Shown: piece by piece, positions 1 through 35,982 of the stretch
Layout of the letters: every line of letters starts with the position of its first letter
Position numbering within the stretch: position 1 is the stretch's first letter
Source: a virus
IMG/VR virus record: IMGVR_UViG_3300035698_028457
Coordinates: 1-35,982 of that record
Strand: one strand, 5' to 3'
Length of the DNA stretch: 35,982 nucleotides
Notes under the pieces: generated by a model
Seen by the model: the letters and a program-made list of their open reading frames with translations, nothing else
Told to the model about the DNA's origin: nothing
The model's database searches: none
Translations under genes and position numbers: made by a program

Positions 1-127
1 CGATAAGATTCGCTCGTAGTGAATTATTCGAAGTCGATATTTTCCCAGAAGTCCATGATAGAAAATATACTGCGCTTGGAATTTGGGGAGTCGGAGGATT
101 GGAATATACTGCCATTCTAAACGGCAC
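1..127. repeat. Terminal direct repeat (circular join), left copy
   Basis: These 127 bases are identical to the last 127 bases of the window (35856-35982). An open reading frame continues in phase through both copies, which is what a circular or circularly permuted molecule gives when an assembler leaves one overlap. The length, 127, is a common maximum assembly k-mer, so this is more likely a contig-closure overlap than a biological terminal repeat. Unit genome length is 35,855 bp. Confidence 0.95.
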
Positions 128-1499
128 AAACACCACTTTCCATCTCTTCACTTCAAACTCAACTTTTAACATCACTACTGAAATTGAAAATTTATCTTAT
201 TGTATAATTGCAGGTGGAGCTGGTGGCGGAGGCTATGGTGCAGGTGGAGGAGGAGCTGGAGGAATGATTTGTTATTATGGTCAAACATTCGCTGTAGCCT
301 CATATCCTGTAGTTGTGGGAGTAAAAGGGATAGGTGCTGGAGACCAGTCAGATACTCGGGGAACCTCTGGAACTGCCTCAACTTTTAATGGAAGTTCTGC
401 AACAGGCGGAGGGGCTGGAGGTTCTGACGGTGGAGTAGATAATGGATTGGCTGGAGGCTCAGGTGGTGGAGGGGCTTTAGATGGTCCAGGTGGTGCTGGA
501 ACTGCTGGGCAAGGAAACGCTGGAGGAGCTGGTGCTCGTGCTCCGTTTGGAGGCGGTGGAGGTGGCGGTGCTAACGGAACTGGAGTCGCTCGGGCTTCTG
601 GTGCTACTGGAGGAGCTGGAAATTCTTCGGATATTAATGGAACAGTTCAAAATTATTCATGTGGAGGCGGAGGCGGCGGTTGGGTTGCTGTAGCTGGTGG
701 AGCAGCAGGATGCTCAGAGGGAGGGGCTGGAGGTTCTAATGGAGCTCGTGGAATAGATGCAAATTCAGGATATGGACATGGAGGCGGTGGAGGTTCTGCT
801 GGAGCATCAGGTGTAGGAGGGGGAGACGGAAGGGATGGAGCCGTCATAGTTAGATATGAAACTCCAGCAGCAGCGCATAATGCATTTATCAACATTACGA
901 ATGTTACAATTTATTCCTCAATAGGAGCTTTTCCAGATGGATGGATAGCCCTAAACATTACAGCACAAACAAATGATACAGGAACTCTAACGGCATATAT
1001 TAGTCACTTCAAAAACGGAGTAAATGAAACTGGAGATGCAAACTCAACTGAGATAACCAACAACACAAAACAAATGGTCTTCAATTTAACAAGTCTAACA
1101 GCAGATGACATACATAACTTCACAGTATATGTTGGGGATGAAACGAATATTTCAGGGATAAATATCACTCAAGGAATAACTGTGGCAGTAGGATGTGGAA
1201 CTCTAGATATTGCTAATAAAAATTATACCTTAACTAAAAATGTATCTATAGATGGATTGAGTTGTTTAACTATCTTATCTGCAAATATTAGCATAAACTG
1301 CGATGGATATTCAATCTTAGGGGACAATACAAGCGACACTTATGGAGTTAGTTCAAATCAATTAAATACTACTGTAGAAAACTGCACAATCCAAAACTTC
1401 TCAACGGGGATATCTCTTATAGATGGTGGCAGTTCAAATATTTTCAACAATACAATTAACACTACCTTTGAAGGCGGATACGGGGTGCGTGTAGGATGA
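1..1499 (+). CDS. Membrane-anchored Gly-rich/beta-helix surface protein, C-terminal part
   Basis: This is the continuation of the gene that starts at 35159; joined across the circle it encodes 731 residues, and this piece supplies residues 234-731. From about residue 304 to 516 it is a glycine-rich repeat region (GGAGGGG, GGGGGSAG), the type found in tail-fibre and spike proteins. A linker domain with several N-x-T/S sequons follows. Residues about 630-731 begin with a Cys-Gly-Thr-Leu motif and resemble the start of a NosD-like right-handed beta-helix (ISINCDGYSI, NTTVENCTIQNFSTG), a fold common in archaeal surface proteins. The helix is short and ends abruptly in GYGVRVG, so it may be truncated. 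The next gene overlaps by ATGA. A TTG at 99 could be taken as a start, but the frame is open upstream through the join, so it is not the start. A role in host adhesion is inferred. Confidence 0.85.
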   Translation, partial: IRFARSELFEVDIFPEVHDRKYTALGIWGVGGLEYTAILNGTNTTFHLFTSNSTFNITTEIENLSYCIIAGGAGGGGYGAGGGGAGGMICYYGQTFAVASYPVVVGVKGIGAGDQSDTRGTSGTASTFNGSSATGGGAGGSDGGVDNGLAGGSGGGGALDGPGGAGTAGQGNAGGAGARAPFGGGGGGGANGTGVARASGATGGAGNSSDINGTVQNYSCGGGGGGWVAVAGGAAGCSEGGAGGSNGARGIDANSGYGHGGGGGSAGASGVGGGDGRDGAVIVRYETPAAAHNAFINITNVTIYSSIGAFPDGWIALNITAQTNDTGTLTAYISHFKNGVNETGDANSTEITNNTKQMVFNLTSLTADDIHNFTVYVGDETNISGINITQGITVAVGCGTLDIANKNYTLTKNVSIDGLSCLTILSANISINCDGYSILGDNTSDTYGVSSNQLNTTVENCTIQNFSTGISLIDGGSSNIFNNTINTTFEGGYGVRVG

Positions 1500-3172
1500 A
1501 AACTATATTTTTATTACTACTCCTCGTCAGCCTAAGTTTTTCATGGTGGGATACTGATTGGAACTCGAGAATACCCTGCACAATTGACACAGTAATTACA
1601 TCTGGCTTGGCAAACTTCCCTGCAAGATGTGATTTCAACACAAGCAACTCAACACTTTGGAATACAGACACCTGCACTAATGTGAGATTCCTAAACAACT
1701 TTGAAAATGAAACTCTCAACTACGACTTAGATTCAAACGGTTCAACATTTTGTGGAAATGCAGACAACAATGCGACATTTTGGGTTAGCCTACCAGTAGC
1801 TTGGAACGCAACAGGGTTTAACGCATCTCACAACAACACAATTTGGGCTTATCTTGGAAATACGGCTGTTGCATCTGGGGAGAATGAAACTGGCGTGTGG
1901 CAGGATGCCAATTACGTTGGAGTATTCCACATGGGAGATACAGGAAATGCAACTTTAATTGATTCTGCTGGATGGAACAACCTCACAGAAACAGGGACTA
2001 TGGCTAAAAATACGACGTTAGGAAAAGGAATGATAGGACACGCAATGCAACTACCAAATAATGCTGGAAACTTTTATGGGGCACAAACAGGAGTGGGGAC
2101 TGGACTACCAACAGGAGCTAACCCTTCAACGCAAACCGCCTTGATTATTCCTTATGATATTTCTACATGGAGTGCTGTATATGGATTTGGAGATAATATA
2201 GGACATTCAAGAACTTACCTATTTGATGGTGCAGGAGGATTGGTAAATCTTGAATCATGGACTAATGACCTAACTATAGGAACATCAGCCACACAAGCAG
2301 TAGGAACTTATTTCTCAAAATTCTATCAGCACATAACTCAAACAGGAGCAACAACTCTTAGATTATCAAGGAATGAAACAACTGTAAATCCAACGGAAAT
2401 AACTTGGACTACTGGAACTGGTTGCTTTTTCATAGGAGCTGGATGTTCGCCAATAGGTCAAACATCTTATGGAGTTTTAGATGAATTAAGAATAAGAAAC
2501 GCAACCTCTAACACAACGTGGCTCGCATCAGAGTTTAATCAAACTTGGGTGATTGGAACTACAGAAGATAGAATTACAAACCGATATTATTTTAATATCA
2601 CAAACAACACAATCACAGCTGAAACTGGAACTGCAATCAATTTTGGGAATAATATTCTCAACTCAACAGCTTACCACAACAACATCACAGCTGAAACTTG
2701 GATAAACGATTCAGGACAAAATAATACTTTCAACACTACAGGGCAAGGAAATATTTACTATCAATCAGACGGAACTGCCTCGTGGGATGCTTATAGTGCA
2801 ACAACAGATGATGGGACAAACTGGTCAAATGCAGGAACGAATGTACCCTTTAATTCGGACTTAACCGAATGGATTGGAAATGGAAACGACTCACATCCAT
2901 TCACGGAAATAGCAACCCCTGCCCCAACAGACTCATGTACCCCTCCAGCTACAAACATAAACTGGACCATCAACTGTGCAGACAATTGCAACATCACCAA
3001 CTGGAGCTTCGATATGGGATTAGGGGGAATCTACTACAACGACACAGGGTACATTCACTTCTATAATGTATCTTACAACACTTCAGCTTTCACGCAAAAC
3101 GGAACAGGACAATGCTCAAGAATCTGTTGGGCCAATGGCGGAACCTGCCAGCAAACTGTGAGAAAACCATAG
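1496..3172 (+). CDS. Secreted DUF2341/LamG-like adhesion protein
   Basis: 558 residues. Residues 1-16 (MKTIFLLLLLVSLSFS) form a clear Sec signal peptide. The mature protein opens with WWDTDWNSRIPCTI, the hallmark of DUF2341, followed at about residues 130-340 by a concanavalin A/LamG-like stretch (YVGVFHMGDTGNATLIDSAG, then GMIGHAMQLPN). The C-terminal 80 residues are rich in cysteine. N-x-S/T sequons are dense throughout. DUF2341 plus LamG proteins are typical exported surface or adhesion proteins of archaea and some bacteria. The start ATG overlaps the previous stop by four bases, so the genes are translationally coupled. It lies directly before the connector genes, so it is part of the virion or infected-cell surface block. 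A secretion signal on a virion protein is unusual. Carbohydrate binding is possible but inferred. Confidence 0.8.
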   Translation: MKTIFLLLLLVSLSFSWWDTDWNSRIPCTIDTVITSGLANFPARCDFNTSNSTLWNTDTCTNVRFLNNFENETLNYDLDSNGSTFCGNADNNATFWVSLPVAWNATGFNASHNNTIWAYLGNTAVASGENETGVWQDANYVGVFHMGDTGNATLIDSAGWNNLTETGTMAKNTTLGKGMIGHAMQLPNNAGNFYGAQTGVGTGLPTGANPSTQTALIIPYDISTWSAVYGFGDNIGHSRTYLFDGAGGLVNLESWTNDLTIGTSATQAVGTYFSKFYQHITQTGATTLRLSRNETTVNPTEITWTTGTGCFFIGAGCSPIGQTSYGVLDELRIRNATSNTTWLASEFNQTWVIGTTEDRITNRYYFNITNNTITAETGTAINFGNNILNSTAYHNNITAETWINDSGQNNTFNTTGQGNIYYQSDGTASWDAYSATTDDGTNWSNAGTNVPFNSDLTEWIGNGNDSHPFTEIATPAPTDSCTPPATNINWTINCADNCNITNWSFDMGLGGIYYNDTGYIHFYNVSYNTSAFTQNGTGQCSRICWANGGTCQQTVRKP

Positions 3173-3210
3173 AGATAAAAAGAATGAATGAATAAGTAGG
3201 AGGGGGGAAT

Positions 3211-3897
3211 ATGGCAACGACGTATGCAACCAAGGAAGATGTCAATGATAGACTGCAGCAAGAAGGCTTTGATACAGACACCTCTCCGACTGGCGTAGAT
3301 GTAAATGAGATCATCAACGAATCAGAGGACATAATTGACAACACCACTTCTAGATCATGGCGCACAAGATATTCATCCGCATTAACAGGAGCTGCAACTG
3401 CTTCTCCCGATTACGAATATTACGATCTATGGAGTGAAAATGCAAGAGGCGGAGAATGGATGATCCCTCTAAAAAGAGAATATGTAAAAAACTTCGATTC
3501 AGATGAGAACGATGAGTTTTTGATTTGGGATGGATCAACTTATACGAATTACCTCTCAGACAAAACAGAAGGTCGAGCGAATGATTATTGGATTGAAAAC
3601 CAAAAAGGAATCCTTCACATAAGAGACTTTTCATTCTCATATACGCGAGAACTATTCCCTGTTTGGAATACAGACTCAGCGGTCAAACTAAAATATCGAT
3701 ATGGCGCGACAGAAGTCCCGGAAGGAATCAAAAGAGCAACGATTTATTTATCTGCAATCGAGATCCTAAGATCTCAAGACAAAACATTCAGATCCACCCA
3801 GGGTGGGGATGGGGTTATGATCCCAACAAAAATCGAGGAATTCCAAACTCAAGCAGATAAATTAATAGAGAGTTTCAGAAAGAGAGTTATATATTAG
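3211..3897 (+). CDS. Head-tail connector (adaptor) protein
   Basis: 228 residues. The start has a strong ribosome-binding site (GGAGGGGGGAAT then ATG). The N-terminus (YATKEDVNDRLQQEGF) and an acidic helix (NEIINESEDIIDNTTSRSW) resemble gp6/gp15-type connectors, which form the ring below the portal. The C-terminal part, including PEGIKRATIYLSAIEILRSQ, gives the second long helix of that fold. The protein is longer than the usual 100-120 residues because a beta-rich segment is inserted between the helices, as in several archaeal and actinobacterial tailed viruses. Its position immediately before a gp10-like protein and a tail terminator supports the call. It is recognised from pattern and order rather than from a catalytic motif. 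Confidence 0.75.
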   Translation: MATTYATKEDVNDRLQQEGFDTDTSPTGVDVNEIINESEDIIDNTTSRSWRTRYSSALTGAATASPDYEYYDLWSENARGGEWMIPLKREYVKNFDSDENDEFLIWDGSTYTNYLSDKTEGRANDYWIENQKGILHIRDFSFSYTRELFPVWNTDSAVKLKYRYGATEVPEGIKRATIYLSAIEILRSQDKTFRSTQGGDGVMIPTKIEEFQTQADKLIESFRKRVIY

Positions 3898-3910
3898 TGT
3901 GTGTGTTACG

Positions 3911-4372
3911 ATGATAGATCAACAGGCCTTGGACAAGTTCGAAGAGGACTTGAGGCAGGAAGCGATAGAGCTATTGCAGAATACAGCAGAGAGAACTTTT
4001 TATTTATCACAATTAAACCTTGTTGAAAACAAGTGGGAAATCGACTCATCAAAAGGATTCATCACAACCACCATCACGGATACTGGACAGCTCCTCAAAA
4101 CTGGCACATTACAAAAAACAGATGATGGGGCAATAGTCCAATACTCTATTGATTATGCCTCAGATATAGAATTTGGGACTCCACCTGGCACTCAGGCAGA
4201 CTTCGCATCAATTCGCAAATGGGTGATAAGAAAACTCGGAGTACCAAAAGTCAATGCAACCCAAGCGGCAGCAAATATTATCAAGCACATATTCGAGCAG
4301 GGAACCGATGCTCGCCCATTTTTGAGGCAAGCTGTAAATCAAGCAGTAGAGGAGATGAATAAGAAAACGTGA
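3911..4372 (+). CDS. HK97 gp10-like head closure/neck protein
   Basis: 153 residues from ATG 3911. An upstream GTG at 3899 in the same frame would add four residues (MCVT), but neither start has a clear ribosome-binding site. The helical N-terminus (EEDLRQEAIELLQNTAERTF) is followed by a beta-rich core with YASDIEFGTPPG and a C-terminal ARPFLRQAVNQAVEEM. The pairing of an (Y/E)FGT motif with a terminal RPFL helix is the signature of the HK97 gp10 family, which works at the head-tail joint. It sits between the connector and the tail terminator, the standard order. Confidence 0.8.
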   Translation: MIDQQALDKFEEDLRQEAIELLQNTAERTFYLSQLNLVENKWEIDSSKGFITTTITDTGQLLKTGTLQKTDDGAIVQYSIDYASDIEFGTPPGTQADFASIRKWVIRKLGVPKVNATQAAANIIKHIFEQGTDARPFLRQAVNQAVEEMNKKT

Positions 4373-4376
4373 TCTT

Positions 4377-4832
4377 ATGGCAGCCGAACCGACAAAATGC
4401 ATGAAAGAATTGCTCGATGATAATTGGGATGAAACCAATACAGATAATCATCTCCCAAAAGTTGCAAACATGGAAGATCCGCAAGATAAAAACGTCAAGG
4501 ATTATGTGAATGTTGCAAGAGATGACTACATCAAAATATATGAAGTCGGGCCAGAAGGCAGAGATTCCTCCGGAATAGGAGCTGCACTCACGGATCGCAA
4601 AAATATAATTGCAATCGACATCATGTGCGGAATCTCAAAAAACCACGCCTACAAAGTAAAAGCAGAAGCATTGAAAGTCATTGAGGACAACTTAAATGCG
4701 CCTGGAGATAATTTCCAATACATAGATCCTAAAATTAATATCAAGCCTTTTAGTGGCACAAGATTAAATCGATTATGGAGATGGGTAATAGAAGTCACTC
4801 TCGTACAAACGGGAGCGACGTTGGGGAGTTGA
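4377..4832 (+). CDS. Tail terminator/completion protein
   Basis: 151 residues. The start ATG follows an archaeal-type GTGATC ribosome-binding site by two bases. It has the alpha/beta make-up of tail terminators: a middle segment DIMCGISKNHAYKVKAEALK, where strand is followed by helix, and a last strand RLWRWVIEVTLVQTG. Proteins of this type cap the tail tube and join it to the neck. The call rests mainly on position, directly between the gp10-like protein and the tail tube gene, and on size. No catalytic motif is expected. Confidence 0.65.
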   Translation: MAAEPTKCMKELLDDNWDETNTDNHLPKVANMEDPQDKNVKDYVNVARDDYIKIYEVGPEGRDSSGIGAALTDRKNIIAIDIMCGISKNHAYKVKAEALKVIEDNLNAPGDNFQYIDPKINIKPFSGTRLNRLWRWVIEVTLVQTGATLGS

Positions 4833-4837
4833 AAATT

Positions 4838-5773
4838 ATGGCAATTTTAGTAAATGACAATCAATATTTAGTGTATGCAAACGAAGTCGCTTATGGAACA
4901 GCCCCTGCAACCATCAATACATTTCTTGGGAAAAATCAAACAAATACTCTTGAATTTACAAACAACCTAATCTCTGGCGGTGGAATCGGTTGCGGACGCG
5001 GAGTCACAGATATCGAAGCTGGAGACTTTGCCCCTAATGTATCAACCTCATTTGATGTGACTGATGGGAGCTTTTTGGAACTCGCCCTCGGATCTGCATC
5101 TGGATCAGGCACAAGTGGAGATCCTTATTTATATGCTCTTGCGAATTCACTCCCGAGCTCTACTCTACAGAGTGGATTTAATGTCCCAACAACCTCCAAA
5201 AAACTAAATGTAACCGGATGCTACGCAGATATGACAAAAGTATCTCTGAAAAAATCACAACCAGTCAAAGCAGATATGTCCTTTAAGGGATATACAGTCG
5301 TGAAATCTGATACATGGCAAACTCTGAGTTGCTCATCTGAGGAAAAATATGTCTTTACTGCAGGCAGTTTTGAATCTCCAACAGATACAACTAGGGCACA
5401 AATCAACGGCGCAGATATCGAGATCGCAAATAATATAATCCGAGATCCGAATCTTGGCGGAAGAATAAATGCTCTTTCTCCTGGACCGAGAAAAATCAAT
5501 CTAACTGTCGATGCAAAAACAATCGATGAATATTTCATGAGTTTAGGGCTCGATGGAACTGCAACAGGAGATACAGTCGCAACAGGACAATTAACCACCC
5601 TTGCAACCGCAACCCTAAAACTGACAAAAGCATCAGCAGCTAAATCGATTGAGATTGAGGCTCAAGTTCTTTTAACAAACAAATATACATCGAGAAACGA
5701 CATCGGAGCATTGGCAGTTCAAACAGCAACAATGGAAGCCAAAACCATAAGTGCGACAGAAATTCGTACATAA
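4838..5773 (+). CDS. Major tail tube protein
   Basis: 311 residues from ATG 4838, preceded by GGGGAGTTGA, which fixes this start; a longer frame opening at 4775 would overlap the previous gene by 58 bases and lacks a ribosome-binding site. The protein is beta-rich with the N-terminal pattern NDNQYLVYANEVAYGTAPAT and the internal FTNNLISGGGIGCGRG typical of tail tube proteins of long-tailed viruses. It polymerises as hexameric rings around the tape measure. It is followed by the two-frame tail chaperone genes and the tape measure, which is the conserved order and strengthens the call. Confidence 0.8.
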   Translation: MAILVNDNQYLVYANEVAYGTAPATINTFLGKNQTNTLEFTNNLISGGGIGCGRGVTDIEAGDFAPNVSTSFDVTDGSFLELALGSASGSGTSGDPYLYALANSLPSSTLQSGFNVPTTSKKLNVTGCYADMTKVSLKKSQPVKADMSFKGYTVVKSDTWQTLSCSSEEKYVFTAGSFESPTDTTRAQINGADIEIANNIIRDPNLGGRINALSPGPRKINLTVDAKTIDEYFMSLGLDGTATGDTVATGQLTTLATATLKLTKASAAKSIEIEAQVLLTNKYTSRNDIGALAVQTATMEAKTISATEIRT

Positions 5774-5789
5774 GTATTGAGGTGAGTGT

Positions 5790-6149
5790 GTGAGTGAGAC
5801 AGAAAGAAAACCGTGGGAAGATTTGCTTGCGGGTGGGGAAACTCAAAAAGTATCAATCAAATCTCCAAAAGGAGCAACCTTCGATTTTGAATTGAAGATG
5901 CCAACTTTTCCACAACTAGAAGAGGCAAAAAGTGATTGCTACTTAATGGACTCTCAAACAGGAGAAGTCACAAAAACATTGCATGGACGTTGGGCAAGGA
6001 ATAAACTTTTGCTATGTGTAGTAAAAAGTCCATTCCCACCTGAAACACAAAAACAAAATCTACTAAACTTACATCCTCAAGTTGGGAAACAACTCAACGA
6101 AGAGATCAATAAAATGCTGGCGACGCAGGAGGAAATCCCAAAAAAGTGA
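5790..6149 (+). CDS. Tail assembly chaperone, gpG-like
   Basis: 119 residues from GTG 5790, with GAGGTGA upstream. It lies between tail tube and tape measure genes, the place of the lambda gpG/gpT pair. In that system gpG and the frameshifted gpGT fusion coat the tape measure before tube polymerisation and are absent from the virion. The sequence is a small acidic/basic helical protein (KMPTFPQLEEAKSDCYLMDS, then LNEEINKMLATQEEIPKK). Its final codons CCA AAA AAG TGA contain an A AAA AAG slippery heptamer, and a -1 shift there enters the next frame exactly, giving a 193-residue fusion. Confidence 0.8.
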   Translation: MSETERKPWEDLLAGGETQKVSIKSPKGATFDFELKMPTFPQLEEAKSDCYLMDSQTGEVTKTLHGRWARNKLLLCVVKSPFPPETQKQNLLNLHPQVGKQLNEEINKMLATQEEIPKK

Positions 6150-6190
6150 GGGAGGCGATGAGTGGGATTGCGGGGGCAAACTTCATCGCC
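6127..6190 (+). promoter_or_regulatory. -1 programmed ribosomal frameshift signal
   Basis: Three elements line up. AGGAGG at 6127-6132 is an internal Shine-Dalgarno-like sequence. The heptamer A AAA AAG lies at 6140-6146, in the correct phase, immediately before the zero-frame TGA (6147-6149). After a 7-nt spacer, an 8-bp perfect stem GGCGATGA (6154-6161) pairs with TCATCGCC (6183-6190). This is the same order as the E. coli dnaX signal. A -1 slip continues at GTG 6146 into the next open frame. The elements are seen directly; their use in vivo is inferred. Confidence 0.8.
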
Positions 6191-6370
6191 GGAAGAGCAA
6201 TTAAAAGAATAAGACTCCTCGGAATGGGAGTCAGTCGAGAAGAGATTGATAAATTAGATATTTGGGAAGCAGAAAGCCTTCTTGAATATGATTATATGTT
6301 GAAAAAAATGGAAAGAATTCGTTGGGAAAATCTGTATAAGGTGATCTCGAATCTAGGGGGGAAAGTATAA
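6146..6370 (+). CDS. Tail assembly chaperone extension, gpT-like (frameshift product)
   Basis: 74 codons read from 6146 in the -1 frame. It is probably made mainly as the C-terminal part of a 193-residue fusion with the upstream chaperone, as in lambda gpGT. Independent starts exist (GTG 6146, ATG 6158), but GTG 6146 is 13 nt from the nearest ribosome-binding-like sequence and GGAGG before ATG 6158 is too close. The chain is basic and helical (AGRAIKRIRLLGMGVSREEI, then DYMLKKMERIRWENLYKVIS), fitting a segment that binds the tape measure. Its stop overlaps the tape measure start as TAATG. Confidence 0.75.
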   Translation: MREAMSGIAGANFIAGRAIKRIRLLGMGVSREEIDKLDIWEAESLLEYDYMLKKMERIRWENLYKVISNLGGKV

Positions 6371-7221
6371 TGGCAGATCTAAAAGTTGGATTTGAACTTG
6401 GTCGAGGATTCTCGGACTTCGCATCTGAGATCCGGAGCGCAAAGCAATCTGCAGGCTCACTACTAGAGGATACTGGGAGGCTTGGGGATTCTGTTTCAGG
6501 TCTAGCAAATGATTTCAAAGGCTTCGGATTAGCAGCTGCAGGAGCCTTGGCAGGCATTGCAGCCATTTCTCCATCTCTTGCCGGACCACTTGCTCAACTC
6601 GAGATCGAATTTTTTGGAATCGCAGACACTCTTGGGAAAGAACTCAAACCTGAATTTGATGCATTCGTTGGAGTTGTGAAGGGGGTCGGGGATTTTCTCA
6701 GAGAAAATCAATGGGCGCGAGAACTTACAGCTGATCTATTATTGATGGGAACTGTGGTCACTTTATCCGGACCTCTCGCGAGCGGACTAGGAGCAATCAC
6801 CAAGAACTTTGCTCTACTCTCCAAATTTGCACTCGCGGGGATCGCAATAGCTGTCACATATACTATTGTAGAAGAGGGGGGGAAAGCCCTTGAGAATCTA
6901 TCGACTGAAGTATTCGGACCTAATTTATCAGACAAACAAACTCAACAAGTACAATCAGAAGGACTCCCCTCAAGCATACCTTTATCTGGAGGAATAAACT
7001 CAATCAGTAGAGCTCTCTCAATAGCCAGACTATCTGGAGAAAATCTGATAAACGAAACAACAGGTGGTCTTTTAGATGACTTCCAAGCTCAAAATCGAGC
7101 TAATCCATTTAGACTTTTAGATCCGGGCGGGGCAGCAATAAGCTCAGTTGGTAAAGCAATATTTATTCAGATAATGGATTCATTAGGAGCAACTACGGAT
7201 TCAATGACATTAACGGAGTGA
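6370..7221 (+). CDS. Tape measure protein (short)
   Basis: 283 residues. It starts on a TAATG overlap with the chaperone frame. The N-terminal 80 residues are amphipathic helix (GFSDFASEIRSAKQSAGSLL), followed by alternating glycine/alanine-rich hydrophobic helices (GLAAAGALAGIAAISPSLAG, GTVVTLSGPLASGLGAI, ALAGIAIAVTYTIV), as in tape measure proteins that later cross the host membrane. Tape measures are often 600-1500 residues, so this one is very short. By the usual rule of about 0.15 nm per residue it predicts a tail near 40 nm. No lysozyme or peptidase domain is visible. Identification rests on position and composition. Confidence 0.75.
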   Translation: MADLKVGFELGRGFSDFASEIRSAKQSAGSLLEDTGRLGDSVSGLANDFKGFGLAAAGALAGIAAISPSLAGPLAQLEIEFFGIADTLGKELKPEFDAFVGVVKGVGDFLRENQWARELTADLLLMGTVVTLSGPLASGLGAITKNFALLSKFALAGIAIAVTYTIVEEGGKALENLSTEVFGPNLSDKQTQQVQSEGLPSSIPLSGGINSISRALSIARLSGENLINETTGGLLDDFQAQNRANPFRLLDPGGAAISSVGKAIFIQIMDSLGATTDSMTLTE

Positions 7222-7225
7222 TTGT

Positions 7226-8089
7226 ATGAGCACAGGACTACCATGGAAACTCGGAACAGGAATCACGTATGCCGCACTTAGTGGATTCACCTTCCCGGCT
7301 CTCGCATCAGGCAAAGCAAAAAACAATCCGAGAGTACTAGATCGCCAAATAAACAAAATCAACAACATAAAAGCATTGCCAACAAGAGACACTCCACTTG
7401 CAATCTCTCAAGGAACCGCAAGCATACCAACATCAATCTCTGGGATCGTATATACAACTGCAGAATTTTATAATCTCATGACAAGAGCTGCACGTTCAAA
7501 TGTAGGAAATGACGGATCAATCACAGATCTAATCCAAAGACTTTATATCGATGGAGATACGGGGACAGTTCTCACAGATTACATCTACGTGAAAAACGGA
7601 GCTGCAAAACTAAATCGAAACGGAATTAATCCACTCGGGTATGCTTTTGTTGCAAACTTTATCGGAGTAGATCCATTCGTTTATTCTGATTCTCCAAACA
7701 CATACACAGTCGCAAATGGCGCAAGTCCGCGAACAGTAACAGGAATCGCAAACTCAGCTGCAGCATATATCTTCCCAATTTTGGAAATCACAAATGCAAC
7801 AGGTGGTTCGGATATAACCGCAATAAATATCGCTTATGCCGGACTTACAATGAAATGGACGGGAACTCTGCAGGCAGATGAAGTCCTGAGAATCGTACAA
7901 GAGTTCGACGAAACAACGGGACTTTATGGATTCAACTCATTTGTATCGAGCACTCAAACAGGAACTCCTTCTGGAGATCGATTAGTTCTGCAGGCTGGAG
8001 ATAGTGCAAAAAGTTTTGTGATGACTTTTACTGGCGGAAGTAATGGGGCCATCCTAAAGGTGACTTCACAGAAGAGGAAGTGGGGTTAA
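7226..8089 (+). CDS. Distal tail protein (Dit-like)
   Basis: 287 residues, starting four bases after the tape measure stop. The first 60 residues are basic; a beta-sandwich-like remainder follows, ending in a galectin-like portion (ITAINIAYAGLTMKWTGTL, then GDRLVLQAGDSAKSFVM). Distal tail proteins form the ring joining tail tube and hub and normally lie between tape measure and hub genes, as here. The next gene overlaps by TAATG. Assignment is by position and fold pattern. Confidence 0.6.
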   Translation: MSTGLPWKLGTGITYAALSGFTFPALASGKAKNNPRVLDRQINKINNIKALPTRDTPLAISQGTASIPTSISGIVYTTAEFYNLMTRAARSNVGNDGSITDLIQRLYIDGDTGTVLTDYIYVKNGAAKLNRNGINPLGYAFVANFIGVDPFVYSDSPNTYTVANGASPRTVTGIANSAAAYIFPILEITNATGGSDITAINIAYAGLTMKWTGTLQADEVLRIVQEFDETTGLYGFNSFVSSTQTGTPSGDRLVLQAGDSAKSFVMTFTGGSNGAILKVTSQKRKWG

Positions 8090-10080
8090 TGACAGGTTGG
8101 ACTATTAACTATTTGAAATCTGGAAATGAGATCCCACTCGCACCCTTAAAAGTAAATATAAAAGAAGAAATGTCCGGACAAAATACTTTTGAGATAACAC
8201 TCTCAGATCCAAACGCAGCTCTTTTTGCAGACATCCCTGAAAATACAGAAATCAAAATCGATGCATATCAAAACGCAGTTTATGGATTTGTAAAACTAAG
8301 TCAATACTCGACTGTAAATAAAACTCTTACTCTCAAGGGCAGAGGATACGAAGTCTCACTCTCCGACATCCACATCAACACGGATGATTTAAGCGATGCA
8401 GATGCAACCTCAAGCGGATTCAGAGTCATTTATGTAAGCAAGGCCTTCGATACGATTGCTGCAGATATTCTTTCAGAGTCTCAAATCTCTGCAGGGACAA
8501 TAACAAACTTCGGCACAATCAGCACTCGATTCGAAAACATGACAAAATTCAGGGGAATTGAACAGCTCGCGAAAAGAGCAAAATATGACTGGAATGTCGA
8601 TACAAGCAAGAACCTACAGATGAAAGCCCGACTTGGAGAAGCAACTGCTGTCATGACCTTAAACTCCCTCAATAATTGTCAAATAGTAAATTGGGAGGAC
8701 GATGCAGAAACAGGTGGAGTTTATAGAATCGTAGTGAATGGAAAAGGAACTGGCTCAAGTCAAGTGACTGCAAGTTGGGAAGCTGGAACTTACGACCGAA
8801 CAGACACCACCAAAAATAAAACAAAAATCTTCACAGATCCAACCGTCACCGATTCAACCCAAGCCCAATCTCTAGCTGATAATCTCGGAGATTTTCTTAA
8901 TTCATTCGTCGAATCCGCAACAATAAGATCGACAGCTCTCAATGCGAATGTGCAGATAGGAGATGCAGTATTAGTCACGGATCCACAAAAAGGAAGCAAC
9001 ACTCTAAGAGTGATGAAGATCCGGAGATCACTTGCTCCAGGGACCGACGATTTAATCTACGACTTAATAGATAATTCAAATCAAATTAAACGCCGAGAAT
9101 TTACAGACTTTATGAAAAGCAATCAAAGTCTAAGCGAATCATACGGACAATATTCTCAAGGAGCATTCAAAACACTCACTGGGAGTTTTGAAAGTAATTG
9201 TAACGGCACTTATACAAATAATCTTCAATTCGAATTACCCTCCGATATTGCAAGCACCAATGACATTTTAAGCGCAACTTTAAATTATTCCAGAGTGAAT
9301 TTGGCTTTCGATACTGACGATGAAACTTTAGATGGAACTCAAAACACAAGCGACACAGGACATTCCGGACACGCGATTGGAAGTTATGCAACAACGGGAG
9401 CAGGAGGAGCATCTAAAGGTCAAGAGATTAGTGGAGGAGCTGCATCAGGAACTTATAATTCAGCAGCTTTCAATACAATAGTTTCCATGGCATTTAATTC
9501 TACTCCGACATCTGGAGCATTTGTCTTCATGCATGGAAGCTTTCTTCAAACTTCTGCAGGGACTAATTTAATTCGGCTGGAAGATAGCTCAGGAAATATA
9601 ATCCAAACTTATGATGCTTCTTATTTTACTACTGTTGGGCAAAGTACTTGTTCTTTTGTTTGGTTCTATCCATACAGTACTGCAAACAAAACCTTATATA
9701 TAAAATTTTATTCTACTGGAGCGTTTTCTTATTCTTTTAGTGCAGATTCTATGTCTATCGCAACACACACTCATCCAACTGCAGGAAGTTCTGGCGCTGG
9801 AACTGCAAACATTTCAAATCCAGCTCACAAAAACCCAATCGACCAAACACTAAAAGTTCCAGGTGGAGAGGGATCACTTACATTGAAAGCTGCAGTTAAT
9901 GGAGTCGAGGTTGCCTCAAACGCGGGAAATGTAGGATATCAATCTGGAGATATAGATATTCTCACAGAAATCAGAGCAGGAGGAATCGGAAGGCAATATA
10001 TATCGGCTTATCCTTCAACAGCCACAATAGCAAGAATGCAAGTTGATTTGAAGATCACTTACATATCGCAAGAGATTTAA
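8089..10080 (+). CDS. Tail hub/baseplate protein with C-terminal receptor-binding-like region
   Basis: 663 residues from ATG 8089 (TAATG overlap). An in-frame GTG at 8080 is less likely. The N-terminal 350 residues resemble gpD/gp27-type hubs: a beta-barrel opening (FEITLSDPNAALFADIPEN), a second barrel with TLTLKGRGYEVSLSD, and a helix-plus-barrel part ending VGDAVLVTDP-like (QIGDAVLVTDPQKGSNTL). From about residue 370 a different, Gly/Ser/Thr-rich beta region follows (GHAIGSYATTGAGGASKGQE; THTHPTAGSSGAGTANIS), with a His-rich THTHP motif as in collar or fibre tips of many tailed viruses. The two-part structure suggests a hub carrying its own receptor-binding tip. No peptidase motif is obvious. 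Confidence 0.65.
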   Translation: MTGWTINYLKSGNEIPLAPLKVNIKEEMSGQNTFEITLSDPNAALFADIPENTEIKIDAYQNAVYGFVKLSQYSTVNKTLTLKGRGYEVSLSDIHINTDDLSDADATSSGFRVIYVSKAFDTIAADILSESQISAGTITNFGTISTRFENMTKFRGIEQLAKRAKYDWNVDTSKNLQMKARLGEATAVMTLNSLNNCQIVNWEDDAETGGVYRIVVNGKGTGSSQVTASWEAGTYDRTDTTKNKTKIFTDPTVTDSTQAQSLADNLGDFLNSFVESATIRSTALNANVQIGDAVLVTDPQKGSNTLRVMKIRRSLAPGTDDLIYDLIDNSNQIKRREFTDFMKSNQSLSESYGQYSQGAFKTLTGSFESNCNGTYTNNLQFELPSDIASTNDILSATLNYSRVNLAFDTDDETLDGTQNTSDTGHSGHAIGSYATTGAGGASKGQEISGGAASGTYNSAAFNTIVSMAFNSTPTSGAFVFMHGSFLQTSAGTNLIRLEDSSGNIIQTYDASYFTTVGQSTCSFVWFYPYSTANKTLYIKFYSTGAFSYSFSADSMSIATHTHPTAGSSGAGTANISNPAHKNPIDQTLKVPGGEGSLTLKAAVNGVEVASNAGNVGYQSGDIDILTEIRAGGIGRQYISAYPSTATIARMQVDLKITYISQEI

Positions 10081-10113
10081 AATGTATGGGTGAATAATTT
10101 ATATGGAGAGCAC

Positions 10114-10449
10114 ATGGATATCGGAACTGCAATCATCGGAAGCATATACCTCATTGCCGTCACGCTTATCTCTATTGTCTGCCCGGCTACAGATTTCCAA
10201 CAAATTGATGCACGAGATGGAATTCCAATCTATACATTTTCCGATTGTGGATTACGTGCAGGATTCTACAGGTGGGAAAGTGGAATCTTTATCAACGAAA
10301 TACTCTCAGAAACAGACAGGGAAAAATACATTGCAGAAGAAATGTGCCATTCAAAACAAACAAAACCAAAAACAAGAGACGAATGGATTGAAAGAGAAAT
10401 CGAATGCGGACACGCGCAAGACTTCTTCAGGGTGGGGACATGGAAATAG
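10114..10449 (+). CDS. Membrane-anchored ImmA/IrrE-like metallopeptidase-family protein
   Basis: 111 residues from ATG 10114, which has GGAGA five bases upstream; a GTG at 10090 has none. Residues 4-24 are a hydrophobic membrane segment (IGTAIIGSIYLIAVTLISIV). Residues 48-105 match the ImmA/IrrE (M78) pattern: GFYRWESGIFINEILSE, then an AEEMCH motif (residues 74-79), then EREIE (93-97). In this family the zinc site is HExxH plus a downstream Glu; a subfamily has EExxH, as here. It overlaps the next gene by ten bases. A membrane-tethered version between hub and holin-like genes is unusual and might act in lysis, entry or superinfection control. Catalytic activity is uncertain. Confidence 0.5.
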   Translation: MDIGTAIIGSIYLIAVTLISIVCPATDFQQIDARDGIPIYTFSDCGLRAGFYRWESGIFINEILSETDREKYIAEEMCHSKQTKPKTRDEWIEREIECGHAQDFFRVGTWK

Positions 10450-10694
10450 AATATGAAATAACTAAAATCGCAGATATTCCCATCGGCGGAGTTCATATAG
10501 AATTCGAGTTTAAATCTCCTTCTGGAAAATTAGAGAAAATGCAAATTAATTTTGGTCAAGATATGCAAGAAGAATCTCAATGGCGCCCACATCTTGAAGA
10601 ATACATAACACGATTATGCGCCCCGATAGAGAGAATAAAACAAGATTATCCCGCAATGCTTGGGAAAAAGAAAATCAAAATCAAGGGTGAGTGA
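10440..10694 (+). CDS. Hypothetical protein, 84 aa
   Basis: 84 residues from ATG 10440, with GGGTGGGG just upstream; an in-frame ATG at 10404 has no ribosome-binding site and would overlap the previous gene by 46 bases. The N-terminal half is predicted beta (IGGVHIEFEFKSPSGKLEKM) and the C-terminal half a helix with a single Cys, ending in a basic KKKIKIKGE tail. No family is recognised. It is coupled to its neighbours by short overlaps, so it belongs to the late tail/lysis transcription unit. Confidence 0.65.
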   Translation: MEIEYEITKIADIPIGGVHIEFEFKSPSGKLEKMQINFGQDMQEESQWRPHLEEYITRLCAPIERIKQDYPAMLGKKKIKIKGE

Positions 10695-10696
10695 AT

Positions 10697-10924
10697 ATGT
10701 TTGAATGGATATCATATTGGTTTGAGACGCATCATACTGCGAGAAAATTCGCATACGTAATGCTCATGACAGGGATGTCCTGGGCGGTTGCTAATTGGGC
10801 AGAGATCACACAAGGATTCCCAATCGAGTATCAGGCAACCTTCGCGCTCGGACTTGCACTATTAACAGCAGCTCACAATTATCTGAAGCACAACTGGGAT
10901 GTCCCAGCCATAAGTAAAGATTAA
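10697..10924 (+). CDS. Small two-helix membrane protein, holin candidate
   Basis: 75 residues from ATG 10697; GGGTGA at 10685-10690 is spaced six bases away and selects this start over GTG 10691. Two hydrophobic segments are visible, about residues 20-37 (AYVMLMTGMSWAVANWA) and 46-62 (YQATFALGLALLTAAHNYL), with a short polar loop between them and a charged C-terminus. That topology and size fit class II holins, which let lysis effectors cross the membrane. The position after the tail hub and before another membrane protein also fits. No holin family motif is recognised, so the role is inferred. Confidence 0.55.
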   Translation: MFEWISYWFETHHTARKFAYVMLMTGMSWAVANWAEITQGFPIEYQATFALGLALLTAAHNYLKHNWDVPAISKD

Positions 10925-10938
10925 GGAGACGTGATTTT

Positions 10939-11178
10939 ATGCCTCAAGGAACTGAAAAAATAATCGAGGGTGGATACTCATTTGGATCTGCCTATTTTGC
11001 CTGCCAATACAAAGAAGATTGGGTCCGGGAGAAACACGACAATGCAGTCATGAAATTCGATGGGCGATGTCTTATCTACATTTCAGAAAAACACGGACCG
11101 CTCGGGCTTGACTACCGGAAACTCAGCGATGAGGAGCGCAAAATGCTCGGATTCGATCCAACTATTCCCACAAAGTAG
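10939..11178 (+). CDS. Hypothetical protein, 79 aa
   Basis: 79 residues. The start has GGAGACGTGAT upstream. It has one strand-rich core (IEGGYSFGSAYFACQYKEDW, then AVMKFDGRCLIYISEKHGP) and two cysteines, with no membrane segment or known motif. It lies between two candidate lysis membrane proteins, which makes a lysis-linked role possible, but nothing in the sequence shows an enzyme. It is too small for any endolysin class I can recognise. Confidence 0.65.
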   Translation: MPQGTEKIIEGGYSFGSAYFACQYKEDWVREKHDNAVMKFDGRCLIYISEKHGPLGLDYRKLSDEERKMLGFDPTIPTK

Positions 11179-11186
11179 GGATCACG

Positions 11187-11507
11187 ATGGGCGGGGGAAT
11201 GGCTAAAATTGAAAAAGACGTGGCATTAGTTCAGAAGGATGTCGGTTATCTCAAAGAAAAAGGGGAAGAGCGAGACACTAAGTTGAACGCGATACATGCT
11301 GACTTGAAGGGTTTAGCCACTCTCGCAACAGAATTAAAAAATATCAAAGAAGAAACGATCCCCACTCTGAGAAAAGCAGACACAAGTCTAAGAGAACAAA
11401 TAATTGAAATCCGCGGAAACATGAATAGGTATGGAATGGGGCTTGGCGCAGTCATGGTCATAATGGGCATAATAGCCGCAATAGGAAGCTTTTTTGGAAT
11501 ATGGTAG
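11187..11507 (+). CDS. Coiled-coil protein with C-terminal membrane anchor (XhlA/holin-accessory-like)
   Basis: 106 residues. Residues 5-75 form a charged heptad coiled coil (IEKDVALVQKDVGYLKEKGE, then ELKNIKEETIPTLRKADTSL), and residues 83-105 a single membrane helix (GLGAVMVIMGIIAAIGSFFG). This is the architecture of XhlA-type holin-accessory proteins and of some phage spanin-like helpers. ATG 11199 is an alternative start with a G-rich upstream stretch. It closes the tail/lysis gene run. The function is inferred from topology and position. Confidence 0.6.
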   Translation: MGGGMAKIEKDVALVQKDVGYLKEKGEERDTKLNAIHADLKGLATLATELKNIKEETIPTLRKADTSLREQIIEIRGNMNRYGMGLGAVMVIMGIIAAIGSFFGIW

Positions 11508-11694
11508 AAACCAACAGCCCCAAATAATAATCAAACGTAAGGCATTTGTGGAGCATCAGGTAGCGCGTTGGGTGGAACTTTACAAGCCAAAAGGTATTCT
11601 CGACAGCACAGTATATAGAATGAAACTACTTTTTAATCGAGCTTTAGAGAGATCAATCAGAAAAAAAGAGCCTAAATCTGAAACAATTATATGA
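11494..11694 (+). CDS. Small basic hypothetical protein, 66 aa
   Basis: 66 residues from TTG 11494, with AGGA seven bases upstream, overlapping the end of the previous gene by 14 bases. The chain is basic and helical (AFVEHQVARWVELYKP, then YRMKLLFNRALERSIRKKEP), as in small nucleic-acid-binding proteins. No family is recognised. The TTG start, the overlap and the location at the very end of the operon make it less certain than its neighbours; an internal GTG at 11551 is a possible shorter start. Confidence 0.4.
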   Translation: MEYGRNQQPQIIIKRKAFVEHQVARWVELYKPKGILDSTVYRMKLLFNRALERSIRKKEPKSETII

Positions 11695-11800
11695 GAAGCC
11701 GGGGTAAAAACCATGCCTGGCGCGTAGGGCCGACTTCCCAAAAAACTCAACGAGGTGAAGAGTTTGGAATCCCACGCAATAAAATATTGGAAGAGAAGAA

Positions 11801-11813
11801 TTTTAAATATATA
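11801..11813 (+). promoter_or_regulatory. Archaeal TATA-box promoter
   Basis: TTTTAAATATATA is preceded by the purine-rich GAAGAGAAGAA, which resembles a BRE plus TATA element. The expected start is about 26 bases downstream of the box centre, near 11832. No gene starts within 650 bp, so the transcript would be non-coding at its 5' end. Confidence 0.55.
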
Positions 11814-11831
11814 CTGAGTCAAAATGATGCT

Positions 11832-12123
11832 AAGAGAACCTTTTGAGAGATAACTCCTCAAGACAATGGCTCAGGGTTGTTGAGAGGGGAAACATATATT
11901 GAACGCCAAATGCCGGAGCATACTATTTCTGAGGGCTGAAGACCAATGATGATTACCCAAAAACAACTTACAACTCCAACTTACAACTTACAAAAAGGAC
12001 GTACTGGGTTAGTTTGCTCCGATCCCGAGCCAGCACTCACGAGCCCACCTTATCGCGCCCCTGAAATATGGAAACAGACACGGACTTGGTGTTGAACAAT
12101 ACTCCAATATCTTCTATCTTTTT
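11832..12123 (+). ncRNA. Possible structured non-coding RNA
   Basis: The boundaries are inferred: a TATA box centred at 11807 on the left and a TCTATCTTTTT U-rich run on the right. Inside are several self-complementary elements. TTGAG near 11843 and TTGTTGAG near 11878 can each pair with the same CTCAA (11856-11860), giving alternative hairpins. ATGC-CGGA-GCAT lies at 11910-11921. GCTC 12016-12019 can pair with a GAGC at 12027-12030 or one a little further on. No known RNA family (tRNA, RNase P, SRP, C/D box) is matched. It may instead be a regulatory leader or part of the origin. Confidence 0.3.
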
Positions 12124-12143
12124 AAGACTATCTACAACAGTTT

Positions 12144-12158
12144 ACAATTAAATGAATA
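12144..12158 (+). repeat. Iteron copy 1 (forward)
   Basis: ACAATTAAATGAATA, identical to copy 3 at 12344-12358. It is part of the longer left arm 12139-12163. Confidence 0.85.
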
Positions 12159-12258
12159 GATGCACCCACTTCCAAGTAGCCCAATCATTATTTTACAAGG
12201 AGAAAACCACAAAAACAAAGTTAAGCTAAACTTAAACTTCTATACTCTATTTATTTAA

Positions 12259-12273
12259 TCATTTAATTGTAAA
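12259..12273 (-). repeat. Iteron copy 2 (reverse)
   Basis: TCATTTAATTGTAAA, the exact reverse complement of 12141-12155 in the left arm. Confidence 0.85.
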
Positions 12274-12275
12274 AG

Positions 12276-12335
12276 TATGTAGTAGTAGTATAGTAGTATA
12301 TTAGTAGTATATTAGTAGTTAGTAGTAGTAATATG
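12276..12335. repeat. TAG-triplet repeat tract
   Basis: A run of TAG/TAT units (TAGTAGTAGTATAGTAGTATA, continuing in the same style) fills the interval between iteron copies 2 and 3. It is AT-rich with strong strand asymmetry (G but almost no C on the + strand), suitable for easy melting. It does not encode a plausible protein. Confidence 0.8.
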
Positions 12336-12343
12336 AGTATTTA

Positions 12344-12358
12344 ACAATTAAATGAATA
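12344..12358 (+). repeat. Iteron copy 3 (forward)
   Basis: Identical to copy 1. With copy 2 it forms an inverted pair flanking the TAG-triplet tract. Confidence 0.85.
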
Positions 12359-12442
12359 CACTCGACATCTTAACTTTTAGCTAAACTTCTATTGGGCACT
12401 TCTACCCTCAGAAAACGAGAAAAAAAGCACAGGAACAACACC

Positions 12443-12475
12443 GCATCTATTCATTTATTCATTTAATTATAAACT
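12443..12475 (-). repeat. Iteron copy 4 (reverse, with internal duplication)
   Basis: The reverse complement of the left arm 12139-12163, with one substitution near ATTAT and an 8-bp tandem duplication (TTCATTTA twice). Confidence 0.8.
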
Positions 12476-12487
12476 TCTAAGATAGTT

Positions 12488-12496
12488 TTTTAAATA
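12488..12496 (+). promoter_or_regulatory. TATA-box promoter for the early gene cluster
   Basis: TTTTAAATA lies at 12488-12496 with an expected start near 12518. The hairpin GCCT-CTCG-AGGC (12517-12528) falls at the start of the transcript. The box sits between the right-arm AGATAGT and TGTTCAACA elements, so a protein bound to the repeat block could control it. Confidence 0.6.
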
Positions 12497-12540
12497 CTGG
12501 TGCTGTTCAACAATAAGCCTCTCGAGGCGGAGATGGGAAA

Positions 12541-12735
12541 ATGGGTTTATGGGATAAAGGAAATCGTCTGTTTATTTTACTTAAAAATGGCACTAATCTA
12601 AATGTCACAGTTCTCTCAAAAGAAGACAAACTGCTTTTAATCATCGATAAATTTGGGGTTCAGAGAGCAATAAACGTGGACGAGATAGCGGAAGTAAGGG
12701 ACAAAGGAGACGGGAAAAATGGGAAAAGGGATTAG
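12541..12735 (+). CDS. Small protein with Sm/Hfq-like pattern
   Basis: 64 residues; GGAG lies seven bases before the ATG. The core reads FILLKNGTNLNVTVLS, then KLLLIIDKFGVQRAINVDEI. This alternation, with an NGT turn after strand one and a final hydrophobic Val-Asp-x-Ile-Ala-x-Val strand, resembles the five-stranded Sm/Hfq barrel (compare the LxNGxxLxGxV and IxxxAI pattern of Hfq). Sm-like proteins bind U-rich or A-rich RNA. It is the first gene after the origin candidate and overlaps the next by 17 bases. The fold is inferred by eye; other small beta-barrels (SH3-like) are possible. Confidence 0.5.
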   Translation: MGLWDKGNRLFILLKNGTNLNVTVLSKEDKLLLIIDKFGVQRAINVDEIAEVRDKGDGKNGKRD

Positions 12736-13093
12736 TGCCAAGCACGATAAAGACCGGATGTTTTACACTCTCAATATCCCCTACTTAGATTACTTCATTT
12801 TAAGGACCATGCTGGATGGAGTAGATGGTGAACAATACGGAGAATATACAATAACCATCCTAAGACTCCACTATGAAAAAAAACACAAAACACAACCCTC
12901 TAGCTCTCTATGGTCGCAAACAATGAGCAGACTAAGACAAAGAGGATATATCTACACAGATAGGCGCGAGTGTATTTACCTACGATTTAGTAGCTCGCAC
13001 ATCAAATCCCAACTGAAAAATACTCTAAACGAGATAAAGCAGTTGGACAAATTAATCAAAGAAAGAATACTAACAAGACAAACGGAGGGGTAA
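12719..13093 (+). CDS. Winged-helix DNA-binding protein (early regulator or initiator candidate)
   Basis: 124 residues; GGAGACGG precedes the ATG. Helices at about residues 20-55 are followed by SSLWSQTMSRLRQRGYIYTD and RRECIYLRFSS: a recognition helix and a beta wing, as in winged-helix domains. A C-terminal helix (SQLKNTLNEIKQLDKLIKER) could dimerise. Encoded within 600 bp of the repeat block, it is a reasonable candidate for the protein that binds those repeats, either as repressor or as replication initiator. That link is inferred. Confidence 0.6.
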   Translation: MGKGISAKHDKDRMFYTLNIPYLDYFILRTMLDGVDGEQYGEYTITILRLHYEKKHKTQPSSSLWSQTMSRLRQRGYIYTDRRECIYLRFSSSHIKSQLKNTLNEIKQLDKLIKERILTRQTEG

Positions 13094-13097
13094 AACC

Positions 13098-13265
13098 ATG
13101 GACAAAGAAGAAAAGAAAAAACAGTTTTTAGCAACCTACGACGAGCTAATGATGAATGAAAACAGTATAGATACTCAAAAAGAAAAGCTCAAAGGATTAA
13201 AGGAAACCTCAAAAAACCTCGAGGGAAAACTAAAAGTCCTAAGAGAAGAGATGGACGGAGCCTGA
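13098..13265 (+). CDS. Small coiled-coil protein, 55 aa
   Basis: 55 residues. GGAGGGG lies upstream of the ATG. It is highly charged and almost wholly helical (MDKEEKKKQFLATYDELMMN, then LKETSKNLEGKLKVLREEMD). No family is recognised. It begins a chain of very short genes spaced by a few bases or overlapping. Confidence 0.6.
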   Translation: MDKEEKKKQFLATYDELMMNENSIDTQKEKLKGLKETSKNLEGKLKVLREEMDGA

Positions 13266-13269
13266 GGTC

Positions 13270-13413
13270 ATGGCAAGTAAAGGAATCAAAGTGGTCTGCA
13301 CAAATTGCGGAATGAAAAAAATCAGATGCACAATAAACAAAAAACCCTGCATCGATGGGCAAACCCATAGATGGATAAGACCAGGATTTTTGAAAATGGG
13401 GGCAAAACCATGA
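13270..13413 (+). CDS. Zinc-finger microprotein, 47 aa
   Basis: 47 residues. Cysteines and histidine are arranged C-x2-C ... C ... C ... H (VCTNCGMKKIRC, then KPCIDGQTHRW), a plausible zinc ribbon. GAGGT precedes the ATG closely. The stop overlaps the next start (ATGA). It probably binds nucleic acid or protein; the function is unknown. Confidence 0.6.
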   Translation: MASKGIKVVCTNCGMKKIRCTINKKPCIDGQTHRWIRPGFLKMGAKP

Positions 13414-13544
13414 GTGAGGGGAAGAAAGAAGAAGACTGCGACCACGAGTTTGAGAAAAAAGAAATCATAACTCACGGAGACAACAGCAGAATAGCAAACA
13501 TCTGCAAACATTGTGGTGGAGAGAAAGAAGAGATGGAAGGCTAA
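13410..13544 (+). CDS. Zinc-finger microprotein, 44 aa
   Basis: 44 residues, starting on an ATGA overlap. It has CDH at residues 10-12 and CKHCGGE near the C-terminus, giving C-x-H ... C-x2-C zinc ligands in an otherwise charged peptide. It is similar in size and style to its neighbours, suggesting related microproteins. Function is unknown. Confidence 0.55.
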   Translation: MSEGKKEEDCDHEFEKKEIITHGDNSRIANICKHCGGEKEEMEG

Positions 13545-13547
13545 CCC

Positions 13548-13766
13548 ATGCAAGAAATAACACTCAGAAAACACCACGTCCTTCTATGCCCCAAGTGTGG
13601 AACCATCAGAGTAACTTCAGGCAAGACAGGCAAATGCTTCAAGTGCGGACACACTTGGAAACTAATGAACAGCCAAAGAGGAGGAACAAGAGGAGTCTTA
13701 GACAGCTATCATAGACCACAAGATGCAACTAAAAGAGCAATGAGAGAAAAGGAGAGGATGAAGTGA
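13548..13766 (+). CDS. Zinc-ribbon protein, 72 aa
   Basis: 72 residues. A classical zinc ribbon is visible: LLCPKCGTIRVTS, then GKCFKCGHTWKL (two CxxC knuckles 16 residues apart). A basic tail (RPQDATKRAMREKERMK) follows. Such proteins often bind DNA, RNA or the transcription machinery. The start ATG is three bases after the previous stop. Confidence 0.7.
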   Translation: MQEITLRKHHVLLCPKCGTIRVTSGKTGKCFKCGHTWKLMNSQRGGTRGVLDSYHRPQDATKRAMREKERMK

Positions 13767-13849
13767 ACCAAAAATCTTTAGCCATCCAAAGAAACAACAC
13801 AGCTCGACTATTCCAGCAGACAAGCAAAATACACAGAAACTGCATATAG
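13763..13849 (+). CDS. Possible 28-aa peptide
   Basis: A GTG start overlaps the previous stop (GTGA) and is preceded by GGAGAGGATG. The 28 codons encode a basic peptide with no motif. It ends at the TATA region of the HNH gene. The coupling signal is good, but the length gives little protein-level support; it could be a remnant cut by insertion of the HNH gene. Confidence 0.25.
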   Translation: MNQKSLAIQRNNTARLFQQTSKIHRNCI

Positions 13850-13860
13850 TATTATAAATA
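13850..13860 (+). promoter_or_regulatory. TATA-box promoter, leaderless HNH gene
   Basis: The TATTATAAATA element is centred about 25 bp before the HNH ATG at 13880. There is no ribosome-binding site before that ATG, so the transcript probably starts at or near the initiation codon. Confidence 0.65.
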
Positions 13861-13879
13861 TCAACTACTATGTATTATT

Positions 13880-14356
13880 ATGAAATATAGAAAAACAAAA
13901 GGAAAAACCTACGAAGAAATCTACGGGGTAGAAGTAGCAACCAAATTAAGAGAGATGAGGAGAAAGCATCAATTAGGAAACAAATATGGTCTCGGGACAA
14001 AACGTAGCGTGTCAGTCAAAAAAATACTGAGTGAGCAGAAAAAAGGAGCAAAAAATCCTAACTGGAATGGTGGTTGGGCATGGAAAGGAGATAAGGTCGG
14101 CTACGATGCAATCCACACGTATATCCAAAGGAGAAAAGAAAAACCAAATAGATGCGAATTCTGTCAGAAGAAAACCGAAAAATTAGACCTATCTTTTAAG
14201 CATCATGAGGGAGGTCATGAAAAAACAAAATATACTAGAAATCTAGAGGATTATCAATGGCTCTGTAGAAAATGCCATTATACATACGATGGAGCTTGGA
14301 AAATAAACAAACGGTGGTCTAATGAACAAAGTAGAACTTCAGAAAAAAAGAAATGA
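13880..14356 (+). CDS. Free-standing HNH endonuclease with NUMOD3-like N-terminus
   Basis: 158 residues. The N-terminal half has a NUMOD3-like DNA-binding repeat (EQKKGAKNPNWNGGWAWKG). The C-terminal half is an HNH fold with CEFCQKK (about residues 94-100), DLSFKHHEGGH (the catalytic His region) and LCRKCHYTYDG, the second CxxCH knuckle. HNH enzymes of this type make site-specific cuts and spread as free-standing homing endonucleases. It has its own TATA box and is leaderless, unlike the operon around it. Its last 35 bp contain the start of the next gene. These features suggest a mobile insertion. Confidence 0.8.
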   Translation: MKYRKTKGKTYEEIYGVEVATKLREMRRKHQLGNKYGLGTKRSVSVKKILSEQKKGAKNPNWNGGWAWKGDKVGYDAIHTYIQRRKEKPNRCEFCQKKTEKLDLSFKHHEGGHEKTKYTRNLEDYQWLCRKCHYTYDGAWKINKRWSNEQSRTSEKKK

Positions 14357-14642
14357 TGTGCGTCGATTATTGAGACACAGCTCAGGTATTCATGTAAATT
14401 GTATTCGCTTGAACATCGGCAACACGCTCGAGCATGAGCGCGCCAAGTTTGAGAAATGTTGGGAACTCAAAAATGCAGGAGAAGAATTCCTCACAGAGGC
14501 AGTATTCGAGAACGGACTCAGGGCGGACGTTGTAAATTTAGATCGGGGCATGGTATATGAAATTATAGCCTCGGAAGGGGAAGACTCACTCAAAAACAAG
14601 GCTTATTCTTACCCGTTACCTATCATTAAAATCTATTTATAG
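14322..14642 (+). CDS. PD-(D/E)XK nuclease-like protein
   Basis: 106 residues. The motif order fits a minimal PD-(D/E)XK fold: helix with HERAKFEKCWELKNAG, then EFLTEAVFENGLRADVVNLD (acidic motif, D at the end of a strand), then GMVYEIIASEGEDS (E on the next strand) and a last strand YPLPIIKIYL. In this group the final Lys is often replaced, as here (EIIAS), so activity is uncertain. The start lies within the 3' end of the HNH gene, in another frame. It may be a Holliday-junction-like or restriction-like nuclease. Confidence 0.55.
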   Translation: MNKVELQKKRNDVRRLLRHSSGIHVNCIRLNIGNTLEHERAKFEKCWELKNAGEEFLTEAVFENGLRADVVNLDRGMVYEIIASEGEDSLKNKAYSYPLPIIKIYL

Positions 14643-14650
14643 GTGGATTA

Positions 14651-14699
14651 TAGGGGCTTTATACGGGTATTTAACCCCTAAAACTACCACAAAATACCC
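14651..14699 (+). other. Possible H-type RNA pseudoknot or switch between two hairpins
   Basis: TAGGGG (14651-14656) pairs with CCCCTA (14675-14680), and GGGTATTT (14665-14672) pairs with AAATACCC (14692-14699). The arms interleave (a, b, a', b'), so they form either a pseudoknot or two exclusive hairpins. An outer GGTGG (14642-14646) can also pair with CTACC. The element follows the nuclease stop directly and precedes a TATA box, so it could be a terminator or a 3'-end RNA structure. Confidence 0.45.
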
Positions 14700-14703
14700 A
14701 CCC

Positions 14704-14713
14704 TTTTATAAAT
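14704..14713 (+). promoter_or_regulatory. TATA-box promoter
   Basis: TTTTATAAAT has an expected start near 14734, leaving about 20 nt of leader with GAGGTGA before GTG 14755. It would drive the 14.7-17.9 kb gene run. Confidence 0.65.
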
Positions 14714-14754
14714 GTTGCCTACGTGTAAATAGCAGAGCAAACGAGGTGATTGGA

Positions 14755-14988
14755 GTGAGAGAAGAATACGAAATTATACTGGAGAAAGAAGAACGAGAGA
14801 AGCTCATGACGCTATTAAACTCAACAGAGTCTGGGTTCTCTCAGCTCTACATAAAGATACAAAACGCAAAAGTCTCAAAATACTGCGACTGCGGAGAAGG
14901 ACTTGAACTCTCTGTGGAAATCACAAACGAAAGATGCACCCTCTGCCAAGCAATCAAAGACGAAGAAGAAGAGGAAAACGGGGACTGA
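14755..14988 (+). CDS. Small zinc-binding protein, 77 aa
   Basis: 77 residues from GTG 14755. The GAGGTGA at 14743-14749 is spaced correctly for this codon, while the in-frame GTG at 14746 lies inside it. The N-terminal helix (EYEIILEKEEREKLMTLLNS) is followed by KYCDCGEGLEL and RCTLCQAIK, giving two Cys pairs (CDC, CTLC), and an acidic tail (DEEEEENGD). No family is recognised. Confidence 0.65.
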   Translation: MREEYEIILEKEEREKLMTLLNSTESGFSQLYIKIQNAKVSKYCDCGEGLELSVEITNERCTLCQAIKDEEEEENGD

Positions 14989-14992
14989 GACT

Positions 14993-15259
14993 ATGACTGA
15001 AAAAATGGATGCTCAAGAAATACTCGAAGAAATGATGGCAGATGCAAGGAATGACACGGACGGAACCATTTATTTCGAAAGTCACGATAAGTGGCACAAA
15101 CTATTAGAGTCACTCCTATCATCGGGGGAGCCTGAGTTGCAAGAAGAGATCGATAATATCGAGACCTGCAAGCAATCCGGACTCCCCTCGCACAAGTGCA
15201 GCTGCGAGATTTGCAACCCACAAGAGGAAGAAACAGAAAAAATCGAGGAGGAGGATTAG
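14993..15259 (+). CDS. Acidic small protein with Cys cluster, 88 aa
   Basis: 88 residues from ATG 14993; the frame is open further upstream but only as overlap with the previous gene. It is acidic, with a C-terminal Cys/His cluster TCKQSGLPSHKCSCEICNP that could bind zinc. It is spaced four bases after the previous stop and abuts the next gene. Function is unknown. Confidence 0.65.
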   Translation: MTEKMDAQEILEEMMADARNDTDGTIYFESHDKWHKLLESLLSSGEPELQEEIDNIETCKQSGLPSHKCSCEICNPQEEETEKIEEED

Positions 15260-15754
15260 ATGGTAAAAGTACAAATGTCAGGAATTTTAAAAGAAATCAA
15301 AGACACAAAAAACCCAATAATAAAAATGTTGGTTTTTGAAAACAAAGGAAAAGTCGAAACAGCAAACGCATTCCTAAAGGGAATGGTGCTCCCCAAACTG
15401 CCCCTAGACAGAAACTACAGATACTCAATCACAGTCAATGGGAACTTCAACAATCTCGGGAAAACATACAACAAAGACAAAGTAGCAACCGGTTGGGACA
15501 TAGAAGAATTAGGAGAAGATGTCTGCCAGCCCGCGCCAATGGGAACCACTGGAAAAGTCCCCTCCCCTTCCACACCAACCCCACCTACAAACAACTGGCA
15601 AGAACAGAAGGAGCTAAAAATAATCCGCCAATCCTGCATGAGGTCTGCAGCCATGATTGTAGCAACTCAAAAAACAACCGATATCAATGAGGCAACAAAC
15701 GCAACTCTCGATATGACAAAAGCGTTCGAGAAATATTGCAACACGGGTGAATAA
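15260..15754 (+). CDS. Possible OB-fold ssDNA-binding protein
   Basis: 164 residues. Residues 1-85 are beta-rich and could form an OB barrel (MVKVQMSGILKEIKD, then RYSITVNGNFNNLGKTYNKD). A proline/threonine linker (PSPSTPTPPTNN) joins this to a helical C-terminal part (IIRQSCMRSAAMIVATQ; DMTKAFEKYC). A DNA-binding beta domain, a flexible linker and a small helical tail is a layout seen in viral single-strand-binding proteins. It is in the early region where replication functions are expected. The assignment is tentative. Confidence 0.4.
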   Translation: MVKVQMSGILKEIKDTKNPIIKMLVFENKGKVETANAFLKGMVLPKLPLDRNYRYSITVNGNFNNLGKTYNKDKVATGWDIEELGEDVCQPAPMGTTGKVPSPSTPTPPTNNWQEQKELKIIRQSCMRSAAMIVATQKTTDINEATNATLDMTKAFEKYCNTGE

Positions 15755-15961
15755 ATGAGACGTGGGTTCAATAGCAAAAACTGTCTCTCGAAGTCCAAAA
15801 GACGGAAAGAGAAGAAAGAAGAGAAGGAAAGTTTCAGAAAAAAATACCTGGAACTAAAAGCAAAACCACCTCCTCCTCCAGAATATACTGGTGGGGCCTC
15901 ATTTTCAGTAAAGAAAGTTTTAGCCGAGATAATTAAAATCGGAAAAGAAATGGAGCAGTGA
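15755..15961 (+). CDS. Basic hypothetical protein, 68 aa
   Basis: 68 residues, starting directly after the previous stop. The N-terminal half is very basic (CLSKSKRRKEKKEEKESFRK); a proline run (KPPPPPEYTGG) leads to a final helix. This is a likely nucleic-acid- or protein-binding peptide of no recognised family. Confidence 0.6.
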   Translation: MRRGFNSKNCLSKSKRRKEKKEEKESFRKKYLELKAKPPPPPEYTGGASFSVKKVLAEIIKIGKEMEQ

Positions 15962-15965
15962 TCAA

Positions 15966-16097
15966 ATGGCACGGACAGAAGAAATAGCTACAAAGCTCTC
16001 AAGTGAAGAGCTCAAATTAATCGAGAAAAAAGCAAAGAAGGAAGGACTGCCGACCTCAACTTATATGCGCATGGCCTCCCTCAAGTACGAGGGATAA
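15966..16097 (+). CDS. Ribbon-helix-helix protein, 43 aa
   Basis: 43 residues. The sequence EIATKLSSEELKLIEKKAKK followed by GLPTSTYMRMASLK is the strand-helix-turn-helix pattern of CopG/Arc/MobC-type ribbon-helix-helix proteins, with the usual Gly-x-x-x-Ser/Thr turn. Such dimers bind operators. The gene is too short for most gene callers but has clear homology-type structure. It probably regulates this operon or another viral promoter. Confidence 0.65.
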   Translation: MARTEEIATKLSSEELKLIEKKAKKEGLPTSTYMRMASLKYEG

Positions 16098-16098
16098 G

Positions 16099-16197
16099 GT
16101 GGGGCGCTGTAAAATTTGCGAAAATACTTGTAAAGGAACTCTCTGCGAAAGACACAAAGAGATGTATCCAAAATTAAATCTGAGGTGGAATCGATGA
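16099..16197 (+). CDS. Zinc-finger microprotein, 32 aa
   Basis: 32 residues from GTG 16099. It has GRCKICENTCKGTLCERHKE: C-x2-C-x3-C-x4-C-x2-H, enough for one zinc site. The frame begins one base after the previous stop and ends overlapping the next ATG (ATGA). Coupling on both sides supports translation. Confidence 0.45.
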   Translation: MGRCKICENTCKGTLCERHKEMYPKLNLRWNR

Positions 16198-16688
16198 GTC
16201 CAAGACCAGCATTACCTTCCGGAGCTACAATGTGGGAGCGATCCAAGAAGGTCAAACAATTTATGAAAAGACTATTGGGATTTAAACCAACTACAAGAGG
16301 CTCGAACTGGACCGCGATAATCTACTACCTCCACTACTTCGTGAGCAACAAACTAGTCCATGTTCACTTCGGAAAACACATCACAATAACTCTCAAGGGA
16401 TGGGATGCTTTATTTTTGATACCCTCTCCGGAAACAATTCGAAGAAGACGTGCAGAGATACAAAACGCAAAAGAATACAATACCTACGGGTCCGGCTGGA
16501 TGGATGCTTTATTTGCAGGACTCAAAGAAGATTCCCCTGGAGTAGAGTGGAGATGGAAATACCCGGACTTGAGACCTTCAGAAAGAACCATAATAAAAAG
16601 AAAAGCAAGAGAGCAAGCAGTAAGAAATAATTACGGATCAGGCTATAGTCTCGAAGACCATATGCCTATCGGAGTAGTGAGTGAATGA
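16194..16688 (+). CDS. HTH DNA-binding protein
   Basis: 164 residues from ATG 16194, with GAGGTGGA four bases upstream; an ATG at 16185 overlaps that site. The middle contains FGKHITITLKGWDALFLIPS followed by PETIRRRRAEIQ, and later PSERTIIKRKAREQAVRNNYG. The (P)SPETIxRRRxEIQ motif recurs in small DNA-binding proteins of archaeal and bacterial viruses and looks like the recognition helix of a winged-helix domain. The role may be early regulation or replication. The next start overlaps the stop. Confidence 0.55.
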   Translation: MSPRPALPSGATMWERSKKVKQFMKRLLGFKPTTRGSNWTAIIYYLHYFVSNKLVHVHFGKHITITLKGWDALFLIPSPETIRRRRAEIQNAKEYNTYGSGWMDALFAGLKEDSPGVEWRWKYPDLRPSERTIIKRKAREQAVRNNYGSGYSLEDHMPIGVVSE

Positions 16689-17248
16689 TTTTTCAAAGTA
16701 CAAATGAAGAAGGAATAACTAAAGCCGACTGGATGGCAACCCTACCGTTAGGGACTAAAGTCGTGACAAGAAGGCAACCTAAGTCAGAGGATGAATGCGC
16801 AATATGTAATTCAATATTTGCTTATCATAAAGAAGGGGATGCTACCCTTGAGTTGCGAGAAAAATGTGGAGAAACTCCATGTAATATGTTCTTCCCAGCC
16901 AAATACGCCATCGGAACTGAACACCCAATCCAGAGAGAAGAAGGAGAAGGGATGGAATTGTGTGATGAATGTAGCGGTCTCGCAAAACATCACGGACGGA
17001 GAAATACAAACAGGCATCACTCACACGAATTCAAACCCGTCCTCTACAAAGTCGTGTCTGGAATGTGGCACAAGGAATGGGCGAAAAATGCATTTACAGA
17101 TAAAAAAACACCTGCACTTTTCAAGTTATTAGATGATGAAGCAAAATTGGAAGGATTCGAAAAATGGGATTCTGTCTTAGAGTATTTTGCAAAAAAGAAA
17201 GTTAATCAAGATGTAATTTGGAGAGTAGAACTGGAGAGGATTCAATGA
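16685..17248 (+). CDS. ASCH/PUA-like protein with inserted zinc knuckles
   Basis: 187 residues. The start TLPLGTKVVTRRQ and the end LEGFEKWDSVLEYFAKKK with a final strand VIWRVELERI fit the two ends of an ASCH (PUA-related, RNA-binding) domain, in which GxK(V/T)xTxR opens the fold and EGF.S(W) precedes the last helix. Between them lies a Cys/His-rich insert (CAICNS; CGETPC; LCDECSGLAKHHGRR; NRHHSHEF). The family often binds RNA or modified nucleosides. The insert is unusual for an ASCH core. Confidence 0.5.
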   Translation: MIFQSTNEEGITKADWMATLPLGTKVVTRRQPKSEDECAICNSIFAYHKEGDATLELREKCGETPCNMFFPAKYAIGTEHPIQREEGEGMELCDECSGLAKHHGRRNTNRHHSHEFKPVLYKVVSGMWHKEWAKNAFTDKKTPALFKLLDDEAKLEGFEKWDSVLEYFAKKKVNQDVIWRVELERIQ

Positions 17249-17436
17249 GCAAACAAGGAGAAACAATCAGAAAAATCAATGAAAAAAGAAGGAGAAAAAA
17301 TCTCCCTGCGTTGGCAAATCCAGATTTAATACTTTTAGAAAAAAGAGGGCTGTTTGGTTCATCCAGAGTAACTGAGGCAGACTATGAAAAAGCAAGAAAC
17401 GAATGCCTTGCAGATGGTTTGAGGAGAAACCAATGA
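17245..17436 (+). CDS. Basic hypothetical protein, 63 aa
   Basis: 63 residues from ATG 17245, with GGAGAGGA upstream and overlapping the previous stop. It is basic at the N-terminus (IRKINEKRRRKNLPALANPD) and helical at the end (TEADYEKARNECLADGLRRN). No family is recognised. Confidence 0.6.
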   Translation: MSKQGETIRKINEKRRRKNLPALANPDLILLEKRGLFGSSRVTEADYEKARNECLADGLRRNQ

Positions 17437-17618
17437 AGCACAGACAATTAATCCACCAACAAGAAGCGGTCCTTGAGCTAAAAGCAAAAGAGATCATGGA
17501 GTCTGAAAATACATGGCAAAATAAATACTTTGAATTACACAAGCTAATCATTATGGATCGCGGACTAAAAGAATCCGATATAATACTGGGGAAAATCGAG
17601 GGCGGAATCTATGAGTGA
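17433..17618 (+). CDS. Hypothetical helical protein, 61 aa
   Basis: 61 residues from ATG 17433, overlapping the previous stop. It is mostly one charged helix (QQEAVLELKAKEIMESENTW) with a short C-terminal segment. No family is recognised; it overlaps the next start by eight bases. Confidence 0.6.
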   Translation: MKHRQLIHQQEAVLELKAKEIMESENTWQNKYFELHKLIIMDRGLKESDIILGKIEGGIYE

Positions 17619-17862
17619 ATTTCTAATCACGGATATAAGACTTGGAACGGGAACTAAACAAGACCAAAACTATGTCCTCATACTCCAAAACAACAAGACA
17701 AAAGGACACTGGACCTACAAGCTCCGAAACGAACTCACCCAACAAGAGATCGAAGCTCTCAAGTCCAGAAGGGACGGGCAAAATCCATTGGGAGTAGCCA
17801 AATTTAAGAGGATCAAGACAGACAGGGGTGGGTATATGCACCTGGCGGAAGTAGGATTTTAG
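17611..17862 (+). CDS. Beta-rich hypothetical protein, 83 aa
   Basis: 83 residues. The N-terminal two thirds are beta (FLITDIRLGTGTKQDQNYVL, then LILQNNKTKGHWTYKL), then a short helix, then a last strand GGYMHLAEVGF. It resembles a small nucleic-acid-binding barrel, but I do not recognise a family. It ends the early run; a structured intergenic region follows. Confidence 0.55.
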   Translation: MSEFLITDIRLGTGTKQDQNYVLILQNNKTKGHWTYKLRNELTQQEIEALKSRRDGQNPLGVAKFKRIKTDRGGYMHLAEVGF

Positions 17863-18012
17863 GGATGCACTGCCTTTAGGGAGTTCTTCTTGCAAATGCA
17901 TGTTGATCACACCTCCCTATTGGCGCATAAACCCTAACGGGTATAGAGGGGGTGACTACTTGTCTTCGAACTGCAAGCTGTCTCCCAAGCCCTCTCTATC
18001 AAACATATACCC
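17863..18012 (+). terminator. Structured intergenic region, probable transcription end
   Basis: 150 bp with several stems. TAGGGAG (17877-17883) pairs with CTCCCTA (17913-17919). ACCC-TAAC-GGGT lies at 17931-17942. ATAGAGGGG (17943-17951) pairs with CCCTCTCTAT (17990-17999) with one bulge, and CTTG/CAAG (17959-17962, 17974-17977) lies inside it. GGGTAT (17939-17944) can alternatively pair with ATACCC (18007-18012). TTTAGGGA occurs twice. No tRNA fold results. It separates the early run from the AbrB promoter and could end transcription or act as an RNA element. Confidence 0.4.
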
Positions 18013-18021
18013 TTAAATATA
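18013..18021 (+). promoter_or_regulatory. TATA-box promoter of the AbrB/ParB/methyltransferase run
   Basis: TTAAATATA is centred at 18017, with an expected start at 18040-18044. That is at the in-frame ATG 18039 or a few bases before GGGGGA and ATG 18057, so the transcript has almost no leader. Confidence 0.6.
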
Positions 18022-18056
18022 CATAAGTATTAATATTTATGGATATGGGGGATTTT

Positions 18057-18281
18057 ATGAAATTACTAAATATAACGAAAGTACAGGAAATGAAGAATGG
18101 GCAAATGTCTATTGTTTTTCCACAAGACGTTAAAGAAAATGCAAAAAGAAAAGGCTGGAATAAAGGCGACAAAATCGAACTCTACGAACACGGTGGAGGA
18201 TTCTTCATGAAAAGAAACGACGCTGGATCACAAGCCAACAAGGCCCAAGAGAAGGCAAGAAAAAACTCTAAATCTAAATAA
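18057..18281 (+). CDS. AbrB/SpoVT-like DNA-binding protein
   Basis: 74 residues from ATG 18057, which has GGGGGA four bases upstream. An in-frame ATG at 18039 would add six residues (MDMGDF) and could be used if the transcript is leaderless. The sequence KVQEMKNGQMSIVFPQDVKE, then GWNKGDKIELYEHGGGFFMK, is the swapped-hairpin pattern of AbrB-type regulators, with GD(K/E)hEL marking the hinge turn. A basic tail follows. It probably controls its own promoter or the following ParB and methyltransferase genes. Confidence 0.7.
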   Translation: MKLLNITKVQEMKNGQMSIVFPQDVKENAKRKGWNKGDKIELYEHGGGFFMKRNDAGSQANKAQEKARKNSKSK

Positions 18282-18290
18282 GGTAATTCC

Positions 18291-18830
18291 ATGACTAAAG
18301 AATGGAAGAAATCTAAAAAAATAGAGATAACTGTCAAAGGTACAAATCTTCTCGAACTCAAACAATTTGAAAACTTTCAAGGAAATCTAAAAGAAATCTC
18401 AGAAGAGGCTTTGGAAAAACTCAAAAACAATATCATCAAGAACGGATTTTGCGCACCCATATTTGTTTGGTCCGGAAAGAAATTTATTTTAGATGGACAC
18501 CAAAGAATCATTGCAGTAAAAAGTCTAATCGAAGATGGATACGTTTTAGAGAATAACGAGCTCCCATACATTGAGATCGAAGCCAAAGACAAAAAACAAG
18601 CAGCCGAATTAGTTTTGTCTTACAATTCCCAATACGGAGAAATCACCGAAGATGGATTAAAAGAATTCAAAGACAAATTCGAATTAGACCTCAGCGAATT
18701 AGATAATACAATAAATATCCCGATAGGCTTGGATGTGGATGTGAATCTCACAGAAGAACCAAACGAGAAAGATCTCTCTGAAGAATTGCCCACAAAAAAC
18801 AAATGCCCAAAATGTGAGTACGAATGGTAA
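18291..18830 (+). CDS. ParB N-terminal-domain-like protein
   Basis: 179 residues. The N-terminal 110 residues have the ParB/Srx order: ELKQFENFQGN, then KNNIIKNGFCAPIFVWSGKK, then the signature FILDGHQRIIAVKSL (a GHxR box, here GHQR), then ELPYIEIEAKD and AELVLSYNSQYG. The C-terminus carries a CPKCEYEW knuckle. This layout is common in virus genes next to DNA methyltransferases, where the domain may act as a nuclease or CTP-dependent clamp rather than in partition. It overlaps the methyltransferase start by seven bases, so the two are made together. Confidence 0.75.
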   Translation: MTKEWKKSKKIEITVKGTNLLELKQFENFQGNLKEISEEALEKLKNNIIKNGFCAPIFVWSGKKFILDGHQRIIAVKSLIEDGYVLENNELPYIEIEAKDKKQAAELVLSYNSQYGEITEDGLKEFKDKFELDLSELDNTINIPIGLDVDVNLTEEPNEKDLSEELPTKNKCPKCEYEW

Positions 18831-19816
18831 AACCAACAGTTATCAGTTTATTCTCTGGATGTGGCAGATCTTCTTTAGGATACAAACTCGCAGGGTACAG
18901 AGAATTACTCGCAATCGATTTCGATGCAAATGCAGTTGAAACATTCAAACTCAATTTTCCAGAAGTCGAATGCTGGAAAGCAGATATTACACAAATCACT
19001 GGCAAACAAATAATGGATGCAACAAAACTCGAACCAGGGCAACTAGATATTTTAGATGGGAGTCCGCCCTGTCAGGGATTCTCAACAGCTGGAAAAAGAA
19101 AAGTAACGGATTCGAGAAATCGATTATTCGAATCATACGTGAGACTAATTCAAGAACTCAAGCCAAAAATCTTTGTCATGGAAAACGTCTCCGGAATGGC
19201 AAAGGGAAAAATGAAAGGACTGTTTAATGAAATCCTCAAGACATTCAAAAGTCTAAATTATGAAGTACGCGCAAGGCAACTAAATGCAAAATACTATGGA
19301 GTACCACAATCAAGACAGAGGATCTTCTTCATAGGCGTAAGGAAAGACCTAAATACGCCACCTCTATTCCCAACACCATCTCCAAAACTAATAACAGTAA
19401 AACAAGCATTAGAAAAACTCCCACAACAAAACACAGAACTAAAACACCCCTCAGGGAAATTAATATCATTGACAACAAAACTCAAGCAAGGAGAAGAAGC
19501 AAGCAAATATCACATAAAAGGAAACTATTTCAATGTCAAAAAACTCCATAATAATAAACCTTCTATGACTGTGACAAAACTATTTAGCGATGGCGCGGCC
19601 GGACTAATCCACCCTCTCAAAAATAGATTTTTAACAATTCCTGAATGCAAACGGATCTGTAGTTTTCCAGATGATTTCAAATTAATAGGGTCCTTTAAAG
19701 ATAAGTGGGCAAGGTTGGGGAATGCCGTGATGCCTCTCCAGATGAAGGCTATTGCGCAAACTCTCAAAAAAGGAATTTTAGATGATTATTATGCCAAAAC
19801 CCAGTCAAAAGGATAA
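18824..19816 (+). CDS. DNA (cytosine-5-)-methyltransferase
   Basis: 330 residues, full length. Motifs are in order: I, SLFSGCGRSSLGY (residues 8-20), for S-adenosylmethionine; IV, GSPPCQGFS with nucleophile Cys83; VI, MENVSGM with Glu120; VIII, QSRQRIFFIG; IX and X, IPECKRICSFPDDF and WARLGNAVMP. It transfers a methyl group to C5 of cytosine in a target that cannot be read from sequence. No matching restriction enzyme is visible, so it is likely a solitary viral enzyme protecting against host restriction or marking the genome. It overlaps ParB upstream and the small terminase downstream. Confidence 0.92.
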   Translation: MVKPTVISLFSGCGRSSLGYKLAGYRELLAIDFDANAVETFKLNFPEVECWKADITQITGKQIMDATKLEPGQLDILDGSPPCQGFSTAGKRKVTDSRNRLFESYVRLIQELKPKIFVMENVSGMAKGKMKGLFNEILKTFKSLNYEVRARQLNAKYYGVPQSRQRIFFIGVRKDLNTPPLFPTPSPKLITVKQALEKLPQQNTELKHPSGKLISLTTKLKQGEEASKYHIKGNYFNVKKLHNNKPSMTVTKLFSDGAAGLIHPLKNRFLTIPECKRICSFPDDFKLIGSFKDKWARLGNAVMPLQMKAIAQTLKKGILDDYYAKTQSKG

Positions 19817-20318
19817 ACTCGTTAGAAAAGCGCCTGACCGTTCAAGAATAAAGACAGTCAATGAAAGAGCCAAATTTGATGCTCAGGTCGCGGATCTTAG
19901 GCTCAGAGGACTTATTTTTGATGAGATCGCTAAAACCTTAGGATGCGCAAAAGGAACTGCTCATGCAGCTTACAAGCGATTCCAAACAGAATTCAAGAAA
20001 AATCACATGGACGACCAATCTGTACTACTTGCAGAATATCATGGGCGTATGGAGAAAGCTTGGAAACTTCATCATGCAAAATGGCAAAGCACAATCCCTC
20101 TCGATAAAAACGGAAAAATAATTAAGGGACAAGTCGGGGATCTCAAGCACATCAAAGACGGGATCGATATTCAAAATCAAATGTTCGACCGGTTGCAATC
20201 CGCAGGGCTACTTCCAAAGGTCAAAGAAAGAATCGAAGTGTCACAACCGACCACGTTTAAGTTCATAGTAGCAAAAGAAAAGCCAAAAACAAAGAGTAAG
20301 AAAACATCATGTCAATAA
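19782..20318 (+). CDS. Terminase small subunit
   Basis: 178 residues from ATG 19782 (AAGGA is spaced about eight bases); ATG 19791 (MPKPSQKDK) is the other candidate. The N-terminal helix-turn-helix LRGLIFDEIAKTLGCAKGTA would bind the packaging site. A long helical middle (LLAEYHGRMEKAWKLHHAKW) would build the oligomer, and a basic Lys-rich tail could contact the large subunit. The gene lies about 1.6 kb upstream of the large terminase, separated by inserted genes. Assignment is by architecture and position. Confidence 0.7.
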   Translation: MIIMPKPSQKDKLVRKAPDRSRIKTVNERAKFDAQVADLRLRGLIFDEIAKTLGCAKGTAHAAYKRFQTEFKKNHMDDQSVLLAEYHGRMEKAWKLHHAKWQSTIPLDKNGKIIKGQVGDLKHIKDGIDIQNQMFDRLQSAGLLPKVKERIEVSQPTTFKFIVAKEKPKTKSKKTSCQ

Positions 20319-20330
20319 ACCAAACCAAAT

Positions 20331-20350
20331 CGGAGGCATCCCCTGCCTCC
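20331..20350 (+). terminator. GC-rich hairpin after small terminase
   Basis: GGAGGCA (20331-20337) and TGCCTCC (20344-20350) form a perfect 7-bp stem with a 6-nt loop (TCCCCC), 12 bases after the small terminase stop. No T-run follows, so this may be an RNA-end or boundary structure rather than a classical intrinsic terminator. It sits 20 bp before the next TATA box. Confidence 0.45.
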
Positions 20351-20370
20351 ATTCCACCCCACAAGAATAG

Positions 20371-20380
20371 TTATATAAAT
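20371..20380 (+). promoter_or_regulatory. TATA-box promoter, leaderless DUF2080 gene
   Basis: TTATATAAAT is centred 26 bp before ATG 20402, with no ribosome-binding site between. Initiation is probably leaderless, which decides that start against the longer in-frame ATG at 20309. Confidence 0.7.
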
Positions 20381-20401
20381 CTATATAGGTTTTATATATC
20401 T

Positions 20402-20590
20402 ATGAAGAAAGTAGTAAAATCATTCGGGAAAGGTGGGATGCATATTTACCTAACGAAAAAAGATGGATTCAAAGTAGGGGACGAAATAGATCTCCCACAA
20501 AATACTCACAAAGTTGATTCGGATAAACAAATTCGAGAAATAGTGAGGGAAGAAATTGATAATTATATGTCGGAGAAGAGAGGATATTGA
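20402..20590 (+). CDS. DUF2080-like small protein
   Basis: 62 residues from ATG 20402. The N-terminus KKVVKSFGKGGMHIYLTKK followed by GFKVGDEIDLP matches the DUF2080 family, small archaeal proteins (AbrB-like beta fold) often coded with transposons or other mobile elements. A C-terminal helix (IREIVREEIDNYMSEKRG) follows. It has its own promoter and precedes an HNH endonuclease, so the pair may have arrived together. It probably binds DNA; the partner is unknown. Confidence 0.65.
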   Translation: MKKVVKSFGKGGMHIYLTKKDGFKVGDEIDLPQNTHKVDSDKQIREIVREEIDNYMSEKRGY

Positions 20591-20591
20591 A

Positions 20592-20996
20592 ATGGAAGTT
20601 GGAAACAAAGTCTGCATGAATGGGGAAGAATTCATTTGCATCAAAAAATTCCATGATTCTAAATCCTGTGAAGATGTATGCCTATTAGAAAAAATCAACA
20701 AACCAAAAATAAAACGCTTAAAATTTCCTAAAAAATCAAAATACACTTACAACTGGAGAACAATCAGAAACTCAATAATTGCGAGAGACAAATTCTGCCA
20801 GAAATGCAAATCTTGCAAATATTTAGATGTGCATCACAAAGACAAAAATAGAGAAAACAATAATGAAGATAATCTCATTACTCTGTGTGCCTTCTGTCAT
20901 TCAGAAGAACCAGGACATGAGTCATATAAAAGAGTATTGAATAAACGTCTATCATGGACCACTTCTCACAAATCGTGGAGTGGTTTACTGATATAA
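20592..20996 (+). CDS. HNH endonuclease
   Basis: 134 residues from ATG 20592. The C-terminal half is a compact HNH domain: YNWRTIRNSIIARDKFCQKC, then LDVHHKDKNRENNNEDNL (catalytic His pair and Asn) and ITLCAFCHSEEPGHE, with CxxC knuckles for structural zinc. The N-terminal 50 residues contain a small beta unit (VGNKVCMNGEEFICIKKF). HNH proteins next to terminases in some phages assist packaging, but here an insertion with the DUF2080 gene is equally likely. Confidence 0.85.
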   Translation: MEVGNKVCMNGEEFICIKKFHDSKSCEDVCLLEKINKPKIKRLKFPKKSKYTYNWRTIRNSIIARDKFCQKCKSCKYLDVHHKDKNRENNNEDNLITLCAFCHSEEPGHESYKRVLNKRLSWTTSHKSWSGLLI

Positions 20997-21014
20997 TATA
21001 TTTGAGGTGAGTAC

Positions 21015-21383
21015 GTGAGAATAATATTGGAATCGGGAATAGTTGCGGAAGGGACAATGGATGAATTGGTGCAATTCGCAAAAGAATTTGAAGGGAAAAC
21101 GGAGAATAAGATCTCTTTCGCCAATGGCTCGAGCATATCAACGGATCCTCTAAGGGGAGCAGATATGCCTCTAAAGAAAAAGCAAAAGAAAAAACCTAAG
21201 TCTGCAAAACTAAAAGAGATCAAATCTGCAAACTGCAAGAATCCCATCATGCAAAAATATATGGAAAAATGCCCACACAAGGATAAACATTCAAAAGAAT
21301 ACATCGCTTACTACATGCGAGGACTTTATCGGATAAAAAAAGGATTCGATATATCTACAGGAAAAAAAAAAAGCCGAGACTAA
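21015..21383 (+). CDS. Hypothetical protein interrupted at an A11 run
   Basis: 122 residues from GTG 21015, with GAGGTGA upstream. After an N-terminal alpha/beta part (VAEGTMDELVQFAKEFEG) and a very basic stretch (KKKQKKKPKSAKLKE), it runs ...YYMRGLYRIKKGFD and into GKKK, where an A11 homopolymer (21362-21372) puts the ribosome on the stop TAA at 21381. Removing one A, or a +1 shift, joins it to the following 85-codon zinc-ribbon frame, giving one protein of about 204 residues. Function is unrecognised; packaging is suggested only by position. Confidence 0.65.
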   Translation: MRIILESGIVAEGTMDELVQFAKEFEGKTENKISFANGSSISTDPLRGADMPLKKKQKKKPKSAKLKEIKSANCKNPIMQKYMEKCPHKDKHSKEYIAYYMRGLYRIKKGFDISTGKKKSRD

Positions 21384-21630
21384 AAGCGATTCAATCCTGA
21401 AAAGAAATAATCTATCTCCCTCCAAAGTCGAAGGCGCATACGAAGACCGAGCTCCAAAACCAAAAGCAACTGTTGGGACTTGCGACTTCTGCTTCGAAGA
21501 CATCAAAAAGGGAAGCGTTTTCAGAAACGGAATGGGAAAAGAATTCTGCTGCAAACCATGTCGGAATAGCTGGAGTGCTGGAGAGCAAACTGATATTGCA
21601 GCACAAAGAAAATACGAAGATGGTTTGTAG
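21373..21630 (+). pseudogene. Zinc-ribbon ORF without a start codon (continuation across the A11 run)
   Basis: 85 codons with protein-like composition and a clear knuckle pair: VGTCDFCFEDIKKGS and FCCKPCRNSWSAG (CxxC ... CxxC). In-frame sequence upstream is open only to 21337 and holds no ATG, GTG or TTG before the A11 run. The frame is entered from the preceding gene if one A is lost. So it is the C-terminal domain of that gene, expressed by slippage on A11, or split by a mutation or sequence error. It ends just before the GGTGA of the next gene. Confidence 0.65.
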
Positions 21631-21638
21631 GTGAGAAC

Positions 21639-21932
21639 TTGGAAAAACTAAAAGATATGTTGCCAGAGAAAAGAGCATTTGAGAAAGTCATGAGACAACT
21701 TCCTAAAGCAAAAATGCATGAGTGTAGTGAGGCGTCAGATGCTCAGACTGATTATGGATATTTGCCATTAAGAGAAACTCTCTTTGGAGATGTTTTTAGA
21801 GATGATTCTGTATTTCTTCTCAGTCCAAAGATGCCTACATTCGGTTCCTGTTTTAGTACGCCTGACATTGTCCTCATAAAAAAAACAGATAAAAATGCAA
21901 TAGGGAAACTTCAGAGATGGAAGAAACAATAA
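21639..21932 (+). CDS. Hypothetical protein, 97 aa
   Basis: 97 residues from TTG 21639, with GGTGA five bases upstream deciding this start. The first part is helical and basic (EKLKDMLPEKRAFEKVMRQL) and the second strand-rich (DSVFLLSPKMPTFGSCFS, then PDIVLIKKT). No family is recognised. It overlaps the large terminase start by 16 bases and is thus coupled to it. Confidence 0.6.
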   Translation: MEKLKDMLPEKRAFEKVMRQLPKAKMHECSEASDAQTDYGYLPLRETLFGDVFRDDSVFLLSPKMPTFGSCFSTPDIVLIKKTDKNAIGKLQRWKKQ

Positions 21933-23383
21933 TAGAATTCAAGCCTACAGAAAAACAGAGGATTGCTTGGAGCTACCTACAGGACAAGGAAACAATCGAG
22001 CTCTTATTCGGTGGCGGAGCAGGAGGAGGCAAAACAACTCTTGGTTGCGTTTGGATCGCATCAATGGCAATGCAGTATCCAGGCACAAGATATCTGATTG
22101 GGAGATCAGTTCTCAAGGCACTCAAAACCTCAACCCTCCTAACTCTCTTTGAAATCTTTGAGGACTGGGGACTAAAGCGCGATGATCACTATACGTATAA
22201 TGCATATTCGGATGTCATCACATTTCAAAACAAATCAGAAATCCATTTGAGAGATCTAAAATTAAATCCATCCGATCCAGAGTTCGATGCATTGGGCTCA
22301 ACAGAATACACAGCAATTTTTGTCGATGAGAGCTCGCAGATTATTAAGAAATGTTATGAAGTCCTCACATCAAGAATGAGATACAAGCACACAGAATACA
22401 AACTAATTCCAAAAATTCTCTTATGCACAAATCCCAACAAGGGCTTCGCGTATCATGATTTTTACAGACCATGGACGAAAAAGAAACTCCCAGAGTACAA
22501 GAAGTTCGTGCAAGCCCTCGCAAAAGACAACCCACATCTTCACCCCGACTACATCAAAACATTAGGGCGATTGTCCGGAGCAACAAGAGAACGTCTCAAA
22601 GAAGGCAACTGGGAATTCAGCGATGATCCCTCAGTACTCATGGACTACGAGATGATAACCAACATCTTCACAAACACAGCCCAAGACCAAGAACACAAAT
22701 ACATCACTTGCGATCCCGCCCGATTCGGAAAAGACACGGCAGCCTTTTTCTTATGGAAGGGACTACAAATCATAAAAGTTCTAAGACTCCCAAAAACAGG
22801 ACACGATGAAATAGAGAACCAACTCCAAAGTTGGGCACAATCTGAGGGGGTGCCACGTTCTCGAATAATATCTGATGAGCCGGGGGCGGGCGGAATAATC
22901 GACCACCTAAAAGGGATCAAGGGATTCATCGGTGGATCATCTCCTCTCTTAATCGGAGAAGAAAAAGTCTCAGTATATTCAAATCTCCGAGCGCAATGCT
23001 TTTTCAAACTAGCTGAGAAAGTAAACAACGCAGAAATAGGGTGCTATGAGAAAATAGATCCCGAAATAAAGCAAATGATAATTGAGGAGCTCGAGCAAGT
23101 AAAACAAAAAAACATCTACGAGACAGACCAAAAACTCGCAATCATAAAGAAAGAAGAAATGAAGGAAAATCTCCCAAGACAACGATCTCCGGACTTAGCA
23201 GATGCAATCAGCATGAGAATGTATTTTGAGCTAGAGCCTCCAATCCAGATCACAATCCTCGGATGGGGTGGGGGTCAACAACAAATTCAAAAAGAAGAAG
23301 ATATAGAAAAGAAGAAGAAGAATCCACATTTAACCGATCCGACTTCACAAGACGATGAGCTCACAACTCGTTTATTTGAATAG
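21917..23383 (+). CDS. terL: Terminase large subunit (ATPase and nuclease)
   Basis: 488 residues. The ATPase half has the Walker A motif GGGAGGGKTT (residues 32-41), Walker B AIFVDESS (about 134-141) and a coupling motif LLCTNPNKG. The nuclease half has the three acidic motifs of the RNase H-like fold: ITCDPARFGKD (about 265), ISDEPGAGG (about 320) and DLADAISMR (about 427). The protein translocates genomic DNA into the prohead and cuts it. It is followed by portal-MuF as expected. A circularly closed assembly fits headful packaging but does not prove it. Confidence 0.95.
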   Translation: MEETIIEFKPTEKQRIAWSYLQDKETIELLFGGGAGGGKTTLGCVWIASMAMQYPGTRYLIGRSVLKALKTSTLLTLFEIFEDWGLKRDDHYTYNAYSDVITFQNKSEIHLRDLKLNPSDPEFDALGSTEYTAIFVDESSQIIKKCYEVLTSRMRYKHTEYKLIPKILLCTNPNKGFAYHDFYRPWTKKKLPEYKKFVQALAKDNPHLHPDYIKTLGRLSGATRERLKEGNWEFSDDPSVLMDYEMITNIFTNTAQDQEHKYITCDPARFGKDTAAFFLWKGLQIIKVLRLPKTGHDEIENQLQSWAQSEGVPRSRIISDEPGAGGIIDHLKGIKGFIGGSSPLLIGEEKVSVYSNLRAQCFFKLAEKVNNAEIGCYEKIDPEIKQMIIEELEQVKQKNIYETDQKLAIIKKEEMKENLPRQRSPDLADAISMRMYFELEPPIQITILGWGGGQQQIQKEEDIEKKKKNPHLTDPTSQDDELTTRLFE

Positions 23384-23417
23384 GAATAATTATTAATGAT
23401 AAGGGGGATAGATCACT

Positions 23418-25499
23418 ATGGGTATGCTTGATAAAGCAGTAAGGGCAGTATGGAAACAGCTGCCAATAAATATCACGGACCAACTTCTCCGAGAATCAAC
23501 AAGCAAAGTAGAGAGTACAGTCCCGACAACACTTTTTTTAACTGGGAGCGAACTTGGACTCACAAAAGCACAAGCAACTCATAATCGATATGGGATCACT
23601 CTCTCAGCTCTTCAACGATGGATCATGAGAAAGAATCACAGTTTAGTATCTGCAGTTCATAATGCAATCGTCAAGCAAGCAAAAAAAGTAGAGCTTGTCG
23701 TTTGCCCAATCGATGAAACTCTCCCCTTTAACGAGGAAACAAAAAAGAGAATGGAAGAATTCATGGAGACGGGATTCGGACATCTTGGAGAGAAAATGTT
23801 TAGAGGGCATATGCTCGACACGAAGAAATGGTACGGAGATGCATTCGCAGAGATAGTTTTTGATTCAGAAACCAAAGAGCCTATTTTTGTAAATTACCTT
23901 ACATCTGAAACAATCAACATCAAGCCAGATGAGCACGGATTTATTGAATCATTCCCTCAAGTAATCAGGGGCGCATTAGTTCATGACTTCCCGCCTGAAA
24001 ATATTATGCGCCTTGTTGAACACGAGGACGAATACTCTTTGTTTGGATTCTCTGATTTAGACTCTCTTTGGACTGTTCTATTTATGGATGTGGTCGCAAC
24101 AGACCTCCAAACAAAAAAACTTCTAAATGACGCAGGCTCTGCAGGAGTCTTTGTATTTCCAAAAGGAGCAACACCTGACGAGCTCTACGCCCTAAGAAGA
24201 CTCTATTTATTACAGCACAAGCAAAACCCTGGACTCCCTATCTTCATGGATAGACTTGAAAATTTCATTAAAACTGGAATCGATATGAAAGATATGGATT
24301 GGAAAGAATTGCACCAATACGTCAAGGAAAGAGTAATGTCCGTTTATTCAGTTCTCCCAATGCAAGTCGCTGTCGTGGAGACAGGCAAGCTCGCGAATCC
24401 AGAACAGCAGTTGGAAATAGGAGAAGAATACATCCGGCAAGAATTAGAAATCATGCAGGGTGCATACAACCGAGACCTCACAAAATACTTTGAGGACAGC
24501 GAAAACCTCATGTTTAAATTCACAGAACTAGAGCCGAAGGTCGAAGCTCTGCAAAAGGCTGCCGATTTAGAAAACAAAAAGATGCAGACCGCGCAGATGA
24601 TGGCGAATATTCCAAAGACCTACACTAAGAATGAAATAAGAGAAATGACTGATTTCGATCCACTAGAAGATGGAGGGAATGAATTCCCCGAGCAACCAGC
24701 TCCCGATCTCTTTGAGGGATTGTCTGGAAACATTGAAGGCCAGAAAGCAGAAGAAGATAAAAAAAAAGTTGGAATATTCAACTGCAAAATGTATCTCCAA
24801 CAGAAACTCGACAGAAGAAAAGCAGCACTAAAATTTCTAATGGACCTGAGATCCGAATACAAAAACTTCTCAAAAGAAACAGCAAGCCTGATAAAAAAGG
24901 AAAAGTCAAGCAAGTTCTCAAAAAAGGGCGCAGCAGAACTACAGGCAAATCTAACAAAGCTACTTAAAACTCTTGGAATAAACCTGACAGCGATTACAAA
25001 TGAAAACGTCAAAGCAATCTTCGAGAGCTCCAAAGAGCAAGTGGGAGCCAAACCTCAACCCAAAGACGAAGCAGAAATCGAGAAAACCCTGACTGCAAAG
25101 AATGGTGGCATCGATGGAATCAAAGACTTCACTCAAGCCCAAAGAGAAGGGATCAAGGAAGTAATCGACAGAAGCCTAAAAGAAAGCATGACACTCGACC
25201 AAACTGTAAAAGAGATGCGCAAATTCTCTAACGCCGAAACCTACAGGCTCGAGCGCATCGCCCGGACCGAAACAACAAGATTCGCCAATCAAGGTCGCTT
25301 CGCAGGATACAAAGACCAAGAAGAGGAAGCTGGAAAGAAATTCAAATTTGATTGGGTTGGTCCTAATGATAACCGCACAACAGACATCTGCAAGCAAATA
25401 GTGAAAAGAAATCCCTATACTTTGAGAGGGATCACTAAAGCAACTAACGACGGACTGCCACATATTAACTGCAGACATGTAGCTGTGAGGCGGGTATGA
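23418..25499 (+). CDS. Portal protein fused to a MuF head-morphogenesis domain
   Basis: 693 residues; GGGGGATAGATCAC precedes the ATG. Residues about 1-420 are portal-like: HNAIVKQAKKVELVVCP, KKWYGDAFAEIVFD, the wing/stem region and LFMDVVATDLQTKKLLND. Residues about 440-590 are a charged helical linker. Residues about 590-693 are a MuF domain: LERIARTETTRFANQGRFAG, KFDWVGPNDNRTTDICK and GLPHINCRHVAVRRV with the final Cys-Arg-His. The dodecameric portal is the DNA entry channel; MuF proteins are minor capsid or ejected proteins. The fusion places one MuF domain per portal subunit. Confidence 0.9.
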   Translation: MGMLDKAVRAVWKQLPINITDQLLRESTSKVESTVPTTLFLTGSELGLTKAQATHNRYGITLSALQRWIMRKNHSLVSAVHNAIVKQAKKVELVVCPIDETLPFNEETKKRMEEFMETGFGHLGEKMFRGHMLDTKKWYGDAFAEIVFDSETKEPIFVNYLTSETINIKPDEHGFIESFPQVIRGALVHDFPPENIMRLVEHEDEYSLFGFSDLDSLWTVLFMDVVATDLQTKKLLNDAGSAGVFVFPKGATPDELYALRRLYLLQHKQNPGLPIFMDRLENFIKTGIDMKDMDWKELHQYVKERVMSVYSVLPMQVAVVETGKLANPEQQLEIGEEYIRQELEIMQGAYNRDLTKYFEDSENLMFKFTELEPKVEALQKAADLENKKMQTAQMMANIPKTYTKNEIREMTDFDPLEDGGNEFPEQPAPDLFEGLSGNIEGQKAEEDKKKVGIFNCKMYLQQKLDRRKAALKFLMDLRSEYKNFSKETASLIKKEKSSKFSKKGAAELQANLTKLLKTLGINLTAITNENVKAIFESSKEQVGAKPQPKDEAEIEKTLTAKNGGIDGIKDFTQAQREGIKEVIDRSLKESMTLDQTVKEMRKFSNAETYRLERIARTETTRFANQGRFAGYKDQEEEAGKKFKFDWVGPNDNRTTDICKQIVKRNPYTLRGITKATNDGLPHINCRHVAVRRV

Positions 25500-25556
25500 T
25501 GAAAGAAAGAAAAAAGAAAAGATTCACATCAAATAAAAAATATCTAAATTTCTCAA

Positions 25557-26630
25557 ATGACACAAAGGATTAAATATAATGGCTCCTCTATTCTAGGCAT
25601 GGGGGAAATTAGAGATAAATCTGTGCGGCATTTTTCAATCGAAGTAAAGAAAAAAGGCGACGACGATTATACGGCGGCACTAACTGACAACTCAATAGAT
25701 CGGGACGGAGAATTTATGTCGCCCGAAGCAATCAAAGAACACGGAGATGTCGAGTCACTCCCTATGCTTGCAAACCATGACAACTCAATGCAGAGTTTCA
25801 TCGGTGGCTGGACCAATCCAAAAATAGTAGAATCAGATGGGAAAACCTCCCTTGAAATGAAACCTTCTTTTTTTTCAGATAATGCAAATCCTCTATCTCA
25901 GCAAATCAAAAAACAAATTGACGAAGCTTCAGATATGGGGCTCGCGGTGGGGGTATCAATCGGATTTATTCCAATCGAGGGAACAGATACAGATAAAGGA
26001 TACAAGCATACTAAAATCGAAATAGTTGAGGGCACCATCGTACCTGTTCAATCCAATCGGACTGCGGCGATTACTCTCAGAAAAATGTTTGGAATAAGAA
26101 CAGGTGATATTGTGGGAAAGAAAGAAACTGTGAAGGAAAAAAAGGTGAAAGCAATTGTTGATAAATTCAACAAAGCTGTAGCCGGTAAAGCTCCAGAAGA
26201 TGCAATCCAGGACCTTGCAGAGCAAGTAGTGAATGCAGCTGAAGCAATTGTTGAATCAGCCGAGAAAATCGATGCTGTTGTTGAGGATGTAAGTACTATG
26301 GAAGAGCGACTTGCAACTCTCGAAGGCACCAAGGCTGAAGACGGAGAAGACGAAAATCCAGAAGATAAAGAAGAGGAAGAGGAAGAAGACAAAGAAGAGG
26401 AGACCGAGGAAGAGAAGAAACTCACCCGCGCACTCACAAAAGCTTTGAAACCTCTTACACACAAAATCAAAAAGCTTGAGCAAAGAGCAGGACTAAAAGG
26501 AAAGAACCCTGCAGCATTGGGGATCTCAAAAAACCCTGCGGATGCAAAAACAGCAAAACCATACAATGCAGCTGAAGATTACTGCGTAAAAAAAGGATTC
26601 GTCACAAAAGATGACGAACCTTCAGAGTAA
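25557..26630 (+). CDS. HK97-type prohead protease with fused scaffold-like tail
   Basis: 357 residues. Catalytic motifs are visible: LPMLANHDNS with His74 and MGLAVGVSIGF with Ser134, in the order of the herpesvirus-like U9/S78 prohead proteases. The N-terminal core (DDDYTAALTDNSIDRDGE) matches the first strands. Residues about 195-330 are an acidic coiled coil (Glu/Asp-rich DENPEDKEEEEEEDKEEE), then KALKPLTHKIKKLEQRAG, which suits a scaffold domain removed during maturation. The last residues (YCVKKGFVTKDDEPSE) could interact with the capsid protein. ATG 25599 is an alternative start. Confidence 0.85.
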   Translation: MTQRIKYNGSSILGMGEIRDKSVRHFSIEVKKKGDDDYTAALTDNSIDRDGEFMSPEAIKEHGDVESLPMLANHDNSMQSFIGGWTNPKIVESDGKTSLEMKPSFFSDNANPLSQQIKKQIDEASDMGLAVGVSIGFIPIEGTDTDKGYKHTKIEIVEGTIVPVQSNRTAAITLRKMFGIRTGDIVGKKETVKEKKVKAIVDKFNKAVAGKAPEDAIQDLAEQVVNAAEAIVESAEKIDAVVEDVSTMEERLATLEGTKAEDGEDENPEDKEEEEEEDKEEETEEEKKLTRALTKALKPLTHKIKKLEQRAGLKGKNPAALGISKNPADAKTAKPYNAAEDYCVKKGFVTKDDEPSE

Positions 26631-26643
26631 GGGGGAGATGACA

Positions 26644-27624
26644 ATGTCAGGATACGGTGGATTTGGATACGGCATGGGAGCAGAATCTGCACAAATGCAG
26701 AAGATGCTTATCAGTGCAAAAGCAATACAGGTACAATCAGATGTATCGGCGATTACGCCAGTCTGGAAAGATCCGGGGATTTTGGACTCAGTGAAAGTAC
26801 GAACTCCCTTTTTGGAAGAACTCAAGAAAGTTCATACACCTGAATCAACTTACAGGAAGGAAACAAACAGCGCGGACACCTTCGGTAAATTTACAGCTGA
26901 AACAAATGGAGCATCAAGATTCGATGCCCAAAAGGGAAGCTATGCTGAGGCAACTTATGCTTGCAAACTCATGACCTACAAAATGCAGATGGGTATGTTT
27001 GCGCAAAAGAATGTCGCACAGCCCGGATCACCTTTCGATCTTGTACGTGAGGAGCAGAAAACTGCGATGCTCGCGATGAGAAAAGGAATCGAGAGATGTA
27101 TCATTCAGGGAGCGCCTGCAGGAGCAACTGATGGTGGAGTGACTGATGCTCTCGCATTTAGCGGATTGACATCTGAAATCACAACCAATGTTGATAATCC
27201 AGGCTCGGCAGAGGCAATCTCTCTCGACAAGATGGATGCACAGATGAATGCGTTGAACGATAAGGGAATCCCCAATGAGCAACAGATCATCATGACGGAT
27301 GCCTACACAGCAACCAAAGTCTCTGCTCTGTTCTACAATACCTTTAACACACCAATCACAACTGGCACAGTAAAGGCAGGAGTGCAAGTTTCCCACTACA
27401 ACGGGGCACCTATCTTCTGGTCAAGCTATATGCCAACAGGTGCAGATGTCAGACAAATGTACTTTATCGACAGAGAATCAACTGTCATGGCTAACTTCTG
27501 GGATATTTCTCAGATCGAGCTTGGAAGAACTGAACTCTCTGACGACAGCTTGATGTTCTGGATGGGAACACTTGCAGTCACAAAGGAGGACTTCAACGCA
27601 GTAATCAAGAAAATTCGTTCTTGA
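26644..27624 (+). CDS. Major capsid protein, HK97 fold
   Basis: 326 residues from ATG 26644, with GGGGGAG six bases upstream; ATG 26638 is too close to that site and an ATG at 26611 lies in the protease gene. The order is capsid-like: a Gly-rich flexible N-terminus, then GILDSVKVRTPFLEELKKVH (E-loop region), a long middle with RKGIERCIIQGAPAG (spine helix) and DKGIPNEQQIIMTDAYTATK (A domain), and the last strands FWMGTLAVTKEDFNAVIKKI. The protein immediately follows the protease, and a T-run terminator follows it. No clear protease cleavage site can be placed. Confidence 0.85.
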   Translation: MSGYGGFGYGMGAESAQMQKMLISAKAIQVQSDVSAITPVWKDPGILDSVKVRTPFLEELKKVHTPESTYRKETNSADTFGKFTAETNGASRFDAQKGSYAEATYACKLMTYKMQMGMFAQKNVAQPGSPFDLVREEQKTAMLAMRKGIERCIIQGAPAGATDGGVTDALAFSGLTSEITTNVDNPGSAEAISLDKMDAQMNALNDKGIPNEQQIIMTDAYTATKVSALFYNTFNTPITTGTVKAGVQVSHYNGAPIFWSSYMPTGADVRQMYFIDRESTVMANFWDISQIELGRTELSDDSLMFWMGTLAVTKEDFNAVIKKIRS

Positions 27625-27626
27625 TC

Positions 27627-27640
27627 TTTTTTATTTTTTT
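27627..27640 (+). terminator. U-rich terminator after the capsid gene
   Basis: CTTTTTTATTTTTTT follows the capsid stop by two bases, the usual archaeal U-tract terminator without a strong hairpin. It would limit read-through from the most highly expressed virion gene. Confidence 0.65.
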
Positions 27641-27705
27641 AGATTAGTGCGCTAAGAACGGGAGATTGGCGCCTCCTAATGCTATAGATGGAGGAGTTGG
27701 GAATT

Positions 27706-29346
27706 ATGGCATCTACACCGAGTGTACAAAAAGACTTTCGAGTCGGCCCCGTACTGAGAAGTTACGATGGGTATATTTATGAAAATATTCATATCAAAGG
27801 AGATTTCTCTTGTGATGGCAATTTCTATTTTGGAGACGCAACAACTGACAGTCTCAACGTCACAGGGAAACAAATAAACACATTCACCGCGATGACTGAG
27901 AATGACAAAGTTCTGGAAATAGATTCAACTGTCACAGACGCTACTCATGGCGCGAGACAGGGAGCTCTATATATCGGGATGAGTCGTTCAACCGTGATGA
28001 CTGCTTCAGATGGAAATCCAGATACTGGGTTTAAGATGAAGCTTGAAAATGCAACAGCATCGGATGCATATTGCAGAATGCGCGGACTTGACATCAGCGT
28101 AGAAACTGACGCATCCGGAGATGGCTCATATTCTCTTGAAGGGGCATCCTTTACAGTAAAAGATGTGTCCGGAACTACAATCAATGCAGCTGGATATATG
28201 TATGCAGTCAAAGCTCTAACCAACAAAAACGGTTCAGGCGACGCAGACATCATCGGATACTACATGCAAGACGATTCTCAGTCCGCAACAGGAACACACT
28301 ACGGAATGAAGATCGGCGCTGCAAATTACGCAATCGCAAGAGACTACGGAATTCACATTGGAGCAACAAATGGAAGTTGGGGAGTGGGTTTGTATATCGA
28401 TGACAACGTAACAACTGGAATCGATCTACACGACAACTGCACAACTGGAATTGACATCGGAGACGCAACAACTGGTATTAATGTAACTGGAACTTGCACA
28501 ACTGCTATTAATGTAAGCGGAGTTCAGACAGATGAAACTGGACTTGACTTGGCTGCAGTATTCCAACACGGATCCTACAGCACATCTTTGGCTTATGGAA
28601 CACAAACCGCACATTTAGTTCTGAAATCAACTTGTATAACCGCAGGAGCAACTGCAGTTTATGTCTTTGGAGACGTTAATCGAATAACTACAAGTGCAAC
28701 TTCAACTGGCTACATGAATCCGAGTTATGCCTATCTATCAGTTGGTCATAATTTGGTAAATGGCTGGGCTACAAGAGGTAGAGTTGATATTACTGACACT
28801 TGTGAAGTTGGCGAGATGGCAGGGCTCCTGGGAACTCTAGATGTTGCTGCAAGTAAAGTTATCACAGTAACTGGTGGAGCCGTTTTGGCATCAGCAATAC
28901 TGGATATGAATATTAATGCAGGCGCATCTGTAGCACAAGAAGTAACTTGTCTAGAGGTAAGACCACATATTAGTTCAAACATTGCCGGTTCAAGTTCTGG
29001 TATTAGAATTAATGTGAATTGTAGTTCAACGAATTATTTGGATTACGGTCTAGATGTAAGGAGTATGAGTAGCCAACAGACAGCGGCAATCAGAATCCTT
29101 GCAACCCCAGCGTCCGATGCATTGGCTTGTGGTATTCTTATTGAGGGACAAGATTCTTCAACCTCAGTTGTAACCAATGCTATATCTTTTGCAGGTGCAA
29201 TCACAAATGTTCTTGACTTCGCAGAAGATGATGGCAGTCAAGGAATAACAACTGCAACAGGTGCAGTCGGTTCTACAACCCACAAGATTCCAATAGATGT
29301 GGCGGGAACAACTAGATATTTGGTCGTATATGACAACGTATCCTAA
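27706..29346 (+). CDS. Fibre-like capsid decoration protein
   Basis: 546 residues from ATG 27706, with GGAGGAGTTGGG upstream. It is beta-rich without membrane segments. A repeated turn pattern occurs at residues about 225-275: TTGIDLHDNCTTGIDIGDAT, then TTGINVTGTCTTAINVSGV, ten-residue units that suggest a beta-solenoid. The C-terminus DGSQGITTATGAVG, then THKIPIDVAGTTRYLVVY, is a form common at the ends of virus fibre or decoration proteins. As the first gene after the capsid gene it probably binds the head. It has no signal peptide, unlike the fibre genes further on. Confidence 0.6.
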   Translation: MASTPSVQKDFRVGPVLRSYDGYIYENIHIKGDFSCDGNFYFGDATTDSLNVTGKQINTFTAMTENDKVLEIDSTVTDATHGARQGALYIGMSRSTVMTASDGNPDTGFKMKLENATASDAYCRMRGLDISVETDASGDGSYSLEGASFTVKDVSGTTINAAGYMYAVKALTNKNGSGDADIIGYYMQDDSQSATGTHYGMKIGAANYAIARDYGIHIGATNGSWGVGLYIDDNVTTGIDLHDNCTTGIDIGDATTGINVTGTCTTAINVSGVQTDETGLDLAAVFQHGSYSTSLAYGTQTAHLVLKSTCITAGATAVYVFGDVNRITTSATSTGYMNPSYAYLSVGHNLVNGWATRGRVDITDTCEVGEMAGLLGTLDVAASKVITVTGGAVLASAILDMNINAGASVAQEVTCLEVRPHISSNIAGSSSGIRINVNCSSTNYLDYGLDVRSMSSQQTAAIRILATPASDALACGILIEGQDSSTSVVTNAISFAGAITNVLDFAEDDGSQGITTATGAVGSTTHKIPIDVAGTTRYLVVYDNVS

Positions 29347-29354
29347 GTAACTAT

Positions 29355-29382
29355 TGGGCGCAAGCCCATCCCTTTATTTTTT
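29355..29382 (+). terminator. Intrinsic-type terminator with GCAA tetraloop
   Basis: TGGGC (29355-29359) pairs with GCCCA (29364-29368) around a GCAA tetraloop, followed by CCCTTTATTTTTT. It lies directly after the decoration gene. TTTTTTAAAG in the same T-run could double as a TATA-like element for the next gene, whose ATG is at 29418. Confidence 0.65.
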
Positions 29383-29417
29383 AAAGATTAGAAATAATAT
29401 GTGTGTGTGGTGAAAAT

Positions 29418-29738
29418 ATGAGAAAAATGACAGTAGAAGTTTGGAAAGCAAAAGATAAAGAAGGAAAAGAACAGGATGAGACCATTCTCGAAGTACTATC
29501 AACTGTACTCAGTGTAAGCGATCCTCAAAAAATGCCAAGAGGATTCGATGCATTCAGATCATACTCAAAAATTTCAAAAGCTTTTGAAAAAGCAAAAGAA
29601 ACAAAAATACTCGAACTTGAAGACACAGAGTACGCATTCCTAAAGAAAAGAATTGAAGCCGATGTGCTCGCAGTTTGGGGCACGAATAAAAATATTTCAA
29701 CGCATTTAACTGCCTTCATGGACTTGAAGGCGGAGTGA
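29418..29738 (+). CDS. Hypothetical structural-region protein, 106 aa
   Basis: 106 residues from ATG 29418, preceded by GGTGAAA; a GTG at 29403 would add five residues. It is mixed alpha/beta (MTVEVWKAKDKEGKEQDETI, then LELEDTEYAFLKKRIEADVL). No family name can be given. Small proteins of similar size and helix pattern are often found after capsid genes in long-tailed viruses, so a head or assembly role is likely but unproven. Confidence 0.6.
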   Translation: MRKMTVEVWKAKDKEGKEQDETILEVLSTVLSVSDPQKMPRGFDAFRSYSKISKAFEKAKETKILELEDTEYAFLKKRIEADVLAVWGTNKNISTHLTAFMDLKAE

Positions 29739-29743
29739 GAACA

Positions 29744-30064
29744 ATGGGAACTTTAGAAAAAAGACCAGAAGGCGGATACGTAATTAAGGACGGATTCAAC
29801 TCAACCGACAAGAAAGACATGGATCAACTCGGAAAAGAGTTCGGAGACATGGGCGGTCAATTGAAATCTGTCAAGAAGGGGGAGATCAAAGTGTCTGAAG
29901 AAGAAATTAAACCTGAAGCAACTCCAGAGGAAAAACCTGAGGAGAAAGTAGAAGAGCCTACTGAAGAGAAAACAGAGGAAACTCCAACTGAGCCAGCTCC
30001 GGAAGAAATCCCTGCAGAGCCAGCACCTGAGGAAAAGAAAGAAGAGCCAAAAGTTGAGGAGTGA
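29744..30064 (+). CDS. Acidic Pro/Glu-rich protein, 106 aa
   Basis: 106 residues from ATG 29744, with GGCGGAGTGA upstream. The first 45 residues are a possible small domain (KRPEGGYVIKDGFNSTDKKD). The rest is a disordered run of PEEKPEE, EEPTEE and EPAPEE units, low-complexity and highly acidic. It could be a spacer or a charged mimic binding basic proteins. It is clearly translated within the operon. Confidence 0.6.
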   Translation: MGTLEKRPEGGYVIKDGFNSTDKKDMDQLGKEFGDMGGQLKSVKKGEIKVSEEEIKPEATPEEKPEEKVEEPTEEKTEETPTEPAPEEIPAEPAPEEKKEEPKVEE

Positions 30065-30069
30065 TTTAG

Positions 30070-30453
30070 ATGTCGAGTCTTTCCAATGTACGGTCAAAGA
30101 AAGCTAAAGCCATCATCTCAGCTGCACAAGATCTAACCGGAGCTTATGCAGATTTGGGTGGTGTAATCGATTGTCGAGGATATGATAAACTCGGGCTTTA
30201 CATCGATCTTGATGTGAATGACAGCTCAACAAATACACTCAGAATTCTCCCAATCAAAGAATCAGATGGGACGGATGAATACGAGCCACTAACCGCAACT
30301 GATTATGTCTATACTTTAGGAGATACAGATAAGAAAATCTTCATTCCCTTTGATACTGACAACCGAATTCCATTTATTCAGATACAAGTCAAAGCTGGAA
30401 CTGTAGGAACAACGGCTGGGCAAATTGATGCGGCTGAATATATACGCGGGTGA
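30070..30453 (+). CDS. Small beta-rich structural protein, 127 aa
   Basis: 127 residues. A jelly-roll-like beta pattern is visible (VIDCRGYDKLGLYIDLDVND, NTLRILPIKESDGTDEYEPL, KKIFIPFDTDNRIPFIQIQV). Such proteins occur as decoration or tail-accessory proteins. It sits just before a BppU-like gene. The family is not identified with certainty. Confidence 0.55.
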   Translation: MSSLSNVRSKKAKAIISAAQDLTGAYADLGGVIDCRGYDKLGLYIDLDVNDSSTNTLRILPIKESDGTDEYEPLTATDYVYTLGDTDKKIFIPFDTDNRIPFIQIQVKAGTVGTTAGQIDAAEYIRG

Positions 30454-30459
30454 TCTCAA

Positions 30460-30804
30460 GTGGCAGGCGGGTATAATTTCGTAATATCCGCGGGCGCGGA
30501 CTTTGCAGATCAGCTCACGCTGAAACAGAATGGCTCAGTAATCGATATCACGGGCTATACTGCTCAGATGCAAATCCGAGCCACTACTGAAGCAACAACA
30601 ACCCTTGCAGACTACTCAACAGATAATGGCAAACTCGCAATCAATGGACCACTTGGTACAATAACTTTCGCAGTATCAGACACAGAAACTGCAGGATATA
30701 CTTTTGAGCGAGGAGTCTATGATCTAGTCCTCACAAGCGCGGGCGGAGTAAAAAGCAGAATTTTAATGGGCTCTGTGCAAGTTAGTCCGGATGTGACACG
30801 ATGA
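30460..30804 (+). CDS. BppU-like baseplate/fibre N-terminal-domain protein
   Basis: 114 residues from GTG 30460. The opening GYNFVISAGADFADQLTLKQ, then ITGYTAQMQIRATTEATTTL and VYDLVLTSAGGVKSRILMGS, matches the small Ig-like domain found at the N-terminus of BppU and many virus fibre anchors (typical ending V-x-P-[DE]-V-T-R, here SPDVTR). It probably anchors fibres to the particle. It overlaps the next gene by four bases. Confidence 0.65.
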   Translation: MAGGYNFVISAGADFADQLTLKQNGSVIDITGYTAQMQIRATTEATTTLADYSTDNGKLAINGPLGTITFAVSDTETAGYTFERGVYDLVLTSAGGVKSRILMGSVQVSPDVTR

Positions 30805-31025
30805 CTGTTGTTGTTGAAATCCAAAAAACAATAGTCGAAGTCGATGGTGGAGTGGTCGATACAGTTGAGATCAGATCAAATGTAATCTCAACAAATCTTA
30901 CCATCCAAAAAATCACAATTCCAAATAATCTTGAATTCTATAATACTGCTGGCACATTAATTGGAGTTATGGATCAAAGCGGAAATCTTGCAATCAAAGG
31001 AAGATTGCTAAAACTGAGTGGATAA
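30801..31025 (+). CDS. Small beta protein before the large fibre, 74 aa
   Basis: 74 residues, ATGA-overlapped with the previous gene. All beta (VVVEIQKTIVEVDGGVVDTV), ending GVMDQSGNLAIKGRLLKLSG, a phrase typical of the shaft start of virus fibres. It may be a fibre adaptor or a separate short fibre segment. The following large fibre starts two bases later. Confidence 0.55.
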   Translation: MTVVVEIQKTIVEVDGGVVDTVEIRSNVISTNLTIQKITIPNNLEFYNTAGTLIGVMDQSGNLAIKGRLLKLSG

Positions 31026-31027
31026 CT

Positions 31028-34000
31028 ATGAAATTTACACTATGGATTTTATTGTTTGTGGCGATGATTGGCGCCCTATTTGCTTATGATTTCAATGGTC
31101 CAACTACTTTCGGAAATAATTCTACAGACACAGCCTGGATCGGAGGAAGTGGGGGAGTTCTAAATGTAACTGGAAACATCACAATCAACAATACCCATGT
31201 ATGCCTTGAAGATGGAACTCACTGCCAGGAAGACATCGATACAAAATGGAATATCACTGGGAGCAACTACAACATAAACAACTCTAATATTCTGGATTGG
31301 AACGAAACAAAGGGAGATGCTAGATACGTTGAAGTTTCAGGAGACACCATGACTGGAGATCTAAACATGGGCGACAATTCCATTTTTAATATTTTCCACA
31401 TAGTCGCAGATACATTCAACGCAACAAATATCTTTTTAGGTGGGGTAAATCTCTCAGCTACAATCGTGGACATTCAAACCCAAGTAAACGGAATTTATAC
31501 AAACGTGACAGCAACTCAAACACAGCTCGCGCTTCAGTACCTAAACATCACAATTAATCAAGATGATATTGACACTCTCAATACAACAATAACCTCTCTA
31601 AACAACGGAACAGGATGGAACATCACAGGATCAGACTACTTGATAAACGATTCGAATATCCTAGATTGGAATGAGACAAAGGGAAATGAGACCATCGATG
31701 CGCGAAATACAGCAACAATGAATAATATTTCTCTCCTAGATGTGGCTGGAAATTTAGGCAACTGGAGCGCGGACAAGGGAAACCTCAACAATCTCTCACT
31801 TGCAGATATTGAAGAGAACTTGGGGAACTACAGCTCAGACAGCCCGTGGATAAATTCCAGCTTGACCGCAATCAACGCAACAGCAGAAACAAACTCACAA
31901 CGTATAACTGATGTAAATACCTCCGTTGGAGATCTACAGGACGCAAACAATACAGCGAATACAAGGATTGACGACTTAAACTCCTCAGTAGGAGATCTTC
32001 AGACCGCAAACGAATCCATGAACACGCGCGGAGACGATCTTAATTCCAGCATCGGAGACTTACAAACTGCCAATGAGACAGCCAATACAAGAATAGATGA
32101 TCTAAATACTACTGCAGCGATCCGGGCTTTAGGATTCGGAGCATTAGATGAAGACGAAACAATTAATGGAGCCTGGACCTTTATCGGAAATGTAATCATG
32201 GGCAACGTCACAATCGCGAATGTGACTGCAGAAAATATCACTGGAGATCTAGTCCCATCAATAACTGATACCTTCACTCTCGGCAATTCATCTCACCAAT
32301 GGAAAAATCTGACAGTCTCAGACAGGGCTATCATTGGGGGGGAAGACGTTATTGCAAAAATAGATCTAGTCAATTCCTCTGTAGGAGACTTGCAAGCTGC
32401 GAATGTTTCCATGAACACAAGGGGCGATGATCTAAACTCAAGCATCGGGGACTTACAAACCGCAAACGTGAGCATGAATACAAGAGGCGACGATTTAAAT
32501 TCATCTATACTTTCTGTTCAGTCTGATGCGGCAGGATGGGTAAATACCTCAGAAAATACAACAACAATCCTCGACGTTATAATCCAACAACTGGAAATCA
32601 CAAATAAATCTCATAATGGACTTTGGAACGGAAGTTTTAATCTCTACCCAACAAACAACGAATACAATAATAATCTATTATTCGCAGTTTATGGAAATGG
32701 AACTGATGGAGTATCCGTCCCTCACTTTTGGATTCAAGGGGGAAATAGCTCTCAAGCCTCAGGAATTTCAAGGTCATTCATGATTATAAATGAAAATTCA
32801 ACACTACAAAATACAACCAATATCACCAGTTGTGTATCTTACATGGATTCTGTAAATGAACTTCTAAAAATTGATTGCAATACAACAACAACTGGAGCAG
32901 ATTTATTGGTAGGGGATGATTTGCAAGTAGTCGGAGATGTATATGTAAAAGACTCAGACGGAGAATGGCATTTCCTAACAAGAACATTGGGAGAACTAGA
33001 TAGACTATATGACGATATTCTTTTCAATCAAATAAACGACAGCTTGGTTGCAAATAATTTCTCATATGTAACTTCAGAAGGAGACACAATTGTTGTGAAT
33101 CTAGATAAAAATGAGACAATCCTCGCAAAAACAGAAGATAGTGTTTTGGTAACTCTTGGAACAGATACAACTCCTCAAATGAATTTTGTATCATATCAAG
33201 ACATGGGAAATCCAACTTTAACCGTTGATGCTGCTCAACCGAGTGTAGAAAGTGCGGATGTTGCACAAATGCTTTTAGGTTCTAGTGGAAATGTATATGG
33301 GTATATTGCAGGTTCTGCAACAAATTACGAGTTTCTAAAAGGAGTTTATAATAGATTTTATGACGAAGGGGCTTTGTATGTGGATGGTTTTGTTCCAAAT
33401 GCAACTGCAACAACATTTAACATCACTTCAGGCTCTTACAAAATTCTCCTAAGCACGATTGAAACCGAGAACAATCTCACATTTGATGGGGATGGGTATT
33501 TCATCATATTAAGTAATGGCACTTTTATAGAATCAATCGATTTGGCAGATATAACTCAATACTCTGATGGGACAACAATTGCAGCGGATAAATCTTTCAA
33601 TGTCGTATGGGGTATAGTTCCAATCAATTCGACACACACAAGATTAATGGCTATCGTTCAAGATTACCCTGGAGCAGGAAAAGAATACAAGAATGCAAAT
33701 CAGGCAGAAGAGGATAAATATAGAAAAACTAATCTCTTCCCTGCGAATTCATTCTTAAAAAAACTATTTCTTCCAATTGCAAGAACGATTATTGATTTAG
33801 ATAGCTCTGAATTTGAACCGTTCAAAAATGCTGATTACTATTTGGATTTAAGAGGAACACAAGGAACATTCGGAGCGTCGCCAGCCTCACCTCTCTCATA
33901 TACTAACGGGACTGGAATTAATTTGACTGGTTCTACATTCTCTTTGAACTATTGCGGATTGAATGAAATTCTAAAATGGGATGGGACCTATTGGATATGT

Positions 34001-35158
34001 TCTGCAGACTCAGGAAATACACTTGCTGAAATAGCAGCAAACATTGGTAATTGGTCAGAAGAAAATGTTTCAATACAAACAGCAATAACTGATTTGAGAG
34101 CAGCAAACTCTTCTTTGAATGACACCTTAAGTTCAATAGGAAACTACTCAGCCGACAGCGCAGAGATCAACACGAGTATAGATGACCTGAGAGCAGCAAA
34201 CGCATCCTTAAACGATTCCCTTACTTCTCTGGGAAATGCCACACTCGCCCGGACAGGTGATTGCGCTGCTGGATGGATCGTCATGAACACAACCATAGAT
34301 GGAGTAGAATGTGTTGAGCAATCTGGAGGGCTTACAATATCTCAAATCGCAGCAAACTTGGGAAATCTCTCTGAAGAGAATACTAGTCTAAGGAGTGTGT
34401 ATTATGGTAATATCTCTGACAATAGAGATTCAAACACAACCACGAACACGCGCATAGATGACTTAAACACTACGGCAGATGGACTCTATTCAAACCTAAC
34501 TGATGTGCAAACAAACAGTACCTTCACAACTGGAACTACAACAGACACCTATTGGTGCAGATGGGATGATGGAAATACTGAGATCGATTGCGATGTTGAA
34601 CCAGTATCTACAGATGCGAATGTTACAGGAAATGGAACTCCCTACTATTTGGCATCCTGGCTTAATACCTCAACATTGTATGCACTAAACAACATCACAA
34701 ATATGACGGGCTACCTATGGTCTTCACTTATCGGAGAGCCCCCCTATTACGACAATATGACTGACCTGAGAACTTCCAACACTACGACAAATACTCGAGT
34801 AGATGATCTCAATACTACTGCCGATGGACTATACTTGAACTCAACCGACTTGCGGACATCTAACGGAACCACCAACACGAGAATAGATGATTTGAATACA
34901 AGCGCAGATGGGCTATACCTGAACATTTCAAATAATAACGCATCTATAGTCGTAACCAACACGAGAGTTGATAACCTAAACACAACCGTTCAGGGAAGAA
35001 CGAATGCTACAAATACAAATCTATTTGAAAACTCAACAAGTATAAACTCCGGACTAAACATCACATTTGGAAATATGACCATCGGGAGGTTCAATTCCAC
35101 TTGTGGAGGCAGTTGGAGAGGAGACGGAACTGAGATTAACGATTTGATTTGTGATTAG
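31028..35158 (+). CDS. Large secreted-type fibre protein with coiled-coil repeats
   Basis: 1376 residues. Residues 1-19 (MKFTLWILLFVAMIGALFA) look like a signal peptide. Next comes a fibre-type shaft start, DARYVEVSGDTMTGDLNMGDN. Residues about 294-361 and 445-496 carry 21-residue repeats of the form TRIDDLNSSVGDLQTANES, three heptads each. Residues about 1138-1321 carry 28-residue units (TRVDDLNTTADGLYLNSTD), four heptads each. These predict long trimeric coiled coils between globular beta domains. The N-x-S/T sequon count is very high. The C-terminus has two Cys residues (STCGGSWRGDGTEINDLICD). This is a probable adhesin, but the secretion signal is unexpected. Confidence 0.8.
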   Translation: MKFTLWILLFVAMIGALFAYDFNGPTTFGNNSTDTAWIGGSGGVLNVTGNITINNTHVCLEDGTHCQEDIDTKWNITGSNYNINNSNILDWNETKGDARYVEVSGDTMTGDLNMGDNSIFNIFHIVADTFNATNIFLGGVNLSATIVDIQTQVNGIYTNVTATQTQLALQYLNITINQDDIDTLNTTITSLNNGTGWNITGSDYLINDSNILDWNETKGNETIDARNTATMNNISLLDVAGNLGNWSADKGNLNNLSLADIEENLGNYSSDSPWINSSLTAINATAETNSQRITDVNTSVGDLQDANNTANTRIDDLNSSVGDLQTANESMNTRGDDLNSSIGDLQTANETANTRIDDLNTTAAIRALGFGALDEDETINGAWTFIGNVIMGNVTIANVTAENITGDLVPSITDTFTLGNSSHQWKNLTVSDRAIIGGEDVIAKIDLVNSSVGDLQAANVSMNTRGDDLNSSIGDLQTANVSMNTRGDDLNSSILSVQSDAAGWVNTSENTTTILDVIIQQLEITNKSHNGLWNGSFNLYPTNNEYNNNLLFAVYGNGTDGVSVPHFWIQGGNSSQASGISRSFMIINENSTLQNTTNITSCVSYMDSVNELLKIDCNTTTTGADLLVGDDLQVVGDVYVKDSDGEWHFLTRTLGELDRLYDDILFNQINDSLVANNFSYVTSEGDTIVVNLDKNETILAKTEDSVLVTLGTDTTPQMNFVSYQDMGNPTLTVDAAQPSVESADVAQMLLGSSGNVYGYIAGSATNYEFLKGVYNRFYDEGALYVDGFVPNATATTFNITSGSYKILLSTIETENNLTFDGDGYFIILSNGTFIESIDLADITQYSDGTTIAADKSFNVVWGIVPINSTHTRLMAIVQDYPGAGKEYKNANQAEEDKYRKTNLFPANSFLKKLFLPIARTIIDLDSSEFEPFKNADYYLDLRGTQGTFGASPASPLSYTNGTGINLTGSTFSLNYCGLNEILKWDGTYWICSADSGNTLAEIAANIGNWSEENVSIQTAITDLRAANSSLNDTLSSIGNYSADSAEINTSIDDLRAANASLNDSLTSLGNATLARTGDCAAGWIVMNTTIDGVECVEQSGGLTISQIAANLGNLSEENTSLRSVYYGNISDNRDSNTTTNTRIDDLNTTADGLYSNLTDVQTNSTFTTGTTTDTYWCRWDDGNTEIDCDVEPVSTDANVTGNGTPYYLASWLNTSTLYALNNITNMTGYLWSSLIGEPPYYDNMTDLRTSNTTTNTRVDDLNTTADGLYLNSTDLRTSNGTTNTRIDDLNTSADGLYLNISNNNASIVVTNTRVDNLNTTVQGRTNATNTNLFENSTSINSGLNITFGNMTIGRFNSTCGGSWRGDGTEINDLICD

Positions 35159-35982
35159 ATGGATGATAATACGAAAGTAGTTGCATCCGTTTCGGCAGTT
35201 GCTTTATTCATATTTGCTCTATTATCCACACTTCCCGTAGACACTGATAACTCTCAACTAATTGAAAATTCACTCCTCGGGACAAACTGCACCCAATACG
35301 CAAGCGAGTTAAATGTGTCAATGAGCGTAGAAGAAATAACGGAGTTCGTTGAAAAAAACAGTTGCGATTATATCGGAGACGGGGAGAACATCAAACGATT
35401 TCAGATAGAAGACGATGTATTCCTCAAAGTTACAAATACTTCAGCTCTCGACTTAAAACCAAAAACAATAAAGCCGACTAAATACGAAGTGTCCATCGGA
35501 AAAAACAGATTTTATGATTTGAATGTGCAGAACCCATACGGGAAAAACGGGGATACTCCTAACGCGCTTTTGGATTGCACAGGTGGATATGTCTGCGATT
35601 TTGTATCAGAAGTTACAGCATATCAAGCCATGCGATTTTCCAATGACCAATTCACTGGCGGATGGATTGATGGAGTTGCGCGAGTAGAAAAAGTATTCTA
35701 TCTCAGAGAAGAAGAATATAATTTCACTTACATTGAGAGAGATGAAAATATATCCAACTTAACCTCAACTAAAAAGACAGTTACTCTAAAAAGAATTGTC
35801 GAGGAAACAGACTTAGATTCTATTACTATTGGCAAGAATGAAAAAGTCAATATAACGATAAGATTCGCTCGTAGTGAATTATTCGAAGTCGATATTTTCC
35901 CAGAAGTCCATGATAGAAAATATACTGCGCTTGGAATTTGGGGAGTCGGAGGATTGGAATATACTGCCATTCTAAACGGCAC
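35159..35982 (+). CDS. Membrane-anchored Gly-rich/beta-helix surface protein, N-terminal part
   Basis: This is the start of a 731-residue gene that crosses the circular join and continues at position 1 (the last 127 bases here duplicate 1-127). ATG 35159 is directly after the fibre stop. Residues 8-27 (VASVSAVALFIFALLSTLPV) form a membrane anchor or uncleaved signal. Residues 40-265 are a beta-rich, cysteine-containing domain with several sequons (TNCTQYASELNVSMSVEEIT; GGYVCDFVSEVTAYQAMRFS). The Gly-rich and beta-helix regions follow in the other piece. With the genes on either side it forms a three-gene surface block. Confidence 0.85.
   Translation, partial: MDDNTKVVASVSAVALFIFALLSTLPVDTDNSQLIENSLLGTNCTQYASELNVSMSVEEITEFVEKNSCDYIGDGENIKRFQIEDDVFLKVTNTSALDLKPKTIKPTKYEVSIGKNRFYDLNVQNPYGKNGDTPNALLDCTGGYVCDFVSEVTAYQAMRFSNDQFTGGWIDGVARVEKVFYLREEEYNFTYIERDENISNLTSTKKTVTLKRIVEETDLDSITIGKNEKVNITIRFARSELFEVDIFPEVHDRKYTALGIWGVGGLEYTAILNG
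35856..35982. repeat. Terminal direct repeat (circular join), right copy
   Basis: Exact copy of 1-127; see the left copy. The reading frame of the 731-residue gene is continuous through it. Confidence 0.95.

Follow-up and report, generated by a model that had tools for sequence, protein, structure and literature searches.

We asked what the function of the largest non-coding region in the genome of an uncultured virus (positions 12090-12512 of the record IMGVR_UViG_3300035698_028457) might be. Very little is known about how DNA replication starts in viruses of uncultured, reduced archaea, and an earlier note on this DNA had taken the region for a candidate origin or a centromere-like site. 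The window, that is, the whole stretch of DNA that was analysed, comprises the complete record of 35,982 bases. It carries a 127-bp direct terminal repeat at its ends, which implies a circle of 35,855 bp. In support of true circularity, a 731-aa ORF containing a Gly_rich_2 domain runs from 35159 across the join to 1499 and so reads through the terminal repeat.

All listed genes of the virus lie on the plus strand. We regard it as a tailed virus because of its large terminase subunit (Terminase_6N/Terminase_3), its portal protein fused to a Mu-F-like domain and its SU10-type capsid protein; for the latter a close search gave no relative. The terminase is 43% identical to those of Cellulophaga phage phi10:1 and Flavobacterium phage 11b and 44-50% identical to those of a set of IMG/VR contigs. 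In the genome collection it is matched best by a Nanoarchaeota contig (47%), and the terminase, the portal and the 3899-4372 protein all have relatives on a genome fragment from the same phylum (L202/L221). Related terminases are also present in Bacteroidota. Archaeal TATA boxes on the coding strand exceed expectation in three viral relatives (6 vs 0.7 expected in G006, 5 vs 0.8 in G007, 4 vs 0.4 in G009) and are not enriched in a Pedobacter and a Flagellimonas locus; the gaps of the present genome hold a single exact one. Judging from such sequence comparisons, the host is likely archaeal and probably belongs to DPANN.

The region lies at the start of the early genes, the first of which begins at 12541. 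The claim that it is the only large non-coding region holds: it is the largest gap, with no plus-strand ORF of at least 45 codons in 12096-12540, and the next gap measures 223 bp. Its elements are the following.

12090-12098, no strand: outer palindrome TGTTGAACA, left copy, mirroring TGTTCAACA at 12504-12512 (dyad 12301)
12127-12133, minus strand: ACTATCT, mirror of AGATAGT at 12480-12486 (dyad 12306.5, from the mirror alignment)
12139-12162, plus strand: iteron F1 with its flanks (core ACAATTAAATGAATA at 12144-12158), 92% complementary to 12452-12475
12218-12233, no strand: near-perfect palindrome AAGTTAAGCTAAACTT, whose right half AGCTAAACTT recurs at 12379-12388; absent from the earlier note
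12233-12242, 12382-12391 and 12470-12479, plus strand: three exact copies of TAAACTTCTA
12256-12270, minus strand: iteron R1, with a weaker copy 8 bp leftward (12248-12262)
12280-12331, plus strand: TAG/TAT tract with a sub-periodicity of about 11 bp, at the dyad centre and in the core of the least stable 100 bp (12241-12340)
12344-12358, plus strand: iteron F2, an exact copy of F1, 200 bp away from it
12379-12388, plus strand: AGCTAAACTT, right counterpart of the palindrome at 12218-12233
12456-12470, minus strand: iteron R2, 200 bp from R1, with a weaker copy 8 bp leftward (12448-12462)
12480-12486, plus strand: AGATAGT, mirror of ACTATCT at 12127-12133
12504-12512, no strand: outer palindrome TGTTCAACA, right copy, between a TATA box and the likely transcription start

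The anatomy described in the earlier note was confirmed almost exactly. The four 15-bp elements do stand in the order forward, reverse, forward, reverse, and match ACAATTAAATGAATA with 0, 1, 0 and 1 mismatches. They form two inverted pairs, F1-R1 and F2-R2, a unit that is repeated 200 bp apart, the distances F1-F2 and R1-R2 being exactly equal. The pairs F1/R2 and R1/F2 share a common dyad at 12307.0, which is the middle of the TAG tract, and the outer palindromes, the ACTATCT/AGATAGT pair and the AGCTAAACTT element follow this symmetry to within a few bases. ACTATCT and the outer element are mirrored as had been said; note that the outer element, TGTTSAACA, is itself a palindrome, so that any two copies of it will necessarily appear mirrored. 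A third copy of it lies outside the region, at 24014. The block said to be mirrored over 25 bp is indeed mirrored (12139-12162 and 12452-12475), but it is shorter and imperfect (24 bp, 92%). The count of three for TAAACTTCTA was correct as well: all copies are confined to the region and have the same orientation, where 0.06 would be expected.

To quantify the symmetry, the left half of the region was aligned with the reverse complement of the right half. The score was 158.5, compared with 99.9 +/- 6.6 (maximum 125) in 500 dinucleotide shuffles. Since the region had been picked for its repeats, a scan of the whole contig is the fairer comparison; here the region again scores highest, at 142, with the next value at 109.5 and a mean of 64.8 +/- 12.5. 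Near the second-highest score (centre 28620) we see two 47-nt direct repeats, 57 nt apart, at 28406-28509 within the ORF 27688-29346.

Could the region be a functionless, AT-rich microsatellite that looks ordered by chance? Many unrelated viral contigs do contain broken TAG tracts: a search with the TAG-tract pattern gave 36 stretches that have no common anatomy, many of them inside open frames. However, the symmetry survives removal of the TAG tract (139 vs 79.4 +/- 6.4 in shuffles, maximum 99), and neither the exact 200-bp spacing of two element pairs nor the three exact copies of TAAACTTCTA is expected by chance. We find this explanation hardly credible.

A long inverted repeat might also act as a single strand, extruded as a cruciform or folded on a displaced strand. 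It could then be a start for the lagging strand, a site of recombination or a segment that inverts. One strand of the region folds as a long hairpin (z = -4.2). On the other hand, the arms are only about 80-92% complementary and the loops are unequal in length, and profile scans with Pfam and PHROGs recognised no recombinase, invertase or rolling-circle Rep. Such a function appears improbable to us. Structured RNA was rejected as well: an Rfam search gave no match even at E up to 1, and 11840-12089 folds no better than shuffles.

Next to the symmetry, it is the stability of the duplex that sets the region apart. By nearest-neighbour calculation the global minimum of the circle falls into the region at 100, 200 and 400 bp (12241-12340, 12184-12383 and 12098-12497, respectively), and the least stable 100 bp have 101.1 kcal/mol per 100 bp compared with a circle mean of 130.6 +/- 6.3. 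At a scale of 50 bp two other sites are equally weak, so that it is the block as a whole that is unstable. The centre is a strand-asymmetric TAG/TAT tract, as had been noted, with 12 TAG in 55 bases; on the other strand the count is nowhere in the genome above 4. When the repeats are read as 3'-GAT-5' triplets, their phase changes about every 11 bp.

The right edge of the region looks like a promoter, and three features matter here.

12488-12496, plus strand: archaeal-type TATA box TTTTAAATA, a putative early promoter with a presumed start near 12515-12520
12541-12735, plus strand: first small early ORF, 64 aa, with no family match
12719-13093, plus strand: 124-aa protein that may bind the repeats, predicted to have elements in a winged-helix-like order and a long C-terminal helix (low-confidence model, pLDDT 46)

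The whole region could thus be an operator array that controls transcription and has no role in starting replication, for example through cooperative looping by which the 124-aa putative winged-helix protein would autoregulate the early operon. Directly before the early genes stand the TATA box and, placed as a repressor site would be, the palindrome; the winged-helix-like protein is encoded second in that operon. A mirror-symmetric gap in the relative G003 (L211:16493-16604) moreover turns out to consist of two back-to-back archaeal-type promoters (GAAACATTTATAT). These observations explain the promoter edge, but not the rest. The dyad lies about 200 bp upstream of the promoter; the left arm contains a mirrored, imperfect version of the TATA/TGTTCAACA edge from which no gene is read leftwards; and it is at the TAG core, not at the promoter, that the duplex is weakest. 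A simple operator array would not require the distant dyad or the gene-less arm, and we regard purely transcriptional control, the main rival explanation, as possible but less likely than not.

The explanation that we lean towards, if only by a little over even, is that the circular genome of this tailed virus has its replication origin here and that the origin is fused with the early-operon promoter. This accounts for the symmetry and the instability together. It would also supply the cis-acting start that such a genome needs: Pfam and PHROGs revealed no polymerase, helicase or primase among the ORFs scanned, so that the circle should carry, at some place, an origin to which the host replisome is recruited. 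The anatomy of the region, its symmetry, its duplex instability and its position are shown, as is the lack of a recognisable replication enzyme or ParA; from these we infer protein binding, melting, bidirectionality and which protein is the initiator. An initiator, probably a small DNA-binding protein of the virus itself, would occupy both inverted iteron pairs, along with the palindromes that lie between and outside them, working from either side of the centre. The resulting strain would open the AT-rich TAG core, onto both strands of which the replication enzymes of the host could then load, giving bidirectional replication. At the right edge, the TATA box and the TGTTCAACA palindrome might allow the same or another protein to couple early transcription to the use of the origin.

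We were not able to identify an initiator gene in the virus, which counts against an origin, as does the absence of host-type ORBs and DnaA boxes from the region. The 124-aa protein matches phrog_31522 weakly and had no homologue in protein searches, one of which gave weak hits that look like noise; the AlphaFold models of this protein and of the one encoded at 16185 reached pLDDT values of 46 and 40, respectively. Another early protein of 164 aa (15260-15754) resembles a single-strand-binding protein (SSB) by eye; it had no significant match among solved structures or PHROGs. Two HNH-endonuclease-like genes (13880-14356 and 20556-20996) lie on either side of the early region.

Nucleotide skew, which the earlier note had suggested as a check, does not point to an origin here. 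Over all positions, cumulative GC skew is not significant (p = 0.91). Restricted to four-fold sites (p = 0.08), it has a weak maximum near 12769 and not a minimum, a sign opposite to that of a standard origin. Calling the origin by AT skew was rejected: the total has its minimum at 12661, but the signal is gone at four-fold degenerate sites (p = 0.51), and the minimum thus reflects protein composition.

The centromere-like function that had been proposed alongside the origin did not stand up. In such a partition site the iterated elements of the non-coding region would be bound by the ParB-like protein encoded at 18291-18830, which indeed has weak ParB matches. However, no ORF of about 180 aa or more matches a ParA-like partner or one of the ParM/TubZ type. 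The ParB-like gene is 6 kb away from the site and directly precedes a C5-methyltransferase gene; its best PHROG is annotated as DNA methyltransferase, and its matches are to phage ParB-like/methyltransferase families. We consider a partition site very unlikely. As for the locus itself, the ParB-like protein and the C5-cytosine methyltransferase (18291-19816) are a ParB/methyltransferase pair of the kind usual in phages, and not a partition gene.

Do related viruses share the repeats? As a set, they were not found in the IMG/VR or INPHARED records searched, so that the conservation proposed as a check failed to appear; since no close relative was among the viruses compared, this absence says little. 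A DNA pattern of the iteron pair gave one match, apparently by chance, and with a single-iteron pattern every locus among the matches listed has one copy only. Five relatives were compared (G003, G006, G007, G009 and G033), and neither G003 nor G007 shares the iterons. The largest gap of G006 appears to be mainly an early-promoter region and lacks such repeats, which counts against an origin. G007 has a very AT-rich imperfect palindrome (L215:8558-8672; 4 of 500 shuffles were as good) after a small ribbon-helix-helix-like gene, in the least stable 200 bp of its contig, and this is possibly an analogous site. In summary, what stands of the earlier origin proposal is the anatomy, that is, pairs of inverted candidate binding sites with the circle's least stable duplex between them, while a relative with the same repeats is missing. 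If the region is an origin, it provides a compact and testable cis element in a genome without a recognisable replication enzyme, and a handle for finding the initiator.

Finally, we compared the region with known types of origins. Inverted initiator sites flanking an AT-rich element are a described layout of archaeal origins (PMC4010727, PMC12141716). Like the Orc1/Cdc6 origins with ORB-DUE-ORB order (e.g. Sulfolobus oriC1), the region is non-coding and has inverted initiator-type sites around an AT-rich, easily melted core; it differs in having no ORB sequence, and the virus has no recognised orc1/cdc6 gene. No adjacent cdc6 or whiP initiator gene was seen, as neither family occurs in the ORFs scanned. 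The host-type ORB pattern TTCCANNGGAAAT, derived from orc1-adjacent sites in genomes of the Nanoarchaeota phylum, does not occur in the region even when one mismatch is allowed, and elsewhere it has chance matches only. Several orc1/cdc6 loci of that phylum (L225-L254) have ORB-like TTTCCATAGGAAATnAGGGG elements close to the gene.

With the iteron origins of plasmids and lambda-like phages (Rep/iterons and DUE) the region shares its early location and its repeated sites of about 15 bp next to an AT-rich repeat tract. Several copies of a short site next to an AT-rich DUE are characteristic of iteron origins, and the copies here would be the initiator sites. However, they flank the core on either side as inverted pairs instead of standing in tandem on one side, and no Rep or O-like initiator was recognised in the virus. 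The 124-aa putative winged-helix protein encoded next to the region, with its low-confidence model and no homologue, may be such an initiator.

The TAG repeats also recall the bacterial DnaA-trio, or BUS element, in that 3'-GAT-5' triplets correspond to its consensus (PMC10797057) and the tract can be read as 3'-(G/A)AT-5' triplets. It differs in that the triplet phase is broken, no DnaA box is nearby and the likely archaeal host would have no DnaA. DnaA boxes (TTATNCACA) are absent from the region and occur in the window only at 22421 and 35222. It is a long shot, but the TAG core may be a counterpart of the DnaA-trio that is carried by a virus and is possibly archaeal. Its triplets would then give a strand-specific register for a new type of initiator, which would assemble during duplex opening and be loaded from both sides by the mirrored iteron pairs.

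A similar layout is known from herpesvirus origins of the oriS type, which are imperfect palindromes with an AT-rich centre and inverted initiator boxes. Only the layout is alike; the virus, the sites and the proteins are unrelated. If the region is an origin, the double nesting of its mirror layout would make it an unusual variant of a design that combines inverted sites with a melting core.
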